Assembly: GCF_023700005.1 (NCBI RefSeq)
Contig: NZ_JAMLJK010000001.1
Location: 124,001-188,000, forward strand
DNA from: Larsenimonas rhizosphaerae
GTDB taxonomy: Bacteria > Pseudomonadota > Gammaproteobacteria > Pseudomonadales > Halomonadaceae
DNA length: 64,000 nucleotides
Direction: 5' to 3'
This document shows positions 1 through 64,000 of the stretch, one piece after another. The notes under the pieces are model-generated. The model was not told the origin of the DNA. It searched no databases and saw nothing but the letters and a program-made list of their open reading frames with translations. How positions within the stretch are numbered: position 1 is the first letter of the stretch; each line of letters begins with the position of its first letter. The translations under genes and the position numbers were made by a program.

Positions 1-1
1 C

Positions 2-712
2 GGAGGGTGTGCCCATGAAGGGGTTATTTCCGCACGTCTGGGGCTTTCCGGAATTTCGGATACGGCCGAGATCATGGCGTTGTCTCAATGGCTGATGCTG
101 ATCGAGCAGACCGGGGTGCGGGCCCACTTCTCCCTGCTGTCGGCCGGGCGAAGCGTTGATCTGATCGCACAGGCCAAGGCCCGGGGTCTGGATGTGACGG
201 CTGATGTCGGCATTGCCCACCTGCACTGGACAGACCGATTGCTCGAAGGGTTTGACAGCCGCTTTCACTTCCAGCCACCGCTGCGGGACAAAAGTGATCG
301 CACGCTTCTGCGAGAAGGGCTCAGTGAAGGGATCATTGATGCGATCGTGAGCGATCACCTGCCCCATGAGGCAGCCGCCAAGCTGGCACCCTTTGCTGCT
401 TCACAGCCGGGCATGGCAAGTCTTGAAACCTGTTTCAGCATGGGCATGGCGCTGGTGGACAAGGGCGTGCTGGGTTTACCGCGTCTGGTCGAGGCGCTGA
501 CTCGAGGACCTGCCATGGTGCTCGGCGAACCGCTGGGCCATCTGAGCCCGGGGAGCCCGGCCGATCTGGCACTGTTTGATCTTGAGCGGACATGGACGCC
601 GGCCGAGTCCGACTGGCACTCGGCCGGCTTCAATACGCCGCTGGCTGGCGTAGCTCTCAAGGGGCAGTGTGTGGCCACACTGACCCGCGGCGTGGCCCGT
701 TACGTCGCGTGA
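2..712 (+). CDS. pyrC: Dihydroorotase-like protein (PyrC/PyrC' type), 5' end outside window
   Basis: The frame is open from base 2, so the gene starts left of the window and only the C-terminal ~236 residues are present. They show the type I dihydroorotase/amidohydrolase fold: AHEG near the left edge, QPPLR, a SDHLPHE segment equivalent to the DHAPH metal/catalytic Asp motif, GMASLET, and the C-terminal LSPGSPADLALFD return of the metal-dependent hydrolase beta sandwich. The usual TPHH motif reads GIAH, so one of the paired His is lost. In Pseudomonas the equivalent gene (pyrC') follows pyrB and encodes a non-catalytic partner of aspartate transcarbamoylase. That role is the likely one here, but pyrB would lie upstream and cannot be seen. 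An active dihydroorotase remains possible because the DH dyad is kept. Confidence 0.85.
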   Translation, partial: GGCAHEGVISARLGLSGISDTAEIMALSQWLMLIEQTGVRAHFSLLSAGRSVDLIAQAKARGLDVTADVGIAHLHWTDRLLEGFDSRFHFQPPLRDKSDRTLLREGLSEGIIDAIVSDHLPHEAAAKLAPFAASQPGMASLETCFSMGMALVDKGVLGLPRLVEALTRGPAMVLGEPLGHLSPGSPADLALFDLERTWTPAESDWHSAGFNTPLAGVALKGQCVATLTRGVARYVA

Positions 713-734
713 TGCATCACGCCACGGGAGCAGG

Positions 735-1607
735 TTATTTTTCCAGCCAGCGATAAATGCCGGCAATATCTTCCTTGGACAGGCCATTCTCGTCGGCTTC
801 TGTCCACAGGGATTCAATGCGCTCAAGCCCCGGCATCGGTTGATCGCCGGCGGCCTGAAGTGCCAGGCGGGCATCCTTCAGCCCCCATTCCAGCGCCATC
901 TGAGCGTCAAAGTCACCGCTTTTGATCATGTCGAGCTTGGCCTTGACGTAGGGGGCTGCCAGTGGGCCGCCGTCGAGTACGGACCAGAAGTCATCGGTGG
1001 AAAATCCCAGTCTTTCGGCCAGTCGAGCGCTCTCGGCAATGCCCTGCATCATTTCAATCAGCCAGGCATTGACCACCAGTTTCATGCGCGAGCCGGCACC
1101 GGCCTCACCCAGCCAGCGGGCCCCCTTGGAGATGGCGCCAAATACGGCGTCGATGTGGGGTGACCTGTCGCGTTCACCACTGGCCAGTACCAGTACCTGC
1201 GCCTTTTCGGCCGGGGCCTTGGTGCCGGATACCGGGGCATCAATGAAGACAACATCCGGCCGCTGCTGCTGAACGGCGTTCATCAGCGTTTCGGTCGGCT
1301 CAACGCCGAGTGTGCCCATCTGCAGCAGCGTCGCACCCTCCGGCATGGCTTCAAGGGCCCGGCCGCTGTCCAGCAGTACGTCGCGTGTGGTCTCCATGTC
1401 CGGCAGCATGGTCAGTACTACCTGCGCTCCCTTGACCGCTTCGGACGGCGTATCGCACAGGGCGGCCCCCTTCGCTTCCAGATCCTCGCCACGGGCGCGG
1501 GTACGGTTCCAGAGTCGAACGGTCATGTTGCTGGCCAGCAGATTCGCGGCAAAGGCGTGGCCCATGGCGCCCAGGCCCAGTACGGCAATAGTCGGTGTGT
1601 CGGACAT
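735..1607 (-). CDS. NAD(P)-dependent beta-hydroxyacid dehydrogenase (3-hydroxyisobutyrate dehydrogenase family)
   Basis: A 290-residue protein of normal length for the family. The N-terminus has the Rossmann motif GLGAMG (residues 11-16) followed by a strand ending in WNRT, which favours NADPH. Further on are the substrate-binding DAPVSGT segment (about residue 123) and the catalytic-lysine helix GAGSRMKLVVN (about residue 170). Members reduce or oxidise short beta-hydroxyacids such as 3-hydroxyisobutyrate, tartronate semialdehyde or glyoxylate/succinic semialdehyde; the substrate cannot be read from sequence. It is transcribed towards the upstream dihydroorotase gene and away from the sodium:solute symporter, sharing a 216-bp divergent region with it, so a common catabolic role is possible but unproven. 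Confidence 0.85.
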   Translation of the reverse strand: MSDTPTIAVLGLGAMGHAFAANLLASNMTVRLWNRTRARGEDLEAKGAALCDTPSEAVKGAQVVLTMLPDMETTRDVLLDSGRALEAMPEGATLLQMGTLGVEPTETLMNAVQQQRPDVVFIDAPVSGTKAPAEKAQVLVLASGERDRSPHIDAVFGAISKGARWLGEAGAGSRMKLVVNAWLIEMMQGIAESARLAERLGFSTDDFWSVLDGGPLAAPYVKAKLDMIKSGDFDAQMALEWGLKDARLALQAAGDQPMPGLERIESLWTEADENGLSKEDIAGIYRWLEK

Positions 1608-1823
1608 GATGTGCTCGTGATGTTATGAAGGTCCATTGAGCGTACCAGGTGTGAGAGCGGGCTTCCACGTGCAATGTCCTGGCTGGCTGTGCCCGATCGT
1701 TTTTTCCTGCTGACGTCGAATGCTTCGTATATACAGCGCTTTATTAGCTACATTTGAAATCAAGCCTGTTGAGCCCAGGGCCTGGCAGGTTGCCTGAAAC
1801 AATAACAATATCCGGAGGGCAGG

Positions 1824-3404
1824 ATGAGTCAGTTCACGATATGGGATACGTTGGTGCTGGTGGTTTACATCGCACTGACGGCAGCCGTCGGGGCCTGGGT
1901 GGGCCGCAAGCAGGGATCGACCGAGGATTATTTCCTTGGCGGACGCAGGATTCCCTGGTGGGCGGTAGGGCTCTCGGTCATGGCCACCCAGGCCAGTGCC
2001 ATCACGTTCATCGGTGCACCGGGCTGGGGCTATGAGGGCGGCCTCGAACGCCTGGTTACCTTCGTCAATGCTCCGCTGGCCATCGGGTTTCTGATCGCCT
2101 TCATGGTGCCTGTGTTTTATCGCAGTGGTGTCTACACGGTATATGAATTCCTTGAGCGACGGTTTGACGTTCGGGCTCGGTTGCTGGCGTCACTGCTGTT
2201 TCTGCTGGCTCGGGGGCTTGCTACGGGCATCGTGCTGTATGCGCCGGCGCTGGTATTGTCGGTGGTCACCGGATGGCCCACGGACTGGACCATTCTGCTG
2301 ATGGCCGTGATTGCCGTCAGTTATACCGTACTGGGCGGTATCAGTGCCGTGATCTGGACCGATGTCATGCAGATGGTGGTGCTGTGGCTGGGGGCGGGGC
2401 TCAGTATTGTCGTGATCGTGAACGGCCTGCCCGGTGGCTGGGGAGAGGTGTTCAGCCATGCGCGTGATGCCGGCCTGCTGCACCCGATCAACCTCGACCC
2501 GAACCCATCAGTGACCTATAGCCTCTGGGCTGGTGTGCTGGGTGGGTTCTTCCTGCATGTGGCGTATTTCGGCGCGGATCAAAGCCAGATTCAGCGCGTA
2601 CTGACCAGCAAATCCGAACATGAAAGCAAGCGCTCACTGATGCTGGGCGGGTTCCTGCTGGTGCCTCAGATGATGCTGTTTCTGTTTATCGGCATCATGC
2701 TCCACGCCTTCTACAGCCATACAGGCGTGCCGAACGTGGACAACCCCAACGAGCTTTTCCCTCGATTTGTGGTCACCGAGCTGCCGCCTGGTGTATCGGG
2801 CCTGGTGGTGGCGGGGGTATTTGCTGCTGCCATGTCGAGCCTGGATTCTGCGCTTAATTCACTGTCAGCCGTCTCGGTCAGAGACGTGTACCAGCGTTTT
2901 GTCGCCCGGGACCGGTCGGAAGCACATTATCTGACGGCCTCGCGCTGGATGACCGTGCTGTGGGGGATCTTTGCCACCATCTTTGCCTTTTTTGCCGGCA
3001 ACCTGGGGCCGGTGATCGAGGCGGTCAATCGCATCGGCTCCTATTTCAACGGCGTCTTGCTGGGCGTGTTCTGGCTGGCCATTCTGAGCCGCCGCGTCAA
3101 TGGAACAGGGGCCTTCCTCGGCCTGATTGTCGGCGTGCTGGTGGTCTGGGGGCTGACGGCAGTCATCGACATGTCCTGGCTTTATTACAATCTGGTCGGC
3201 GTGGTAGTGGTGGTGGTCACCGGACATGTCATCAGTGCATCAACCGGAGGGCGCCCTTCGCATGCCCAGCTGGATGGTCTGACCTGGGCTCGGCGTAATG
3301 CCGGTGATGCGACCGCTGCGCCATCGATACGCGGCTGGATCATTGCGCTGGTGGTCTATTTCTTTCTATGGCTGGGGCTGTTGTTCTGGCTGCAGTCGCT
3401 CTGA
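1824..3404 (+). CDS. Sodium:solute symporter (SSS family)
   Basis: A 526-residue polytopic membrane protein with about 13 hydrophobic segments, the usual SSS size. The family signature is visible: GRKQGSTEDYFLGGR after TM1, the SVMATQASAITFIGAPG loop, and AAAMSSLDSALNSLSAV in TM8, where Ser residues coordinate Na+. It should import an organic solute with Na+; substrates in this family range from sugars and amino acids to carboxylates and cannot be assigned. The start is well supported by GGAGGG about eight bases upstream of the ATG. A strong terminator follows the gene. It is divergent from the beta-hydroxyacid dehydrogenase. Confidence 0.88.
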   Translation: MSQFTIWDTLVLVVYIALTAAVGAWVGRKQGSTEDYFLGGRRIPWWAVGLSVMATQASAITFIGAPGWGYEGGLERLVTFVNAPLAIGFLIAFMVPVFYRSGVYTVYEFLERRFDVRARLLASLLFLLARGLATGIVLYAPALVLSVVTGWPTDWTILLMAVIAVSYTVLGGISAVIWTDVMQMVVLWLGAGLSIVVIVNGLPGGWGEVFSHARDAGLLHPINLDPNPSVTYSLWAGVLGGFFLHVAYFGADQSQIQRVLTSKSEHESKRSLMLGGFLLVPQMMLFLFIGIMLHAFYSHTGVPNVDNPNELFPRFVVTELPPGVSGLVVAGVFAAAMSSLDSALNSLSAVSVRDVYQRFVARDRSEAHYLTASRWMTVLWGIFATIFAFFAGNLGPVIEAVNRIGSYFNGVLLGVFWLAILSRRVNGTGAFLGLIVGVLVVWGLTAVIDMSWLYYNLVGVVVVVVTGHVISASTGGRPSHAQLDGLTWARRNAGDATAAPSIRGWIIALVVYFFLWLGLLFWLQSL

Positions 3405-3411
3405 CAGGTAC

Positions 3412-3482
3412 GGGCTCGGCCAAAGGGCATCGTTCATGTCAGGGGCATTGGGTCATTTCGACCAGAACACGGGGCCTGATCA
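3412..3482 (+). repeat. Diverged intergenic repeat, copy 1
   Basis: A 71-bp segment just after the symporter stop that matches 6831-6900 in the same orientation. The first 11 bases are identical (GGGCTCGGCCA), the middle has drifted, and the last ~31 bases agree at about 27 positions, ending CCAGAACAYGGGGCCTGATCA. No reading frame is conserved between copies, so this looks like a non-coding dispersed repeat rather than a gene duplication. Confidence 0.6.
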
Positions 3483-3506
3483 GGGGATATCGGTCTGATA
3501 CCGATG

Positions 3507-3540
3507 CGCCTCGGGAGCGCTGACGCTCCCGAGGCGTTTA
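3507..3540 (+). terminator. Rho-independent terminator of the SSS symporter gene
   Basis: A 13-bp perfect stem (3507-3519 with 3524-3536) closed by the tetraloop CTGA and followed by TTTA. It lies about 100 bp after the symporter stop and just before the convergent GntR gene. The T tract is short, but the stem is very stable. Confidence 0.8.
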
Positions 3541-3589
3541 TCGTAGTCCGCTGCGAGGAGTAAACCGGCAGCACGGCATGACTGACAGT

Positions 3590-4255
3590 TCAGCGCAAGT
3601 GAGCAATGACCTGGTCGAATCCCTGCTTCATGTGCGCCTCGATGAAGTCAAGCGCTGCCGGTAGAGACTCTCCTTTGGCGTGTTCGATGTAGCTGTCGTG
3701 GGATTGCCGCGCCGGGCCGGCTCGATTGTGCGCCCGCTGGTGCAGTACGAAATAGCAGCGCAGGTGTGGCTTGATCCGTGTCCACGCATCGAGCAGCAGC
3801 GTATTGCCGCTGAGTTCATAGCACCACTGATGCAGCTCCAGTTCACGATCGATGGCAAGTGCACTGTCGCCGTCGTCGATCGCCTCCAGTAGCCGGGCCT
3901 GGCGATGGTCGAGATCGGCGAAACTTCTGGCGCCGCGTTTGGGCCAGAGGCTCCGAAACGCCATCTGCTCGATGCCGGTGCGGTATTCATAGAGCTGATG
4001 AAGCCCCTCTCGGGTGAGCTCGAGCACCCGCACCCCCTTGTAGGGTTCACTGACGAGCAAACCGACGTTGATCAGATGCCGAATCGCTTCACGCAAGGGG
4101 GCGCGGCTGACCCCCATCTGCTCGGCAAGGGCGTTTTCGGTCAGGCGAGTGCCTGGCGCCAGTGTGCCGTTGGCAATCAACGTCTGCAGGCGCTGGGCGG
4201 TTTGTTCCCAGAGTGTGCGGCGCTCGGGGATCTGTTCGATCTCGGTAGTGAACAT
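3590..4255 (-). CDS. GntR family transcriptional regulator (FadR/FCD subfamily)
   Basis: About 221 residues. The N-terminal winged helix shows the GntR pattern LAPGTRLTENALAEQMGVSR followed by APLREAIRHL; the C-terminal half is an all-helical FCD ligand domain with metal-type histidines (for example ELHQWCYELSGN). The start at 4255 is preferred over an upstream in-frame ATG because it follows GGGAAG at good spacing and does not overlap the aminotransferase. It is the last gene of the nhaC-aminotransferase-gntR operon. FCD regulators usually sense small carboxylates and repress their own operon. The palindrome at 6689-6707 in front of nhaC has the TTGTATAC-type half-sites typical of this family, so autoregulation is likely. 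Confidence 0.88.
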   Translation of the reverse strand: MFTTEIEQIPERRTLWEQTAQRLQTLIANGTLAPGTRLTENALAEQMGVSRAPLREAIRHLINVGLLVSEPYKGVRVLELTREGLHQLYEYRTGIEQMAFRSLWPKRGARSFADLDHRQARLLEAIDDGDSALAIDRELELHQWCYELSGNTLLLDAWTRIKPHLRCYFVLHQRAHNRAGPARQSHDSYIEHAKGESLPAALDFIEAHMKQGFDQVIAHLR

Positions 4256-4283
4256 TCGCTTCCCATTGTGGCAATGATGGTCT

Positions 4284-5198
4284 TCAGCCGTGTTGCAGAT
4301 AAGCGCTGTAGAGTTCGGCAAGACGATCGGTCAGGCGCTCGCTTCGGGTGTTTACGATAGCATGCCCATCGATCTGATAGACCGGTGTCAGGCCGCCCAG
4401 TGTACCAGTGACGAAGGCTTCGTCGGCGGTGTAGGTCTCTGCCAGCGTGAAGTCCGTTTCATGAACGATGATGCCATTCTCACGCGCCAGCCGCATGACC
4501 GTCTTGTGGGTGATGCCCTTGAAGTTGTAACGCCCGGTGGAGGTCCAGAGTTCGCCATCGCGGACAATGAAGAAGTTGGTGGAGTTGCAGCTGGCGACAA
4601 ACCCGTGGGGATCCAGCATCAGCGCCTCGTTGGCGCCGGCGTTGATCGCCTGGATCAGCGCCTGAATGAAGTTGAGCCGGCTGTGCGAGTTGAGCCGCAG
4701 GTCAAACACGTCGGGCGAGCTGCAGCGGAATGTCGACGTGAACAGCGTCAGGCCCTTCGCCTTAGCTGCCTTGTCGATCACCTTGTGCTCGGCGACGATC
4801 ACGATCGTTGCCTTGCCGCGCAGAAATCGCGGGTCCTGGTTGGGCGTGCTCTTGAGTCCGCGGCTGACCATCAGGCGAATATGCACGCCGTCGGTCATGT
4901 CGTTCTTCTCCAGCGTCTGGTGAATCAGGTCAACCAGCTCATCGCGAGTGACGCCGATATCCAGCGAGATCGACGCCGCGCCCTGATAGAGCCGCTTCAT
5001 GTGCTCGTCGAGAGCAATCAGCCTGCCGTTGACCAGTCGAATGCCTTCCCACACGCCGTCACCCAGTACGAAGCCGCTATCGAAGATCGATACCGTCGCC
5101 TGGCTCTTGGGTTTGAACTCGCCATCGACATGGACGATGACGTCTTCGTTGCGTGAGTCGGCGACGTAGGATTGGGAGCTGCCGGTAGTGTTGGTCAT
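4284..5198 (-). CDS. Class IV aminotransferase-like protein (D-amino acid / branched-chain aminotransferase fold)
   Basis: 304 residues from the ATG at 5198, which has GGAG upstream. Fold-type IV landmarks are clear: VSIFDSGFVLGDGVWEGIR (about residues 36-54), HMKRL, GANEALMLD (188-196), NSTNFFIV (205-212) and TGTLGGLTPV (265-273). The PLP-binding lysine, expected in a D-I/L-K context, is replaced: the segment reads DLRLNSHSRLN with Arg168 and Arg174, and there is no Lys between about residues 148 and 227. If this holds, the protein is either inactive as a transaminase or uses another residue. It sits 29 bp after nhaC and 28 bp before gntR in one operon, suggesting a role in handling an amino compound moved by NhaC. 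Confidence 0.82.
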   Translation of the reverse strand: MTNTTGSSQSYVADSRNEDVIVHVDGEFKPKSQATVSIFDSGFVLGDGVWEGIRLVNGRLIALDEHMKRLYQGAASISLDIGVTRDELVDLIHQTLEKNDMTDGVHIRLMVSRGLKSTPNQDPRFLRGKATIVIVAEHKVIDKAAKAKGLTLFTSTFRCSSPDVFDLRLNSHSRLNFIQALIQAINAGANEALMLDPHGFVASCNSTNFFIVRDGELWTSTGRYNFKGITHKTVMRLARENGIIVHETDFTLAETYTADEAFVTGTLGGLTPVYQIDGHAIVNTRSERLTDRLAELYSAYLQHG

Positions 5199-5226
5199 GA
5201 GGTCGTTCTCCAGAAGGTCGGTTGAG

Positions 5227-6639
5227 TTAACGAGCGGGTTCGGCGTCGGTATCGGTCTGCGGGCGTTTCCACATCGCGAACCCGGTGAAGCCATAAAGGA
5301 GCGAGAACACCATCACGAGCCAGTGATACCAGAGGAAGGGGAGGTAATCGATGGTCGCGACGCCCGTAGTGGTCGCCATGAATACCGCGCCGCTTGTCCA
5401 GGGAATCATCGGCGTGGAAAGCGTGCCGCCGGCCTCCACGTTGCGTGACAGTACCGTGCGCTGCAGTCCCAGGCGGTCGTAGATGTTTCGGGTCATCGAC
5501 GCTGCCGTGAAAATGGCCACGTAGGCGGCGCCGCCGAAGATGGTGCCGAAGAAACCGCAGGCGATGGTGGCGAGAGTAAGACGGCCGGTGCTGCGGTGAA
5601 CCATTCGCGTGAGCGCATCGGCGATCGTTTCCAGAACGCCCAGGCGCTCCATCAGCCCGCCGAGCCCTAGCGCGAAGATGACGATCGCGATCACCGGCAG
5701 CATTGAGGCCATACCACCGCGATTGAGGATGCTGGCCAGATAGCCGTCACCGTAGTCGCCCTGGTTGCCGGCATAGAGGGCAGTGACCGCTTCCAGCGGC
5801 GTGCTGTCCTGAACCAGCCAGGCGCAGGCGACGCCGAGTACCGCACCGATGGCGATGACCGGCAGCGCCGGCTTGCGCAGGGCCAGCAGCAGCAGCGTGG
5901 CGAGGATGGGCAGCAGCAGCCAGACCGAGATCGAGAAGTGCGCGTCGAGCTGGGCCATGACAGCATCGGCCTGCTGCATGTCGTACTCGGTGCTTGAGAA
6001 GTGATTGCCGGCGATGGCAAAACCGACCGTCGCCAGCGTTACGCAGGGGACGCCGGTGTAGAGCATGGAGCGCACATGCTCGATCAGCGGCACTTCGCAG
6101 ATGGAGGCCGTTAGTACGGTGGTATCGGACAGGGGCGAGAGCTTGTCGCCTACATAGGCACCGGAGATGACAGCGCCCGCTACCACCGGTAGCGGCAGCT
6201 CGAACCCGTGGCCGATGCCCATCATGGCGATCCCGATCGTGCCGACTGCGCCGAACGAGGTGCCGGTGACCAGCCCGGTGAGCCCGCATATCAGAAACGC
6301 CGCAGGTAGAAACCAGGCGGGGTCAATCAGTGATACGCCGTAGTAGATGACGCTGGGTACGATGCCACCGGCGATCCAGCCGCCGATCAGTGCGCCAACC
6401 GTTACGATGATCAGCACCCCCTCGAGCCCGCTGCGAATACCGTCAAGGGCACCCTGCTGAAGCGAGTCGTAGGCGTGGCCCAGGCCCTTTCCGATAGCGA
6501 ACATGGCAAACCAGGCGGCAAAGAGCGCCAGCGCCACCGGAATCTTGAGAACCAGCACCGTCGACATGATGACGGCGAAACTGGCAAGTATGAGACACAG
6601 GGCGCCGGGCCCCGGTCGTTGGGCGATTCGTGGAGTCAT
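5227..6639 (-). CDS. Na+/H+ antiporter NhaC family protein
   Basis: 470 residues, about 11-12 hydrophobic segments, normal for NhaC. Signature pieces include TGLVTGTSFGAVGTIG, GAVISGAYVGDKLSPLSDTT (the conserved GDKLSPLSDTT) and FGGAAYVAIFTAASM. NhaC proteins exchange Na+ for H+, and some members couple this to carboxylate or amino-acid exchange; co-transcription with an aminotransferase homologue and a GntR-FCD regulator favours an organic substrate here. The start at 6639 follows GAGGTG. It is the first gene of the operon, behind the operator at 6689-6707. Confidence 0.87.
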   Translation of the reverse strand: MTPRIAQRPGPGALCLILASFAVIMSTVLVLKIPVALALFAAWFAMFAIGKGLGHAYDSLQQGALDGIRSGLEGVLIIVTVGALIGGWIAGGIVPSVIYYGVSLIDPAWFLPAAFLICGLTGLVTGTSFGAVGTIGIAMMGIGHGFELPLPVVAGAVISGAYVGDKLSPLSDTTVLTASICEVPLIEHVRSMLYTGVPCVTLATVGFAIAGNHFSSTEYDMQQADAVMAQLDAHFSISVWLLLPILATLLLLALRKPALPVIAIGAVLGVACAWLVQDSTPLEAVTALYAGNQGDYGDGYLASILNRGGMASMLPVIAIVIFALGLGGLMERLGVLETIADALTRMVHRSTGRLTLATIACGFFGTIFGGAAYVAIFTAASMTRNIYDRLGLQRTVLSRNVEAGGTLSTPMIPWTSGAVFMATTTGVATIDYLPFLWYHWLVMVFSLLYGFTGFAMWKRPQTDTDAEPAR

Positions 6640-6688
6640 TTCACACCTCGAGTGTTCTTGGACTTGTTATCTCGTCGTGCCGCTCTAA

Positions 6689-6707
6689 ATTGTATACAGC
6701 ATACAAT
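6689..6707. promoter_or_regulatory. Probable GntR operator upstream of nhaC
   Basis: ATTGTATACAGCATACAAT is a 19-bp inverted repeat (8 of 9 positions pair around a central A) located 50 bp before the nhaC start. FadR/FCD-type GntR regulators commonly bind TTGTATAC-like dyads, and the last gene of this operon encodes such a regulator. Binding is inferred. Confidence 0.65.
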
Positions 6708-6769
6708 TGCACAAATTCAACCACTGTATTGTTACCAGGTCGGTGTGGTGCTCCTGCGGGAAGATACCA

Positions 6770-6799
6770 AAACGAAGAAAGCGGCCGGGGCGGCCGCTT
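6770..6799 (-). terminator. Terminator for the leftward NERD-like gene
   Basis: On the minus strand AAGCGGCCG pairs with CGGCCGCTT (6779-6787 with 6791-6799) across a three-base loop, followed by TCTTCGTTTT. It lies about 100 bp after the stop of the gene at 6898 and also separates it from the nhaC promoter. Confidence 0.7.
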
Positions 6800-6830
6800 G
6801 AGGAGGGCGTTATTACAATCCGACCGGCAT

Positions 6831-6900
6831 GGGCTCGGCCAGGGCACCTCGGCCATGCACGTTCATGGGGCCATTCCGGCCAGAACATGGGGCCTGATCA
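6831..6900 (+). repeat. Diverged intergenic repeat, copy 2
   Basis: A 70-bp counterpart of 3412-3482, ending exactly at the stop codon of the leftward gene at 6898. The last ~31 bases and first 11 bases are the conserved parts. The two copies bracket the gntR/aminotransferase/nhaC operon in direct orientation. Confidence 0.6.
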
Positions 6901-7794
6901 CTTATCCTGGAAATGCACGTTGCCGGCGGCCCACTGAGTCAGAAGGTGAGCCAGTGTGTCATGCTGTTCGGGCGTCAGTATCGTGGGAGGGATGTGGGTC
7001 AGCAGGCCCTGCATGAGCTGATGCCCTCCCAGCACCAGTACATCTTCCCCCGATGCCTGGCCCTGCACCTGCCAGGCCGGCAGGGCTACTACCCCGGTCA
7101 CGAAAACCGGGGTTTTCATATGGGCTTCCAGCTGGTGTGACAGCCAGCGACAGGCACTGCGTGCTTCACGCACTGGCTGATGCTCACGCATGTGGGGGAA
7201 CTGCAGCTGCTCGCGCTGGACGACAACCGGTTCGTGAATACCGACATGGATCGGGCGTAACCGCGCCTTGGCGGTGACGGTATACACCCCCTGAGGCGTC
7301 AGCACGATGGCGGTCATCGGCTCCAGCGGGCAGTCGATACTGGTGTATACGGCGTATCCTCCGGCGTCACGGCCATCCAGTGAGCGGAGGGTGTCGATGA
7401 CGGCCAGTTCGCACGAAAGCCCCAGCTTCAGGCGCCTGACGCGCTGCCAGGTCGCCACCATCAGCCCGGCCAGAGCAAATACCACGACTGTACTGCCCGC
7501 GCCATAAAGTGCCCATTCCAGCCAGTTCTGCTCAGTGGTTATCAGCATCCTGCCCATGCCGTAGACAATAGGGATCAGTGCGAGCAAGGGGCCCGCCGAG
7601 GCCAGAAGATACAGGCGGATCAGGGCGCTATCGAGCCGGTTACGCAGGCTCTGCCCGGGTTCGTTGAGAAACGCACCGTCGATGGGGGAAATAAAGCGAT
7701 GATAAAACAGATGGCGCATGCCATAGACCACGATGATCGTGGCAATCAGGGGCGTGACGAACACCAGGGGAAGCAGATATTCCAACCCGTACAT
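6898..7794 (-). CDS. Membrane protein with a NERD-like (nuclease-related) domain
   Basis: About 298 residues from the ATG at 7794, chosen because CTGGAG precedes it. The N-terminal third has three hydrophobic segments, one at the start and two around a polar linker. The C-terminal part contains GLSCELAVIDTLRSL, then TSIDCP, then AIVLTPQGVYTVTAKAR, which follows the NERD pattern of a Glu-containing helix, an Asp strand and a hydrophobic strand ending in a Lys-containing motif. NERD domains resemble restriction-type nucleases and often sit on membrane proteins, but their function is poorly known. The match is by eye; an uncharacterised membrane protein is the safe reading. Confidence 0.6.
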   Translation of the reverse strand: MYGLEYLLPLVFVTPLIATIIVVYGMRHLFYHRFISPIDGAFLNEPGQSLRNRLDSALIRLYLLASAGPLLALIPIVYGMGRMLITTEQNWLEWALYGAGSTVVVFALAGLMVATWQRVRRLKLGLSCELAVIDTLRSLDGRDAGGYAVYTSIDCPLEPMTAIVLTPQGVYTVTAKARLRPIHVGIHEPVVVQREQLQFPHMREHQPVREARSACRWLSHQLEAHMKTPVFVTGVVALPAWQVQGQASGEDVLVLGGHQLMQGLLTHIPPTILTPEQHDTLAHLLTQWAAGNVHFQDK

Positions 7795-7845
7795 GGCAGC
7801 TCTCCAGAGCAGAACATGGCCGCCAGGGCCGTAGGGAAAGGCGCT

Positions 7846-8040
7846 AGACACTACTATAACTACACTTGCTTGTATAACGAAAACCCTGTTCGACCGGGTG
7901 AGCCGTTATGCCTGGCCGTGGCTTGATGGGGGCCCTTGAGACGTCATTGAATCAGCCTGCGCTCGTCGGTATGTTGACGGGGCGCAGGTGTCAGCACCGA
8001 AAGCCGGTCCCCTGATCATCGTGATCGGTAGAGTGAGATT
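7846..8040 (+). pseudogene. Decayed copy of the sirtuin promoter and 5' end
   Basis: Bases 7851-8037 align with 9785-9970, the promoter and first ~45 codons of the intact sirtuin gene. Shared blocks include TACACTTGC, TGTATAACGAAA, GTTATGCCTG at the start codon (7908 here), CTTGAGACG, TTGACGGGG and GGTGTCAGCACCGAAAG, the last encoding the NAD-binding GAGVSTES motif. After about 25 codons a one-base insertion in the GGGGCGCAGG segment shifts the frame, and the reading ends at a TGA (8013). Similarity fades near 8040-8095. It is either a partial duplication of the sirtuin locus or the stub of a former paralogue, and it still carries the upstream region. Confidence 0.75.
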
Positions 8041-8123
8041 CACGATATGGCGTCACGGAAGGATCGTCTTTGACACCATCACCCGTGCCTTCCTGTTGAG
8101 GAAGGGAACAGTGAGCGAGCATA

Positions 8124-8777
8124 TCAGCGGCTAGCGTTTTCCTCGGCCACCTGACGAAGTGCATCGACAAGCACTTCCGCTGGCTGGGCACCGGAAATCA
8201 AATAGCGGCCGTCGAGGATGAAGCCCGGTACGGCAGTGACTCCGGCGTCCATGAATTTCTGTTCGGCCGCTCTCACCTCATCCGCGTACTGATCCGATCG
8301 CGCGATGGCCTCGGCGGCGGCGCCGTCAAGCCCCACCTCCATGGCCTTCTCGCGTAACACCTGTGGATCGGCGGGATTTTTCGCCTCACCGAAGTAGGCA
8401 TCAAACAGGGCCAGTTGCAGGGGCGTTTCCCGGTTCTGCGTGGCCGCCCACGCCAGCACCCGATGGGCCGCGAAGGTATTGTTTGCCCGGCGCTCGAGAG
8501 CGCCACGGAAATTCAATCCCAGTTCTTCGGCCACCTTCATGATTTCACGCTGGGACTGTTCCATGCTTGCCGCGTCCTTGCCGTACTTCCGGCACAGGTG
8601 CTCGAGTATTGGCTCGCCCTCGGGCGGCATATCCCGGTTAAGCTCGAAGGGCTGCCAGAAAAGCTCGATTTCGATCTCGCCCTTCAGGGTCTCCAGCGCG
8701 TGTGCCAGGCGCCGGTAGCCGATGGCACACCACGGGCAGGCAACATCGGATACCAGATCAATTCTCAATCTCTGCAT
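8124..8777 (-). CDS. DsbA family thiol oxidoreductase, FrnE-like
   Basis: 217 residues without a signal peptide, so probably cytoplasmic. The thioredoxin-fold active site CPWC is at residues 14-17, followed by the inserted helical domain and the cis-Pro region GVTAVPGFILDGRYLISGAQ near the C-terminus. This is the FrnE/2-hydroxychromene-2-carboxylate isomerase-like branch of DsbA, cytosolic disulfide isomerases or polyketide-related enzymes linked to oxidative stress in some bacteria. Normal length and intact motifs suggest it is functional. Its substrate is unknown. Confidence 0.87.
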   Translation of the reverse strand: MQRLRIDLVSDVACPWCAIGYRRLAHALETLKGEIEIELFWQPFELNRDMPPEGEPILEHLCRKYGKDAASMEQSQREIMKVAEELGLNFRGALERRANNTFAAHRVLAWAATQNRETPLQLALFDAYFGEAKNPADPQVLREKAMEVGLDGAAAEAIARSDQYADEVRAAEQKFMDAGVTAVPGFILDGRYLISGAQPAEVLVDALRQVAEENASR

Positions 8778-8837
8778 TGGGTAACCCTCATTCGCTCAAA
8801 CTCAAGACAGCCATGGTACGTGCCTGCACGGCGTAAC

Positions 8838-8849
8838 GGCAGTACTGCC
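8838..8849. promoter_or_regulatory. Palindrome upstream of the FrnE-like gene
   Basis: GGCAGTACTGCC is a perfect 12-bp palindrome, nested inside CCTGCA...TGCAGG arms, 60 bp upstream of the FrnE-like start and just after the stop of the LprI-like gene. It could be an operator or a weak terminator; no T tract follows on the minus strand. Confidence 0.3.
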
Positions 8850-8867
8850 ATGCAGGGAAGTAACGCG

Positions 8868-9284
8868 TTACTCGACAGGGGGTTCCGGTAACACCGGCGG
8901 CGTACTGTCCATGTAGGTCAGAAAGTCCTGCCAGATCTCATGCGTTCGCTGTCTTGTTAACCGGGTACGGCACGTAATACCCATGACGCCTCGAATGGTC
9001 CCCTCGCGCCACTGCGTATAGACAGCGTCGCAATGGGCAGCGGCATACGCCTGCCACTGCTTTTGAGCCACCTTGATGGCATCGACCAACTCAGGGTCAG
9101 CCGCGTTACGTTCAACGCTCGTTTCCAGATAGTGGGTGAGTACCTTCTCGGCGTCCTCCAGCTCGATAGCCGCGCATCGATTGATATCGAGCGTGTTCAT
9201 TACGTTATTGCAATCAAGCGCCTCGTCGTCAGCCACGGCTGACAGCGACAGCGAAGCGAGCACTATAAGTAGCCACGTTTTCAT
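8868..9284 (-). CDS. Exported LprI/DUF1311 family protein
   Basis: 138 residues from the ATG at 9284 (GGGGAAACA upstream), which gives a clean signal peptide MKTWLLIVLASLSLSAVA. The mature part has the DUF1311 pattern: LDCNN...INRCAA, a helical stretch ending AQKQWQAYAAAHCDA, and a final ITCRTRLTRQRTHEI, with four cysteines positioned for two disulfides. Family members are small periplasmic proteins; LprI of mycobacteria inhibits lysozyme. A protective role in the periplasm is possible, not shown. A longer reading frame upstream lacks a ribosome site. Confidence 0.82.
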   Translation of the reverse strand: MKTWLLIVLASLSLSAVADDEALDCNNVMNTLDINRCAAIELEDAEKVLTHYLETSVERNAADPELVDAIKVAQKQWQAYAAAHCDAVYTQWREGTIRGVMGITCRTRLTRQRTHEIWQDFLTYMDSTPPVLPEPPVE

Positions 9285-9467
9285 TGTTTCCCCAAACGCA
9301 CACAAGGTGCTGGTCAGTCGGGCGTAACCGCCATGTTCTCTGGAAGGGCCTGTGCTTACTGGCACTTTCAGCCGGTTATCTGAGCACAGAAGGAGATGAT
9401 AAGTAACCAACGACATTATCTGAGTTCAAGGGTGACGTGGTTTGTCAGGGGCCCCCTGGCAGCCTGG

Positions 9468-9786
9468 TTATCGTAGTGGTCTTGCCGCCCGCTCTGTGGC
9501 CACTTCCGTTACAGGTGCAGATGTCACAGGCATGTCTTGAGTCTGTTGTTGTTCGGCAAGACGCCCTTCAAAATCCTGTGCCTGGTCTTCGAGAATTACG
9601 CTGGAAGGCTTGCTTCAGCTGCTTGAAGCGTGGTGTTCAACCAGGCTCCACTGCCCTTTCGACCGGTCATTCGGCAGGCACGTGCAGCGGCGTGGCGTGT
9701 TGGATGAGCCATTCGCTGCTGGGCAGGAGCAAGTGAGTGACGCTGGCGCCAGCATATTCCTGTCGCGAATAGCGCGTGGCGCGCGA
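9468..9786 (-). pseudogene. Remnant of an unidentified gene
   Basis: Between the LprI-like gene and the sirtuin the minus strand carries broken coding-like segments. From 9786 to 9667 a 39-residue frame contains EYAGASVTHLLLPSSEWLIQ, with strong G/C at third positions, and ends at TGA. From about 9614 to 9468 another frame reads VILEDQAQDFEGRLAEQQQ and ends at TAA. Stops and frame changes lie between them. I do not recognise the family. Third-position bias is the only evidence for former coding. Confidence 0.35.
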
Positions 9787-9843
9787 CTACTACCACTACA
9801 CTTGCGTGTATAACGAAACCGCTGTCTGACTGGATGAGTTGTT

Positions 9844-10674
9844 ATGCCTGACCGTGACCTGATGGAGTGTCTTGAGACGCTGTTGCACCAGCATGGGCCT
9901 GTGTGCGTATTGACGGGGGCTGGTGTCAGCACCGAAAGCGGCATCCCGGATTATCGTGACCGGCAGGGGGAGTGGAAGCGGCCGCCACCGATGACACACC
10001 AGGCCTTCATGCAAAGCCATGCTGCCCGGCAACGGTACTGGGCCCGCAGCCTGATCGGGTTCCAGGTGCTGGGCGAGGCCCAGCCGGGGCCGGCTCACCG
10101 CGCACTGGCGGCCCTTGAGGCGTCAGGCGTCGTATCGTCCATCATTACCCAGAATGTGGATCGCCTGCACCAGAAGGCCGGCAGCCGACAGGTCATCGAT
10201 CTGCATGGGCGAGCGGATCTGGTGCGCTGCATGGCCTGCAGCGGGCTGTTGAAACGACGGGCCTATCATGACTGGCTGGCCGAGCTGAACCCGGGCTGGC
10301 GCGATATGTCAGCGACCGTGGCACCAGATGGCGATGCGGATCTGGAAGCAGATTTTTCAGGCGTTCAGATCCCATCCTGCCCCAGATGCGGGCATGACAT
10401 CATGAAACCGGACGTGGTGTATTTCGGGGACAACGTGCCCAGGCCTCGGCTACAGAGCGCCATGAACCGGCTGGACGAGGCGGGTGCCCTGTGGGTGATC
10501 GGGTCATCGCTGATGGTGTTTTCCGGGTTCCGGTTTGCGCGACATGCTCACCGGGCCGATAAGCCGCTACTCTGCTTGAACCAGGGGCGCACACGCGCCG
10601 ATGACCTGTTCACGCTCAAGGTGGATGCGCCGATTGGCGAGACACTGGCTGCGTTGGCGGCGGCCAGTGTCTAG
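9844..10674 (+). CDS. NAD-dependent protein deacylase, class II (SIRT4-like) sirtuin
   Basis: 276 residues. NAD-binding GAGVSTESGIPDYRD is at residues 25-39, TQNVDRLHQKAG at 102-113, and the catalytic His is H121 in the DLHG motif. Four zinc cysteines are present: C129/C132 (CMAC) and C179/C182 (CPRC). KPDVVYFGDNVPR and GSSLMVFSG complete the fold. GAG-STESGIPDYR and the TQNVD-LH spacing are typical of class II sirtuins, which act on acyl-lysines such as lipoyl or biotinyl groups as well as acetyl. It stands alone, converging on the beta-glucosidase gene with nine bases between stops. Its own promoter region is duplicated at 7846-7907. Confidence 0.93.
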   Translation: MPDRDLMECLETLLHQHGPVCVLTGAGVSTESGIPDYRDRQGEWKRPPPMTHQAFMQSHAARQRYWARSLIGFQVLGEAQPGPAHRALAALEASGVVSSIITQNVDRLHQKAGSRQVIDLHGRADLVRCMACSGLLKRRAYHDWLAELNPGWRDMSATVAPDGDADLEADFSGVQIPSCPRCGHDIMKPDVVYFGDNVPRPRLQSAMNRLDEAGALWVIGSSLMVFSGFRFARHAHRADKPLLCLNQGRTRADDLFTLKVDAPIGETLAALAAASV

Positions 10675-10682
10675 CGGGACAT

Positions 10683-12974
10683 TCAGGCCACAGCGGCCTG
10701 ACGCAGGCGTTCCAGCAGCGTGGTGATATCGTCTTCGCTGAATGCACCGGCCGTAAAGGACGGCAGGGCGCGCAGAGGAAGATAGCGCATCATGGCCACC
10801 ATCATGTCATCGCTTTCGCCATCGCTGGTGTCACCCAACATGCCGGCCAGCAGTGGAGAGGCTTCGGCCATCGGTGCCAGGGTATCCCTCAGGATACGCT
10901 GAGCAGTCGGCAGGGCTTCAAGGTCACCGAACAGCGTATTGCGGTGAAGGGCCGGCCAGGCAGGTGCATCGCCCTCAACGGTGAACGAGGCCACGGCGCG
11001 AATATCTCGAGAGGAGGCACCGACGTGCACTTCGAAGGTGCCGCTCGGTGCGCGGAAGCATTGATGGTCCACGTCGTACCAGGCAAGATCCCGATGGGTC
11101 AGATCAAGGGTTACCGAGATGGATTCGCCCGGCGCCAGGTACACCTTGTGAAAGCCCTTCAATGCCTTTTCAGCCACAGGCACCGTGCAGGTGCGATCGC
11201 TGACATACAGTTGTATGACCTCGTGGCCGGCACGCTGTCCGGTATTGGTCACGCGCAGGGTGACACTCAGGCCCTGTTCTGCACGAATGGCATCGCCTGA
11301 CAACGTTAGATCGCTGTATTCGAAGGTGGTGTAGCTCAGCCCGTGGCCAAACGGGAAGAGTGGTGCGGTTCCGACGGTATCGTAGTGACGATAGCCGACA
11401 AAAATGCCCTCGCTGTAGTTCACCACATCGCCTTCCCCCGGAAAGGATAGATAGCAGGGCGTATCTTCCAGCCGGTGAGGAAAGGTTTCTGCCAGCCGTC
11501 CGGCGGGCGAGGCATCGCCGAACAGAAGATCGCTGATGGCAGCCCCTGCCGCCTGACCACCCAGATAGCCTTCAAGAATGGCTGGCACGCGATCAACCCA
11601 GGGCATGACGATCGGCGAGCCATTGGCAAGAACGATCACCGTGGCGGGCTGTGCCTGGGTGATGGCATCAATCAGCGCCAGTTGATTGGCAGGCAGGTTC
11701 AGGTGGGTGCGGTCATAGCCTTCTGACTCGTAGCGCTCCGGTAGCCCGACAAACAGGACGGCAACCTCGGCACTCTGCGCTGCTGCCACCGCTTCTTCGG
11801 TCAGGCGATCGTTGGTCTGATCGCTGTCGATCTCGAACCCCTGCGCGTAGGTCAACGGGGCCTCGGCGCGCGACGTCATGGCATCAAGCGGCGTATCCAC
11901 CCGTGTTGGATTGACGTGGGAGCTGCCTCCACCCTGAAAGCGTGGCCGCTGCGCAAACTCACCGATCACTGCCACCTTCTGTTGAGACCCCAGCGGCAAT
12001 ATCTGCTCGTTTTTAAGCAGCACCATACTCTGCCGTCCGGCCTCGCGGGCCAGTTGATGGTGTGTCTGCAGGTCTGCCGTGACGTTTGGACGATGCTGGT
12101 CGACGCCCTTGAAAATCAGCGTCAGCAGCCGCCGTACGGCGCGGTCGAGCACCGCCTCTTCCAGATGACCTTCTTTAACGGCATCGACGATCAGGCGCGT
12201 TCGGGTATCACCACTGGAGGGCATTTCAAGCTCCAGCCCGGCCTTCAGGCCGTCAATGCGATCATTGACAGCGGCCCAGTCAGAGACCACGACGCCCTCG
12301 AAGCCCCATTCATCGCGCAGGATATCGGTCAGCAGGCGGTGATGTTCGCTGCACAGGGGGCCATTAAGGCGATTATAGGCGCACATGACGGTCCATGGCT
12401 TGCCCTCACGTACGGCTTCTTCAAAGCTTGCCAGATAGATTTCGCGCAGGGGGCGCTCGTCAATGCGTGCATCGACCGACATGCGGCGGTGCTCCTGGTT
12501 ATTGGCCGCGAAGTGTTTCAGTGAGCTGCCGACGCCCTGGGACTGCACGCCCTGAATGTGCGCGCTGGCAAGTCTTGATGACAGCAGCGGGTCTTCGGAA
12601 AAGTATTCAAAGTTGCGTCCGCACAGGGGGGAGCGCTTGATGTTGGCGCCGGGCCCGAGCACCACGGACAGTGCCTCGGCCTGGGCCTCCCGGCCCAGGG
12701 CCTGGCCGACCCGGGTTAATAGCTCCGTATCCCAGCTGCTGGCCAGGCCTGCTGCGGTCGGGAAGCAGGTGGCGGGAGTGCTGTCGAGCAGGCCGACATG
12801 ATCTGCCCCCGGGCCATCAGGCTGCTTTCGAAGCCCATGGGGGCCATCGGCCATCATGATGGCCGGGATGCCGAGCCGCTCAATGGCACGGGTATGCCAG
12901 AAGTCCTGACCGGAGCAGAGGCCGGCTTTTTCCTCAAGGGTCAGTTGAGTCAGCAGCTCATCAAGGTCACGCAT
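10683..12974 (-). CDS. Glycoside hydrolase family 3 beta-glucosidase
   Basis: About 763 residues from the ATG at 12974, which follows AAGG at nine bases; an in-frame ATG nine bases upstream is the alternative. No signal peptide, so cytoplasmic. GH3 landmarks: MADGPHGLR, LGPGANIKRSPLCGRNFEYF, KHFAANNQE (153-161), and VVSDW with Asp232 as the nucleophile. The C-terminal half has the GH3-C sandwich and the Fn3-like domain (VTNTGQRAGHEVIQLYVSD). It should hydrolyse beta-glucosides or related oligosaccharides. It is the second gene of an operon with the GPH symporter (46 bp apart), under the LacI-type operator at 14379-14398. Confidence 0.92.
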   Translation of the reverse strand: MRDLDELLTQLTLEEKAGLCSGQDFWHTRAIERLGIPAIMMADGPHGLRKQPDGPGADHVGLLDSTPATCFPTAAGLASSWDTELLTRVGQALGREAQAEALSVVLGPGANIKRSPLCGRNFEYFSEDPLLSSRLASAHIQGVQSQGVGSSLKHFAANNQEHRRMSVDARIDERPLREIYLASFEEAVREGKPWTVMCAYNRLNGPLCSEHHRLLTDILRDEWGFEGVVVSDWAAVNDRIDGLKAGLELEMPSSGDTRTRLIVDAVKEGHLEEAVLDRAVRRLLTLIFKGVDQHRPNVTADLQTHHQLAREAGRQSMVLLKNEQILPLGSQQKVAVIGEFAQRPRFQGGGSSHVNPTRVDTPLDAMTSRAEAPLTYAQGFEIDSDQTNDRLTEEAVAAAQSAEVAVLFVGLPERYESEGYDRTHLNLPANQLALIDAITQAQPATVIVLANGSPIVMPWVDRVPAILEGYLGGQAAGAAISDLLFGDASPAGRLAETFPHRLEDTPCYLSFPGEGDVVNYSEGIFVGYRHYDTVGTAPLFPFGHGLSYTTFEYSDLTLSGDAIRAEQGLSVTLRVTNTGQRAGHEVIQLYVSDRTCTVPVAEKALKGFHKVYLAPGESISVTLDLTHRDLAWYDVDHQCFRAPSGTFEVHVGASSRDIRAVASFTVEGDAPAWPALHRNTLFGDLEALPTAQRILRDTLAPMAEASPLLAGMLGDTSDGESDDMMVAMMRYLPLRALPSFTAGAFSEDDITTLLERLRQAAVA

Positions 12975-13020
12975 TGCAGTCATCCTTGTACATGGGGAAC
13001 GGTAAGGCATCTCGGGCGTA

Positions 13021-14349
13021 TCAGGCCGCCGTGGGTTTTTGAGCACGCACGGTTTCCATCACCTGATCACTGAGGGGATACCTGAGCATGATCAGGGCGA
13101 CGCACAGCGCGCCCGCCGCGGGGATCAGGCTCATCATGGACTTGATCAGGGTGAGGACTTCCGGTGTCTGATCGGCGTTGGGAACATAGCCAAAGGTGCT
13201 GAACAGCAGCCCGACCAGCAGCCCGCCAATACTCATGCCGAACTTGTGGCTGAACGTGACCGCGCTGGTCGACGCGCCGGTAGCCCGCCGCCCCGAGCGG
13301 TACTCAACGTAGTCGGCAATATCGGCCACCATGGCCCACATGGTGGCGCCGATGATGCCGTTGAATACCTTGGCCAGCATGAAGACGGCGACGAAGGTGG
13401 GGGTGTTGATTTCGACGGCCTTGAAAAAGGCTGCAAGGGCAAGTGCGTAGCCGAGATTGGCCCAGATCATGACGGTGCGCTTGCAGAATCGCTGAAGTAC
13501 ATACTGGTTGATGAGTACCCCTGCGATCACGGCGGCATACCCGCAGGCGAGGAACAGGGAGACGCCTTCTTCATCGTGCAGGTAGTACTTGAAGAAATAG
13601 ATGGTTACCGAGTCCGGCATCAGCATCAGTGTGAAGATAAGCACGCAGACCAGGAACATGAGCCAGAACGGTTTGGCGCGCGCTACATCCCTGAAGCTGG
13701 TCAGCGGGCTGCTGGCACTTTCGCCTTCGATATGGCGTTCATTGACCCCCCTGAAGGTGACCAGCAGTACGGCAAATGTCATGACGCCGTAGAGGGAAAA
13801 GACCAGCGAGAACCCCAGTGCCTCATCACCACCGCCGAACCACCTGACCAGCGGCAGTGTGCTGTAGCTGATCAGGACAAACGCTACATAGGAGCAGATG
13901 ACGCGAATGTTGCTCAAGTCCCGCCGTTCGGTGTTGTCTGTGGTCATGATGACCGGCAGGGCGGAGTAGGGGATGTTGGCCATGGTGTAGACGCCCATCA
14001 ACGCGATGTACGTCACGAAGGCGTAAGTCACCTTGCCGGACTCGCTCAGTGCCGGGGTGGTGAAGGTCAGGGCCAGTATGATGCCCAGCGGCAGGGCCGA
14101 GAACAGGAGCCAGGGACGCAGGCGGCCAAAGCGAGAGCGGGTGCGATCGCTCAATACGCCCACGATGGGATCGGTGATGGCGTCCCACAGGCGAGTCACC
14201 AGGAAAAGAGTTCCCACCACGGCGGGGCTGATACCGAAGACATCGGTATAGAAATACATCAGATAGAGCGACAGCGACGCCCACGTGAAGGCGAACGCGA
14301 AATCGCCGGCCCCAAAGCTCAACTTCTCCCTTCTGCTCAGCATAGACAA
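13021..14349 (-). CDS. Glycoside-pentoside-hexuronide (GPH) family sugar:cation symporter
   Basis: 442 residues with about 12 hydrophobic segments. The N-terminus (REKLSFGAGDFAFAFTWASL) and the loop LWDAITDPIVGVLSDRTRSR followed by FGRLRPWLL are diagnostic of the MelB/XynB/YicJ family, with the cation-binding Asp residues in TM2. It probably imports the disaccharide or glycoside that the downstream GH3 enzyme cleaves. First gene of the leftward operon; its promoter region contains the perfect palindrome 14379-14398. Confidence 0.9.
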   Translation of the reverse strand: MSMLSRREKLSFGAGDFAFAFTWASLSLYLMYFYTDVFGISPAVVGTLFLVTRLWDAITDPIVGVLSDRTRSRFGRLRPWLLFSALPLGIILALTFTTPALSESGKVTYAFVTYIALMGVYTMANIPYSALPVIMTTDNTERRDLSNIRVICSYVAFVLISYSTLPLVRWFGGGDEALGFSLVFSLYGVMTFAVLLVTFRGVNERHIEGESASSPLTSFRDVARAKPFWLMFLVCVLIFTLMLMPDSVTIYFFKYYLHDEEGVSLFLACGYAAVIAGVLINQYVLQRFCKRTVMIWANLGYALALAAFFKAVEINTPTFVAVFMLAKVFNGIIGATMWAMVADIADYVEYRSGRRATGASTSAVTFSHKFGMSIGGLLVGLLFSTFGYVPNADQTPEVLTLIKSMMSLIPAAGALCVALIMLRYPLSDQVMETVRAQKPTAA

Positions 14350-14378
14350 GTGCTCCGTCGCGGGGCCTGTTGTTCATG

Positions 14379-14398
14379 TCATGTAACCGGTTACATGA
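14379..14398. promoter_or_regulatory. LacI-family operator in the divergent sugar locus
   Basis: TCATGTAACCGGTTACATGA is a perfect 20-bp palindrome with the central CG that LacI-family regulators prefer. It lies 30 bp upstream of the GPH symporter start and 118 bp upstream of the lacI-type gene, placing it over the symporter promoter. The divergent regulator is the obvious binder. Confidence 0.8.
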
Positions 14399-14515
14399 TG
14401 GTTGGTACGTTCTGCATTCACCACTCGCCTTTTGTCGATACAGGCGTAGTAAAATATCATTACTGACTGCCGGCAGAGGGCACCGGTCGAGAGCAACCAC
14501 ACGGGAAAGGCACCA

Positions 14516-15556
14516 ATGACTACCATTCGCGACGTCGCCGCACAGGCTGGCGTATCAGTGGCGACGGTCTCACGGGTCATGAAAGGCGATGTGCCCGTCA
14601 ATGACGAAACCCGGGCACGGGTGCAGGCTGCCATCGAGATGCTGGACTATGCGCCGAATGCCTTTGCGCGCTCACTGGCCTCGAACCGCTCTCAGGGAGT
14701 CGGCTTGCTGATTTCCCATCTTGGGGGCCCTTTCATGAGCCGGTTCATGGCGACGGTGGAAGAAGCGCTTCGGCGCTCGGATTACTCCCTGATGGTGGCT
14801 GCAGGCCACAGTGACGCTACCCGAGAGCGTGAGGCGCTGCGCTTCTTGAGCAGCAAGCGCTGTGACGGTGTGCTGGTGCATGCCGATGGTCTGGAGGATG
14901 ACGCGCTGAGGATGCTGGCCGGACAAATGAACATGGTGGTCATCAATCGTCAGGTCCAGGGGCTGGCAGGGCAGTGCGTCTATATCGATAACCGCCGGGG
15001 AGGCTATCTGGCAACGCGTCATGTGATCGAGCTGGGGCATCGTCACATCGCCTGCCTGACCGGGCCACTGTCAAAGCAGGACGCCAGATGGCGGCTGGAA
15101 GGGTACCGTCAGGCCATGCAGGACGCCGGCCTGCCTCTGGATGAGGCAGCCATCATCGAAGGTGATTCTCAGGATGGAAGTGGCCGATACGCCATCGATC
15201 TGTTGCGAACGCGAAAGAGTCCGATCACCGCACTGGTGGCCGGCAATGATGAGATGGCGATGGGCGCGATGAGCCGGCTGAAGGTGCTGTATCCCGGTAT
15301 CAGATTGCCCGACGCGCTATCAGTGGTGGGGTATGATGATGAACACTACGCCTGCCATCTCGCCCCGACCCTGACCACCGTTCATGCCCCGGTCGAGGAG
15401 ATGGCAAGGGCCGCAGTAACCCTGATGGAAGCCCGCCTCAAGGGGGGCGAACCCCCCGGGTTCGAGAGCGGCTTCACACCGACTTTGATGACCAGGGAGT
15501 CCACCGGGCCAGCGCCGGATCAGGGCGTTTTCTGCAGTACCAGGTCGACGTTCTGA
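14516..15556 (+). CDS. LacI family transcriptional repressor of the beta-glucoside operon
   Basis: 346 residues. The N-terminal helix-turn-helix and hinge are standard: TIRDVAAQAGVSVATVSRVM, then YAPNAFARSLASNRS. The C-terminal periplasmic-binding-protein-like domain includes IDNRRGGYLATRHVIELGH, LTGP and GYDDEHYACHLAPTLTTV. It is divergent from the GPH symporter/GH3 operon and should respond to a glycoside or sugar. The last 37 bases overlap the 3' end of the convergent ybaY-like gene. Confidence 0.92.
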   Translation: MTTIRDVAAQAGVSVATVSRVMKGDVPVNDETRARVQAAIEMLDYAPNAFARSLASNRSQGVGLLISHLGGPFMSRFMATVEEALRRSDYSLMVAAGHSDATREREALRFLSSKRCDGVLVHADGLEDDALRMLAGQMNMVVINRQVQGLAGQCVYIDNRRGGYLATRHVIELGHRHIACLTGPLSKQDARWRLEGYRQAMQDAGLPLDEAAIIEGDSQDGSGRYAIDLLRTRKSPITALVAGNDEMAMGAMSRLKVLYPGIRLPDALSVVGYDDEHYACHLAPTLTTVHAPVEEMARAAVTLMEARLKGGEPPGFESGFTPTLMTRESTGPAPDQGVFCSTRSTF

Positions 15557-15942
15557 GTCGGGGCACCCTGGGTCAGCACCTCCACAGGGGTCTTCGTTCT
15601 GAACAGCAGTTTGCCGTTTTCAGTGATGCGCGCATCCAGTGTATAGCGGTGTGCCTCATCCAGACTGCCGCGATCAAACTGCAGGGTAAAGGGCATGGGG
15701 GTAGTGCGCACATGATTAACGCTGGTTTCTGCCACAAGCGAGTTGTTTTCGGCACTGGCATCGCGCAGCGACACGTTCAGGGTGCTGCCTTCCGGCAGCA
15801 TCATGCGCTCCCGGTAAGTGGCCTGGCCGGAAAGCGTGGCAAAGTCCGGCCCCCCCAGGCCTATCAGGCTGCACCCGCTCAGGCTGGCCAGCAGGGCCAC
15901 GCTGCCGCACAGTCGCATCAGGTATGATGCACGAATCTTCAT
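15520..15942 (-). CDS. YbaY-family lipoprotein
   Basis: 140 residues. The N-terminus is a lipoprotein signal with lipobox SLSGC (Cys24). The mature domain resembles the YbaY/YscW-like beta-rich domain: SGQATYRERMMLPEGSTLNV, then LRDAS, then PMPFTLQFD and YTLDARITENGKLLF. YbaY proteins are outer-membrane lipoproteins linked to osmotic response, with unknown mechanism. The 3' end overlaps the lacI-type gene by 37 bases, so the two transcripts are antisense to each other there. It lies 17 bp downstream of yciH and is probably co-transcribed with it. Confidence 0.8.
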   Translation of the reverse strand: MKIRASYLMRLCGSVALLASLSGCSLIGLGGPDFATLSGQATYRERMMLPEGSTLNVSLRDASAENNSLVAETSVNHVRTTPMPFTLQFDRGSLDEAHRYTLDARITENGKLLFRTKTPVEVLTQGAPTQNVDLVLQKTP

Positions 15943-15959
15943 GACATATATCCTTGTGG

Positions 15960-16313
15960 TTAGCCGCCTGCCAGCTTGACGGTAAAGCCCCGTTTTTCAA
16001 GTTCGGCCTTCAAGGCCTCCCTGTGATCACCCTGAATCTCGATCATGCCCTGTCGGGTCAGGGTGCCGCCACTGCCGCAGCGCTTCTTGAGCGCCTGGGT
16101 CAGCGTGCGCAGTTCGGCCATGGGAAGCGGCACCCCGGAAATGGTGGTAACCCCCTTGCCCTTGCGGCCGGACGTCTCGCGGCGAAGGCGCACGATGCCA
16201 TCCAGAGCAGAGAGTCGCGCCTCATCCTCATTATCATCCTGCTGTCGGCCGCGCTGATCGCCGCCGTCCGTCGAGTATACCAGGCTGCTCAGTTGATCCT
16301 TGAATGACGCCAT
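15960..16313 (-). CDS. yciH: Translation initiation factor-like protein YciH (SUI1/eIF1 family)
   Basis: 117 residues from the ATG at 16313, preceded by AAGGAGG; the longer upstream frame is not needed. The SUI1 fold is evident: VRLRRETSGRKGKGVTTISG, then LTQALKKRCGSGGTLTRQGM followed by IEIQGDH. YciH binds the 30S subunit and can inhibit translation initiation under stress in E. coli. The N-terminal ~35 residues are a polar, Gly/Asp/Gln-rich linker (DGGDQRGRQQDDNEDEA), normal for this group. Confidence 0.9.
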   Translation of the reverse strand: MASFKDQLSSLVYSTDGGDQRGRQQDDNEDEARLSALDGIVRLRRETSGRKGKGVTTISGVPLPMAELRTLTQALKKRCGSGGTLTRQGMIEIQGDHREALKAELEKRGFTVKLAGG

Positions 16314-16453
16314 GGGCGGCCTCCTTGTGGGTGACGCTGGGAGCATAACGCAGCCCTGAAAGAAAGAAAAAGCGGGCTTTAACGCTCCTCCAGATCTAAA
16401 TGACAGTGCAGGGATGCCGTAGAGTACCAGTAACAATAATTGCGCTTGCGGTC

Positions 16454-16482
16454 TGGTTCTTTAGAATTAGTCTCCAGAACCA
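16454..16482. promoter_or_regulatory. Inverted repeat in the leader of the outer-membrane barrel gene
   Basis: TGGTTCT (16454-16460) and AGAACCA (16476-16482) are perfect 7-bp arms separated by 15 A/T-rich bases, 34 bp before the start of the outer-membrane protein gene. They could form a leader hairpin or a regulator site. No direct support beyond symmetry. Confidence 0.3.
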
Positions 16483-16515
16483 AAAAACTAATTAAATGAT
16501 TCAAGGAGCTTTACC

Positions 16516-17178
16516 ATGCGTCTGGTCTCTTCTCTTGTGCTGGCGGGTGTGCTGGCTGCATCCTCTTCCGCAGCGCTTGCTGCCGACGATCACTGGTCTG
16601 TCGGGGCGCAGGCCGGCACGACAGGGCTTGGCGCAAATGTCAGCTGGCGCTTCAGTGACTATTTTGCCCTGACCGCCGGCTACAGTGGTTACACCTATGA
16701 TGATCTGGACCGGACGGTAGACGATGTTGACTACAAGGGCGACATCGACAGCGATATCTACAGCATCAAGCTGGATTATTTCCCCTGGGCCGGCGGCTTC
16801 TTTGTTTCCGGCGGTCTGGTGCGCCCCGACATTCAACTGAACGTGACGGGGACGCCCAACCAGTTGTCTGACCTCGGAATCACCGGTGACCAGGCACGTC
16901 TGGAAGGTGATGCGGAAATGGCCGACGGTGTAAAACCGTATCTGGGCCTTGGCTGGCGCACCAGCAATCGGGCCGGCCTTGGGTTTTATGCTGAAGCCGG
17001 TGCCTTCCTGATTGACCCCTCCGTGAACCTTCACGCACGAGGATCAGCGGTCAATAACCCGGCCGCACAGGCTGCATTGAGCTCTTATGTCGATGAGCAG
17101 GAAGATGAAGCGAAGGATGAACTGGACAAGTATCACGTCTATCCGGTTGCCGTTCTTGGTGTTGAATATACGTTCTGA
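16516..17178 (+). CDS. Small outer-membrane beta-barrel protein
   Basis: 220 residues with a clear signal peptide ending ASSSAALA-ADDH. The mature sequence alternates amphipathic strands (VSWRFSDYFALTAGYSGY; YSIKLDYFPWAGGFFVSGGL) and ends VAVLGVEYTF, with the C-terminal Phe that BamA recognises. Size and pattern suggest an eight-stranded barrel of the OmpW/OmpA-like type, with an acidic loop before the last strand (DEQEDEAKDELD). Function unknown; acidic exposed loops are common in halophiles. RBS AAGGAG is well placed. It is followed by a strong terminator. Confidence 0.8.
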   Translation: MRLVSSLVLAGVLAASSSAALAADDHWSVGAQAGTTGLGANVSWRFSDYFALTAGYSGYTYDDLDRTVDDVDYKGDIDSDIYSIKLDYFPWAGGFFVSGGLVRPDIQLNVTGTPNQLSDLGITGDQARLEGDAEMADGVKPYLGLGWRTSNRAGLGFYAEAGAFLIDPSVNLHARGSAVNNPAAQAALSSYVDEQEDEAKDELDKYHVYPVAVLGVEYTF

Positions 17179-17195
17179 TCAACGCGTTTTTAATA

Positions 17196-17230
17196 CAGGA
17201 ACGCCCTGCATCTGCAGGGCGTTCCTGTTT
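17196..17230 (+). terminator. Rho-independent terminator after the outer-membrane barrel gene
   Basis: A 15-bp perfect stem, 17196-17210 with 17213-17227, and a two-base loop, followed by TTT. It sits 18 bp after the stop and before the convergent oxaloacetate decarboxylase gene, whose transcripts it may also end. Confidence 0.8.
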
Positions 17231-17246
17231 GACGGGACAGCCCGTG

Positions 17247-18110
17247 TCATTCGCTGACATCCATGTAACGGCGTGCCCACTCGCGGTTTTCATCAAGCGT
17301 TGAATAGCGGGTCGACAGCTCCGAGGCGTTCAGTGTGCCTTCGGCAATACCGCGCTGCTCACGCAGGCAGTCGTAGGTTGCCTTGATGGCGGCAAAGTAG
17401 GCCGCGTGGCCATTGACCACGACCCGTACTCCGCAGGCTGCCAGTCGGGCCCTGTCGTTGAGGGCAGGGTTGTCATAGGTCACCAGCATCAGCGGAATGG
17501 ACAGATGCTGGCTGATGGTCTCGAGATGATCAAAATCACGAATTCCCACCATGCAGATGCCATCAGCGCCGGCTGCCTCATAAGCCTTCACCCGCTCGAT
17601 GGTGGCTTCAACACTTAACTGGCCGGCGTGAGTACGGGCAAAAATGGCCATGGCGGGATCAATGCGCGCCTCGATGGCCGCCTTGATCTTGCCGACGGCT
17701 TCTTCCTGTGGAATCAGGTCGGTGGACTTGCGGCCGTACTTGGCCGGTAACAGTGTGTCTTCAATGGTCAGGGCGGCAACACCTGCACGCTCCAGTTCAT
17801 TGATGGTACGCATGACATTCAGCGCGTTACCGTAGCCATGATCGGCATCGGCAATAATCGGCAACGTTGCTACCCTGCCGATCCGCGTTGCCTGTTCGGT
17901 GAATTCGCTGAGGGTGATCAGGGCAAAGTCCGGTGCCGCCAGAACCTGTAGTGATGCTACCGAACCGCCCAGAATCCCGACTTCAAAGCCCAGATCAGCA
18001 GCAATGCGTGCTGACATGGGATCGAAGGTGGAAGCGGTATAAAAACAGTCATCCCTTTCCAGTAATGCTCTGAATTCATTGCGTAAATCATGTTGGGAAG
18101 GGGTAGCCAT
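17247..18110 (-). CDS. Oxaloacetate decarboxylase, PEP mutase/isocitrate lyase superfamily (PA4872 type)
   Basis: 287 residues from the ATG at 18110 (GGAG upstream). The sequence closely follows Pseudomonas aeruginosa PA4872 as I know it: [50 protein letters not shown] with the Mg2+ Asp residues, and IEDTLLP. His235 in VNGHAAYF is the residue that marks this decarboxylase branch. It converts oxaloacetate to pyruvate and CO2 in the cytoplasm. It is divergent from the Gfo/Idh oxidoreductase. Confidence 0.88.
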
Positions 18111-18296
18111 CCTGTCTGCTCCGTACTGATTGGTCATGTTTGAAATGAGAGCATTATACGCCTGCCGGGAAAATGGTTCAGCAGTATGTAGTCTGACAAC
18201 AAAAAAAGAGCAGGGATTGGGCTCATTATCTGACAAGGCCTGAGGGGTGTTCTACGGTGAGTAGTATCTATTCATGCATCACGGAGGATGCTTTTC

Positions 18297-19412
18297 ATGT
18301 CTGCAACCACTTCTCGGAGTAAGGTTCGTTATGCCGTCGTTGGCGGCGGCGAAATTGCTCAGATGGCGTTCATGCCAGGAATAAGCGCGGCCGAAAATTC
18401 CGAACTGACAGCGCTGGTCACCGGGGATCCTCAAAAGGCTGAAGCTCTCGGCAAGCGGTACGGCATCAGCACCTACACCTATGAGCAGTATGATGAACTG
18501 CTGGCGTCGGGCGAAATCGATGCGGTGTACGTTGCAACCCCCAATTTTCGTCATCGCGAGCATGCCGAGCCTGCGCTCAAGGCAGGCATCCATGTGCTGC
18601 TTGAAAAGCCGATGGCTACCAGTGTGGCCGATTGCGATGCCATGATTTCGGCAGGTACACAGGGCAATGCCAAACTGATGGTCGCATATCGTCTGCATCA
18701 TGAGCCGGCCACGGTCGACATGATCCTTCGGCTGCAGTCAGGCGAACTGGGGCGTACGCATTCGTTTACATCGCATTTCACTCAGGATTTGAACGAGAAG
18801 AATCACCGCGCCACCAACGGATACTGGGCCGGGGTCGTGCCGGACCAGGGCACCTACCAGATCAATGCCGTGCGCCATCTGTTTGGTGCCGAGCCGATCG
18901 CCGTGAGCGCGACGGGTCGCAAGCACCCCACAAAGAATTATGATTTCGATGATACCGTGTCCATCACTCTGGAGTTTGATGAAGGGCGCATGGCAACCTT
19001 CGTGGTCAGTTGCTCGGCCGCAGGTATTGATCGATTCACGCTGGTGGCTGAAAAAGGCACCATCGACTGCCAGCCAAGCTATATCTTCGGTCCGGATGTC
19101 TCGATCAAAAGCACCTGGACGATCAAGGGCGAGACCACGGAGCAGGACCCCGGCCCCACCGAGCAGTTCGGTGGTCAGACCGAATATTTCTCGGCCTGCA
19201 TTCTGAACGACGTGCAGCCGGAAGCGGATGGTGAGGAAGGACGGCGCGACATGCGTATTCTGGAAGCCATCAAGCAGGCGCTGGATACCGGTCAGCGTCA
19301 GGAGATCGAACCGCTTGAGTATCGCGCACGTATCACTTCTGAACAGATACGCCGCCTGACGCCGGTCGAGCCACCTGAAGAAGCAGTAAGCGTGGCGACA
19401 ATCAGCGGATAG
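18297..19412 (+). CDS. Gfo/Idh/MocA family NAD(P)-dependent oxidoreductase
   Basis: 371 residues from the ATG at 18297, nine bases after GGAGG; an ATG at 18288 lies too close to that site. The N-terminal Rossmann domain has VVGGGEIAQMAFMPGI and the family EKP motif (LLEKPMATSVADCD). The C-terminal half is the GFO_IDH_MocA sheet domain. Enzymes of this family oxidise or reduce sugars and sugar derivatives; the presence of a plain EKP lysine suggests activity. Substrate unknown. A strong terminator follows. Confidence 0.88.
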   Translation: MSATTSRSKVRYAVVGGGEIAQMAFMPGISAAENSELTALVTGDPQKAEALGKRYGISTYTYEQYDELLASGEIDAVYVATPNFRHREHAEPALKAGIHVLLEKPMATSVADCDAMISAGTQGNAKLMVAYRLHHEPATVDMILRLQSGELGRTHSFTSHFTQDLNEKNHRATNGYWAGVVPDQGTYQINAVRHLFGAEPIAVSATGRKHPTKNYDFDDTVSITLEFDEGRMATFVVSCSAAGIDRFTLVAEKGTIDCQPSYIFGPDVSIKSTWTIKGETTEQDPGPTEQFGGQTEYFSACILNDVQPEADGEEGRRDMRILEAIKQALDTGQRQEIEPLEYRARITSEQIRRLTPVEPPEEAVSVATISG

Positions 19413-19443
19413 TGATTGTCCTGCACATGCTGTCCTGTCAGAT

Positions 19444-19466
19444 ACGGCGCCTTCGGGCGCCGTTTT
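19444..19466 (+). terminator. Terminator after the Gfo/Idh/MocA gene
   Basis: ACGGCGCC (19444-19451) pairs with GGCGCCGT (19456-19463) around the stable TTCG tetraloop, followed by TTT. Located 32 bp after the stop and just before the convergent exporter gene. Confidence 0.85.
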
Positions 19467-19476
19467 GCGTGCTGCG

Positions 19477-20346
19477 TCAGCGGGTACGGGCGCCAGGTGC
19501 CAGCCGTCGGAAGCGAATATTGATAATGGCAATGCCGAGCACGATCATGCCGCCACCGATGACCTTGAAAATATCCATGTGTTCGTCCATCAGCCAGATC
19601 CCCAGCATGACCGCAAACACCGGTGTCAGCAGTGACAGTGGGATAACCCGTCGAACCTCATATTGCCGCAGAAGCCAGTACCATGCGCTGTAGGCCAGAA
19701 TCGATGACATGACCGCGCTGTAAAAGGCGGCTCCCCATCCTCGCCATCCGGCGTTGCCAATGGCCTGGAGCTGATGATCCTCGAATATCAGCGATGCCGT
19801 GACGAGCAGGGGGATGGCAAGCAGGGCCATCCAGCCGGCCATGGCCACCGGGGGAATGGTCGGCCCGGCCTTGACGATCAGGTTTGAAATGGCCCAGCCC
19901 AGGGCACTGATGATCAACAGGGTCAGCGGCAGCGCCGGCGGCATGGAGGGCCCGCCGGCCAGCACGACTACCCCGGCCAGTGAAATCACCAGGCCAAGAA
20001 TACGCTTGGGGCTTAATCGCTCTTTCAGGAAAACGGCGGCCAGAATGGTAGCAAACGGGGTTCCCAGCTGGACCAGAATGGCGCCGGTACCGGCCTCGGC
20101 CCTGGATAGCCCGATAAACAACAGGCCGAAATGCATCAGGCCAAAGGTAAGGGCAAGCAGTGCAACCCACTTCAACTGTTCCCGATTCAGCCGGGTAAAG
20201 GGCACAACCAGTGCCGCAACGATGATGAAGCGCAGTGCAGTCAGGGCCAGCGGCGGGATTTCCGTGACGCCTACCTTGATGACGATATTGTTGTAGGCCC
20301 AGACGATGATGACACCCAGGGCAAGGAGAAGATGACGAAAGGGCAC
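19477..20346 (-). CDS. DMT superfamily exporter, EamA type
   Basis: 289 residues with ten hydrophobic segments and two internal EamA repeats. It resembles E. coli EamA (O-acetylserine/cysteine exporter) in order and motifs: VWAYNNIVIKVG near the N-terminus, GERL-equivalent KERLSPK, and YEVRRVIPLSLLTPVFAV with DEH in the second repeat. It probably exports a small metabolite. The start is a GTG at 20346, with GGAGTG six bases upstream. The TetR gene lies upstream in the same direction, 104 bp away. Confidence 0.83.
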   Translation of the reverse strand: MPFRHLLLALGVIIVWAYNNIVIKVGVTEIPPLALTALRFIIVAALVVPFTRLNREQLKWVALLALTFGLMHFGLLFIGLSRAEAGTGAILVQLGTPFATILAAVFLKERLSPKRILGLVISLAGVVVLAGGPSMPPALPLTLLIISALGWAISNLIVKAGPTIPPVAMAGWMALLAIPLLVTASLIFEDHQLQAIGNAGWRGWGAAFYSAVMSSILAYSAWYWLLRQYEVRRVIPLSLLTPVFAVMLGIWLMDEHMDIFKVIGGGMIVLGIAIINIRFRRLAPGARTR

Positions 20347-20450
20347 AGGCCACTCCGGATGAAGGACACAAGGCCCATGCCTGGCGGCACGGGGCGAGGG
20401 ATCCGTAGTATAGCTACAGGAAGGCCTGACGTGCAGTGCGATGCATCGAT

Positions 20451-21035
20451 CTAGAGTGATACCACCATGGCCGGCAGGGTCGACGGCGCATCATCAAGCC
20501 CCAGCCAGTCGATCACGGAAATCCACGCCGTATCAGCCACCCTGTCATGACCCGGTGACGTCTGAACGATCATGCCGTCCAGCAGCATGCTGATCGCCTG
20601 CCCATGTCGTTTGGCCATCCCGGCATCAAAGCGGGCCATGTGATCATGCACGGTCGCATGCAGCCAGGCCTTGTGCCGAGCAGCCTGCTGCTCGATCACG
20701 GCGGAGGTGGAGCAGTATTCATCCCGGGCTCGAATGAACATGCAACCATTGAAGCTCGAGGAGCAAAACCAGGCGCGATGCCATCCGAACAGGCGCGCCA
20801 GCATGTCCGTCAGCGACACGGCTGGGGTCAGTGCCTGCTCAAGAGAGTGGCTGAATCTGTCATGCCGGTCTGCAAGTACCGCCGCAATCAATCCTTCCTT
20901 GGTAGAAAAATGCTTGTACAGAGTCATCTTGGATGCCGGCGTCTTGTCACGAATGCAGTCAACGCCCACGGCCTGAAATCCATGGGCATTGAAAAGCTGC
21001 CGGGCTGTTTCAAGGATATCTTCGCGTTTGGCCAT
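20451..21035 (-). CDS. TetR/AcrR family transcriptional regulator
   Basis: 194 residues. The N-terminal TetR helix-turn-helix is typical: REDILETARQLFNAHGFQAV, then KMTLYKHFSTKEGLIAAVL. The C-terminal ligand domain is helical and unassigned. It is divergent from the HPP membrane protein gene, and a 7+7 dyad between them (21073-21094) is the likely operator. It may also read into the eamA-like exporter gene downstream. Confidence 0.9.
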   Translation of the reverse strand: MAKREDILETARQLFNAHGFQAVGVDCIRDKTPASKMTLYKHFSTKEGLIAAVLADRHDRFSHSLEQALTPAVSLTDMLARLFGWHRAWFCSSSFNGCMFIRARDEYCSTSAVIEQQAARHKAWLHATVHDHMARFDAGMAKRHGQAISMLLDGMIVQTSPGHDRVADTAWISVIDWLGLDDAPSTLPAMVVSL

Positions 21036-21072
21036 GGCTTTTTTCCTGTTGTGCTTGCTGATATCGTCAAAA

Positions 21073-21094
21073 GTGTACAGACTTGTATGTACAC
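21073..21094. promoter_or_regulatory. Probable TetR operator between tetR and HPP genes
   Basis: GTGTACA (21073-21079) and TGTACAC (21088-21094) form a perfect dyad with an eight-base spacer, centred 24-48 bp from both start codons. Such TGTACA-based dyads are common for TetR family autorepressors. Confidence 0.7.
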
Positions 21095-21117
21095 ATCAAG
21101 CGAGCGGGCTATATTCA

Positions 21118-21600
21118 ATGAATTATCGTACGTGTTTTCTGGACAGCCTTCGTGGGCTGGTGGGCGGAGTAACAGGCATCGGTTTGATGGGGTGGCTGGC
21201 TCATGCCAGTCATTTACCGCTACTGATGGCGCCCTTTGGCGCCACCTGTGTGCTGTTGTTTGCCGCGCCCGACGCGCCGCTGGCACAGCCGCGCAACGTT
21301 GTCATCGGACACCTGGTGTCAGCGGCCGTCGGTCTGCTGGTATATCACTGGCTTGGCGATGGGGTCACGGCCATGGCTCTGGGTGTCGGGCTGGCCATCA
21401 TGGCCATGCAGTTGATGGGGGTAGTGCATCCTCCGGCGGGTGCCAATCCACTGGTCATCATGATGGCACCACAGGTGCCGGGCGTTGATTTTCTATTGAC
21501 TCCGGTGGCCAGCGGGGCAGTGGTTCTGGTCGTGGTGGCCTGGGTCATCAATAACCCTGGGCGGGCCCGGCGCTGGCCGGTTTACTGGTGGCGCGCCTGA
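21118..21600 (+). CDS. HPP family integral membrane protein
   Basis: 160 residues from the ATG at 21118, with four to five hydrophobic segments. The family pattern is present: the loop MAPFGATCVLLFAAPDAPLA and the HPP motif itself in GVVHPPAGANPLVIM. In cyanobacteria and plants an HPP protein transports nitrite across membranes; bacterial roles are mostly unknown. Control by the divergent TetR repressor is likely. The last 19 bases overlap the 3' end of the RNase J-like gene. Confidence 0.85.
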   Translation: MNYRTCFLDSLRGLVGGVTGIGLMGWLAHASHLPLLMAPFGATCVLLFAAPDAPLAQPRNVVIGHLVSAAVGLLVYHWLGDGVTAMALGVGLAIMAMQLMGVVHPPAGANPLVIMMAPQVPGVDFLLTPVASGAVVLVVVAWVINNPGRARRWPVYWWRA

Positions 21601-23231
21601 TGTTGATCGCTCAACAATTGCACATCAAGGGCGGGTTGCTGGCCGGTATGCAGATGAATGTAGGCCTGCAAGTGTGCAAACAACTCACGGCGCAGCGACT
21701 TCAGTGAGTGAGGCCCGAGCCCTGGCACAAGCTCATCGAGCCAGTCGGTAAGCTCCTGCTCGTCCAGTGGGAGTGGGGCATCAATGTCCCACATTACCCG
21801 CCCCTGTCGATACCAGTCGCCGTCGTGGCCCTGGCAGACCACCAGCGCCAGAGCAAGGCCCGGGCGGCGCTGCCGTGAGCGGCGGCCCTTGTCCTGAAAG
21901 TGAAGCTCCGGGGTCAGTTCCAGATGCTCTTCCAGGGACGCGTGAGGGCCACGAATATGAATGACGTTGCCGTTGAGCGGAGCCAGCGGGGTCTTGATAT
22001 TGTACTGGCGCGCCACGTTCTGGTGCGCCTGCTGGTGAGCCGGCTCACCATGGACCGGCAGCAGCGCTCTGGGAGCCACCCAGCTGTAGAAGGTTTCCAG
22101 CTCTTCCTGGGAGGGGTGGCCGGAAGCGTGCAGATCCGGCGCGTTGTTTTCATCGAAGATAATGGCGCCCTGGCGTTTCAGCCCCTCTTTAAGGCGTTGA
22201 ATGGGCTCCTCATTACCGGGAATGGCGCGCGCGGAAAAAATGACGCTGTCACCGGCGGTCAGGTCCAGCTCCCGGTGGCTGCCCTGTGCCATGCGGGCCA
22301 GGGCCGAGCGGGGCTCGCCCTGGCTGCCGGTCGCAATAATCAGCACCTCTTCAGGCGGAAGGTAACCCAGATCGGAGGTGGGGATGCGCGACGGGAAGTC
22401 ATCCAGGTAGCCAAGCTGCAGCCCGATACGCACCATGCGATCCATCGATCGGCCAAGCAGGCCGATGCGCCTGCCGGTATGACGGGCGACATCTCCCAGC
22501 GCCTTCAGGCGAGCCATGTTGCTTGAAAAGCAGCTGACCACCACACGACCAGTGCAGGTGCGGACCAACGCCTCCAGCGCTTCTGCAGCATCCTGCTCGC
22601 TGCGGGAATGTCCCTGGACATCGGCACAGGTGGAATCACCGATCACCATATCCACCGGCGCCAGCGCCTTGAAGGTCGATGGGTTGACCGGTTTGCCGAT
22701 CACTGGCGTAGGGTCCAGCTTCCAGTCGCCCGTATGCAGTACCCGCCCGGCCGGCGTGGTCAGCAGCAGTGAGCAGCTCTCGGGAATGGAGTGTGTGACC
22801 GGCAGGTAGCGTACCGAAAAGGGACCACTTTCGATGGTGTCGCCAGGTGATATTTCATGCAGGGCATCGGTACGCAGTCCCTGTTCGCTCATGCGTGCCC
22901 GCATCAGTGCGCAGGCCAGCGGCGTGGCGTAGATCGGGCACCCCCACTTCGGCCAGACCCAGGCAATGGCGCCGATGTGATCCTCATGACCATGGGTGAT
23001 GAACAGCGCCCTGGGGACCCATTGACGAGCTGCCAGATGGCTGACATCTGCGCTCTGCAAGGGGGTGTTCGGCAGATCCTGACGAATCATCATGCCGCAG
23101 TCGACGGCAATCCAGTGATCCTTGTAGCCATACAGCGACAGGTTCATGCCGATCTCGCCACAGCCCCCGAGCGGATGAAAGACCAGCGGGCTGCGTAATC
23201 GGGGGCGTACCTGAATGCGGGATGGCGGCAT
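21582..23231 (-). CDS. RNase J-type metallo-beta-lactamase/beta-CASP ribonuclease
   Basis: 549 residues, the normal RNase J length. The metallo-beta-lactamase motif is ITHGHEDHIGA (His80, His82, Asp84, His85), preceded by GGCGEIGMN and VDCGMM. Later come THSIPES, HTGDWKLD, the beta-CASP STCADV and FSSNMARL, ATGSQGEP, SARAIPGNE and LLPVHGEPAH. RNase J has 5'-3' exo- and endonuclease activity on RNA. It is best known from Firmicutes, actinobacteria, cyanobacteria and alphaproteobacteria, so its presence beside a presumed RNase E-based gammaproteobacterial system is notable. Monocistronic; the 3' end overlaps the HPP gene. Confidence 0.87.
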   Translation of the reverse strand: MPPSRIQVRPRLRSPLVFHPLGGCGEIGMNLSLYGYKDHWIAVDCGMMIRQDLPNTPLQSADVSHLAARQWVPRALFITHGHEDHIGAIAWVWPKWGCPIYATPLACALMRARMSEQGLRTDALHEISPGDTIESGPFSVRYLPVTHSIPESCSLLLTTPAGRVLHTGDWKLDPTPVIGKPVNPSTFKALAPVDMVIGDSTCADVQGHSRSEQDAAEALEALVRTCTGRVVVSCFSSNMARLKALGDVARHTGRRIGLLGRSMDRMVRIGLQLGYLDDFPSRIPTSDLGYLPPEEVLIIATGSQGEPRSALARMAQGSHRELDLTAGDSVIFSARAIPGNEEPIQRLKEGLKRQGAIIFDENNAPDLHASGHPSQEELETFYSWVAPRALLPVHGEPAHQQAHQNVARQYNIKTPLAPLNGNVIHIRGPHASLEEHLELTPELHFQDKGRRSRQRRPGLALALVVCQGHDGDWYRQGRVMWDIDAPLPLDEQELTDWLDELVPGLGPHSLKSLRRELFAHLQAYIHLHTGQQPALDVQLLSDQHQARHQ

Positions 23232-23482
23232 GAATAGTCCTGAGCGGCAAAACTTTGATTCAACTATACGATAGCTGCGCCATTACCGACAAACATGCCG
23301 CATGCTATCCCGGTAGCCAGCACCGGCCTGCTCTGGACGAGCCGACGACAGATGGTCATTGATACGGCAATTTATCTGGAGCAGGCCACGTCGAAAGTGA
23401 GACGCTTGTATTCTTGCATGAAGGTACATTCTTCGCGTTCGGCTCTGGGGCTGGGCGCACACCGGTATTCAGGAGTACAGGT

Positions 23483-23992
23483 ATGGCTTCGCAGGATCCG
23501 CAGGATGCGGTAGATGTAATCATTGATCAGTGGGCGCGAGAGGTGCCCGAGCTTGATACGAGGGCAATGGCTACGCTGGGTCGGCTCAAGCGTACCAGCG
23601 TGCTGGTACAGCATGAGCTGGATCGGGTCTTTGATGCTCATGGCCTGGCCAGCTGGGAATTTGATGTGCTGGCTACCCTGCGTCGGTCCGGGGCCCCCTG
23701 GTGTCTGGCTCCCACGGCCCTGTTTTCGTCGCTGATGATTACCTCCGGTACGATGACGAACCGGTTGAAACGGCTGGAGGCGCGAGGACTGATCGAGCGG
23801 GTTGCCAATACAGATGATGGCCGAAGCAGCCTTGTCCGGCTGACCCCGGCCGGGCAGGCATGCATCAGCGCGGCCCTTGAGCCGCATGTCGCCAACCAGG
23901 CAAGGGTTGTGTCATCGTTGTCCGAGACGGACCGGGCGGCCCTGGACCAGGGGCTTCGAGCACTTTTGACGGCCCTTGAAGGTTCGGATTGA
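23483..23992 (+). CDS. MarR family transcriptional regulator
   Basis: 169 residues from the ATG at 23483, which follows AGGAGT. The MarR winged helix is present: HGLASWEFDVLATLRRSG, then ITSGTMTNRLKRLEARGLIE, then DDGRSSLVRLTPAG. The N-terminal ~25 residues (DAVDVIIDQWAREVPELDTR) are the usual dimerisation extension. No target gene is directly adjacent apart from another MarR gene 56 bp downstream. Its ligand is unknown. Confidence 0.9.
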   Translation: MASQDPQDAVDVIIDQWAREVPELDTRAMATLGRLKRTSVLVQHELDRVFDAHGLASWEFDVLATLRRSGAPWCLAPTALFSSLMITSGTMTNRLKRLEARGLIERVANTDDGRSSLVRLTPAGQACISAALEPHVANQARVVSSLSETDRAALDQGLRALLTALEGSD

Positions 23993-24019
23993 CAGGTGGC
24001 TGGCACGCGCGGCAATATT

Positions 24020-24034
24020 GTTGATATAGTCAAC
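24020..24034. promoter_or_regulatory. Dyad upstream of the second marR gene
   Basis: GTTGATATAGTCAAC has GTTGA/TCAAC arms around TATAG, 14 bp before the MarR start at 24049, overlapping an A/T-rich core-promoter-like stretch. MarR proteins often bind such TTGA-N-TCAA dyads; autoregulation of the marR-sip operon is inferred. Confidence 0.6.
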
Positions 24035-24048
24035 TAAATGGTCCTGCC

Positions 24049-24495
24049 ATGACCTCAGATACCCTCGGCGATGCGCTGCACCGCCTTCTTCATGCCTACA
24101 AGCGGGCCCTTCGCCAGGCATATAACGATGCAGGCCTGACCCTGACCGTTTCCCATATCCGGCTGCTCAAGGGTATTCATCACCAGCCCGGCAGTACGAT
24201 AAATGCCCTGGCCGAACGCTCTCGCCGGGACAAGGCCCAGATCACCCGGTTACTTCACGGGCTGATTGCCGAGGGGCTGATCGAGAAATCTCCCCACCCT
24301 GAGGATCGCCGCAGTCAGCAGGTGCACCCGACCGACAGTGGCAGGGCGATGATCGCCGCGGTGCAACAGGCCGAAACCGTGGCGGCAGAGCGCATGAGTG
24401 CCGGCCTGCCGGCGTCTGATATTGCCTTGTTCACCCGCCTGGCTGTCACCATGACCGACAACCTTTATCCCGCACCGGAGTCTGCCGATGAGTGA
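24049..24495 (+). CDS. MarR family regulator of the siderophore-reductase operon
   Basis: 148 residues with the full MarR winged helix: LTVSHIRLLKGIHHQPGSTI, RDKAQITRLLHGLIAEGLIE, and EDRRSQQVHPTDSG. It overlaps the downstream siderophore-interacting protein gene by eight bases, so the two are translationally coupled. Control of ferric siderophore reduction by a MarR protein is a plausible reading. The GTTGA-N5-TCAAC dyad lies just upstream. Confidence 0.9.
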   Translation: MTSDTLGDALHRLLHAYKRALRQAYNDAGLTLTVSHIRLLKGIHHQPGSTINALAERSRRDKAQITRLLHGLIAEGLIEKSPHPEDRRSQQVHPTDSGRAMIAAVQQAETVAAERMSAGLPASDIALFTRLAVTMTDNLYPAPESADE

Positions 24496-25258
24496 TCGCA
24501 GAAAACCGGCCCCTCGAGAACTTGAGGTGCTGCACTCACAGCGGCTGACACCGCACATGCTGCGCCTGACCCTCGGAGGCCCCGGCATGGATCGTTTTCC
24601 TGAGCCGGACCTGTCCGGTGGCTACGTCAAGCTGATGATCTCCCAGGAAGACGGTGCCTCACCACTGATCAGAACCTACACGATACGTGCCCATCGTCCG
24701 GGTGACATCGATGTGGATGTGGTGCTGCATGACGATCATGGTCCGGCATCCCGCTGGGCCATGGCAGCCGTACCCGGGTCGCGACTGATGGTAGGGGGTC
24801 CGGGTCCGTCAAAGCCGGTGGATGAGCAGGCCGACTGGTGTCTCATGGTGGCGGATATGACCGCGTTACCGGCGCTTGCCGTCAATCTGGAAACCATGGC
24901 ATCGACCCACAGGGGGGCCGTGTTCATCGAAGTCACCAGCGAAGATGATATCCAGTCGCTCGCGCACCCCGAGGGCATGGTGCTGCACTGGGTAATCAAT
25001 CCCCGGCCGGGTACGGCCGAAGGCGGCGGACCGCTGATCGACGCCGTCAGGGCCTGGCCATGGCCTGACAGCGGACGTGGCTTTGTCTGGGGAGCCTGTG
25101 AGTTCTCAGGCATGCGGGCCCTCAGGTACTACACAAGGCAGGTCCGTGGGCTTGAGCGTCGGCAATGTTATATCTCCAGCTACTGGAAGCACGGCATGGC
25201 AGAGGACGACCACAAGGTTGTCAAGCGTGAAGATGCCGATCAGGACGCTCAGGCCTGA
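24488..25258 (+). CDS. Siderophore-interacting protein (NADPH-dependent ferric siderophore reductase, ViuB/SIP type)
   Basis: 256 residues. The FAD-binding barrel comprises TPHMLRLTLGG, then RTYTIRAHRPGDIDVDVVLH, with GPASRWA loading the flavin. The NAD(P)-binding domain contains VADMTALPALAVNLE, FVWGACEFSGMRALR and the terminal RRQCYISSYWKHGMAEDDH, a hallmark of SIP/YqjH proteins. It releases iron from ferric siderophores by reduction in the cytosol. It overlaps the preceding marR gene, and its last ten bases overlap the convergent glycolipid-binding gene. Confidence 0.92.
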   Translation: MSDRRKPAPRELEVLHSQRLTPHMLRLTLGGPGMDRFPEPDLSGGYVKLMISQEDGASPLIRTYTIRAHRPGDIDVDVVLHDDHGPASRWAMAAVPGSRLMVGGPGPSKPVDEQADWCLMVADMTALPALAVNLETMASTHRGAVFIEVTSEDDIQSLAHPEGMVLHWVINPRPGTAEGGGPLIDAVRAWPWPDSGRGFVWGACEFSGMRALRYYTRQVRGLERRQCYISSYWKHGMAEDDHKVVKREDADQDAQA

Positions 25259-25785
25259 CGTGTGAATACCCCCGGATAGCATTGCACCAGCCCGTGCTCA
25301 TCAACGCGCAACTCTGATGAGGTGCCCGTGTCCAGCCCGCTGTACCGGTAATGGGATGCATCGTGGCGCAGGTAATGCTGCCGCACGCACGTTACCTGCA
25401 GGCTCGGAACCGCGACCATGACTACATCAATCGTGGCGCTGTCGCCATGGGCAAGCCCCAGGCGTCTGATGGGCAGTGTATTGGTCAGTGGCGTGGCTGC
25501 AATATCCACATCCGTGCACCCCTCCAGCGCCGGGCAGGCCCTGTCATTGACCTGCCAGTGCCCGGCACCATCGGTTTTCAGTACCAGACGCTCGCCCGCC
25601 CGTACCTGCACGGTGGCCTCACGCAGGCGCCAGTGTGGATCAAGGGACAGTTGATACTGAAGTATCACGCCTGACACGGGGGAGTCGATCACGTGGCTGT
25701 CGATGTGCACTCCGGTGGCGCTTTCCCTGAGACTCGCTTCTTCCAGGCCGTTTGTTTCAAGGTTGCGCCAACAGCATTTCAGCAT
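25249..25785 (-). CDS. Putative glycolipid-binding family protein (DUF1089-like)
   Basis: 178 residues without a signal peptide. The pattern matches the PF06475 glycolipid-binding family as I recall it: CWRNLETNGLEEASL at the N-terminus, YQLSLDPHWRLREATVQV, GHWQVNDRACPALEGCTDVD and the C-terminal DEHGLVQCYPGVFTR. The family has a beta-barrel-like fold and an unproven lipid-binding role. The start overlaps the stop of the upstream kinase by one base (TAATG), so it is translationally coupled to it. The 3' end overlaps the convergent reductase gene. Confidence 0.75.
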   Translation of the reverse strand: MLKCCWRNLETNGLEEASLRESATGVHIDSHVIDSPVSGVILQYQLSLDPHWRLREATVQVRAGERLVLKTDGAGHWQVNDRACPALEGCTDVDIAATPLTNTLPIRRLGLAHGDSATIDVVMVAVPSLQVTCVRQHYLRHDASHYRYSGLDTGTSSELRVDEHGLVQCYPGVFTRQA

Positions 25786-26468
25786 TACAGGGTGCCCTCG
25801 CGAAGGCCGGTGTCATCCCAGCGAACGATACGGTCGGCGCGGTGGCGTGTCAGGGCAATACGTTCAGCGTTGGGGCGATCAGTCGAGGCAACCCAGGCCT
25901 TCGCCTCGGCTTCCGTTCTTCCAAAGCGCATGTGCCGCTCTATCAGCCACGTCTCTCGCTGTTCGTTATCCACATCCAGATACCAGACCTCATCAAGCAG
26001 TTCTGCCACCTGCGGCCAGGGCGCATCCTGCAGCAGCAGATAATTTCCTTCCGTGATCACGAGTCGAGCCTCCGGCAGTACGGGGATACTGGCGGCGATC
26101 GGTTCTTCTATCTCGCGATAAAAGTCGGGGGCATAGATGACTTCATTATCCACATGTGGTGTGCGAAGGCGGTACAGCAGGTCTCGGTAGCCGGAGGCAT
26201 CGAAGGTATCCGGCGCGCCCTTGCGGCCGGCGCGTTCAAGGCGGGCCAGTTCCTGGTTGGAGAGATGAAAGCCATCCATCGGTACCTGCACTGCCAGCGG
26301 GCCAAGCGCCTCCGTCAGCGCTGCGGCCAGCGTGGACTTGCCACACCCGGGAGCCCCGACAATGCCCAGCAGGGAGCGTGGCTGGCGGTGAATCAACCGG
26401 CGTGCAGCGTCGAGCAGGGCATCATCGACAGGGACAGACGGAGTAGCATGAGGGGATGAAGTGGCCAT
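25785..26468 (-). CDS. Nucleoside/nucleotide kinase family P-loop protein (FrcK/PanK-like)
   Basis: 227 residues from the ATG at 26468, placed seven bases after AGGA. Walker A is GAPGCGKSTLA at about residue 40. MDGFHLSN follows, as in uridine kinase, phosphoribulokinase and fructose-transport kinase FrcK; then APDFYREIEEPI and VITEGNYLLL (Walker B region). It phosphorylates a small hydroxylated substrate, possibly a sugar or a nucleoside. Co-transcribed with the glycolipid-binding-family gene. Confidence 0.85.
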   Translation of the reverse strand: MATSSPHATPSVPVDDALLDAARRLIHRQPRSLLGIVGAPGCGKSTLAAALTEALGPLAVQVPMDGFHLSNQELARLERAGRKGAPDTFDASGYRDLLYRLRTPHVDNEVIYAPDFYREIEEPIAASIPVLPEARLVITEGNYLLLQDAPWPQVAELLDEVWYLDVDNEQRETWLIERHMRFGRTEAEAKAWVASTDRPNAERIALTRHRADRIVRWDDTGLREGTL

Positions 26469-26543
26469 GAACATGTCCTGATCGGCATCAAGGGGAAAGC
26501 CTCTGGTCTACCCTCCATGGAACCATGTTGCAAGGAGCATCGT

Positions 26544-27698
26544 ATGATTCAGTGGTGCCAGGCTCGCCGGATGACGTTTCTGACCTTTGCCGCCGACGGA
26601 TTCGCCATCGGTGCCTGGTCAGTCGCGGTAGCGCGTATTCAGCACGGACTGGGAGTGAGTGATGCGGCCATGGGTTGGGCCTTGCTGGCCTTTGCCGGCG
26701 GGGCCATTGTGTTCATGGTACTGGCCGGCCGGCTTGTCGGTCGCTGGGGCGCCTGTCATCTCAGTATCGTGAGCGGGCTGACAGCGGCTGTGGCGCTGGC
26801 ACTGACTGCGTGGATGCCCTCACTGGTGACGCTCTCCCTGTTGCTGATCCTGCTGGGTGCCGGCCATGGCTCGCTGGATGTGGTGATGAATACCCGAGCC
26901 AGTGCGCTGGAGCGTGATAAAGACAAGACCATGATGTCGTCATTTCATGCCGGCTGGAGCATCGGTGGGCTGGCCGGAGCCGGAACGGCAGGGGGCCTGA
27001 TCATGCTGTCGGCACCACCGGCCCTTCTGACCGGGGGCCCGGCACTGATTCTTGCACTGGCCATGGTGACGGTCGCGTTATATGGCGACAGGACTCCGGC
27101 AGGCCAGGTCTCGGCACCGGTAGCAGTGCTGGCCTGGCCCAGCCGAGCAGTGAGTGGGCTGGGAGTGTTGGCCTTTTTGTCCCTGCTGGCCGAAGGCATC
27201 GTGGCCAACTGGAGCAGCCTGTATCTGCAGGCGGTCCTGCCGGACAGTGGTGGAGGCATCGCCGTCGGCTATGGCGCCTTTGCGCTGGCCATGCTGGCCG
27301 GTCGTGTGGCCGGTGACCGTCTGGTGACGTGCTGGGGCATTGAGCGTCTTCTTCCTCTGGGCGCGTTGATGGCCGCTATCGGGCTGGCCATGGTGCTGCT
27401 GTGGCCCTCCCTGATCACTGCCATTCTCGGCTTTGGCATGATGGGGGCGGGATTGGCCAACGTGGTTCCTCAGGTTTTCAGTCGTGCAGCCTCCAGACAT
27501 CATGACCCCAACATGGGCATCGCCATGGTCGCGACCATGGGATACGGTGGCCTGTTGCTGGGGCCTGCATTGATCGGTGGGCTGGCTGGCGTGGCCAGTC
27601 TGCGGCTGGCGCTGGCGATGCTGGTGCTGATGCTGGTGGTCATGGGGCTGGGAAGTGTCTGGGCCTGGCGCTCGACATGGATATCCTTCTTTTCGTAA
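26544..27698 (+). CDS. MFS transporter (YbjJ-like)
   Basis: 384 residues from the ATG at 26544, which follows AAGGAG. About 12 hydrophobic segments; the MFS loop after TM2 reads GRLVGRWGAC and LDVVMNTRASALER is typical of the fucose-permease/YbjJ group. Substrate unknown. The stop is 17 bp before the start of the nitronate monooxygenase, whose RBS lies in the gap, so the two are probably co-transcribed. Confidence 0.85.
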   Translation: MIQWCQARRMTFLTFAADGFAIGAWSVAVARIQHGLGVSDAAMGWALLAFAGGAIVFMVLAGRLVGRWGACHLSIVSGLTAAVALALTAWMPSLVTLSLLLILLGAGHGSLDVVMNTRASALERDKDKTMMSSFHAGWSIGGLAGAGTAGGLIMLSAPPALLTGGPALILALAMVTVALYGDRTPAGQVSAPVAVLAWPSRAVSGLGVLAFLSLLAEGIVANWSSLYLQAVLPDSGGGIAVGYGAFALAMLAGRVAGDRLVTCWGIERLLPLGALMAAIGLAMVLLWPSLITAILGFGMMGAGLANVVPQVFSRAASRHHDPNMGIAMVATMGYGGLLLGPALIGGLAGVASLRLALAMLVLMLVVMGLGSVWAWRSTWISFFS

Positions 27699-27715
27699 TC
27701 CCGGAGGACAGCGCG

Positions 27716-28768
27716 ATGACCGTACGACTGGAACACCTGCTGGCTATCGACTGGCCGATTATTCAGGCTCCCATGGCAGGAGTATCAACCCCGGCGCTGG
27801 CGGCGGCAGTATCCAATGCCGGGGCGCTTGGTTCACTGGGACTGGGGGCGAGTAGTCCAGGCAAGGCCTTCGAGATGATTCAGGCGACACGCCTGCTTAC
27901 GGCACGTCCGTTCAATGCCAATTTTTTCTGCCATGCGCGGCCTGCCCATGATGATGCGGTCGCTCAGCGCTTCATCGAGGCCATGCGGCCGGCATTTGCC
28001 CGTTTCGATGCCGAGCCGCCCGAGGTGCTTCGTGAAATCTATACCGGGTTCAATGACGACCCGGAGCTGCTGGAGGTCGTGCTTGAAACGCGCCCGGCCG
28101 TGGCCAGCTTTCACTTTGGCGTGCCCTCGCCTGGCGCAGTGACTGCCATGAAGGCCAGGGGGATCATGCTGGCTGGCTGTGCCACGACGGTTCAGGAGGC
28201 CCGGCAGATTGAAGCCGCCGGGCTGGACATTGTGGTGGTTCAGGGCCTTGAGGCGGGCGGGCATCGCGGTAACTTTGATGCCACCAGTGATGCGGGAAGT
28301 GGCGTGCGTGAGCTGCTACGTCGTGTGCTGGCCATCACCCATCTACCGGTGGTCGCTGCTGGCGGGTTGATGACGGGGCAGGATATTCGATCAATGCGAG
28401 AAAAAGGAGCGGCCGGGGCGCAGCTGGGCACGGCCTTTGTAGCTTGTCCTGAATCGGCAGCCAATGAAGCCTACAGGGCCTCGTTGGCCAGCGAGGCCGC
28501 GCACCATACTGGTATTACCCGCGGTATCTCTGGCCGACCGGCACGGGGCATCATCAATCAGGCACATGGCGAACTTGTGGGGCCTGAGGTAACGCTGCCT
28601 GATTATCCGCTGACCTATGACCTGAACAAGGCGCTCAATGCTGCTGCAGCCCGTTACGGGAATACTGATTATGCCGCGCACTGGGCGGGTGAGGGTGCGC
28701 CGCGTAGCAGGGCAATGCAGGCTGCTACGTTGGTTGATGCGCTGGTACGTGAGGCTGGTTTTTTATAA
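27716..28768 (+). CDS. Nitronate monooxygenase (2-nitropropane dioxygenase family)
   Basis: 350 residues from the ATG at 27716, eight bases after GGAGG. FMN-binding TIM-barrel features: IIQAPMAGVSTPALAAAVSN, FGVPS, ATTVQEARQIEAAGLDIVVV followed by QGLEAGGHRG with the conserved catalytic-site His, VVAAGGL and GAAGAQLGTAFV. It oxidises alkyl nitronates (for example propionate 3-nitronate) to carbonyl compounds and nitrite, detoxifying plant or microbial nitro toxins. Operon partner of the upstream MFS gene. Confidence 0.9.
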   Translation: MTVRLEHLLAIDWPIIQAPMAGVSTPALAAAVSNAGALGSLGLGASSPGKAFEMIQATRLLTARPFNANFFCHARPAHDDAVAQRFIEAMRPAFARFDAEPPEVLREIYTGFNDDPELLEVVLETRPAVASFHFGVPSPGAVTAMKARGIMLAGCATTVQEARQIEAAGLDIVVVQGLEAGGHRGNFDATSDAGSGVRELLRRVLAITHLPVVAAGGLMTGQDIRSMREKGAAGAQLGTAFVACPESAANEAYRASLASEAAHHTGITRGISGRPARGIINQAHGELVGPEVTLPDYPLTYDLNKALNAAAARYGNTDYAAHWAGEGAPRSRAMQAATLVDALVREAGFL

Positions 28769-28790
28769 TGGCATCACGCCTTTGACGTGA

Positions 28791-29555
28791 TTATTGATGG
28801 AGCACCGTGGCCATGATTGATGCCAGTTCCCGCAAACGAGCCTCCGGTAGTCTCGAGGCCGGGCCGCTGATGCCAATACCGGCACGTACTTCACCGTTAT
28901 CCCGCCAGGGAATGGCCACGCAATTGAGATCTGCCGAGAAGACCTCCAGGTCCAACGCATATCCTTGCTGATAAATCTGCTGAATTTCAGCCTCCATTGG
29001 CGCCGGGCGTTGCTCGGCATGCAGTGATGTCAGTGCTTCACGCAGGCGGGGAATGAAAGCCAGAAAAATCATTCCGATGGCAGAGCCGACCATTGGAGAA
29101 CGTTGCCCAAGCGGGCTGGCTGCCTTGAGTGGCCGATCTGATTCGATGGCATCCAGGAAGTAAACCTCTTTCCCACAAGGTACGGCAACAAACACGGTTT
29201 CTCGGGTCTTTTCCGCTATCGCGTTGAGACAGGGCCGTAACCGGCTGCGCAAGGCATCATCATCGCCAATGACCCGTGTCAGGGTCAGAATTCGTTCGCC
29301 AAGATAATATAGAGTACTTCCCTCTCTCCTTTGTACATATCCCATTTTATTCAATGTTTTCAATATATTGTGGGCTGTGCTTGTTTTGAGCCCAAGACGC
29401 TGAGCCAGCTGCTGAAGCCTGGCCGAGCCGCCGGCATCGGCCATGGCCTCCAGGATGGCAATGGCACGTTCAATCGACTGGATCACCGAAATCTCCTGGG
29501 GTTGCAAGTGACAAGGATCGATCCCTGTCATGTTCTGTTTGGATATTTTTCCCAT
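28791..29555 (-). CDS. IclR family transcriptional regulator
   Basis: 254 residues. The winged helix is at IQSIERAIAILEAMADAGG, then RLQQLAQRLGLKTSTAHNIL, then KMGYVQRREGS; the effector domain follows, with GQRSPMVGSAIGMIFLAF and VAIPWRDNGEVRAGIGISGP. The first ATG (29555) lies inside a possible operator and lacks a good RBS; an ATG at 29531 is an alternative start, so the N-terminus is uncertain. It is divergent from the ABM-glyoxalase/EthD pair and is probably its regulator. The A/T-rich intergenic region differs in base composition from the surroundings. Confidence 0.88.
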   Translation of the reverse strand: MGKISKQNMTGIDPCHLQPQEISVIQSIERAIAILEAMADAGGSARLQQLAQRLGLKTSTAHNILKTLNKMGYVQRREGSTLYYLGERILTLTRVIGDDDALRSRLRPCLNAIAEKTRETVFVAVPCGKEVYFLDAIESDRPLKAASPLGQRSPMVGSAIGMIFLAFIPRLREALTSLHAEQRPAPMEAEIQQIYQQGYALDLEVFSADLNCVAIPWRDNGEVRAGIGISGPASRLPEARLRELASIMATVLHQ

Positions 29556-29623
29556 AATATGGAAAATTTTAAGGATAAAACAATATTTAATGCATTATTG
29601 TTGAATTTATGAGCGCTTATACT
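29547..29623. promoter_or_regulatory. A/T-rich divergent promoter/operator region between iclR and the ABM-VOC gene
   Basis: Contains TTTTCC...GGAAAA arms (29547-29566), a CAATA/TATTG dyad (29581-29585 and 29596-29600) and TATACT (29618-29623), which could be the -10 of the rightward promoter 53 bp before the ABM-VOC start. IclR proteins often bind TGGAAA-type dyads near their own gene. The region is strikingly A/T-rich compared with the rest of the window. Confidence 0.5.
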
Positions 29624-29675
29624 ACCTTTTGATAAGAGTGCATTGTTATGCCTAACAGTCACCGAGGAGGTAGAA

Positions 29676-30500
29676 ATGAAGTCAATGTTAGCCACCGTAA
29701 CAGCTAAACAGGGACATGCCGCTGAACTTGAAGCCTGTATCGACCGTCTTGCCGGGCAGGTACGCCGGGAACCGGGAAACGTGTCCTTTCTGGCCTACCG
29801 TGAGCAGGGCGACCCGTCACGCTTTACCATGATGGAGGTGTACGAAAGCGAGGATGCCTTTAAAAGGCATCTGAAGATGATACACACCCAGCAGTTCAAT
29901 GAGGCGCTTGAGACTCTGACAGAGGCAGGGGCTGCTCATACTGTCGTGCTCGATGAGGTCGCAAGGGAGCCTGCCACTGCCAGCACCAGCGTGCGTGGTG
30001 TGGACCACCTGGGAATGACGGTTCCGGACCTTGAGCAGGCGACACGATTTTTCAACAAGGCATTCGGGGCGGTTACGCTCTATGACGTGCAGCCTGCCGA
30101 TGCCGAGCCCATGGCTGGTCCAGAGGTGGAGTCACAGCTGGGATTATCACCCGGCACCAGCATTACGCATATGCGATTGCTGCGGTTAGGCGAAGGCCCT
30201 TGTTTTGAGCTGTTTGAAATGAAGGGGGCGGTTCAGCGACCGGCTGCCTCGTTGCAGGATATCGGTCTTACCCACCCGGGAATATATGTGGACGATATCG
30301 ACCAGGCTGCCGAGCGGCTCGAGATGGCAGGAGGGAAACTGTTATCTCCTCCGCATGGCCTGGCGCGCAACGAAGGCGGTGAGCGTAACGCCGGACTGTA
30401 TGCATATACGCCCTGGGGCATGTTAATCGAGTTGCTGACCTATCCGGATGGCATCACCTATCCAGATACCTCGCCCGCCACTCGATGGAAGCCAGCCTGA
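29676..30500 (+). CDS. Fusion protein: antibiotic-biosynthesis-monooxygenase (ABM) domain plus glyoxalase (VOC) domain
   Basis: 274 residues from the ATG at 29676 (GAGGAGG upstream). Residues 1-95 are an ABM-type ferredoxin-like domain: LATVTAKQGHAAELEACID, then PGNVSFLAYREQGDPSRFTM, then MMEVYESEDAFKRHLKM. Residues 106-262 are a VOC/glyoxalase domain: GVDHLGMTVPDLEQATRFF (possible metal ligand His111), CFELFEM, HPGIYVDDIDQA, and LYAYTPWGMLIELLTYP with the terminal Glu ligand. ABM proteins oxidise or bind aromatic polyketides and quinols; VOC enzymes catalyse isomerisation or ring-cleavage. Joining both suggests sequential steps on one unstable aromatic-like compound. Upstream of the EthD gene, divergent from iclR. 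Confidence 0.85.
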   Translation: MKSMLATVTAKQGHAAELEACIDRLAGQVRREPGNVSFLAYREQGDPSRFTMMEVYESEDAFKRHLKMIHTQQFNEALETLTEAGAAHTVVLDEVAREPATASTSVRGVDHLGMTVPDLEQATRFFNKAFGAVTLYDVQPADAEPMAGPEVESQLGLSPGTSITHMRLLRLGEGPCFELFEMKGAVQRPAASLQDIGLTHPGIYVDDIDQAAERLEMAGGKLLSPPHGLARNEGGERNAGLYAYTPWGMLIELLTYPDGITYPDTSPATRWKPA

Positions 30501-30520
30501 TAAACAGAAGGAGATTGACC

Positions 30521-30874
30521 ATGCTCAAGATGACCATGTTTCTGAAGCGCCACCCTGATTTATCTCATGACGAATTCGTTCGTCATCACATCGATCAGCA
30601 TGGGCCGCTGTTTCGCTCCATTCCGGAAGCTGACCGGCATGTGATGCGATATATCCAGACGCATCCATCTCCGCTAAGTGATGACGCTCCTGTCAGCGTG
30701 GATGACTACGACGGTACCGCGGAGATCTGGTTTGATGACGAGGCCGGCATGAAAGCCGTACTCACTTCTGATACTTATCGCGATAAGGTATTTCCCGATG
30801 AGAAAACCTTTCTGGATCACGATAATACGCTGATTCAGGTGGGGCATCAGACAACTATTATCAGCGATGCCTGA
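30521..30874 (+). CDS. EthD domain protein
   Basis: 117 residues from the ATG at 30521, preceded by AAGGAGA. The EthD pattern is visible: KMTMFLKRHPDLSHDEFVRH, then GPLFRSIPEADRHVMRYIQT, with DGTAEIWFDDEAGMKAVL and DEKTFLDHDNT at the end. EthD is a dimeric ferredoxin-like alpha/beta-barrel found next to degradation enzymes (ETBE catabolism; methylmuconolactone isomerases are relatives). It is 20 bp after the ABM-VOC fusion and ends at a strong terminator, so the operon is just these two genes. Confidence 0.85.
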   Translation: MLKMTMFLKRHPDLSHDEFVRHHIDQHGPLFRSIPEADRHVMRYIQTHPSPLSDDAPVSVDDYDGTAEIWFDDEAGMKAVLTSDTYRDKVFPDEKTFLDHDNTLIQVGHQTTIISDA

Positions 30875-30890
30875 TCTAATTTATGATGCA

Positions 30891-30917
30891 AAAAAGCCGC
30901 CTGAAAGGCGGCTTTTT
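30891..30917 (+). terminator. Bidirectional terminator between EthD and purU
   Basis: AAAAAGCCGCCT pairs with AGGCGGCTTTTT (30891-30902 with 30906-30917), GAA loop. A and T tracts on either side make it work on both strands: it ends the EthD operon and the convergent purU transcript. Confidence 0.9.
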
Positions 30918-30940
30918 AATCTGTCGTACACAGGAGCTGA

Positions 30941-31804
30941 CTAGTGAAAAACGACGGTTTTGCTGTCGGCCAGAAAGATCCGGTGCTCGATGAAGTAGCG
31001 TACGGCACGTGACAGGGCCACGGTTTCCGTGGCGCGGCCAACCGAGGCCAGATCCTGAGGTCGGTAGGTATGATCAACGCGCTGGACTTCCTGCTCGATG
31101 ATCGGGCCTTCATCCAGATCGCCGGTCACGAAGTGCGCGGTAGCACCGATCAGCTTGACGCCGCGCTCAAAGGCCTGGTGATAGGGGCGTGCGCCCTTGA
31201 AGCCTGGCAGGAAGGAGTGGTGAATGTTGATGGCGCGCCCTTCCAGTTTGCGGCATAGATCATCACTTAGAATCTGCATGTAGCGGGCCAGTACGACCAG
31301 GTCGGTCGCGGTTTCCTCGACCAGCTCAAACAGCTCCTGTTCACGCTGTGCCTTGTTCTCCGGCGTGATGGGCTTGTATACGAAGCGAATGCCCTCGCGT
31401 TCAGCCATCGAACGCAGGTCAAGGTGGTTGGAGACAATGGCGGTGATCTCCATGCCCAGCTCTCCCTTGCGGTGGCGGTACAGCAGATCTGTCAGACAAT
31501 GATCGAACTTGCTGACCATGATCATGACCTTGGGCAGGCGCGAGGTGTCATGAATCTGCCAGTCCATCGAAAAGTCCTGGGCAATGGCTTCGAATTCGGC
31601 GTTGAGCTGTTCAAAGTCAGCTGTCGCACCTTCATTGAAACGAAACCTGGCACGCAGGAAAAATCGGCTGATTTCCTCGTCATCGAACTGGGCCAGTTCG
31701 CTGATGTAACACTGGTGACGGCTCAGAAACGAGGTCACGGCGGCAATGATGCCGGAGGCCGCCGGGCAGGCGACCGTCATGATGTAATGCGTCGGGGTAT
31801 CCAT
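30941..31804 (-). CDS. purU: Formyltetrahydrofolate deformylase
   Basis: 287 residues, the usual PurU length. The N-terminal ACT domain is MTVACPAASGIIAAVTSFLS; the C-terminal formyltransferase-fold domain has VSKFDHCLTDLLYRHRKGEL, AIVSNH, the catalytic INIHHSFLPGFKGARPY (His in HH) and HFVTGDLDEGPII with the catalytic Asp. It hydrolyses 10-formyl-THF to formate and THF, balancing one-carbon pools and supplying formate for PurT. ACT control by glycine/methionine is known for E. coli PurU. Confidence 0.95.
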   Translation of the reverse strand: MDTPTHYIMTVACPAASGIIAAVTSFLSRHQCYISELAQFDDEEISRFFLRARFRFNEGATADFEQLNAEFEAIAQDFSMDWQIHDTSRLPKVMIMVSKFDHCLTDLLYRHRKGELGMEITAIVSNHLDLRSMAEREGIRFVYKPITPENKAQREQELFELVEETATDLVVLARYMQILSDDLCRKLEGRAINIHHSFLPGFKGARPYHQAFERGVKLIGATAHFVTGDLDEGPIIEQEVQRVDHTYRPQDLASVGRATETVALSRAVRYFIEHRIFLADSKTVVFH

Positions 31805-31977
31805 GCTGCTGTCCGTAACAACCGGTGCGGCGAGTGATCATGCCGCGCCGGGAAACAAGTGTGCTGGCGTTAAAGTGCTGTGCGATAGTGACAGCTCATT
31901 CCAGGCGTTGGTAACCGATTATAACGTCCCATACGCTATTGGCAGCAGTTTTTATGAGACCGACCCGGGCAGGTAGC

Positions 31978-32847
31978 ATGATGAGCACAGCACACTATGG
32001 CGCCGTCGGTGCCTTTTCACGGTTTTTCAGCTGGTGGGCAGCGTTGTTGGCGATGGCTTTTGGGCTGGTCGCTCCGTCGCTACAGGCCGCAGAAAATGAC
32101 ATCATTCTGCCGGCACACGTGCAGCAGGGGGCCATGGTCATCGGGCGGGTGCCCGTGGGCAGCCAGGTGCGTTATGACGGGCATGTGCTGAACGTCAGTG
32201 ATTACGGCACGATCGTGTTCGGTATCGGGCGGGACGAAACACGGCCCCGAACCATCGAGGTAACGCTGCCCTCCGGCGTTCGGCAACAGGCCAGTGTCAC
32301 GGTTACTCCGCGTGACTGGCCGATCGAACGGGTCAACGGGGTGCCTTCCAGTACCGTATCGCCCCCGCCGGACATCGCCGCCCGTATTGGCCGAGAGCAG
32401 GCACAGGTCAGCGCGGCGCGTACGCGCAATGACAATAGAACCGGGTTTGCCCAGCATTTCATCTGGCCGGTGGAGGGGCGCATCAGTGGTCGTTTCGGCC
32501 GTCAGCGTATCTATAACGGCACGCCAGGCTCGGCCCATTCCGGTATGGACATTGCCGCGCCCACGGGAACGCCGGTAAGGGCACCGGCCAGTGGAGTGAT
32601 CACCTTTGCTGACCCGGATCTGTATCTGACCGGCGGTACGGTGCTGCTGGATCACGGCTTTGGCATCAGCTCCAATTTCCTGCACCTTTCGGCGCTTGAT
32701 GTGTCGGTGGGCGATACGGTGACGCAGGGACAGGTGATCGGGCGCGTTGGTGCCACCGGGCGAGCCACCGGCCCCCATCTGCACTGGGGCATGAGCTGGT
32801 TTTCAACCCGTATTGATCCCCTGCTGGTAGTAAATCGCGAGGAGTAA
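31978..32847 (+). CDS. M23 family metallopeptidase (LytM domain), exported
   Basis: About 289 residues from 31978 (GCAGGTAGC before ATGATG); the next codon is also a possible start. A signal anchor ends at VAPSLQAAEND. An N-terminal beta domain (MVIGRVPVGSQVRYDGHVLN and on) precedes the LytM domain, whose zinc site is SAHSGMD (His, Asp) and GPHLHWG (His-x-His). All metal ligands are present, so it should be an active D,D- or D,L-endopeptidase of peptidoglycan, exported to the periplasm. Monocistronic, convergent with the DUF3237 gene. Confidence 0.9.
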   Translation: MMSTAHYGAVGAFSRFFSWWAALLAMAFGLVAPSLQAAENDIILPAHVQQGAMVIGRVPVGSQVRYDGHVLNVSDYGTIVFGIGRDETRPRTIEVTLPSGVRQQASVTVTPRDWPIERVNGVPSSTVSPPPDIAARIGREQAQVSAARTRNDNRTGFAQHFIWPVEGRISGRFGRQRIYNGTPGSAHSGMDIAAPTGTPVRAPASGVITFADPDLYLTGGTVLLDHGFGISSNFLHLSALDVSVGDTVTQGQVIGRVGATGRATGPHLHWGMSWFSTRIDPLLVVNREE

Positions 32848-32949
32848 GTGGTGGGGTGGGCCGATTCGCAGGCAGGCTGCATGTGTGCCACGTCAGACCT
32901 GGCCGGGGCATCCTGCATCGAGGTGCGTATCGGCCAGGCACATCTTTCG

Positions 32950-33495
32950 TCAGGGCATGACCCGATAGGCATTCAGCAGCATGGACCGGGGTTCATCGGG
33001 GATTGGCGTCAGGGTGCCGACGACCACATAGTTGTTGAGCCATGCGTAGCGTCCGGCAGGTACCGAGAGATGAATATAGGACATGGCGTAGGGTGCCGAC
33101 CCCGTCAGATCATCATGGACCACGGTTTCGTTGCGAACCTTGATGGTCACGCCATCAACGGTTTTCATCTCGTAGCTGGTTTCCTGTTCGCGGGTACCAT
33201 TGGGGCGAATCAGCTGGCGGTCTCCACCTCCGGCCTTGATCTCTCCTTCAAGTCGCTCGCCCTTGAAGGTGCCGCCCGTAATCGGCATGACTCTCCTCTC
33301 CCCATTCGGGCCATGGCCCAGCGAACGGGTAGGGCCGATATGAATTACCGCTTCGTAAAGGGCTTCCAGGTGCGGCCTTTCCGGGGCAGGGGGGATGTTC
33401 AGAGCCTGCGCGGGTGCAGCACCCAGCGCGGTCATGAATACCAGGCCAACAGCGAACGCGGCGCGTCGTGCCCGGGATAGGTATGAATCGACCAC
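32950..33495 (-). CDS. Exported DUF3237/UPF0311-like protein
   Basis: 181 residues from a GTG start at 33495 (GGAGG nine bases upstream). Residues 1-31 form a signal peptide (AAFAVGLVFMTALGAAPAQA). The rest follows the DUF3237 pattern: HIGPTRSLGHGPNGERRVMP, then ITGGTFKGERLEGEIKAGGG, then DRQLIRPNG and VTIKVRNETV. The family is a small beta barrel of unknown function, often cytoplasmic; a secreted member is less common. No neighbour suggests a role. Confidence 0.75.
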   Translation of the reverse strand: MVDSYLSRARRAAFAVGLVFMTALGAAPAQALNIPPAPERPHLEALYEAVIHIGPTRSLGHGPNGERRVMPITGGTFKGERLEGEIKAGGGDRQLIRPNGTREQETSYEMKTVDGVTIKVRNETVVHDDLTGSAPYAMSYIHLSVPAGRYAWLNNYVVVGTLTPIPDEPRSMLLNAYRVMP

Positions 33496-33948
33496 CTGTC
33501 ATGTCCTCCATGGCAGTAAAATAGCGGCCCGATACACGGTGCCGGAAAGAATGCAGGCAAGGCACAGACCGTGCCGTGGAAAGAGACTCTGTACAAGGAG
33601 CGCGACGACTGTATGGCATGCCGTTCGCAATGATACGCGTTGATGCCGTGTTGTGCTCGATGAGTTGACGCTCTGTACGGGGACCAGTCCAGCCGCTGAT
33701 GTTGTTATATAGTGTAACATTTTGAAGCTTATACCGGTTTTTTACAACACAAAGGCAAACCATAATTCGGAATGCACCGCTTTCAACGGCGTGTCATCCA
33801 TGGTGGTGTGGTTCAACCACAGTATATCGGGGACTGGCAGAGAGGGGATGTGAGCCTGGAAGTATTCAGACCTGTCCAGGCTGCTTGTGACAATACAGGA
33901 GCACTCCGGGCATGAGGCTGGTGCTCCTGACGTTCGTGCATGCTCGAA
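33496..33948. other. Intergenic stretch without a supported gene
   Basis: About 450 bp between the DUF3237 and uspA genes, both leftward. It contains a TGTTATATAGTGTAACA dyad (33703-33719) that overlaps a TATAGT -10-like box, and AGGAGCAC/GTGCTCCT arms (33897-33904 with 33921-33928) that may be a weak uspA terminator. A 73-codon leftward frame (33720-33499) has no family resemblance or coding-like base bias. Confidence 0.5.
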
Positions 33949-34398
33949 TCAGGTCTTGTTCGGCAGATGGACGGTAATGACCGGGCAGCTCGCCAGATGG
34001 CTGACCTTGTGGGAAACACTGCCGACAAACAGGCCGTGCAGGTCGGAAAGCCCGCGGCTGCCCATGACGATGGCATCAATGTCGAGGGCCCTGGCTTCTT
34101 CGAGGATCGCTTCTACCGCGGGTCTGCCGCGCACAATGACATGTACCTTGTTCCTGTTCAGTCCTGCCTTGTCCAGACTTTCCTGAATGACCTGTTCTGC
34201 CTGTTCCCGCGCCATTTCCGGGGTGTAGTCAAGGGGAGCGGCCCCGACACTTGCGCCGAGTCGGTCCGTGGCCATCGGCGGCTCCGGTACATTGATAACG
34301 TACAGGCTGGCATGATCGTCCAGCATCTGGACTGCAACAGCCAGGGCGTGAGCGGCATGATCAGAGCCATCAAGCGGCACCAGCAGAGAGCGATACAT
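33949..34398 (-). CDS. Universal stress protein UspA family
   Basis: 149 residues from the ATG at 34398 (AAGGAG upstream). Typical Usp: MYRSLLVPLDGSDHAAHAL at the N-terminus and the ATP-binding G-2x-G-9x-G(S/T) motif in GSRGLSDLHGLFVGSVSHKV. It belongs to the ATP-binding branch. Such single-domain proteins accumulate under starvation or stress. It lies downstream of a lipoprotein gene and is separated from it by a strong terminator, so it probably has its own promoter. Confidence 0.92.
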   Translation of the reverse strand: MYRSLLVPLDGSDHAAHALAVAVQMLDDHASLYVINVPEPPMATDRLGASVGAAPLDYTPEMAREQAEQVIQESLDKAGLNRNKVHVIVRGRPAVEAILEEARALDIDAIVMGSRGLSDLHGLFVGSVSHKVSHLASCPVITVHLPNKT

Positions 34399-34415
34399 GG
34401 CGTTTCTCCTTGTGC

Positions 34416-34452
34416 AAAACACTGAAGAGGTAACTTCCTCACCTCTTCAGTG
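34416..34452 (-). terminator. Terminator between the lipoprotein gene and uspA
   Basis: On the minus strand CACTGAAGAGGT pairs with ACCTCTTCAGTG (34441-34452 with 34420-34431) around a nine-base loop and is followed by TTTTGC. It ends leftward transcription of the lipoprotein gene just 20 bp before the uspA start. Confidence 0.8.
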
Positions 34453-34502
34453 TAGGCACCAGGCAGGCAAATGGGCCGTTATGCGATGGTATGCCGCAGG
34501 GG

Positions 34503-35021
34503 TCACCGACTCAGGTCGATGGTTTTGGTCTGCCCTTCGCTCAGCCTTACCTGCTTGAGAATAAACGGGCTGAGAGTGCCATCCGGCAGGTGGACGGCAC
34601 TGCCGACATAAAATACCCCGGCGGGAATACCGGTTACGGTGAAGTGGCCGGTGCTGTCGGTGCGTGCGGTATGGGTATATTCACGGGCACGGGGGTCTGC
34701 CGGTTCAATCTGCTTGCCGGCGAGCGCGGCATCGGCAGCTTCCGCGGCATAGGCAGTGGCCGGTGCCACCGAGACGGTTTCACCCTCATTGGTTATCTTC
34801 TGACCGTTCCGGGAATAATAGAGCTGACCCTTGATCGTGCCGGTACCGGTCTTTTCAAGGCGTGCATATTCGTCGGCTGAAAATGGCACGGTGCGCTTGA
34901 CCAGATTGGGGTTTTGACTGGGCGTTGATGTGGTGCTGTCGGGCAGGATGCCGCTTTCTGACATCATTTGACAGCCGCTCAACATGACGGCGAACAGCGG
35001 CAGGGCCAGGATCTTGCGCAT
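34503..35021 (-). CDS. Hypothetical lipoprotein with carboxypeptidase-regulatory-like fold
   Basis: 172 residues from the ATG at 35021 (AAGGAG upstream). The signal peptide ends in lipobox LSGC (Cys17). The mature part contains GTGTIKGQLYYSRNGQKITN, then TARTDSTGHFTVTGIPAGVF, then YVGSAVHLPDG, which fits a transthyretin-like/carboxypeptidase regulatory-like beta sandwich. Function unknown; probably attached to the outer membrane. Confidence 0.7.
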   Translation of the reverse strand: MRKILALPLFAVMLSGCQMMSESGILPDSTTSTPSQNPNLVKRTVPFSADEYARLEKTGTGTIKGQLYYSRNGQKITNEGETVSVAPATAYAAEAADAALAGKQIEPADPRAREYTHTARTDSTGHFTVTGIPAGVFYVGSAVHLPDGTLSPFILKQVRLSEGQTKTIDLSR

Positions 35022-35112
35022 GGTATCTCCTTGAAATCGGGGAACGACAGGAGAGATGGTGCCTTCCTGCCGCACTAATGGCTACTGCAATGGCGCGTTT
35101 CAGACAGGGTCG

Positions 35113-36132
35113 TTACTGTTCAAGACGGCTCTTGAGCAGGACGAGCACCGCCTGTTCGTCCGGGCCGATCAGGGTATTGGTCTTGAGCTCCTGCGTGACC
35201 AGTGCGCGGAAGTGGCTGAGCGTTCGGCCGTCCAGGTAGCTCTCTACCACACGCGGGTCAATATAGCTGGCCCTTGCAATGCTCGGTGTATTGCCCAGGC
35301 GCTGCGCAACGCGTTTGACGACCTCGACAACATTTTTCTGACTGGCCCTTTCATTCTCCCCGGGACCAAGCTCATCCAGAGCCAGCGCCGCCAGAGAGGT
35401 ACCGGCCCAGGTTCGAAAGTCCTTGGCACTGAAGTCTTCACCCATGATGTCATGGATGTAGTCGTTGAGGTCCTGGCTATCGACACGTACCTTGCGGCCG
35501 TCATCATCGTAATACTTGAAGATTTCATAGCCTGGAATTTCGTCAAGCTGAGCCACCACTTCTGCCAGGCGCTCATCCTCCACCACCCGATGCTGTTGCT
35601 GACCACTTTTGCCCTGATAGTCAAAGATCAGTTCGTCACCTTCGATGGTCAGGTGTCTTGAGCGCATCGTGGTTAATCCATAGCTGTCATTTTCCTGGCT
35701 GTATCGCTCACTTCCGGGGCGGAAGTAGGCGGCATCGATCAGGCGCACCATGCAGGCCATTACCTTGTCCCTCGGCATTCCCTCCAGAATCAGGTGCTGG
35801 CCGGTGACGCGACGCATGGTCTCGAGTGTCTCGGCGAAGCGGGTGATGCGATCGAACTTGCGCCGGTCCTGTGCCTCTCGCCAGCTGTCGCTGTAGATGT
35901 ACTGCTTTCGCCCTGCATCGTCCCGGCCGCTGGCCAGAACGCGGGCATCCTCGTCCAGGGTGATTTCCACTTCCGTCCAGGCCGGAGGGATGGCCAGGTC
36001 CTTGATCCACTGACGCCACTTCCTGTGGCTGAAGGTACGGCCCTGCGCCGTCCTGTAGGTAAATCCGCGTCCATGCGGGTGCCGGTAGACCGTTTCTGGG
36101 GCCACTGTCTGCTCCTTGTGTATCGAGTTCAT
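35113..36132 (-). CDS. DNA topoisomerase IB (poxvirus type)
   Basis: 339 residues. The N-terminal domain has HGRGFTYRTAQGRTFSHR; the catalytic domain has AYFRPGSERY with SYGLTTMRSRHL, FDYQGKSG (Lys175), DFRTWAGTSLAAL (Arg240) and the nucleophile Tyr290 in ARASYIDPRVV. All expected catalytic residues appear present. The enzyme relaxes supercoils by a 3'-phosphotyrosyl intermediate. Bacterial TopIB is scattered among proteobacteria and Deinococcus. No operon partners. Confidence 0.93.
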   Translation of the reverse strand: MNSIHKEQTVAPETVYRHPHGRGFTYRTAQGRTFSHRKWRQWIKDLAIPPAWTEVEITLDEDARVLASGRDDAGRKQYIYSDSWREAQDRRKFDRITRFAETLETMRRVTGQHLILEGMPRDKVMACMVRLIDAAYFRPGSERYSQENDSYGLTTMRSRHLTIEGDELIFDYQGKSGQQQHRVVEDERLAEVVAQLDEIPGYEIFKYYDDDGRKVRVDSQDLNDYIHDIMGEDFSAKDFRTWAGTSLAALALDELGPGENERASQKNVVEVVKRVAQRLGNTPSIARASYIDPRVVESYLDGRTLSHFRALVTQELKTNTLIGPDEQAVLVLLKSRLEQ

Positions 36133-36322
36133 TGATCATAGACGATCTTCCAGTGACGGCTTCAGGGCGGCATGGTCCCGGGCATCCCCTGGCCCCGACA
36201 GCTTCATCCTTGGTTGTATTGTGGTGGGGGGTGACACTGCGGGATAGTCGAAAGCGCTCATATGCCATGGGCTGCCAACAATAATGTCGTTCATGCAGGA
36301 CGATGACACAGGGATTGATACC

Positions 36323-37597
36323 ATGATCACCACTCGGCTGGCCGTACCACTGCTTGCATCACTGTTACCCCTTACACTGGGTTTGCCCGTCCAGGCGGCA
36401 GAGACACCGGACAAGGGGGAAGTGGAGGTGCTCAACTGGTGGACATCGGGCGGTGAGGCTCGTGCTCTGGGGGTACTCAAGAGTGATCTTGCCGATCAGG
36501 GCATCGGCTGGAAGAACATGCCGGTCGCGGGCGGCGCAGGTACCAATGCCATGGCAGTGCTTCGCTCGCGTGTCACGTCCGGCAACCCGCCAACGGCGGC
36601 TCAGGTGCTCGGATTTGATGCCCGTGACTGGGCAGAGCGTGGCGGATTAAGCTACCTGGACAAGGTGGCCCAGGACATGAAATGGGGCGACATATTTCCC
36701 CAGCCGCTGCAGGATTTTGCGAAATACAAGGGCCACTGGATCGGAGCCCCCTTCGAGATTCACTCTACCAACTGGGTGTGGGCCAACAAGGCACTGATGG
36801 ACAAGCTGGGTATCGAGCAACCCACTACCTGGACGGACTTTCTGGCGTCGATGAAAAAGGCCAGGGATGCGGGCTATACGGGGCTTGCCTATGGTGGGCA
36901 GCCCTGGCAGGACGCCACGGTATTTGAAAATGTCATGCTGGCGACCGGCGGCCCTGATTTCTATCGCAAGGCCTTCATCGACCTTGACGATGCTACCCTG
37001 CGTTCCGACACCATGATCAAGGCCTTCAACAACTTCCGCGAGCTGCTGGCCTATCGTGATCCCAACTCCTCCGGGCGTGACTGGAATCTGGCCACCGCCA
37101 TGGTCATCAATGACAAGGCGCTCTACCAGATCATGGGGGACTGGGCAAAAGGGGAGTTCATCAACGCAAACCTCGCGCCGGACAAGGATTATCTGTGCTT
37201 CCGCACGCCAGGCACCCAGCAGGCAGTGACGTTCAACAGTGACCTGATGATCATGTTCAAAACCGATGACACGCAGCAGCAGGCGCTTCAGGACACCATG
37301 GCGCGTGCCATTGCCTCACCTGGCTTCCAGATAGCGTTCAGCAATAATAAGGGATCCGTACCCGCGCGCATGGACCTGCCTGCCGATGAGCTGGATGCAT
37401 GTGCACAGAAGGGATATGAGCAGGTACAGGCCGCCGCGAAGAACAATACGTTGATGGGCAGCATGGCGCATGGATATGCGGCTCAGGCGGCGGTGAAAAA
37501 TGCCGTATTCGACATCGTGTCTGCCTTCGTCAACAGCAGTATGCCAGGCGATGTGGCTGCCGAGCAGATGGCCATGGCCATTCAGGACGCTAAATAA
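36323..37597 (+). CDS. gtsA: Glucose-type ABC transporter substrate-binding protein
   Basis: 424 residues from the ATG at 36323, with signal peptide MITTRLAVPLLASLLPLTLG ending near VQAAETP. The sequence follows Pseudomonas GtsA closely: VEVLNWWTSGGEARAL, AVLRSRVTSGNPPTAAQV, AYGGQPWQDATVFENV, GRDWNLATAMVIND, QIMGDWAKGEF, and MAHGYAAQAAVKNAVFDIVS. It should bind glucose or a related hexose in the periplasm. The RBS is weak; an ATG at 36293 is an alternative. First gene of gtsABC-ATPase. Confidence 0.88.
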   Translation: MITTRLAVPLLASLLPLTLGLPVQAAETPDKGEVEVLNWWTSGGEARALGVLKSDLADQGIGWKNMPVAGGAGTNAMAVLRSRVTSGNPPTAAQVLGFDARDWAERGGLSYLDKVAQDMKWGDIFPQPLQDFAKYKGHWIGAPFEIHSTNWVWANKALMDKLGIEQPTTWTDFLASMKKARDAGYTGLAYGGQPWQDATVFENVMLATGGPDFYRKAFIDLDDATLRSDTMIKAFNNFRELLAYRDPNSSGRDWNLATAMVINDKALYQIMGDWAKGEFINANLAPDKDYLCFRTPGTQQAVTFNSDLMIMFKTDDTQQQALQDTMARAIASPGFQIAFSNNKGSVPARMDLPADELDACAQKGYEQVQAAAKNNTLMGSMAHGYAAQAAVKNAVFDIVSAFVNSSMPGDVAAEQMAMAIQDAK

Positions 37598-37627
37598 GTC
37601 TTTCCTTCCCGTCTCGGAGCATGACTC

Positions 37628-38530
37628 ATGCCTTCTTCCCCCCCTCGTCATGGCGAGGGGCGGGGCCGGCTGCAGCAATGGCTTCCCAAGCTGGTGCTCG
37701 CCCCGTCCTTCGCCCTGCTGCTGTTCTTCGTCTACGGCTTTATTGTCTGGACAAGTTATATCTCGTTTACCGACTCCGGCATGCTGCCGGATTATACCTG
37801 GGTCGGGCTGGAGCAGTGGTCAAAGCTGTGGCGCTCATGGACCTGGGGGATCGCGCTTCACAATATCTGGGTGTTCGGCCTGCTTTATATCGTGAGTTGC
37901 ACGGTGCTGGGGCTGCTGCTGGCCATTTTGCTTGATCAGCGCATTCGCGCCGAAGGGGTTCTGCGTACCATTTACCTCTACCCGATGGCGCTGTCGTTCA
38001 TCGTGACCGGGACCGCCTGGCAATGGTTTCTCAATCCGGGGCTTGGACTTGAAAAAACCATGCGCGAACTGGGATGGGAAAGCTTCACCTTCAATTGGCT
38101 CATCAATGCGGACATGGCGATTTATACCATTGTCATTGCGGCGGTCTGGCAGGCCACCGGATTCATCATGGCCATGTTCCTGGCCGGGCTGCGGGGCATT
38201 GATGGTGAAATGATCAAGGCTGCCCAGATCGATGGCGCGCCGACCTGGAAGATTTATGCGCGAATAATCATTCCTCAACTGCGCCCGGTCTTTTTAAGCG
38301 CGATTGTGGTGCTGGCGCATCTGGCCATCAAGAGCTTCGATCTGGTTGTTGCGATGACCGGAGGCGGACCCGGCAACTCGACGGCGGTACCGGCAACCTT
38401 CATGTATTCCTATGCCTTCTCCCGCAATGAAATGGGGATCGCGGCAGCCAGTGCGGTGTTCATGCTGGCAGTGATTGCAGCATTGATCGTGCCGTATCTG
38501 TACTCCGAACTGAGGGGGGGCCGCTCATGA
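37628..38530 (+). CDS. gtsB: Glucose-type ABC transporter permease, first subunit
   Basis: 300 residues with six hydrophobic segments (CUT1 MalF-like). The EAA loop is KAAQIDGAPTWKIYARIIIP. The segment TGGGPGNSTAVPATFMYSYA is typical of CUT1 permeases. It pairs with the product of the next gene, with which it overlaps by four bases (ATGA). Located 30 bp after gtsA. Confidence 0.9.
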   Translation: MPSSPPRHGEGRGRLQQWLPKLVLAPSFALLLFFVYGFIVWTSYISFTDSGMLPDYTWVGLEQWSKLWRSWTWGIALHNIWVFGLLYIVSCTVLGLLLAILLDQRIRAEGVLRTIYLYPMALSFIVTGTAWQWFLNPGLGLEKTMRELGWESFTFNWLINADMAIYTIVIAAVWQATGFIMAMFLAGLRGIDGEMIKAAQIDGAPTWKIYARIIIPQLRPVFLSAIVVLAHLAIKSFDLVVAMTGGGPGNSTAVPATFMYSYAFSRNEMGIAAASAVFMLAVIAALIVPYLYSELRGGRS

Positions 38531-39402
38531 GTTCTGCCATGCCGGGGCGGCGTTCGCTCAGTGGCGCGCGAGTGATGCTGTATGCCGTATTGTGTGTATT
38601 TGCCGTCATTTATCTGACGCCCCTTTATGTGATGCTGACCACCTCGTTCAAGTCGCTGGAAGAAATTCACCAGGGCAACATGCTGGCGCTGCCGGAGCAA
38701 TGGACGGTCACGCCCTGGCTGGACGCCTGGAGTGGTGCCTGTATCGGGCTTGAATGCAATGGGGTGCACGGCTACTTCTTCAACAGCATCAGTATTGTGG
38801 TGCCTGCTGTTCTGATTTCAGGACTGCTGGGGGCCTTTAATGGCTATGTGCTGACAAAATGGCGCTTTCGCGGCCACAAGATTGTCTTTGGCCTGATTCT
38901 GTTCAGCTGCTTTATTCCCTTTCAGATTGTCCTGCTGCCCATGGCACGTGTACTGGGTATTCTGCAGGTAGCCAACAGCACCACGGGGCTGGTGCTGGTA
39001 CATGTGGTCTATGGCATCGGCTTTACGACCCTTTTCTTCCGCAACTTCTACGAAAGCTTTCCCAATGAGCTGGTGCGGGCCGCGCAGCTCGATGGTGCCG
39101 GATTCTTTACCCTCTTTTTCCGCATTCTGCTGCCGTCGTCCATTCCCATCATTGTCGTGACCGTAATCTGGCAGTTCACCAATGTCTGGAATGACTTTCT
39201 GTTTGGTGTGTCGTTCTCCTCGGGAGACAGTGCACCAATCACGGTGGCGCTCAATAACCTGGTCAACAGCTCGACCGGGGTAAAGGCCTATAACGTCAAT
39301 ATGGCCGCCGCGATGATTGCGGCAGTGCCCACGTTGATTGTTTATGTCCTCGCAGGGAAATATTTCCTGCGCGGTCTCATGTCCGGTTCGGTGAAGGGTT
39401 GA
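38527..39402 (+). CDS. gtsC: Glucose-type ABC transporter permease, second subunit
   Basis: 291 residues with six hydrophobic segments (MalG-like). The EAA loop is RAAQLDGAGFFTLFFRILLP. The periplasmic loop with IGLECNGVHGYFFNS resembles GtsC. Translationally coupled to gtsB and four bases before the ATPase gene. Confidence 0.9.
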   Translation: MSSAMPGRRSLSGARVMLYAVLCVFAVIYLTPLYVMLTTSFKSLEEIHQGNMLALPEQWTVTPWLDAWSGACIGLECNGVHGYFFNSISIVVPAVLISGLLGAFNGYVLTKWRFRGHKIVFGLILFSCFIPFQIVLLPMARVLGILQVANSTTGLVLVHVVYGIGFTTLFFRNFYESFPNELVRAAQLDGAGFFTLFFRILLPSSIPIIVVTVIWQFTNVWNDFLFGVSFSSGDSAPITVALNNLVNSSTGVKAYNVNMAAAMIAAVPTLIVYVLAGKYFLRGLMSGSVKG

Positions 39403-39405
39403 GCA

Positions 39406-40524
39406 ATGAGTTTTCTACACATCAACAATATTAAAAAACGCTTTGGCGACACCACCGTGCTCAAGGGCATCGATATCGCGATCGAAAAGGGCGACTTTCT
39501 GGTGCTGGTCGGACCTTCCGGCTGTGGCAAGTCAACGCTGTTGAACATGATTGCCGGACTGGATTCCATTTCGGAAGGGGAGCTTCTGCTCAACGGCGAA
39601 CGCATCAACGAGCTGCATCCGGCCCGACGAGATATTGCCATGGTGTTTCAAAGTTACGCGCTGTACCCCAGCATGACGGTGGCCGGCAACATCGGCTTCG
39701 GGCTCGAAATGCGCAAGGTACCAAAGGCGCAGCGCCGGGAGGCCATCCAGAAGGTCGCCCGCATGCTTCAGATCGAATCGCTGCTTGATCGAAAGCCGGG
39801 GCAGCTTTCCGGCGGGCAGCGCCAGCGTGTGGCCATGGGGCGAGCGCTGGTACGTGATCCACAGCTGTTTCTTTTCGATGAGCCCCTGTCCAACCTGGAT
39901 GCCAAGTTACGGGTCGACATGCGTACCGAGATCAAGCAGCTGCACCAGCGGTTGAATACGACCATCGTGTATGTGACCCATGACCAGATCGAGGCCATGA
40001 CACTGGCCACTCGTATCGCGGTGATGCGGGCAGGAGAGCTTCAGCAGCTGGGAACACCGCAGGAAGTCTACGATGACCCCAGTAATCTGTTCGTGGCCGG
40101 CTTCATGGGATCGCCTTCGATGAACCTGCTTCGGGCTGATATCGTCCGGCACGAGGGTGTCCTGCATGCCCGGGTCAGGAAACGTAATGAAGACGTTCTG
40201 ATGCTGCCCATCGAACGGGATGCCGAGGCTCTGGCCGGCTGGGAGGGCCGTGAGGTGATTCTTGGTATCCGGCCGGAGGCGATTACCGACCCGGCCAGCG
40301 CCCATCATGACGGCCGCATCTTTGAAGCCGAGCTGGAGGTAGAACTTGTCGAGCCCACCGGGGCCGACATGTACGTGGTGACGCACCTGGGCGGGCGGGA
40401 GATTAATGCACGCATGCGGCCAGGTACCGATATTTCGGCCGGAACGCCGACCCGCTTTGCGTTTGATGTCTCTCGTATGGTGGCGTTTGATCCTGATAGC
40501 GAGGCGCGAATTCGTCATACCTGA
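39406..40524 (+). CDS. ABC transporter ATPase (MalK/UgpC/GtsD family)
   Basis: 372 residues. Walker A GPSGCGKSTLLN, Q-loop VFQSYALYPSMTV, signature LSGGQRQRVAMGRALVRDP, Walker B LFLFDEPLSNLD and H-loop VTHDQIEAMTLA. The C-terminal TOBE domain (RPEAITDP... to MVAFDPDSE) is of the sugar-import type. It energises the gtsABC importer and may be shared with other CUT1 systems. Three bases after gtsC; no obvious regulator gene accompanies the operon. Confidence 0.94.
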   Translation: MSFLHINNIKKRFGDTTVLKGIDIAIEKGDFLVLVGPSGCGKSTLLNMIAGLDSISEGELLLNGERINELHPARRDIAMVFQSYALYPSMTVAGNIGFGLEMRKVPKAQRREAIQKVARMLQIESLLDRKPGQLSGGQRQRVAMGRALVRDPQLFLFDEPLSNLDAKLRVDMRTEIKQLHQRLNTTIVYVTHDQIEAMTLATRIAVMRAGELQQLGTPQEVYDDPSNLFVAGFMGSPSMNLLRADIVRHEGVLHARVRKRNEDVLMLPIERDAEALAGWEGREVILGIRPEAITDPASAHHDGRIFEAELEVELVEPTGADMYVVTHLGGREINARMRPGTDISAGTPTRFAFDVSRMVAFDPDSEARIRHT

Positions 40525-40726
40525 TTTGCGACGCGTCGACGGTGCCTTCCCAGAGTCGCGGCGTGGGTACCGGGCTTTCGTCAGCCAGGCCCTGAATGCC
40601 CGTCGGCCGTTCTACCTGAACGATGCCTGATACACTGATCAGGCCGTGCCTGCCTTTAAATGCATGTCAACAAAGGGTTTTTCTATCAGGTGGTGGTGCC
40701 TGGAGACATGCTCGACAAGGGGTGGG

Positions 40727-40754
40727 GGCAGGATCCTGTTCGGTGGATCCTGCC
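40727..40754. terminator. Hairpin between the gts operon and the OFA antiporter gene
   Basis: GGCAGGATCC (40727-40736) and GGATCCTGCC (40745-40754) form a 10-bp perfect stem with an eight-base loop, between two convergent genes. No T tract follows on either strand, so it may be a weak or Rho-assisted terminator, or merely an RNA-stabilising hairpin. Confidence 0.5.
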
Positions 40755-40768
40755 GTAATAAGGAAGTG

Positions 40769-42412
40769 TCAAAACAGCGCGGCGGCCTTGGCAAGGGCAA
40801 TGTAGAGGCCGATCAAAAAAGGCACGCCGACCGCGAGCCAGGCAATTACGCCGCGAATGCCGAACCGGCCACGCGCGGCCAGCTGGGCGTCGCTTGAGAC
40901 ACTGGCTTCGTTTTGCAGAGCGCGCTCATGAGCGAGCTCCTCTTCTGACATGTGCAATGAGTGATCGACCGGTCGGATAAGGCTATTGCAGATAAAGCCT
41001 ATCGCCAGCAGGCCCGCCATGAGATAGAGCGTGCGGTCGTATACCAGCGCCGGTGCTACGCCGGCATCCAGCTGGGCTTCTCTGATGAGGGTAATCACGA
41101 CAGGGCCGATCAGGCCCGCAGCGGTCCAGGCGGTCAGCAGGCGGCCATGAATGGCACCAACCATTTGTGTGCCGAATATATCGGCCAGATAAGCAGGAAC
41201 GGTGGCAAAACCACCGCCGTACATACTCAGAATTACGCAAATGGAAATGACGAACAGCCCGGCCATGCCCAGGTGACCCCAGGTGGGCAGCGAGCAATAG
41301 GCGATGATGCCAAGTACAAAGAACACGTAGTAGGTGTTCTTGCGCCCCAGCTTGTCTGAAAGGGAAGCCCAGAACAGCCGTCCTACACTGTTGAATAGAC
41401 TGATCAGGCCAACCAGACCCGCTGCGGCTGCGGCAATTGCCGTGGCTTGCGCGCTGGTCAGTGCCTCACCGGTCTTCTCCACGCCCAGCAAGGCAGAGCC
41501 GAATACATCCTGCAGCATGGGGCTTGCCATCGAAATCACTGCAATGCCCGCGGTGACGTTCAGGAACAGCACCGCCCAGATCAGCCAGAACTGCCGGGTT
41601 TTCCAGGATGTTTTGAGATGAACATGGCCCTGAGTGATCATGGTATTGGTGTGCTGCTTGTCCGACGGCTGCCATCCCTGAGGCTTCCAGCCATTGGGCG
41701 GGACGCGAAAGCTCAGGGCGCCAATGCTCATGACGATGAAGTAAATGATGCCCATGGTAATCAAGGTGAGGGCGACGCCATTGCCGCCGTTATCTGAGTA
41801 CATCCCCATGAGCCAGACGGCCAGAGGAGCGCCTACCATCGCACCACCGCCATAGCCCATGATGGCAAAGCCGGTTGCCATGCCGCGTCGGTCAGGGAAC
41901 CACTTGATCAGCGTCGAGACGGGCGTGATGTAGCCAAGCCCCTGGCCAATGCCGCCCAGAACACCGCACCCCAGGTAGAGTAGCCAAAGCTGGTGCGTCA
42001 TCACCCCCACGCCTCCAAGAATCAGGCCGCCACCCCAGCAAAGCGCCGCGATGGCGCCGGCCTTGCGTGGCCCGGCATGCTCGAGCCAGGCTCCCCAGAG
42101 CGCAGCGGAGATGCCCAGCATGGCGATAAAGATACCGAAGGTGTACGTCACATGACCTACCGCCCAGTTGCAGGAGGTGGTCGTAAGCGCTTGTAAAAGT
42201 CCTGTGTTGCTACAGCTGGCCGCAGTGTTCGAGGAAGGCAGCAGGGTGGTCATGGGAATCCAGAAGACCGAAAACCCGTACGCCATGCCGATGCAAAGGT
42301 GTATCGCAAGTGCCGAGGTAGGCGTCAACCAGCGATTGAACCCCGCCTGGGCGATGGTTGTCTCGCGGTCGAAAAAGCCGGCAGGGCGCCGAGAGGCGGT
42401 AGTGTTATTCAT
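40769..42412 (-). CDS. OFA (oxalate/formate antiporter) family MFS transporter
   Basis: 547 residues with 12 or more hydrophobic segments, normal for the OFA family. Features: HLCIGMAYGFSVFWIPM, then GGIGQGLGYITPVSTLIKWF, then FPDRRGMATGFAIMGYGGGA (the characteristic OFA segment), and FWASLSDKLGRKN in the second half. Family members exchange or import monocarboxylates such as oxalate/formate, pyruvate or lactate. The substrate is unassigned. Monocistronic, facing the gts operon. Confidence 0.88.
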   Translation of the reverse strand: MNNTTASRRPAGFFDRETTIAQAGFNRWLTPTSALAIHLCIGMAYGFSVFWIPMTTLLPSSNTAASCSNTGLLQALTTTSCNWAVGHVTYTFGIFIAMLGISAALWGAWLEHAGPRKAGAIAALCWGGGLILGGVGVMTHQLWLLYLGCGVLGGIGQGLGYITPVSTLIKWFPDRRGMATGFAIMGYGGGAMVGAPLAVWLMGMYSDNGGNGVALTLITMGIIYFIVMSIGALSFRVPPNGWKPQGWQPSDKQHTNTMITQGHVHLKTSWKTRQFWLIWAVLFLNVTAGIAVISMASPMLQDVFGSALLGVEKTGEALTSAQATAIAAAAAGLVGLISLFNSVGRLFWASLSDKLGRKNTYYVFFVLGIIAYCSLPTWGHLGMAGLFVISICVILSMYGGGFATVPAYLADIFGTQMVGAIHGRLLTAWTAAGLIGPVVITLIREAQLDAGVAPALVYDRTLYLMAGLLAIGFICNSLIRPVDHSLHMSEEELAHERALQNEASVSSDAQLAARGRFGIRGVIAWLAVGVPFLIGLYIALAKAAALF

Positions 42413-42832
42413 TGATTCTCTTTTATCTTTATTTGTGAGCGTCGCGAACGACGTACAAGCATCATGAAAAAGTGCCTGTTCAGGGCGCCTCTGCCTGTGC
42501 CGATATTGATTGCGTCTTCAGGTAAATCCGGACTCGACAGTTAAAGTCATCGAATAGGGCGCAACAACTAGCCAATAGTTATATGAACGATTTTCATGGT
42601 CAAAGGAGGTCATCAGGCCATTGCTTCATGACCCGGACGTGAGACGTGAGTAAGGCGCGCGATGACATGACCAGCGGTTGCCGGTTGCCTGCTTCGAATG
42701 CACGAATTCCCCTTCAGCAACCGGCCTTTTCAAGGCCTGTGGTCAGTCAAGTAACACTGTCTGTGACCGATAAGGTTCTGACCATGGTGTAAGTATGTGC
42801 TTGCACCTGAACTGCGATCAGAGCCCTATGTC
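42413..42832. other. Intergenic region with possible leader element
   Basis: About 420 bp between the divergent OFA and porin-like genes. It has AACTA/TAGTT arms (42566-42580), a perfect Shine-Dalgarno-like AAAGGAGG (42602-42609) followed by only a ten-codon TTG frame ending at TAA (42651-42653), then a terminator-like hairpin: GCCGGTTGC (42680-42688) with GCAACCGGC (42717-42725) and CTTTT. This order resembles a leader peptide with attenuator, or a small RNA, but nothing is proven. Confidence 0.35.
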
Positions 42833-43981
42833 ATGGCAAAATATCTTTGCGTTCTGCTGGGTCTGCTGGTGCCGTTGCTGTCAGCGGCGGACGATCAACC
42901 GCTTGATCACCTGAGCATCAATGGGTTCGGTACGCTGGGCATGGTGTACAACCCCCAGGACAAGGCTGCTCCCGTGCGTAAGCTGGACCAGCCCGACGGT
43001 GCCGGCAAGGGCATCGGGTTTCGCCAGAACAGTCTGCTCGGACTTCAGCTTCGCTACGATGTTGATCGCGAGTGGGGCGCCGTGGTTCAGGGGCTCAGCC
43101 GCTATGACGATACGGGCAGCTTCGAGCCGGTACTGTCGCTGGCCTTCCTGCGGTATTCCCCGTCCTCTCATGTTCATATGCGCCTGGGCCGTATCGGCTG
43201 GGACGTCTATATGCTCTCGGAATCCCGGTATGTCGGTTATGCCTACCCCTGGCTCAGACCCCCGGTGGAGCTTTTCGGACTCATGCAGCTCAATGCCATC
43301 GACGGAGGCGACGTGACGCTGACTCAAGGAGTCGGCTCCGGTGTCATCAGTGCCACCTTCTTTGGTGGTAATGGAAATCGCAAGCGGCTGTACCTGACGG
43401 ATAATGTCTCGGCCAACCTGAAGGACCCGCATGTCTGGGGCGGTCACCTTGATTACAGGCAGGGAAGCTGGTTTGTCCGTGCCGGGTATACCTCGCTGAA
43501 AACCAGCCCCGACTACGACTATGGCGCTATCGATGCCGGGGTGGTAGCCGCCCTGGTGGCGCAGAATGCCGACCTCAACGACCTGTACGGCTTTGCCGAC
43601 ATGAATTTCACGTCGCTGTCGGTGAGTTGGGAGCCTGGCCCCTTTCAGCTGCTGGCCATGGCCAACGAGATCTCGCTGTCCGGCAAGGGCGGTCATGTTC
43701 ACAGTGCGCTACTGTCGGCCGGATATGTACACGGCAAGTACACCCCTTATCTGTCGGCCGCGTGGATGGCCTCCCATCCGAATCAGGATCTCAATGGGGG
43801 CCATTTCAGGCAGCGAACGCTGAGTGCCGGGCTTCGGTATGACGTAACCCCCAGGGTGGCGATCAAGGGGCAGATTGATCATGTAAGTGCCTATGGGGCG
43901 TCTCCCCTGCTGCGTCAGCACGATGATTATGGGCACCTTGAGATGGTGACATTCGGTCTTGGGCTGGATTTCATCTTCTAG
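42833..43981 (+). CDS. Porin-like outer-membrane protein
   Basis: 382 residues from the ATG at 42833, with signal peptide MAKYLCVLLGLLVPLLSA. The mature part is strand-rich with aromatic residues (GIGFRQNSLLGLQLRYDVD; YTPYLSAAWMASH; VAIKGQIDHVSAYG) and ends GLGLDFIF, the C-terminal Phe of outer-membrane barrels. Probably a 14-16-stranded porin-like channel. No specific family recognised. First gene of a three-gene set with a periplasmic binding-like protein and a diguanylate cyclase, ten bases apart. Confidence 0.75.
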   Translation: MAKYLCVLLGLLVPLLSAADDQPLDHLSINGFGTLGMVYNPQDKAAPVRKLDQPDGAGKGIGFRQNSLLGLQLRYDVDREWGAVVQGLSRYDDTGSFEPVLSLAFLRYSPSSHVHMRLGRIGWDVYMLSESRYVGYAYPWLRPPVELFGLMQLNAIDGGDVTLTQGVGSGVISATFFGGNGNRKRLYLTDNVSANLKDPHVWGGHLDYRQGSWFVRAGYTSLKTSPDYDYGAIDAGVVAALVAQNADLNDLYGFADMNFTSLSVSWEPGPFQLLAMANEISLSGKGGHVHSALLSAGYVHGKYTPYLSAAWMASHPNQDLNGGHFRQRTLSAGLRYDVTPRVAIKGQIDHVSAYGASPLLRQHDDYGHLEMVTFGLGLDFIF

Positions 43982-43990
43982 GAGGAGAAC

Positions 43991-44416
43991 ATGCGTCATG
44001 CCTGCTGTGCGTTATTGGTGTCCCTGTTTCTGCTCTGCTCACATGCCCGGGCGGATATTGCCGTGATCGCCAATCCCGATAGCGACATCCTGACGCTTGA
44101 ACGCGATGACATCGTCAATATTTACATGGGGCGCTATAACCGGCTTCCACGTGGCGAGCTGGCCCTGCCGATCGATCTCGCTCCGCTGCGCGCCCGATTT
44201 TACCGGGCGCTTGTTCAGCGTGAGCTGGCGGAAATCAACGGCTGGTGGGCTCGGCTGGTATTTTCCGGCCGCGGCTCGCCGCCACATCAGGTCAGCGAGG
44301 AAGCTACCGTCTTCGAACTGGTGGATCACAACTCCAATGCGCTGGGGTATATCGATGCCGCCGATCTGAGGCCTGCCATGCGGGTGGTCTTTCTACTCAG
44401 AGAGGCGCCTGAATGA
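43991..44416 (+). CDS. Small periplasmic phosphate-binding-protein-like (PBP-like) protein
   Basis: 141 residues with signal peptide ending SHARA-DIAV. The fold signature is that of truncated PstS-like proteins: DIAVIANPDSDILTLERDDI, then VNIYMGRYNRLPRGELALPI, and VSEEATVFELVDHNSNALGY followed by IDAADL. Such one-lobe proteins do not look like transport SBPs and often sit next to signalling genes. The GGAGGAG RBS is strong, and the stop overlaps the cyclase start (ATGA), so the two proteins are made together. Confidence 0.8.
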   Translation: MRHACCALLVSLFLLCSHARADIAVIANPDSDILTLERDDIVNIYMGRYNRLPRGELALPIDLAPLRARFYRALVQRELAEINGWWARLVFSGRGSPPHQVSEEATVFELVDHNSNALGYIDAADLRPAMRVVFLLREAPE

Positions 44417-46002
44417 TCAAGCGATTGAAAGTGCTGTTTCAAACCCGGCTGGCGCTGCGTACGACAGCAATGGTCATGGGCGTCGTGGGGTTGCTTGGTG
44501 TCATATTTGTCTCTGTCGCGGTCGAGGTGCACGCCAGTGATGAGCGCCGTAACCAGTACTCCAGGATTGAAGAGCTGCTTTCAACGGTCGAGCGTACGGC
44601 ACAGGCGGCCTGCTTTCTGGGGGACACGCAGCTGGCCCATGAGCTTTCCGAAGGCTTGATCGGCAATTCCATCATCAGTGATGTTTACATCGTTCAGGCC
44701 GATGGCACCGCGTTGACCCCTGCCGGGTATCACGTACCTGACCAGGCGGAAGGTGGCATTGAACGCGTGATTCATTCTCCGTTTGATGCCCGAAAGCAGG
44801 TATGCCGGATTTTCGTGATGCCGGACGAAGCCGGTATCGACCGGCAGGTGGTGGAGGCCTCCCGATTTTTGACAATAGCGCTGATGATTCAGCTGCTGGG
44901 AGTGGGGCTGTGTGTCGTATTCATTGTGCTGCGCCATGTTACGCGGCCCATTGCCGGTATTTCGCATCGTCTGAGCGAGCTTGAAGCCGAGACCGGTCAA
45001 AAGCTCGAAATTCCCTGGAATAATCATCACGATGAAATTGGCAAGCTGGTCGGTAGTGTCAACGCGATGATTGATCGCCTGATGAAAAGCCTTGGCGAGG
45101 AACGGCGGCTTCGCCAGATCCAGACGGTGGAAGAACGTCGGTACCGAACGCTTTTCGATAATGTCGATGCCGGTATTTTCGAGCTCGATCATGAAGGCCG
45201 GGTGTTGTCTGCCAACATGGCCTTCCGGTACTTTTTCGGCCTGGCGCCGGCACTTGAGCTTGAGCGCGTTCCGCTGTTTCTTCACGAGTTACCGGGGGTT
45301 GATATGCCGTCCACCGAGGCATTCCTCAGGTGCGGCGCCGGCCGGAACGAAGCCTGCCAATGGGAAGTTCGCATTGATACGCTGGAACAGCCCCAGTGGC
45401 TCAGCCTGCAGATTACCCCCCTGTCACCCGGACGCTCGCAGGGAGTGGCGCACAACATCACGGAGCAAAAGGTGGCTGCACACCAGGCCACCCTGCTGGC
45501 CATGACGGACCCCCTGACCGGGCTGGGCAACCGGCTGGGGTTCGAGCGCAGGCTTGATCAGTACCAGTTCCTGTCGGCCAGCGATGTACAGCCACCGGTC
45601 ACGCTGTTGCTGGTGGATTTTGACCACTTCAAGCAGATCAATGATACCTACGGGCATCATGCCGGTGACCAGGCCCTGATCAGCGTGGGCCGGCTTTTGA
45701 ATGCCGCCATGATCGAGGATGACTATCTGGCCCGGCTGGGAGGCGACGAGTTCGTGATGCTGGTAAGCAGCCGCTCGGGCCGCCCCGCCATCAACGAGTT
45801 ACTGGCCGGGCTGTCAGCGCAACTGGCAGAGCCGGTGCTGGTTATCGACGGTCATGATGTTCACATGGGCGTCAGTATCGGTATTGCCGTGATCGGGCAT
45901 GATACCGGTGACGGCCGCGAAGCACTGCGGCTGGCGGATGCGGCCATGTACTCGGCCAAGCGGGCCGGCCGCAATACCTGGCGATATCACGAGCGTCAGT
46001 GA
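44413..46002 (+). CDS. Membrane diguanylate cyclase: CHASE8-like sensor, HAMP, PAS, GGDEF
   Basis: 529 residues. TM1 (about 17-38), a ~110-residue periplasmic domain resembling CHASE8 (AACFLGDTQLAHELSEGLIG, then SDVYIVQADGTALT), TM2 (152-174), HAMP (VTRPIAGISHRLSELEAETG onward), PAS (about 241-350) and GGDEF (360-529). The GGDEF core has DPLTGLGNRLGF, DFDHFKQINDTYGH and GGDEF at 443-447. No RxxD inhibitory site is visible just upstream (EDDYLARL). It should make c-di-GMP in response to a periplasmic signal, probably through the small binding protein encoded upstream with four-base overlap. Confidence 0.9.
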   Translation: MIKRLKVLFQTRLALRTTAMVMGVVGLLGVIFVSVAVEVHASDERRNQYSRIEELLSTVERTAQAACFLGDTQLAHELSEGLIGNSIISDVYIVQADGTALTPAGYHVPDQAEGGIERVIHSPFDARKQVCRIFVMPDEAGIDRQVVEASRFLTIALMIQLLGVGLCVVFIVLRHVTRPIAGISHRLSELEAETGQKLEIPWNNHHDEIGKLVGSVNAMIDRLMKSLGEERRLRQIQTVEERRYRTLFDNVDAGIFELDHEGRVLSANMAFRYFFGLAPALELERVPLFLHELPGVDMPSTEAFLRCGAGRNEACQWEVRIDTLEQPQWLSLQITPLSPGRSQGVAHNITEQKVAAHQATLLAMTDPLTGLGNRLGFERRLDQYQFLSASDVQPPVTLLLVDFDHFKQINDTYGHHAGDQALISVGRLLNAAMIEDDYLARLGGDEFVMLVSSRSGRPAINELLAGLSAQLAEPVLVIDGHDVHMGVSIGIAVIGHDTGDGREALRLADAAMYSAKRAGRNTWRYHERQ

Positions 46003-46334
46003 AGCTCGGCCAGCCATGTGATCACCCCGAACAGCGCCACACCAACCAGAATCGGCAGGCCGGTACGATGAGTCAGGCGCCAGCAAAGGATCGTGGCCAG
46101 GGCTCCCGCCAGGGTCGCCAGCCAGGTGATGGGCTCTGGCTCCGAAGGCACCAGTGAGACCCCCAGCAGCCCGGCAATCAGCAGCGGCCCTGCGACGATC
46201 AATCCATAAGGCGTGGTCGCCATTGACGTATCAGGCCGCGCGCGTCGTCGCTGTACCCACCAAAGTGGCAGGGCCCGCATCAGCCAGGTGCCCAGGGCCA
46301 TCATGATCAGCGCCGCCCAGAATGCGATGGTCAT
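45996..46334 (-). CDS. azlD: AzlD family branched-chain amino acid exporter subunit
   Basis: 112 residues from the ATG at 46334, four hydrophobic segments, the usual AzlD size. It overlaps azlC by four bases (ATGA). AzlCD/YgaZH exports valine and related amino acids or analogues. The last seven bases overlap the convergent diguanylate cyclase gene. Confidence 0.88.
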   Translation of the reverse strand: MTIAFWAALIMMALGTWLMRALPLWWVQRRRARPDTSMATTPYGLIVAGPLLIAGLLGVSLVPSEPEPITWLATLAGALATILCWRLTHRTGLPILVGVALFGVITWLAELH

Positions 46335-47029
46335 CGTGACATGCTCCGGTGGTGGTTCAGCCAGAAGTAAAGCGCGCCACACCCCGCCGCCAGCAGGATG
46401 CCCACATTGGGCCAGCCTGCCATGGCCATGATGACACCACTGAACACACTGATACTGATGGCCAGCGCCCAGTGGCGTGTATTCATGCGGGGCAACAGCA
46501 GTGTGATGAACAATGCAGGCAGTGCAAAGGGCAGTACCCTGTCCAGCAGGGGCCACTGCATCATCAGCCAGTGGCCGGCGAGCACTCCTGTCAGTGTTCC
46601 CCCTACCCAGCTGGCCCATGCTGCGAGGGCTACGCCACTGAACCAGCGCAAGCGCTCACCTTCATGGTGCTGTTCAAGTCGGCTGCTGGCCAGGGCAAAG
46701 GACTCATCAGTCAGCAAATGGCTCAGAAACGGCAGGACCGGATGGCGTGGCAGCGAGGCGGCAATGGCCGGCCCATAGGCTACATGCCTCAGATTGATGC
46801 CCAGGGCGATGCCGGCGGCCAGCAGTGGCGATGCACCACCGGCGACCAGCCCTACAAACAGGAACTGAGCGGCGCCGGAATAGACCAGCAGCGAAAGTGC
46901 CAGAATGCCGATCGGTGTGATACCGGCCTGCAGGCCGATCACGCCAAATGCCACGGCAACCGGCACATAGCCACTCACGATCGGCAGGGCCTGGATCATG
47001 CCCGAGTAAAGCGGCCGGTGACTCTTCAT
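46331..47029 (-). CDS. azlC: AzlC family branched-chain amino acid exporter, large subunit
   Basis: 232 residues, six to seven hydrophobic segments. The family N-terminus is clear: GMIQALPIVSGYVPVAVAFG, then GITPIGILALSLLVYSGAAQ, then LGINLRHVAYGPAIA. With AzlD it forms an exporter of branched-chain amino acids. It overlaps both the upstream XRE-cupin regulator and downstream azlD by four bases each, giving a tightly coupled three-gene operon. Confidence 0.92.
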   Translation of the reverse strand: MKSHRPLYSGMIQALPIVSGYVPVAVAFGVIGLQAGITPIGILALSLLVYSGAAQFLFVGLVAGGASPLLAAGIALGINLRHVAYGPAIAASLPRHPVLPFLSHLLTDESFALASSRLEQHHEGERLRWFSGVALAAWASWVGGTLTGVLAGHWLMMQWPLLDRVLPFALPALFITLLLPRMNTRHWALAISISVFSGVIMAMAGWPNVGILLAAGCGALYFWLNHHRSMSR

Positions 47030-47553
47030 GGTGTACAGGCCTGCCGGTAGTGGACTTCCACCAGAGCTTCGCAGCCCTGATCATGGGTCAGGTAGTGGTG
47101 ATCGACATCTGCATCAAAGGTCAGACGCTCGCCGGCGACAAGCCGCCTGCCGTGCTGATCATTCCCGGCGGTCAGGACACCATTGATCACCGTAACATGC
47201 TCCCGGGTACCCGCTGGATGGGCCCTGGCGTACCGCTGCTGGTGAGCGGCCATCTGCATCAGGTACATGTCCATCGGGGCAGTGGTCGTGTTCTGTGCCA
47301 CAAGCTGAACCGACACGTCTTCATTGCCTGCGTGACCGTTTACCGGAGCGATCAGGCTGCCGAAGGGCAACTGAAGTGCTTCTGCCAGCCGCCACAGGGT
47401 ATCCAGGGTGGGATTGGCCTGACCCCGCTCCAGGCGGGAGAGACTGGATTTGGCCAGCCCGGCGGTTTCTGCAAGGCCTGACAGTGACAGTGCTCTGGCA
47501 TCGCGCAGCGTCGTAATGCGCTGGCCAAGACGTATTAGTTCGTCGGTAGTCAT
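47026..47553 (-). CDS. XRE family regulator with C-terminal cupin domain, controlling azlCD
   Basis: 175 residues from the ATG at 47553. Helix-turn-helix: RLGQRITTLRDARALSLSGL, then AETAGLAKSSLSRLERGQAN. The cupin sensor follows (MDMYLMQMAAHQQRYARAHP, GTREHVTVINGVLTA, VAGERLTFDADVDHHYL). XRE-cupin proteins are common local regulators of AzlCD. It is translationally coupled to azlC and lies eight bases downstream of a large double-dyad operator. The ligand is presumably an amino acid or analogue; that is inference from context. Confidence 0.9.
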   Translation of the reverse strand: MTTDELIRLGQRITTLRDARALSLSGLAETAGLAKSSLSRLERGQANPTLDTLWRLAEALQLPFGSLIAPVNGHAGNEDVSVQLVAQNTTTAPMDMYLMQMAAHQQRYARAHPAGTREHVTVINGVLTAGNDQHGRRLVAGERLTFDADVDHHYLTHDQGCEALVEVHYRQACTP

Positions 47554-47560
47554 ACGAGGT

Positions 47561-47605
47561 GTTCCATATAAAGAACGTTTGTCTGAAGTGTTCTTTATAT
47601 GGAAC
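47561..47605. promoter_or_regulatory. Double-dyad operator of the XRE-cupin/azlCD operon
   Basis: GTTCCATATAAAGAAC (47561-47576) and its exact inverse complement GTTCTTTATATGGAAC (47590-47605) form a 16+16 inverted repeat with a 13-base spacer. Each arm is itself a GTTC-N8-GAAC dyad, so two regulator dimers could bind, with centres 29 bp apart, about three helical turns on the same face. It abuts the regulator gene's translation start, so it overlaps its promoter or leader. Confidence 0.8.
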
Positions 47606-47624
47606 GTCAGGTCAAGCAGGCGCC

Positions 47625-47658
47625 ATGAAAAAACGCGCCCGAAAGCGCGTTTTTTCAT
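47625..47658 (-). terminator. Terminator after the TRAP permease gene
   Basis: ATGAAAAAACGCGC (47625-47638) pairs with GCGCGTTTTTTCAT (47645-47658), six-base loop. On the minus strand a six-T tract lies in the descending arm. It is 16 bp after the TRAP permease stop and isolates the azl operon. Confidence 0.9.
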
Positions 47659-47673
47659 CGACAGGTCACATGG

Positions 47674-50280
47674 TCATGCGGTGGCTGCCTCCCGTGACGC
47701 GGCATGCTTGCGCCGGCGCCGGTTCTGCAGGGCAATAATCAGCCCCAGCACGCCCAGCGCAGGAAGCCATAACCACTCCTTGGCGAAGCGGTCAGCGGGC
47801 AGGCGGACTGCGGTGATGGTCTGATCAAGGTCGAACCCGAGCTCCTTGGCTTCACTGCCCCAGGTCACCATGTCCACCAGCGTCTTGTTGCCGTCCTCTC
47901 GCAGCATCAGGCCCAGGTTATCCAGCTTCTCCTGGCCGTTGGCACCTTCTACCGGCGGGATTTCCACCACAAAGTGGGTGGGCTGGCCGTAGTCATCGAT
48001 GCCATCTATGGCCACTCGCACATTGTCACCCGGCCCGGCCTGTTCCAGCGCCTGCGCCATCTGTGCAGGAGGCAGGTCCTGCCAGGGGGGAACAATCTTG
48101 TCCTGCCAGTAGCCCGGACGGAACAGGGTAAAGGCAATTACCAGCAGCAGTACTGTCTCGTACCAGCGGCTTCGGGTAATAAACCAGCCCTGAGTGGCAG
48201 CAGCAAAGATCAGCATGGCCAGGGTGGCCACGATAAAGATCAATATGCCGTGCCATAGATCCACGTTGATCAGCAGCAGATCCGTATTGAAGATGAACAG
48301 AAAGGGCAGGGCGGCTGTGCGCAGGCTGTACCAGAAGGCCTGAAAGCCGGTTCTGATGGGATCTGCCCCCGAGATGGCCGCGGCTGCAAAGGATGCCAGC
48401 CCGACCGGCGGTGTGACATCCGCCATGATGCCGAAGTAGAAGACAAACAGATGTACGGCGATCAACGGTACCAGCAGGCCCTGTTGCTGACCCAATTGTA
48501 CGATGACGGGAGCCAGCAGGGCCGAAACCACAATATAGTTGGCCGTCGTTGGCAGCCCCATGCCCAGAATCAGGCTCAGTACCGCCGTCAACAGCAGCAT
48601 CAGCATCAGGCTTCCCATCGACAGCTGCTCGACCAGATCGGCCAGCACCAGCCCGACGCCGGTCTGGGATACGGCCCCTACGATAATACCGGCGGTCGCG
48701 GTGGCAATCCCGATGCCAACCATGTTGCGCGCCCCGTCTACCATCCCCATCCATACATCGTGAACACCGGCCCTGGCGGCCTGGCCGAACTGGCCTTCCT
48801 GACGGAAAAAGGCATCGATCGGGCGCTGGGTAAGCATGATGATGACCATCATGACCGTGGCCCAGAAGGCGGATAATCCTGGAGAAAGCCGCTCGACCAT
48901 CAGACACCACACCAGCACGATGACCGGCAGCAGGAAGTGCAGACCGACCATCACGGTAGGACGGGTCTGAGGCAATTCGGTAATGTCGCTATCCGGGTGA
49001 TCATGCTCCAGCGGAGGGTAGTTGGACCCCAGTTTGAGCAATAGGATATACACCACGGCCAGCAGCAGACCCACGCCCCAGGGGGTGGCATCACCCAGCA
49101 GCGGTTTCAGCCAGCCGAGTCCGTAATACACCCCGATCGCCAGCGCCATGATGCCGATCAGCCCGGTCAGGAAACCAAGCACCTTCTGTAGCCAGGGTTT
49201 GGGCGGATTGGTGCTTTTCAGCCCGCTCATGCCGGACTTCATGGCTTCAAGGTGAACAATATAGAGCAGTGCGATGTAGGAAATGACGGCGGGCAGGAAG
49301 GCATGCTTGATGACGTCCACATAGGGAATGCCAACATATTCGACCATCAGAAAGGCCGCAGCCCCCATGACCGGTGGCATGATCTGGCCATTGACGGATG
49401 CGCCGACTTCGATGGCTCCGGCCTTGGTGCTGCTGAAGCCGACCTTTTTCATCATCGGGATCGTGAACGTGCCCGTGGTGACGGTATTGGCAATGGATGA
49501 CCCGGAGATCAGCCCGGTCAGTCCGGAAGCGACCACCGCTGCCTTGGCCGGCCCACCGCGATAGTGGCCCAGCATCGAGAAGGCCACCTTGATGAAATAA
49601 TTGCCGGCACCGGCCTTCTCAAGCAGGGCACCGAACAGGACAAACAGAAAGACAAAGCTGGTGGATACACCCAGCGCAATCCCGAAGACACCCTGGCTGG
49701 TCAGCCACTGATGGTTGATCAGGGCTTCGAAACTGACGCCCCGGTGAGCCAGCATGCCCGGCATGTAAGGCCCCGCCAGGGAATAGCCCAGAAAGACCAT
49801 GGCCACGATCATCAACGGTGGCCCAAGCGCGCGGCGCGTGCCTTCCAGCAACAAAACCAGCCCTAGAATACCGACCACCACGTCCTGAGTGATCGGGTTG
49901 CCCGGTCGGTTTGCGAGCTGATCATAGAACATATACAAATACATGGCCGCAAAGGCAGCGACCAGGGCCATGGCCCAGTCCGGTAGTGGAACGCGCTCCT
50001 TTGGCGACCGCTTGAAGGCCGGATAGGATAAAAACGCCAGTACCAGTGCAAAGGCAAGGTGAATCGAGCGTGCTTCCGTGGCGCCGAAGACGCCAACCCC
50101 CAGCATGTAGGGCAGGGGAGAGGCAATCCAGAGCTGAAAGGCTGACCAGGCAAAGGCCAGCAGCAGAATCAGCCGCTTCGGATAGCCCGTAAGCTGGCGG
50201 CCGCCGGTGTCGGCGCTGGCGGCCATTTCCCGCGCGCGTTCGGCGGCATCATGGGATGATGAAGCAGGAGAGTCTGTCAT
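47674..50280 (-). CDS. TRAP transporter fused permease (4TM/12TM, TAXI type)
   Basis: 868 residues with about 19 hydrophobic segments. The N-terminal part corresponds to DctQ (4 TM), the larger to DctM (12 TM): SGLTGLISGSSIANTVTTGT, then FTIPMMKKVGFSSTKAGAIE, then VGASVNGQIMPPVMGAAAFL, then ILGMGLPTTANYIVVSALLA. A ~130-residue C-terminal extension ends with one more TM and a basic tail. TAXI-TRAP systems import dicarboxylates or amino acids with Na+. The binding protein gene is directly upstream in the same direction. Confidence 0.93.
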   Translation of the reverse strand: MTDSPASSSHDAAERAREMAASADTGGRQLTGYPKRLILLLAFAWSAFQLWIASPLPYMLGVGVFGATEARSIHLAFALVLAFLSYPAFKRSPKERVPLPDWAMALVAAFAAMYLYMFYDQLANRPGNPITQDVVVGILGLVLLLEGTRRALGPPLMIVAMVFLGYSLAGPYMPGMLAHRGVSFEALINHQWLTSQGVFGIALGVSTSFVFLFVLFGALLEKAGAGNYFIKVAFSMLGHYRGGPAKAAVVASGLTGLISGSSIANTVTTGTFTIPMMKKVGFSSTKAGAIEVGASVNGQIMPPVMGAAAFLMVEYVGIPYVDVIKHAFLPAVISYIALLYIVHLEAMKSGMSGLKSTNPPKPWLQKVLGFLTGLIGIMALAIGVYYGLGWLKPLLGDATPWGVGLLLAVVYILLLKLGSNYPPLEHDHPDSDITELPQTRPTVMVGLHFLLPVIVLVWCLMVERLSPGLSAFWATVMMVIIMLTQRPIDAFFRQEGQFGQAARAGVHDVWMGMVDGARNMVGIGIATATAGIIVGAVSQTGVGLVLADLVEQLSMGSLMLMLLLTAVLSLILGMGLPTTANYIVVSALLAPVIVQLGQQQGLLVPLIAVHLFVFYFGIMADVTPPVGLASFAAAAISGADPIRTGFQAFWYSLRTAALPFLFIFNTDLLLINVDLWHGILIFIVATLAMLIFAAATQGWFITRSRWYETVLLLVIAFTLFRPGYWQDKIVPPWQDLPPAQMAQALEQAGPGDNVRVAIDGIDDYGQPTHFVVEIPPVEGANGQEKLDNLGLMLREDGNKTLVDMVTWGSEAKELGFDLDQTITAVRLPADRFAKEWLWLPALGVLGLIIALQNRRRRKHAASREAATA

Positions 50281-50337
50281 GAGGTGTTCCTTCGATGACC
50301 AGGGACGTTGTTATTTAATCAGTCCAGTAACGCAATA

Positions 50338-50355
50338 CCCCCGGCGGACCGGGGG
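50338..50355 (-). other. Intercistronic hairpin between TAXI binding protein and TRAP permease genes
   Basis: CCCCCGG (50338-50344) pairs with CCGGGGG (50349-50355) around a four-base loop, 42 bp after the binding-protein stop. No T tract. Such hairpins often protect the upstream mRNA so that the binding protein is made in excess over the permease. Confidence 0.5.
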
Positions 50356-50396
50356 CATGGTGGTCGGAAAGCATCTGCTTTCAATGTATCACCGTA

Positions 50397-51386
50397 TTAC
50401 TTGTCGGTGAGCCAGCCTTTTTCCTGATAATAACGCTTGGCACCGTCATGCAGCGGGGCAGACAGACCATCGCTGATCATGGTTTTCGGGTCGAGCTTGG
50501 CAAAGGCCGGGTGCAGCTTCTTGAAACGATCGAAATTGTCGAATACAGCCTTGGTGGCTGCGTAGACCGTATCGTCGTCGACCTTGGTGGAGCTGACCAG
50601 CGTGGCACCGACACCGAAGACGGTTACGTCCTTGTCATTGCCCTTATACATGCCACCGGGGATGGTGTAGAAGCTGTAATAGGGTTTTTCATCAACCAGC
50701 TCCTTGATCGCCGGATCATCCAGCGGGATCAGGGTGACGTCCGTGGTGGTCGCGGCTTCCTGGATGGAGCCATTGGGGTGGCCGGCAACAAAGATGAAGG
50801 CATCGATGTTGTTGTCGGCCAGGGCAGAAGCCTGCTCGGCGCTATCCAGCTCGGAGGCGAGGGCAAAGTCGTCCCTGGTCCAGCCCTTGGCTTCCATGAT
50901 CATTTCCATGGTCGCGCGGTTACCGGAGCCCGGGTTACCGATATTGACACGCTTGCCCTTCAAATCATCCAGGGACGTGATGCCGCTGCCGCTGCGCGCG
51001 ACAATAGTGGCCGGTTCACCGTGCAGGGCGAACACGCTACGCAGATCCTCATGTGGTTCACCCTTGAACTGGGCCTCGCCATGATAGGCGTTGTACTGCA
51101 CGTCCGACTGGGCAACGCCCATGTCCAGATCGCCATTTTCAATGCCGTTGACGTTGGCTACCGAGGCACCGGTCGACGGCGCATTACATTTGTAGCCACT
51201 GTCGCCCTGGTTCACGAAACGGCAGATTGACTGGCCTACCACGTAATACACGCCGGTTTGTCCACCGGTGCCGATGGTCATGAACTTGTCGGCTGCCTGA
51301 GCCGGTGCAGTTGTCAGTGCCACCGTGCTCAGCGCCAGTGCAGCGGCCGAGAACAGCGTCTTGAAGGCATGATGTTTTGCAAACAT
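50397..51386 (-). CDS. TAXI family TRAP transporter solute-binding protein
   Basis: 329 residues from the ATG at 51386 (GAGGG upstream), with signal peptide ending TTAPAQA-ADKF. TAXI features: FMTIGTGGQTGVYYVVGQSI, CNAPSTGASVANVNGIENGD, then DMGVAQSD, VNIGNPGSGNRATMEMIMEA and FIFVAGHPNGSIQEAATTTD. It binds the imported solute in the periplasm. Known TAXI ligands include glutamate-like and other carboxylates; this one is unassigned. Confidence 0.93.
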   Translation of the reverse strand: MFAKHHAFKTLFSAAALALSTVALTTAPAQAADKFMTIGTGGQTGVYYVVGQSICRFVNQGDSGYKCNAPSTGASVANVNGIENGDLDMGVAQSDVQYNAYHGEAQFKGEPHEDLRSVFALHGEPATIVARSGSGITSLDDLKGKRVNIGNPGSGNRATMEMIMEAKGWTRDDFALASELDSAEQASALADNNIDAFIFVAGHPNGSIQEAATTTDVTLIPLDDPAIKELVDEKPYYSFYTIPGGMYKGNDKDVTVFGVGATLVSSTKVDDDTVYAATKAVFDNFDRFKKLHPAFAKLDPKTMISDGLSAPLHDGAKRYYQEKGWLTDK

Positions 51387-51602
51387 GAGGATCCCTCGAT
51401 CATTGCCCTTGCTTGTTGTAGTGCGTGTCGGAAGGTGCATGATCACGGCGTTCAAGGGCAGGTTGGTATTGTAGTGTCCTGTTCACGGTAATCCCCGGAA
51501 CGGGTACTGCCAAACGTGGCTTGATCAGGATTAAGTTTCAAAAAAGTAATTTGATGTGAAACGAGAAGGTAGAACTGAAAAAAAGGTAAGCAGGCCTCAA
51601 TC

Positions 51603-51626
51603 AAAAACACCTGCAGAAGCAGGTGT
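51603..51626 (-). terminator. Terminator of the first micro-peptide gene
   Basis: On the minus strand ACACCTGC pairs with GCAGGTGT (51619-51626 with 51607-51614), four-base loop, followed by TTTTGA. Starts 16 bp after the stop of the 50-residue peptide gene. Its stem resembles that of the terminator at 51961-51986. Confidence 0.85.
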
Positions 51627-51641
51627 ATATTGATTCGCCAC

Positions 51642-51794
51642 TCAGCACATGTTGTGACGCTTGTCGCTGGGCTGGTGGTCGAACGGATGAGCAAACCCGC
51701 CCTGACCCTTCTGATCCGTGCTGCCCGCATAGGCATATGCGGCGGCGCTGGCGGTCAGAAGAATCACGGTAGTCACTGCCATAATACGTCGCAT
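51642..51794 (-). CDS. Small exported peptide ending in Met-Cys, paralogue 1
   Basis: A 50-residue frame with AAGGA upstream of the ATG at 51794. Residues 1-24 form a signal peptide (MRRIMAVTTVILLTASAAAY), cut probably near YAYAG. The mature ~25 residues are polar: STDQKGQGG, then FAHPFDHQPSDKRHNMC, rich in His and Asp with a single terminal Cys. It resembles the peptide at 52019-52180 in length, signal sequence, the GG motif and the final MC. Each gene has its own terminator. No family recognised. Metal binding or a thiol role for the C-terminal Cys is only a thought. Confidence 0.65.
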   Translation of the reverse strand: MRRIMAVTTVILLTASAAAYAYAGSTDQKGQGGFAHPFDHQPSDKRHNMC

Positions 51795-51960
51795 GATGAT
51801 CTATCCTTGGACTTGAATAATAGTTATAGGGTCGCCAAAGCGAACTTTGACGATTAAATCATGCGCGAACTGGTCAGGGATAGTCTGTGCCAATAAGTGC
51901 ACAGGCCGTGAGACGGGACCAATAGCCAGGAACACGTAGCCCGGCTACAGGGGATACATA

Positions 51961-51986
51961 AAAAAACGCCTGCATGGCGCAGGCGT
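51961..51986 (-). terminator. Terminator of the second micro-peptide gene
   Basis: On the minus strand ACGCCTGC pairs with GCAGGCGT (51979-51986 with 51966-51973), five-base loop, followed by a run of T. Located 33 bp after the stop of the 53-residue peptide gene. Confidence 0.85.
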
Positions 51987-52018
51987 AACAGCGTTTGGGC
52001 GGCTGTCGGTTGAACCGA

Positions 52019-52180
52019 TCAGCACATGTCCGAACCACCGGACGAATGACTTTGGTGATGACCACCAAACAACCAGCCCCAGAATCCACCTTCATCACTG
52101 GTCCTGTCGCCCTGACCGGCATAAGCGGCGCTACTGGCGGACATGACAAGTGTCATTACAACTGCTGCGGTAATTTTCAT
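52019..52180 (-). CDS. Small exported peptide ending in Met-Cys, paralogue 2
   Basis: A 53-residue frame from the ATG at 52180 (GGGGAAGCA upstream). Signal peptide MKITAAVVMTLVMSASSAAY, cut probably before AGQ or GQG. The mature part is GQGDRTSDEGGFWGWLFGGH, then HQSHSSGGSDMC: aromatic-glycine core, His/Ser-rich, single C-terminal Cys preceded by Met. It is clearly related in plan to the peptide 225 bp downstream (51642-51794); the DNA at the stop codons is also similar (TCAGCACATGT in both). A possible 27-codon frame precedes it by 16 bases. Unrecognised. Confidence 0.7.
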   Translation of the reverse strand: MKITAAVVMTLVMSASSAAYAGQGDRTSDEGGFWGWLFGGHHQSHSSGGSDMC

Positions 52181-52196
52181 TGCTTCCCCAACCTCA

Positions 52197-52280
52197 TCAA
52201 GCTTTATAGTTTTGGCCGACATCACTCAGCACGCGAATGATGCGCCTGGCCCAGGCCGCGTTCTGTGCCGGAGTTGCCAT
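52197..52280 (-). CDS. Possible 27-residue small ORF upstream of the second micro-peptide
   Basis: ATG at 52280 reads MATPAQNAAWARRIIRVLSD and then VGQNYKA before TGA. Composition is protein-like (amphipathic helix) and third positions lean to G/C, but no clear Shine-Dalgarno is seen. It could be a leader ORF of the micro-peptide gene, 16 bases away, or the C-terminal scrap of a lost gene. Confidence 0.25.
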   Translation of the reverse strand: MATPAQNAAWARRIIRVLSDVGQNYKA

Positions 52281-52426
52281 TGTGAAATTTCCGGTCACGG
52301 CATGTTTTTCACGTAGTTTATAAGTAAGTCTTTGTTTTGATGGGGAAGGGGTCATTGCACGCAAGAATATAGCGTCAAGGACATGGCGTGGATGCACACT
52401 TCGGCACACTGCTAGAGGAGAAAACC

Positions 52427-52999
52427 ATGGAAGGCAGCTGCGTTCGATGCAACTGGCCCGGCAATGATCCACAGATGATTGCCTATCACGACACCGAGTG
52501 GGGGGTGCCGGAATACGACAGCCGCGCCCTGTGGGAAAAACTGATGCTCGATGGCTTTCAGGCGGGGCTGTCCTGGCGAACCATCCTGCACAAGCGGGAG
52601 GCGTTCAGGGAAGCCTTCGCGGGCTTCGAGCCCGCGCGGGTTGCGGACTTTACCGAGGCCGATGTGGAACGGCTGATGGGCAATGCAGGCATTGTACGCT
52701 CACGCAGGAAGATTGAAGGCGTGATAAGAAATGCGCGCGCCTGGCTGGCCATGCATCAGGCCGGTGAACCCTTTGACGAGTTTGTCTGGGCGAGTGTGAA
52801 GCATACCCCGGTGCAGGCAGGTGAGGTGCCGATCCCCACACAGACCGAGACCTCAGTGGCGCTTTCGAAAGCGCTCAGGAAAAGAGGCTTCACCTTTGCA
52901 GGCCCGGTGATTGTGTATGCCTGGATGCAGGCCACGGGCATGATCAATGATCACACCCATGCCTGTTTTCGCCACGCCGAGGTCGCGGCGCTTTCCTGA
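52427..52999 (+). CDS. tag: DNA-3-methyladenine glycosylase I
   Basis: 190 residues from the ATG at 52427 (GAGGAG upstream). Tag signature: CVRCNWPGNDPQMIAYHDTE, then WGVPEYDSRALWEKLMLDGF, then QAGLSWRTILHKREAF, and the C-terminal zinc-site segment NDHTHACFRH, whose His and Cys join the N-terminal Cys and His. It removes 3-methyladenine from alkylated DNA. One base separates its stop from the stop of the convergent exporter gene. Confidence 0.95.
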   Translation: MEGSCVRCNWPGNDPQMIAYHDTEWGVPEYDSRALWEKLMLDGFQAGLSWRTILHKREAFREAFAGFEPARVADFTEADVERLMGNAGIVRSRRKIEGVIRNARAWLAMHQAGEPFDEFVWASVKHTPVQAGEVPIPTQTETSVALSKALRKRGFTFAGPVIVYAWMQATGMINDHTHACFRHAEVAALS

Positions 53000-53000
53000 G

Positions 53001-54191
53001 TCAGGCCGTCAGCTTTACACGACTGCCGATCAGGGCCAGCGCAATCAGCAGAACAATGCCACTGGTCAGCATCATGCCCGGTGCGCCGGTGGCGTCCACC
53101 AGTACGCCACCGGCGGCAGCCCCAAGTGCAATGGCCGTCTGAATGGCGGCCCCGAACAGTGCCCCGGCACTTTCGGCCTCATCCGGCACGATGCGGGTAA
53201 TCCAGGTAGACCAGCTGACAGGCGTGGCCCCGAACCCCAGGCCCCAGACAATGACCATGGCCGAGGCCATCCAGCTGCTTTGGGTGCCCAGCAGGGCCAG
53301 GCAGGCAAGGGCAAGCCCCATGAACAGCGCCGTGCCGCACAGCATGCGGGGCATGTGATGTTCCAGCAGACGACCGCCCACGAGTGTGGCGATCAGGTTT
53401 GCGACGCCGAAGGCCAGCAGCAGGGTGGAAATTCCCGTGATATGAAATCCGGCATTGTTTTCCAGAAAGGCCCGCAAATAGGTAAATCCTGCAAAATGGG
53501 CTGTAAACACCATGGCCACGGCCAGCATGCCAATACCCACCCCAGGCCGCTTGAGCACCTTCAGCATGGTACCCGCGCCCGCGGCGTGGTTCGGTTCCAT
53601 GCGGGGTAGTGTGATCAGCTGGGCGATCAGCGTCAGACCGCCGAGCCCTGCCGCCATGAAAAAGACCATCCGCCAGCCGAACAGGTCACCCAGATAACTG
53701 CCCAGCGCCGCGGCGGTAATGGTCGCCAGGGGCACGCCACTGAAAATGATCGACAGGGCCTTTGGTATCTCGGCCGTTGGCACCAGTCGCATCGTGGTGG
53801 CGGCTGCAATCGCCCAGAAGCCGCCCAGGGCCAGCCCGAGAAAAATGCGCGCCAGCAGCATGAGCGGCAATGACGGAGCAACTGCTACCAGCAGGTTGGA
53901 AGCGATCAGCAGGCAACAAAGACCCAGCAGTACATGACGGCGATCAAGCGTGCGGGCCAGCGGGACAATCGTCAGGCCGCCGACCAGCGCCATCAGCGCG
54001 GTCACTGTCACGGCCTGCCCGGCCTGCCCTTCGGATACTCCCAGACCTTGCCCCATCGGGGTCAACAGACTGGCAGGTAGAAATTCGGCGGTGACCAGTG
54101 AGAAAACACCGAGTGCCATGGCCCATACAGCCCCCCAGGCCGCAGAGGCCGAGTCAGGCGAAGCCGTACAGTCGGCGGTAGTAGATGTCAT
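53001..54191 (-). CDS. nepI: MFS exporter, NepI (purine ribonucleoside efflux) type
   Basis: 396 residues, 12 hydrophobic segments. It matches E. coli NepI at diagnostic places as I recall them: EFLPASLLTPMGQGLGVSEG, then QAGQAVTVTALMALVG, ARIFLGLALGGFWAIAAATT followed by MRLVP, and VSWSTWITRIVPDEAESAG. NepI exports inosine, guanosine and analogues. Substrate carry-over to this protein is likely but not proven; arabinose-efflux relatives are the alternative. Confidence 0.78.
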   Translation of the reverse strand: MTSTTADCTASPDSASAAWGAVWAMALGVFSLVTAEFLPASLLTPMGQGLGVSEGQAGQAVTVTALMALVGGLTIVPLARTLDRRHVLLGLCCLLIASNLLVAVAPSLPLMLLARIFLGLALGGFWAIAAATTMRLVPTAEIPKALSIIFSGVPLATITAAALGSYLGDLFGWRMVFFMAAGLGGLTLIAQLITLPRMEPNHAAGAGTMLKVLKRPGVGIGMLAVAMVFTAHFAGFTYLRAFLENNAGFHITGISTLLLAFGVANLIATLVGGRLLEHHMPRMLCGTALFMGLALACLALLGTQSSWMASAMVIVWGLGFGATPVSWSTWITRIVPDEAESAGALFGAAIQTAIALGAAAGGVLVDATGAPGMMLTSGIVLLIALALIGSRVKLTA

Positions 54192-54573
54192 GAAATGCTC
54201 CCGAGTGAAACAGTGCTGCAGAAAGACTGGGCGCAGACTACGGGAAGTCGGCCGGACGATCTATCGTCAAGTATCTGTCATGCGTAACTTTTTCGGCTGA
54301 AAACGGCTCGGTTCCTTTCCGGGCAGCACCGCCTGCCCGGACTCTTGCGCATGGCTTCAACGATAAGGGGGATCCGTGCCAGGCGCTGCCACTGCCGGGA
54401 CATATCGGAAGGTATGGGTTGTGTAAACACTCACTTTCTTGAACAGTGTTGCTTGCAGCCGAGCAGTAGCGCCGTGATCGATCATGATGGGTCGCTGGTC
54501 TGGCGCTTTCCTCGGCTATCCTGACTTCTGACGCGGCTCGCTCTTTCAAGCTGCGAAATCGCAGGCCGACTGG
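54192..54573. other. Intergenic region, no supported gene
   Basis: About 380 bp between divergent exporter and hydrolase genes. A short leftward frame containing MSRQWQRLARIPLIVEAMRK (near 54400-54280) is open for about 41 codons, with mixed third-position bias and no RBS; it may be a gene scrap. No clear operator or terminator. Confidence 0.4.
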
Positions 54574-55539
54574 ATGCGTCCATTGGTTGTGTTTTTCCTG
54601 ATCAGCGTAATGGCTGTTCGAGTGCCTTGGCCCATGAATCTGATGGCAGATGAAACCGGTTTGAACTTCGAGGCGCTTTCGCTCGATGATGCCAGGGCAG
54701 TCGAGCTGCCTGCCCTCGAGCGTTATACCGCGCGTGACGGTCGTGCGCTGGGGTATCGGCACTATCCGAGTAATTCGTGTATTGCGCTCGTTCTGGTGCA
54801 TGGCTCAGGTACCGAAAGCCGGTATCTGGCCCCGCTTGCGCGGTCTATCGCCTCCGCCGATGCGGCAACCGTTTATACGCCGGACCTTCGAGGGCATGGC
54901 CCGGCGCCTCATCGTCGCGGTGATGTCGATTACATCGAACAGCCCGGCGATGATCTTGTGGATCTTGTGGCCCATATTCGAGCACGCAGGGACAGTATCG
55001 AGCGTGTGGTACTGGGCGGCCATTCATCCGGGGCCGGGCTGGTGGTGCGCCTTGCTGAGAGGCAGGACATGCCCCCGGTGGACGGGGTTCTATTGCTTGC
55101 GCCCTATCTTGGCCACGATGCGCCGACCACGCGCAGGAACTCGGGAGGCTGGGCCAGTCCGAACCTCTTTAAAATCCTGCCATTGGCATTGATCAATCGA
55201 CTCGGGGTCACGGCCTTTAACGGCGCTCGGGTGCTCGATTTCGCCATGCCGGCGACACACCGTGACGGCTCGGAGACGCTTTCTTATTCCTTCCGCATGA
55301 TGGCCGGACTCAGCCCTACCGATTTCAAGGCGGGCCTCAAGGCGATGAAGGCGCCTCTGTTGCTTCTCGCAGGGTCGGACGATGAAGCCCTCTTTGCCGA
55401 CCGGTTCGAGGCCGTTGTCAGGCCGCTGTCGCCACACATGACGTTACGTATCGTTGAGGGCGTATCTCATCTGGGCATCGTAAGGGACGAGGAGGCAGCG
55501 CGTGCAGTCCGCCAATGGCTCACGTCGCTCGCGCCATGA
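54574..55539 (+). CDS. Alpha/beta hydrolase (serine hydrolase), possibly membrane-anchored
   Basis: 321 residues. Hydrophobic N-terminus (LVVFFLISVMAV) may be a signal anchor; a later ATG would give a soluble form, and no RBS decides. Hydrolase core: LVLVHGSG (oxyanion turn), DLRGHG, nucleophile elbow LGGHSSGAG, acid region LAGSDDEALFAD and catalytic His in EGVSHLGIV. Monoglyceride lipase-like. All triad residues are present. The hexanucleotide repeat begins eight bases after its stop. Confidence 0.83.
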   Translation: MRPLVVFFLISVMAVRVPWPMNLMADETGLNFEALSLDDARAVELPALERYTARDGRALGYRHYPSNSCIALVLVHGSGTESRYLAPLARSIASADAATVYTPDLRGHGPAPHRRGDVDYIEQPGDDLVDLVAHIRARRDSIERVVLGGHSSGAGLVVRLAERQDMPPVDGVLLLAPYLGHDAPTTRRNSGGWASPNLFKILPLALINRLGVTAFNGARVLDFAMPATHRDGSETLSYSFRMMAGLSPTDFKAGLKAMKAPLLLLAGSDDEALFADRFEAVVRPLSPHMTLRIVEGVSHLGIVRDEEAARAVRQWLTSLAP

Positions 55540-55546
55540 CAGCGTT

Positions 55547-55600
<54 letters not shown>

Positions 55601-55809
55601 GGCGCTATACTCAGGCCCATCTACCGCGCAGATGGACCGCACTGGCCGATGGTGGATCTGGTCATGACCTGTCCTGCCCCGCCGTATTGGGAAGAAGGGC
55701 GGTAGAAACGCTCTGGTAACCGCGGGTGCGCTGGCTTTCATGCACCGCTTGTGTTGCCTGGATAACCCTGCCACTACTTCGTTAGTGCGAGATTCTGGAT
55801 GACAACGCC

Positions 55810-56973
55810 ATGATTATTTCCGCTTCGACCGACTACCGCCGTGCCGCCAGACGTCGTTTGCCCCCCTTTCTGTTTCACTACGCAGACGGCGGCTCCTACG
55901 CCGAGCATACGCTTGAGCGTAACGTCAGCGACCTGGCTGACATTGCCCTGCGCCAGCGGGTGCTCACTGACATGTCCGAGCTTTCGCTTTCCACCGAACT
56001 CTTCGGCCGGCAGCTTTCCATGCCGGTGGCACTGGGGCCGGTGGGCCTTGCAGGGATGTATGCCCGACGCGGAGAAGTGCAGGCGGCGCGGGCGGCGGCG
56101 TCAAAGGGGATTCCCTTCACGCTTTCCACCGTGTCGGTCTGCCCGGTCGATGAGGTGGCCGCAGCGTCTGCTCAGCCCATCTGGTTTCAGCTCTATGTGC
56201 TGAAGGATCGGGGGTTCATGCAGCATGTGCTGGAAAAGGCGTGGGCGGCCGGGGTGCGTACACTCATCTTTACGGTGGATATGCCTACCCCCGGTGCCCG
56301 CTATCGTGACGCCCACTCCGGCATGAGCGGACCGTTTGCCGCACAGCGGCGCATGCTTCAGGCGGCAATGCATCCGCAGTGGAGCTGGGATGTCGGTATC
56401 CATGGCAGACCGCACGATCTGGGCAACATCTCTGAATATCGCGGGCAGGTGACCGGGCTTGAAGACTACATTGGCTGGCTGGGCAACAATTTCGACCCGG
56501 CGATCTCATGGAAGGATCTGGAATGGATTCGTGAGTTCTGGAAGGGCAGCATGGTGATCAAGGGCATTCTTGATCCTGAGGATGCCCGCGACGCGGTGCG
56601 CTTTGGTGCCGATGGGATCGTGGTGTCGAACCATGGCGGGCGTCAGCTTGACGGCGTGCTCTCGAGTGCTCGGGCCCTGCCGCCAATTGCCGAGGCGGTC
56701 AGCGGGGAACTCAGGATTCTGGCCGACTCCGGCGTGCGTAACGGGCTGGACGTGGTGCGCATGATCGCCCTTGGCGCCGATGCCGTGATGCTGGGACGGG
56801 CATGGGTCTTCGCGCTGGCCGCGGCGGGCGAGGCAGGGGTGGCCAACCTGCTGGACCTGTTTGAAAAGGAGATGCGGGTGGCGATGACGCTGACCAGCAA
56901 GCGTTCGATTGCCGAGATCGATCAGGCGGCGCTGGTCAGTGCCTTGAAGGAGCGGGAAGACAGCCTGCGCTGA
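55810..56973 (+). CDS. lldD: L-lactate dehydrogenase (FMN-dependent, LldD)
   Basis: 387 residues, close to E. coli LldD throughout: [82 protein letters not shown], and [20 protein letters not shown] with active-site His275 at the same position as E. coli. It oxidises L-lactate to pyruvate at the inner membrane, passing electrons to quinone. Here it stands alone, without lldP or lldR next to it. Confidence 0.95.
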
Positions 56974-57045
56974 TATCTTCCTCGGCCCGCTGCGACCGGC
57001 TGGCCGGACGGACTGTGTCTCGTTCCTTCTGCACGGCGAGGGCAG

Positions 57046-58467
57046 CTATCGTTCGACATCATTACGGAACGTGACCCGGGCCAGGGTACCGCCGCCGGGG
57101 GCAGGGTGCAGTGAGATCGTGGCGTCCAGGGCGATGCAGATCTGGCGGGCGATCGCGAGCCCCAGCCCGGTGCCGCTGATGGCGCGGGCATCATCGCGCT
57201 GGTCACTGGTATGGCGCCCGCGATAGAACCGTTCGAACACCTTCTCGCGCTCATCCTCCTGAATGCCCGGCCCATCGTCCTCGACCTCGATCACGGCGCC
57301 GGGCAGGACCCGCACGACAATATTGCCGCCCGCCGGCGTATAGGCCTGGGCATTGCCGATCAGGATGGCCAGCAGCTCGTTGATCAGTGACATATCCCCC
57401 CGCACCTGAACCGTTTCCGGTGCCTCGAAGGCCAGGGTCAGCTCGCGCTGCCAGGCCAGCGATACCATGCTCATGCAGAACTCGCGGGTGGCTTCGGTCA
57501 GATCCAGCGTGGTGTCGGTACATCGCTGAATATCGTTCTCCACCCGCGCCAGTGACAGCAATCGATTGGCCAGCAGCGTCAGTCCTTCAAGGTCCTGATG
57601 AACATCGGTCAACGTGGCCTGAAGCCCGGCCTGCGAGGTATCCCGCATGCCCAGTTCCAGCCGGGCACGTAACGCAAACAGGGGCGTTCGAAGCTCGTGA
57701 GCGGCGTCGGCAATGAAGGCGCGCTGGGTCTTCAGGGTCTCGTCCAGTCGCTGATTGAGGTGATTGATCGCAACGATCAGGCCAAGCACTTCACGCTGCA
57801 CGTTGTCGGTCGGGAGCGGTTCAAGGTGATGCGGCGAGCGGCTGGCGACCATGTCGGCAATGCGCTTGAGGGGTTTGAGGGCGGCGTCGATGGCGAACAC
57901 GAACAGCCCGAAGGCCGCCACGGCGAACAGCAACAGGCGCAGCAGGGTATTGCCGAGCAGCTCGTGCAGCAGCTGAGCATGAATGTCGCGGTGTTCGGCG
58001 ACCCGCACCTCGATCATGGCCTGGTAATCCGGCTGACTGACCGGCACCAGCAGTGACACGAGGCGCACCTCCCGATGGCCATAGGACCCATCGTAGAAGC
58101 GCGCCAGTGACGGGTAGCGTCGCGTCATTGGCATGCCGTCCGGTGGGGCGGGCAGGTCGTCAAACCCGGCGACGGTGCGGCCTTCGGCATCGATGACCTG
58201 ATAAAAGGCGCTGCCGCCGCTGTCGAGCGAGAACGGGTCAAGGATGGCGCGTGAAATATGAACGCCTAGGCGGCCGTCCTCGACATGGACCGATTCCCCG
58301 AGCATTCGGGCGGCGATCAGAAGCGGCCTGTCATAGGCCTGGCTGGCGATGCGGGAGGCATCGTAGACCGCACCGGCCACGGCGATGCCGGTCAGCAGCA
58401 ACAGCGCGGCGCCGATGCGTCGGGTCAGGCGGCCGCGAAGGCTGCCCTGTGACAGGCTTGCCTTCAT
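57046..58467 (-). CDS. tctE: Sensor histidine kinase of the TctDE type
   Basis: 473 residues. TM1 (about 17-36), a periplasmic domain (to ~172), TM2 (173-194), then HAMP-like linker. H-box DAAHELRTP with His257, N-box ILIGNAQAYTP, G1 VEDDGPGIQ and G2 GTGLGLAIA. The periplasmic domain resembles the 2CSK_N type of TctE. Encoded four bases inside the end of the response regulator gene (ATGA overlap) and divergent from tctCBA, so it probably senses a tricarboxylate such as citrate. Confidence 0.9.
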   Translation of the reverse strand: MKASLSQGSLRGRLTRRIGAALLLLTGIAVAGAVYDASRIASQAYDRPLLIAARMLGESVHVEDGRLGVHISRAILDPFSLDSGGSAFYQVIDAEGRTVAGFDDLPAPPDGMPMTRRYPSLARFYDGSYGHREVRLVSLLVPVSQPDYQAMIEVRVAEHRDIHAQLLHELLGNTLLRLLLFAVAAFGLFVFAIDAALKPLKRIADMVASRSPHHLEPLPTDNVQREVLGLIVAINHLNQRLDETLKTQRAFIADAAHELRTPLFALRARLELGMRDTSQAGLQATLTDVHQDLEGLTLLANRLLSLARVENDIQRCTDTTLDLTEATREFCMSMVSLAWQRELTLAFEAPETVQVRGDMSLINELLAILIGNAQAYTPAGGNIVVRVLPGAVIEVEDDGPGIQEDEREKVFERFYRGRHTSDQRDDARAISGTGLGLAIARQICIALDATISLHPAPGGGTLARVTFRNDVER

Positions 58468-59156
58468 GACGATGCAACAGGCGATGTGTCGGGTGCCCGC
58501 TCAAGCTGATAGCCCAGACCCCGGAAGGTCACGATGCGTACATCGCTGCCCTCGAGCTTGCGTCGCAGCCGATGCACGTAGACTTCAATGGCTTCGAAGG
58601 AGCCATCCTCGTCCATTGAAAACATCTGAGCGGCGAGCTGTTCCTTGCTGACCGTGCGTCCCAGCCGGGCCATCAGGGCCTCGAGCAGGGCGAGTTCGCG
58701 CGGTGGCAGGGTCAGAGGGCGGTCCCTGAGGGTAAAGCTTCGTGCGCCGACCTCGAAGGCGAGTGACCCCAGGCGATGAACTTCATGGCCATCGTGCCGG
58801 GTACGCCGGATCAGCGCATTGATGCGCGCCTCCATTTCCGACAGCGAAAACGGCTTGATCAGGTAATCATCTGCCCCGAGGTTCAGCCCGCGCACGCGTT
58901 CGGTGATGCTGCCACGGGCGGTAATGATCATCACCGGCAGGCGCGTATCGTGCTTTCTGAGCCAGCTCAACAGACTGAACCCATCCATTTCAGGCAGGCC
59001 GATGTCCAGCAGCAGCAGGGCATAGCTCTCCGTTTCAAGGGCCGTGCGCGCCGAAAGACCATCGTGCATCAGATCAACACTCCAGCCGGCGCTGACCAGC
59101 GCCTGTCTGATACTTTCGGCCAGAGACGGATGATCTTCGACTAATAGGGTACGCAT
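58464..59156 (-). CDS. tctD: OmpR-family response regulator TctD
   Basis: 230 residues. Receiver with phospho-acceptor Asp51 (LLLDIGLPEMDG), acidic pair ED at 7-8, and Lys101 in LIKPF. The C-terminal winged helix is of the OmpR type (RPLTLPPRELALLEALMARL, then VYVHRLRRKLEGSDVRIVTF followed by RGLGYQL). It should activate the divergent tctCBA operon when phosphorylated by TctE. First gene of tctDE. Confidence 0.92.
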   Translation of the reverse strand: MRTLLVEDHPSLAESIRQALVSAGWSVDLMHDGLSARTALETESYALLLLDIGLPEMDGFSLLSWLRKHDTRLPVMIITARGSITERVRGLNLGADDYLIKPFSLSEMEARINALIRRTRHDGHEVHRLGSLAFEVGARSFTLRDRPLTLPPRELALLEALMARLGRTVSKEQLAAQMFSMDEDGSFEAIEVYVHRLRRKLEGSDVRIVTFRGLGYQLERAPDTSPVASS

Positions 59157-59426
59157 GGCGCTGTCCGTGAAAGGTTGGTGAAAGTCTTCGTGGATACCGT
59201 GTCTGTCAGGCAGGGCCAGGGGCCGTTTGCGGGCGACAGTCTAACGATTTCCAGCAGGTTTGGGAGTGGCCTCTGAAGAGAGGGACTGATCATGTGCATC
59301 GGTAGCTGTCTCGGAGGGGCTGACGTAGCGAACGTTCTTTTGCATCACGCGTGCCCGCCTTTCGATCCTGTGCCAGACAACAAGAATCGGTGTCTCTTTC
59401 GAGCAGACATGACCGGAGATGATGAC

Positions 59427-60437
59427 ATGAGCATTAAAACCCGAGTAGTAGGCAAGCGTCGTATAGCCGCGGCGGCATTGATGGGTACCCTCGCGCTGGG
59501 CATGACCCTGCCGGCACAGGCCTTCGATGGCCCGAAACGTTCCGAGTGCATCGCGCCTGCCGCCCCCGGCGGCGGGTTCGATCTGACCTGCAAGCTCGCA
59601 CAGAGCGCGCTGGTGCAGGAAAAGATTCTCTCTACCCCGATGCGTGTTACCTACATGCCCGGCGGTGTCGGCGCGGTCGCCTACAACACGGTCGTGGCAC
59701 AGCGCCCGGATGACCCCAACGCCATCGTGGCCTGGTCAAGCGGTTCGCTTCTGAACCTGGCGCAGGGCAAGTTCGGCCGCTATGACGAAAATGCCGTGCG
59801 CTGGCTGGCCGGTGTAGGCACCAGCTATGGCGCTGTCGCGGTGCGTGCCGATTCACCCTACAAGACCCTCGAGGATCTGGTTAAGGCGCTGAAGAAGGAT
59901 CCCGGCAAGGTCGTGATCGGCGCCGGTGGGTCGGTTGGTGGTCAGGACTGGATGCAGACGGCGATGCTTGCCAAGGCCGCCGGCATTGAGCCGAAGGACA
60001 TGCGTTACGTGGCGATGGAAGGCGGTGGCGAGCTGGCAACAGCACTGCTGGGCGGCCACATTCAGGTGGCGAGTACCGATATTTCCGACTCCGTGCCGCA
60101 CGTTGAAAGCGGCGACATGCGCATTCTCGCAGTGTTCTCCGACGAGCGTCTGCCGGGCAAGGTCACCGCCGATATTCCGACCGCGATCGAACAGGGCTAT
60201 GACGTTGAATGGCCGGTTATCCGTGGGTTCTACGTCGGACCGGAAGTCAGCGACGAGGCCTACAACTGGTGGAAGAACGCCTTCGACAAGCTGCTTGCGT
60301 CCGAAGACTTCGCCAAATTGCGTGAAAGTCGCGAGCTCTATCCCTTCGACATGACCGGTGACGAACTCAACGCCTACGTGAAAAAGCGTGTGGCGCATTA
60401 CCGGGAACTGGCCGACGAGTATGGCCTGGTTCGCTAA
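59427..60437 (+). CDS. tctC: Tripartite tricarboxylate transporter substrate-binding protein
   Basis: 336 residues from the ATG at 59427 (CGGAG upstream). Signal peptide MSIKTRVVGKRRIAAAALMG ending at LPAQA-FDG. TctC/BUG features: CIAPAAPGGGFDLTCKLAQS, then VTYMPGGVGAVAYNTV, VIGAGGSVGGQDWMQ and GGHIQVASTDISD. Binds citrate or a similar carboxylate in the periplasm. First of tctCBA, divergent from tctDE. Confidence 0.93.
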   Translation: MSIKTRVVGKRRIAAAALMGTLALGMTLPAQAFDGPKRSECIAPAAPGGGFDLTCKLAQSALVQEKILSTPMRVTYMPGGVGAVAYNTVVAQRPDDPNAIVAWSSGSLLNLAQGKFGRYDENAVRWLAGVGTSYGAVAVRADSPYKTLEDLVKALKKDPGKVVIGAGGSVGGQDWMQTAMLAKAAGIEPKDMRYVAMEGGGELATALLGGHIQVASTDISDSVPHVESGDMRILAVFSDERLPGKVTADIPTAIEQGYDVEWPVIRGFYVGPEVSDEAYNWWKNAFDKLLASEDFAKLRESRELYPFDMTGDELNAYVKKRVAHYRELADEYGLVR

Positions 60438-60517
60438 GGCCCGCTGACCTGCCCCTGGGGCCCTCGCAATGAGGGCCTTGTTCACTTCTCGTCTCTCGTT
60501 GACTGGAGCCTCCACCC

Positions 60518-60976
60518 ATGTTGTATCAACGTTTATTTCTGGTGGCCCTGCTGGTCGTGTATGCGGTGCTCGCTGTAGCCACGATGGGCTACCAGGCCGC
60601 CTTTTCCTACGAACCGGTCGGCCCGCGTGCCTTTCCGCTGTTGCTGCTGGTGCTGCTGGCGGCGGGCACGGTCTATCTGCTCTTTCGCCCCGGCCACCTG
60701 GCCGAGGAAAACGATGAGACCCCGCTGACCCCGCAGGTGCTGGTAAAGCTGGTGTTGTGCGTGCTGGCGCTGTCCCTGTTCGCCTTTTTCTTCGAGCGTC
60801 TCGGCTTCATTGTCTCGTCGTTTTTGTTTGCCATTGCCATGTGTCGTCTTTACAACGGCGGCTGGATCACCAGCGTGATTACCGGTCTCGTGATGTCACT
60901 GGCCTTTTATGTTCTGTTTGATCGTGTGCTGGATGTCCCGCTGCCGCTGGGCGTGCTGTCCGGACTGGGGAGCTGA
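60518..60976 (+). CDS. tctB: Tripartite tricarboxylate transporter small membrane subunit
   Basis: 152 residues, four hydrophobic segments, standard TctB length. GPRAFPLLL after TM1 is the conserved loop. It sits between tctC (80 bp) and tctA (three-base gap) and forms the small membrane partner of TctA. Confidence 0.9.
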   Translation: MLYQRLFLVALLVVYAVLAVATMGYQAAFSYEPVGPRAFPLLLLVLLAAGTVYLLFRPGHLAEENDETPLTPQVLVKLVLCVLALSLFAFFFERLGFIVSSFLFAIAMCRLYNGGWITSVITGLVMSLAFYVLFDRVLDVPLPLGVLSGLGS

Positions 60977-60979
60977 ATC

Positions 60980-62488
60980 ATGGATACATTAGGCTATTTG
61001 GGCCAGGGGTTCGGTGTAGCGACGACCCCCTTGAACCTGATCACGGCGCTCAGCGGTACGCTGATCGGTACCGTGGTGGGGCTGTTGCCCGGGCTTGGGC
61101 CAATCAACGGCGTGGCGCTGTTGATTCCGATCGCCTTTGCGCTGGGCCTGCCGCCGGAAACCTCGCTGATCCTGCTGGCGGCGGTCTATCTGGGCTGTGA
61201 GTACGGTGGTCGTATTTCATCGATTCTTTTGAACATTCCAGGCGAAGCCTCTGCGGTCATGACCGCGCTGGACGGCCACCCGCTGGCGCGTCAGGGCAAG
61301 GGCGGCATCGCGCTGTCGATTTCGGCGGCCGGCTCCTTTTTTGGCGGTCTGATTGCGACCATTGGCGTAACCATTTTCGCCCCGCTGCTGGCTACCTGGG
61401 CGGTAGCCTTCGGCCCGGCGGAATACTTCGTGATGATGGTATTTGCCATTGCCTGCCTGGCGGGCATGGCCGGGAACAAGCCGGTCAAGACTGGCGTGGC
61501 TGCGCTGATCGGCCTGCTGCTGTCGTGCATCGGCATCGATTCCAACAGCGGTGTCTATCGCTTCACGTTCGGAGGTCTGGGCCTGTCCGATGGTATCCAG
61601 TTCGTGGTGCTGGTGCTTGGGCTGTTCAGTATCAGTGAGATTCTGGTGCTGCTGGAGCGCACCTATTACGGGCAAACCGCACTCAAGACCAGCGGCCGTA
61701 TGATGTTCAACATGAAGGAGTTCATGTTTATCAAATGGGCCACGCTTCGCAGTGGTGTGGTGGGCTTTTTCATGGGTATTCTGCCCGGGGCCGGGGCGAC
61801 CATGGCCAGTGCCGTGGCCTACATGAGTGAAAAACGCATTGCCACTCGGGACAACCGCTTCGGCGATGGCGATCTGCGCGGTCTGGCTGCGCCGGAAACG
61901 GCCAACAGTGCTGCCGCCTGTGGCTCGATGGTGCCGATGCTGACCCTCGGGGTACCGGGGTCCGGCACCACGGCGGTCATGCTTGGGGCGCTGACGCTTT
62001 ATAACATCACGCCGGGCCCGATGCTGTTCCAGAACCAGCCCGATATCGTGTGGGGGCTGATCGCATCGCTGTTCATTGCCAACATCATGCTGGTCGTGAT
62101 GAATATTCCGCTGATCCGGGTCTTTACAAAGATTCTGGCCGTACCCTACTGGGCGCTGGTGCCGGGCATCGCCATCGTGACTGCGATCGGGGTTTACGGG
62201 GTTCACGCCACTACCTTTGATCTGTTTTTGATGATCGTTATCGGAGTGGTGGGCTACATCCTGCGCAAGTTCGACTTCCCGCTGTCAGCCATTCTGCTCG
62301 GGTTCATTCTCGGGGGCATCATGGAGCAGAACCTGCGCCGTGCGCTGTCGATCTCCAACGGTGACCTGTCCATCCTGTGGTCCAGCCCTATTACCTGGGG
62401 CGGCTGGGCGCTGGTGGCGCTGATGGTCGTGCTGCCGATATACCGGGGCTGGCGCCAGCGTCGCGCGAGGGTGCCGCTCGCGCCTTGA
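60980..62488 (+). CDS. tctA: Tripartite tricarboxylate transporter large permease
   Basis: 502 residues, about 12 hydrophobic segments. The two glycine-rich loops are typical: GTVVGLLPGLGPINGVALLI and GFFMGILPGAGATMASAVAY, plus GCEYGGRISSILLNIPGEAS and PETANSAAACGSMVPMLTLG followed by VPGSGTTAVML. It is the translocating subunit for the carboxylate bound by TctC. Ends 20 bp before a strong terminator. Confidence 0.95.
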   Translation: MDTLGYLGQGFGVATTPLNLITALSGTLIGTVVGLLPGLGPINGVALLIPIAFALGLPPETSLILLAAVYLGCEYGGRISSILLNIPGEASAVMTALDGHPLARQGKGGIALSISAAGSFFGGLIATIGVTIFAPLLATWAVAFGPAEYFVMMVFAIACLAGMAGNKPVKTGVAALIGLLLSCIGIDSNSGVYRFTFGGLGLSDGIQFVVLVLGLFSISEILVLLERTYYGQTALKTSGRMMFNMKEFMFIKWATLRSGVVGFFMGILPGAGATMASAVAYMSEKRIATRDNRFGDGDLRGLAAPETANSAAACGSMVPMLTLGVPGSGTTAVMLGALTLYNITPGPMLFQNQPDIVWGLIASLFIANIMLVVMNIPLIRVFTKILAVPYWALVPGIAIVTAIGVYGVHATTFDLFLMIVIGVVGYILRKFDFPLSAILLGFILGGIMEQNLRRALSISNGDLSILWSSPITWGGWALVALMVVLPIYRGWRQRRARVPLAP

Positions 62489-62507
62489 GCCTGCATGTCA
62501 TGCTCGG

Positions 62508-62538
62508 CAAACGAACCCGCCCTGTGCGGGTTCGTTTG
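62508..62538 (+). terminator. Terminator of the tctCBA operon
   Basis: A 13-bp perfect stem CAAACGAACCCGC/GCGGGTTCGTTTG (62508-62520 with 62526-62538) with loop CCTGT and T-rich descending arm. Confidence 0.88.
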
Positions 62539-62580
62539 CTGGTGCGGGGCCGATCTGCTGCTTGCCTTGTTCAGCCGGAA

Positions 62581-63924
62581 CTACTCTGACCGGCGCTCGG
62601 AGTCGTCGGCGTGCTCGTTCTGCCTGGAATCGTTCCGTTTAGAGCCGTTCTGCCTGTCATCTTCCTTTTCCGGGTCATCCGGGTCATCCGGGTCTTCGTA
62701 GTCGCCGTTATTGCTCTGGTTATCGTCGTTGCTGTCGTCGTTATCATCGTCGCGCTGCTCCTGAAGCCGCTTCTGGCGGAGCTGCTGGCGATAGCCGTAG
62801 GTGGCGCTGCGCACCGTTTCATCGCTCTCAAGCCCCGACCCCAGCGCACCGCCGACGGTGGCCAGCGAGGTGGCAAGCCACCCGAGCGCCCCGAACTCGA
62901 GCAACCCAATCTCGTGGCCGAGGGTTTTCCCCATGACCACCGATGGGACAAACAGGTACGCCGTGATGAAAAACAGCAGCATCAAAAACAGATAATAGAA
63001 AAGCACCCCAATGGCGAGCGTACTGAAGGTCGCGATGTTGTAGAGCTTGGCATTGGAAAACGCATCGCGGGGCCGTATCGGCTCCCACAGCCCATGGTCG
63101 ATGATGATCCAGAGCACCATGGCGATCATCGACAGCAGCATCAGCGTGAGAAAGCGCCAGGGCTCGTAGCTGTCGGCCAGGCGCCACATCGAGGGAAAGA
63201 TCATCCCGTAGGCGCCGGTCGCAAAGGCCGCCGCACCGACGCGGCGAAAGGCAGGGAAGATCGTCCAGGGGCGGTTGGCACGCACCATGCCGCCGATCAG
63301 CTTGATGTAGCCGGTGAGGCGGAAGCGGGCGATAAACCGTACATCCAGGTGGGTGTCTTTTTCGGACATATCCCGCCGGGCAAACGGCGCAACCCACTCC
63401 GACAGGCGGCGCTTGACCAGCCGTTGAGCAGCGCCTCGCTGCCAGCGCCGTGTCTTGCCATGGTAATTGCAAAACGCATCGCGGCCTTCTTTCGTGCTGC
63501 CGAAATGCAGCTCGCTGACCAGCTGAGTGATCGCTTCCTCCACGCGCTTTTCCATCGGCGAGGCACCCAGCGCCGGCTGCGACAGAATCCCGATGCCACG
63601 CGAGTGGCTGGCACTGGCGGCCAGCGGCTTGCCGTCCTGAAACAGCGGCAGGTCAGTAATGCACACCACGTAGGTCCAGTCGTGTTCCTGCTTGAAGTGC
63701 TCGGCTTCATTCATGATGTCGTCGGCGTCTTCATCGGTGCCGACCATCGGGTTGGTGATGATCTCGATGTGCCAGCCCTTGTCGCTTGCGACCTGGCTCG
63801 ACAGTCGCCTTGCCAGGCGGTCTCGCACCTTTTCGACGATGCGCGCAGGCAGTTCCGGGGCAGGTAGAAGGCCCAGGGTCCAGCCGGTCGGTTCGGCGTG
63901 GGAAGATGAGGAATCAGAAGTCAT
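62581..63924 (-). CDS. Unrecognised membrane protein with acidic low-complexity C-terminal tail
   Basis: 447 residues. The first ~210 residues are soluble (GWTLGLLPAPELPARIVEKV; YVVCITDLPLFQDGKPLAAS; an amphipathic EEAITQLVSELHFGS helix). About five hydrophobic segments follow between residues 230 and 375 (GAAAFATGAYGMIF; LTLMLLSMIAMVLWIIIDHG; IGVLFYYLFLMLLFFITAYL). The last ~70 residues are charged and repetitive: RDDDNDDSNDDNQSNNGDYE, DPDDPDDPE, then a basic/acidic mix. The DNA encoding the DPD units is itself a near-perfect 9-base repeat (about 62677-62697). I do not recognise a family; a membrane-tethered sensor or carrier is all that topology allows. Confidence 0.75.
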   Translation of the reverse strand: MTSDSSSSHAEPTGWTLGLLPAPELPARIVEKVRDRLARRLSSQVASDKGWHIEIITNPMVGTDEDADDIMNEAEHFKQEHDWTYVVCITDLPLFQDGKPLAASASHSRGIGILSQPALGASPMEKRVEEAITQLVSELHFGSTKEGRDAFCNYHGKTRRWQRGAAQRLVKRRLSEWVAPFARRDMSEKDTHLDVRFIARFRLTGYIKLIGGMVRANRPWTIFPAFRRVGAAAFATGAYGMIFPSMWRLADSYEPWRFLTLMLLSMIAMVLWIIIDHGLWEPIRPRDAFSNAKLYNIATFSTLAIGVLFYYLFLMLLFFITAYLFVPSVVMGKTLGHEIGLLEFGALGWLATSLATVGGALGSGLESDETVRSATYGYRQQLRQKRLQEQRDDDNDDSNDDNQSNNGDYEDPDDPDDPEKEDDRQNGSKRNDSRQNEHADDSERRSE

Positions 63925-64000
63925 TGGATGTTGGGTCTGTGTAGTGATTATTGTCAGAGTAACGGCCAGGCATGGCCCGCTGGTGGCATCGGGGCAGTGG

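Follow-up and report, generated by a model that had tools for sequence, protein, structure and literature searches.

Two neighbouring genes of a predicted exported micropeptide family with a single cysteine at or next to the C-terminus

Both W1 and W2 are real genes, each with a terminator of its own and a product that carries an export-type signal peptide, and they probably represent a lineage-restricted family of Sec-exported micropeptides. So far the family appears to be confined to three related halophilic genera, namely the genus of the window (the whole stretch of 64,000 nucleotides analysed here), Phytohalomonas and Kushneria. A gene pair of this kind is easily missed by annotation.

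Genome features

The W1 peptide reads MRRIMAVTTVILLTASAAAYAYAGSTDQKGQGGFAHPFDHQPSDKRHNMC and the W2 peptide MKITAAVVMTLVMSASSAAYAGQGDRTSDEGGFWGWLFGGHHQSHSSGGSDMC. Each begins with a Sec-type signal peptide and has its sole cysteine as the last residue; the features of the locus are listed in Table 1. Re-reading of the sequence confirmed most of what an earlier note had said of the pair, including the coordinates, the 50 and 53 codons, a Shine-Dalgarno sequence for each gene, signal-peptide-like N-termini, the single cysteine at the very end, and a terminator of its own for each gene with near-identical stems. The two genes are indeed neighbours, but the gap between them, given there as 225 bp, measures 224 bp. 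The two hairpins are separate, resemble intrinsic terminators and have similar stems of the form CCTGC..GCAGG. No sigma-70-like promoter passed a simple scan at the W1/W2 locus. The flanking genes encode a glycosylase and the solute-binding protein of a TRAP transporter, which we take to be of the TAXI type; they serve as markers of the locus in the genus and are separate from the peptides.

Table 1 Features of the W1/W2 locus, with positions in the window
Feature	Position	Strand	Basis
W1, gene for a 50-aa peptide with signal peptide, ending ..HNMC before the stop	51642..51794	-	profile match with relatives
W2, gene for a 53-aa peptide with signal peptide, ending ..SDMC before the stop	52019..52180	-	profile match with relatives
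Ribosome-binding site AAGGA of W1	51804..51808	-	read from sequence
Ribosome-binding site GGGGAAG of W2	52183..52189	-	read from sequence
Terminator hairpin of W1 (a matching hairpin also scores on the + strand)	51607..51626	-	fold z -3.72 against shuffles
Terminator hairpin of W2	51966..51986	-	fold z -3.19 against shuffles
Methyladenine glycosylase, flanking gene	52424..52999	+	PF03352; same neighbour in G001 and G002
Solute-binding protein of TRAP transporter, flanking gene	50397..51386	-	PF16868 (NMT1_3); same neighbour in G001 and G002

The window holds two small open reading frames with a signal-like N-terminus and a single cysteine in the last two residues, where 20 first-order Markov sequences have 0.8 on average, and this count taken by itself leaves room for W1 and W2 to be chance reading frames. 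Without the cysteine condition the same filter is not selective (76 frames in the window against 77.8 expected). The sequence ATGTGCTGA occurs five times in the window against 0.84 expected, and the other three of these sites encode no such peptide. The window alone is thus insufficient to exclude chance, which is nevertheless extremely improbable because the genes are conserved, as seen in 20 genes of 11 genomes with conserved ends, in synteny and in dN/dS; for the purH branch described below, the dN/dS values refute it.

Elsewhere in the window, a tandem array of the 6-base unit GCTCTG (positions 55547-55599, 8.8 copies, 97% matches) follows closely on the stop of an alpha/beta-hydrolase-like open reading frame (54574-55539). 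Slippage in this array could act as a gene switch, but none of the frames that run through it is clearly a gene.

Related genes in other genomes

Two other species of the window's genus (genomes G001 and G002) each have a pair of such genes at the corresponding locus, one for 59 aa ending in ..GGDSC and one for 57 aa ending in ..SDSNMC, with a hairpin and a run of T after each. Between these genomes the first gene differs by four synonymous and two non-synonymous changes and the second by five and one, too few to be weighed alone. At locus L004, the peptides to which W1 and W2 lean by sequence (1115-1294 and 1504-1674) are arranged the opposite way with respect to the glycosylase and transporter genes, which hints that the locus may have been rearranged.

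Profile A1 was built from six window-type peptides (W1, W2 and the pairs of G001 and G002) and searched over 250 Halomonadaceae genomes. It recovered a peptide ending in ..GGNGMCS from G010, the Phytohalomonas tamaricis match, and it matched the signal peptide only of products ending in ..SYEPSFSC (G001, G002), ..TAGQICG (G000) and ..VPAAICN (G001, G002; GTG start), at profile positions 4-28, 2-28 and 2-29, respectively. The latter members were picked up by their signal part alone and yet all have a terminal or penultimate cysteine, so the cysteine was not what selected them. Profiles of the ICG type led to orthologues in G010 (..NAGEMCS) and in seven Kushneria genomes (..GSMCS, ..GMCS), comprising K. 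pakistanensis, K. phyllosphaerae, K. indalinina, one uncultured Kushneria and three others with the same genus label; seven is the number of Kushneria genomes in which the gene was seen and implies no fraction of all Kushneria genomes.

Members are defined by a signal peptide of the ..(T/S)AGxAY or SAAYA type together with one cysteine, last or penultimate, a definition that is drawn from the same members and that describes W1, W2 and 18 others in 11 genomes. These 20 genes (18 distinct sequences) are distributed as three in G000, four each in G001 and G002, two in G010 and one in each of the seven Kushneria genomes, and the window-type pair is seen solely in the window's genus. Every member has exactly one cysteine, which is the last residue in eight and the penultimate one in 12. 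Conservation of the C-terminal cysteine in related genomes had been set beforehand as a test of the earlier idea, which survived it. Of the terminal Met-Cys proposed at that time, the cysteine is kept in all 20 members, but the methionine directly precedes it in 13; the other seven have Ser or Ile there.

Histidine is absent from seven of the 20 members, occurs once in eight and three or more times in five. A His-rich mature part, as first described for the window members, is therefore not a family trait, and His-based metal binding was rejected as the family function. We also judge it improbable that the peptides are periplasmic binders of soft metals (copper or silver) that act through the Met-Cys end, helped by His where it is present. 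The methionine of the 13 members and the His-rich window peptides would suit such a role, as would the weak likeness of W2 to PtrA, which we take to be copper-linked. That likeness, to the PtrA N-terminal domain family NF041599, reaches 19.4 bits for W2 and 18.9 bits for the ..SDSNMC peptide against a cut-off of 31, and it covers the first 23-28 residues, that is the signal region, with nothing in the mature part. The members with Ser or Ile before the cysteine, those lacking His, the single cysteine per chain and the fact that no metal gene adjoins the loci examined all speak against metal binding.

The purH branch

The ICG/ICN/MCS branch is found in the order dusB-fis-purH-peptide in six regions from three genera (G000, G002, G010, G016, G117 and G138), and in G001 the peptide gene is likewise downstream of purH. 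Two leftward genes lie between purH and the peptide gene in G010. Pfam confirmed PurH (PF01808) in all six regions and the Dus and Fis domains in G000; the remaining genes of the dusB-fis-purH regions were recognised by eye.

Purifying selection acts on this branch in Kushneria. Values of dN/dS lie between 0.02 and 0.32 in all 21 pairs from seven species, those ratios being rough for some pairs in which dS is about 2 and near saturation. The codons compared were 42 at the N-terminus and the last three, with the variable spacer between FTP and MCS omitted. The earlier note had proposed that the pair is kept under selection and had named dN/dS as a test; this holds for the purH branch, the figure being no measure of W1 and W2 themselves. 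In a DNA alignment, conservation extends to the terminator stem and to an A-rich leader that precedes the ribosome-binding site.

The peptides might instead be secreted to act on other cells, as signals or as antimicrobials; they are small and aromatic-rich with an export signal, and the window's genus has several diverged copies. The purH branch, however, consists of one gene per genome that is inherited vertically and shows low dN/dS, unlike a fast-changing weapon, and no immunity or export gene was recognised beside it. Moreover, W2 gave no match when compared with plasmids, nor did a Kushneria member when compared with phages. We consider a role of this kind quite improbable.

As a separate observation, a stretch near CTTAATCCAAACGGCACAGT is well conserved in seven Kushneria loci (L075-L083). 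It lies downstream of purH, some 100 bases ahead of the peptide gene, and could belong to the promoter region or serve as a site for a regulator.

Searches outside the three genera

With profile A1, no member was recognised beyond the three genera in 250 genomes of the family and 293 of the order, and the same result was obtained with the ICG-type profiles in 201 and 275 genomes of the family. Nor was one recognised beyond these genera with a mixed profile in 390 genomes of the order, where at most 17 candidates were scored per genome, or with a purH-type profile in 274 genomes of the class. Such absence is weak as proof because profile searches easily overlook peptides of this length. Among weaker profile hits with a fetched locus, 81 loci were searched again for reading frames that end in Cys where the profile had matched. 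In this non-exhaustive survey, judged by eye, none was convincing beyond the known members L067 and L073. At L049 a hydrophobic frame carries one cysteine, in the penultimate position, but this frame is antisense to a His-rich, signal-bearing open reading frame. The latter (1254-1656, minus strand) is a small His/Gly/Arg-rich frame with a signal-like N-terminus in another genus of Halomonadaceae, seemingly unrelated to the family.

Two kinds of locus were also examined without a profile. The purH locus was located in 30 of 31 genomes, three of which have members (G000, G001 and G016), the purH-branch gene of G010 lying beyond the flank examined; the 26 other purH loci showed no member, with chance-looking frames at L151, L160 and L162. 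The solute-binding-gene locus was located in 30 of 41 genomes, with members only in three genomes of the window's genus and unrelated-looking frames at L188, L193, L196, L201 and L207.

Pfam, NCBIfam and PHROGs returned nothing above cut-off, where one exists, for the family peptides, in agreement with the earlier remark that no known family is recognised; weak matches, PtrA and ExtJ among them, either involve the signal region or are close to noise. Among openly licensed PMC papers, judged by titles and the beginnings of abstracts, no description of such a peptide family was found.

Relationships among members

The signal peptides of W1 and W2 are alike (z = 5.1 against shuffles). Their mature parts without the terminal MC are no better than shuffles (z = -0.2, 172 of 300 shuffles as good), and with the terminal motif they reach z = 1.6 (29 of 300). 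The likeness of the two genes near their ends is thus weaker than the earlier note had put it. W1 and W2 may be a diverged duplication, as suggested there, with similar signal peptides and mature parts that beyond MC do not rise above shuffles; the view that a tandem duplication is proven was dropped on this ground. By the same measure W2 is closer to a Phytohalomonas peptide than to W1, with z = 4.5 (0 of 300 shuffles as good), or 2.6 (7 of 300) without the terminal motif. Of the G001/G002 pair, the ..GGDSC peptide is the one that W1 leans to (z = 2.6 for the mature part), whereas W2 leans to the ..SDSNMC peptide (z = 8.3 for the signal part), the likeness of mature parts being weak.

Across the branches the signal parts are alike and the mature parts are mostly not above shuffles, while profiles of the purH type and of the window type each give weak hits to the other (E about 0.01-0.08). 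On these comparisons, the two types of member probably, though not demonstrably, descend from a common ancestor. If they were convergent instead, the independent use of a terminal cysteine would be equally interesting.

Insights into function

In the reading that we tentatively prefer, the exported micropeptides would act by their terminal thiol, through dimerisation or through coupling to a partner by a disulfide; we hold this to be quite possible, though short of an even chance. The signal peptide would take the chain to the periplasm, and cleavage, most likely at a site of the A-Y-A or A-G-A type, would leave roughly 16-36 residues. In the mature peptide an aromatic stretch would usually be followed by a variable spacer and then by the single cysteine, as the last or penultimate residue, with the thiol as the working group at the tip of a flexible arm. 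The cysteine may be disulfide-paired in the oxidising periplasm with a second copy, a partner protein or a small thiol, and the aromatic stretch may bind a partner or the membrane. The thiol is proposed as the working group because the members share an export signal and usually some aromatic residues, and the lone cysteine is kept while the spacer drifts; that Cys is conserved across the 20 members and His is not also speaks for it. Dimerisation or partner coupling is favoured because a single exposed periplasmic cysteine is expected to oxidise to an intermolecular disulfide. That one mechanism is common to all branches is an assumption, given that the mature parts are mostly unlike. Selenocysteine at a TGA after the cysteine was considered and rejected, as several homologues end in Cys-Ser-TAA.

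Speaking against action by the thiol, those Kushneria peptides that contain ..TYHYS.. lack an obvious cleavage site. All seven Kushneria members strongly conserve the hydrophobic segment, which is also shared with Phytohalomonas, and its conservation in Kushneria could mean retention in the membrane. Because of this conservation, the main rival to thiol coupling is that the N-terminal helix stays uncleaved and that the products are single-pass inner-membrane microproteins, whose cysteine in the periplasmic tail would touch or tether a subunit of a membrane complex. A predicted model also has one helix (residues 2-40) and a loose end, and with a mean pLDDT of 70 it carries little weight. In most members, however, the hydrophobic stretch is immediately followed by a good A-x-A site, and those of the window type resemble ordinary cleavable signals; we regard an uncleaved membrane microprotein as unlikely, though worth keeping in view.

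Comparison with known systems

Bufferins are short precursors with a Sec signal and functional cysteines, and stand-alone precursor genes are also mentioned (PMC12452194). The same source describes four, six or twelve conserved internal cysteines and a requirement for an MNIO enzyme (PMC12452194). The present family resembles bufferins and MNIO-modified peptides in the short precursor, the Sec signal peptide and the presence of cysteine, and differs in having one terminal cysteine. A signal peptide plus cysteine is the layout of a bufferin precursor, and the products could be precursors of bufferin-like or otherwise enzymatically modified peptides, but several conserved cysteines in the mature part were found in none of the 20 members. 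The MNIO enzyme (PF05114) was detected in none of the 11 member genomes at E <= 0.001, as against two of 14 in the positive control set. Bufferin-type modification was rejected on this result; MNIO-type modification of these peptides is unlikely because no MNIO enzyme was found, and the wider notion of enzymatically modified precursors we rate as very improbable.

C-terminal sorting tags are comparable in that they, too, mark exported proteins with a short conserved motif at the end of the chain. In PEP-CTERM, GlyGly-CTERM and MYXO-CTERM tags the motif is followed by a transmembrane segment and a basic tail, and MYXO-CTERM has an invariant cysteine. The micropeptide chain, in contrast, ends at the cysteine or one residue later, and no C-terminal transmembrane segment with basic residues was found in the family sequences. 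Bacterial lipoproteins likewise combine a signal peptide with one special cysteine; theirs is the first mature residue, in a lipobox at the signal cleavage site. No lipobox cysteine was seen at the cleavage site in the family, in which the special residue is last or last but one.

Conclusions

A bolder possibility, which we regard as a long shot, is that the peptides of this clade of Halomonadaceae (Kushneria, Phytohalomonas and the window's genus) are interchangeable thiol-tipped tags, in which the conserved signal and cysteine would form a frame for delivery and coupling and the variable spacer with its aromatic core would set the target. If true, they would amount to a periplasmic peptide-conjugation or signalling system with coupling by a C-terminal disulfide, for which we know of no described counterpart. 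Bacterial micropeptides of fewer than 60 residues are badly under-annotated. For the present family, selection and synteny make the case that the genes are real, and the lone terminal thiol, kept in all 20 members while the mature part otherwise mostly drifts, offers one chemically testable residue.
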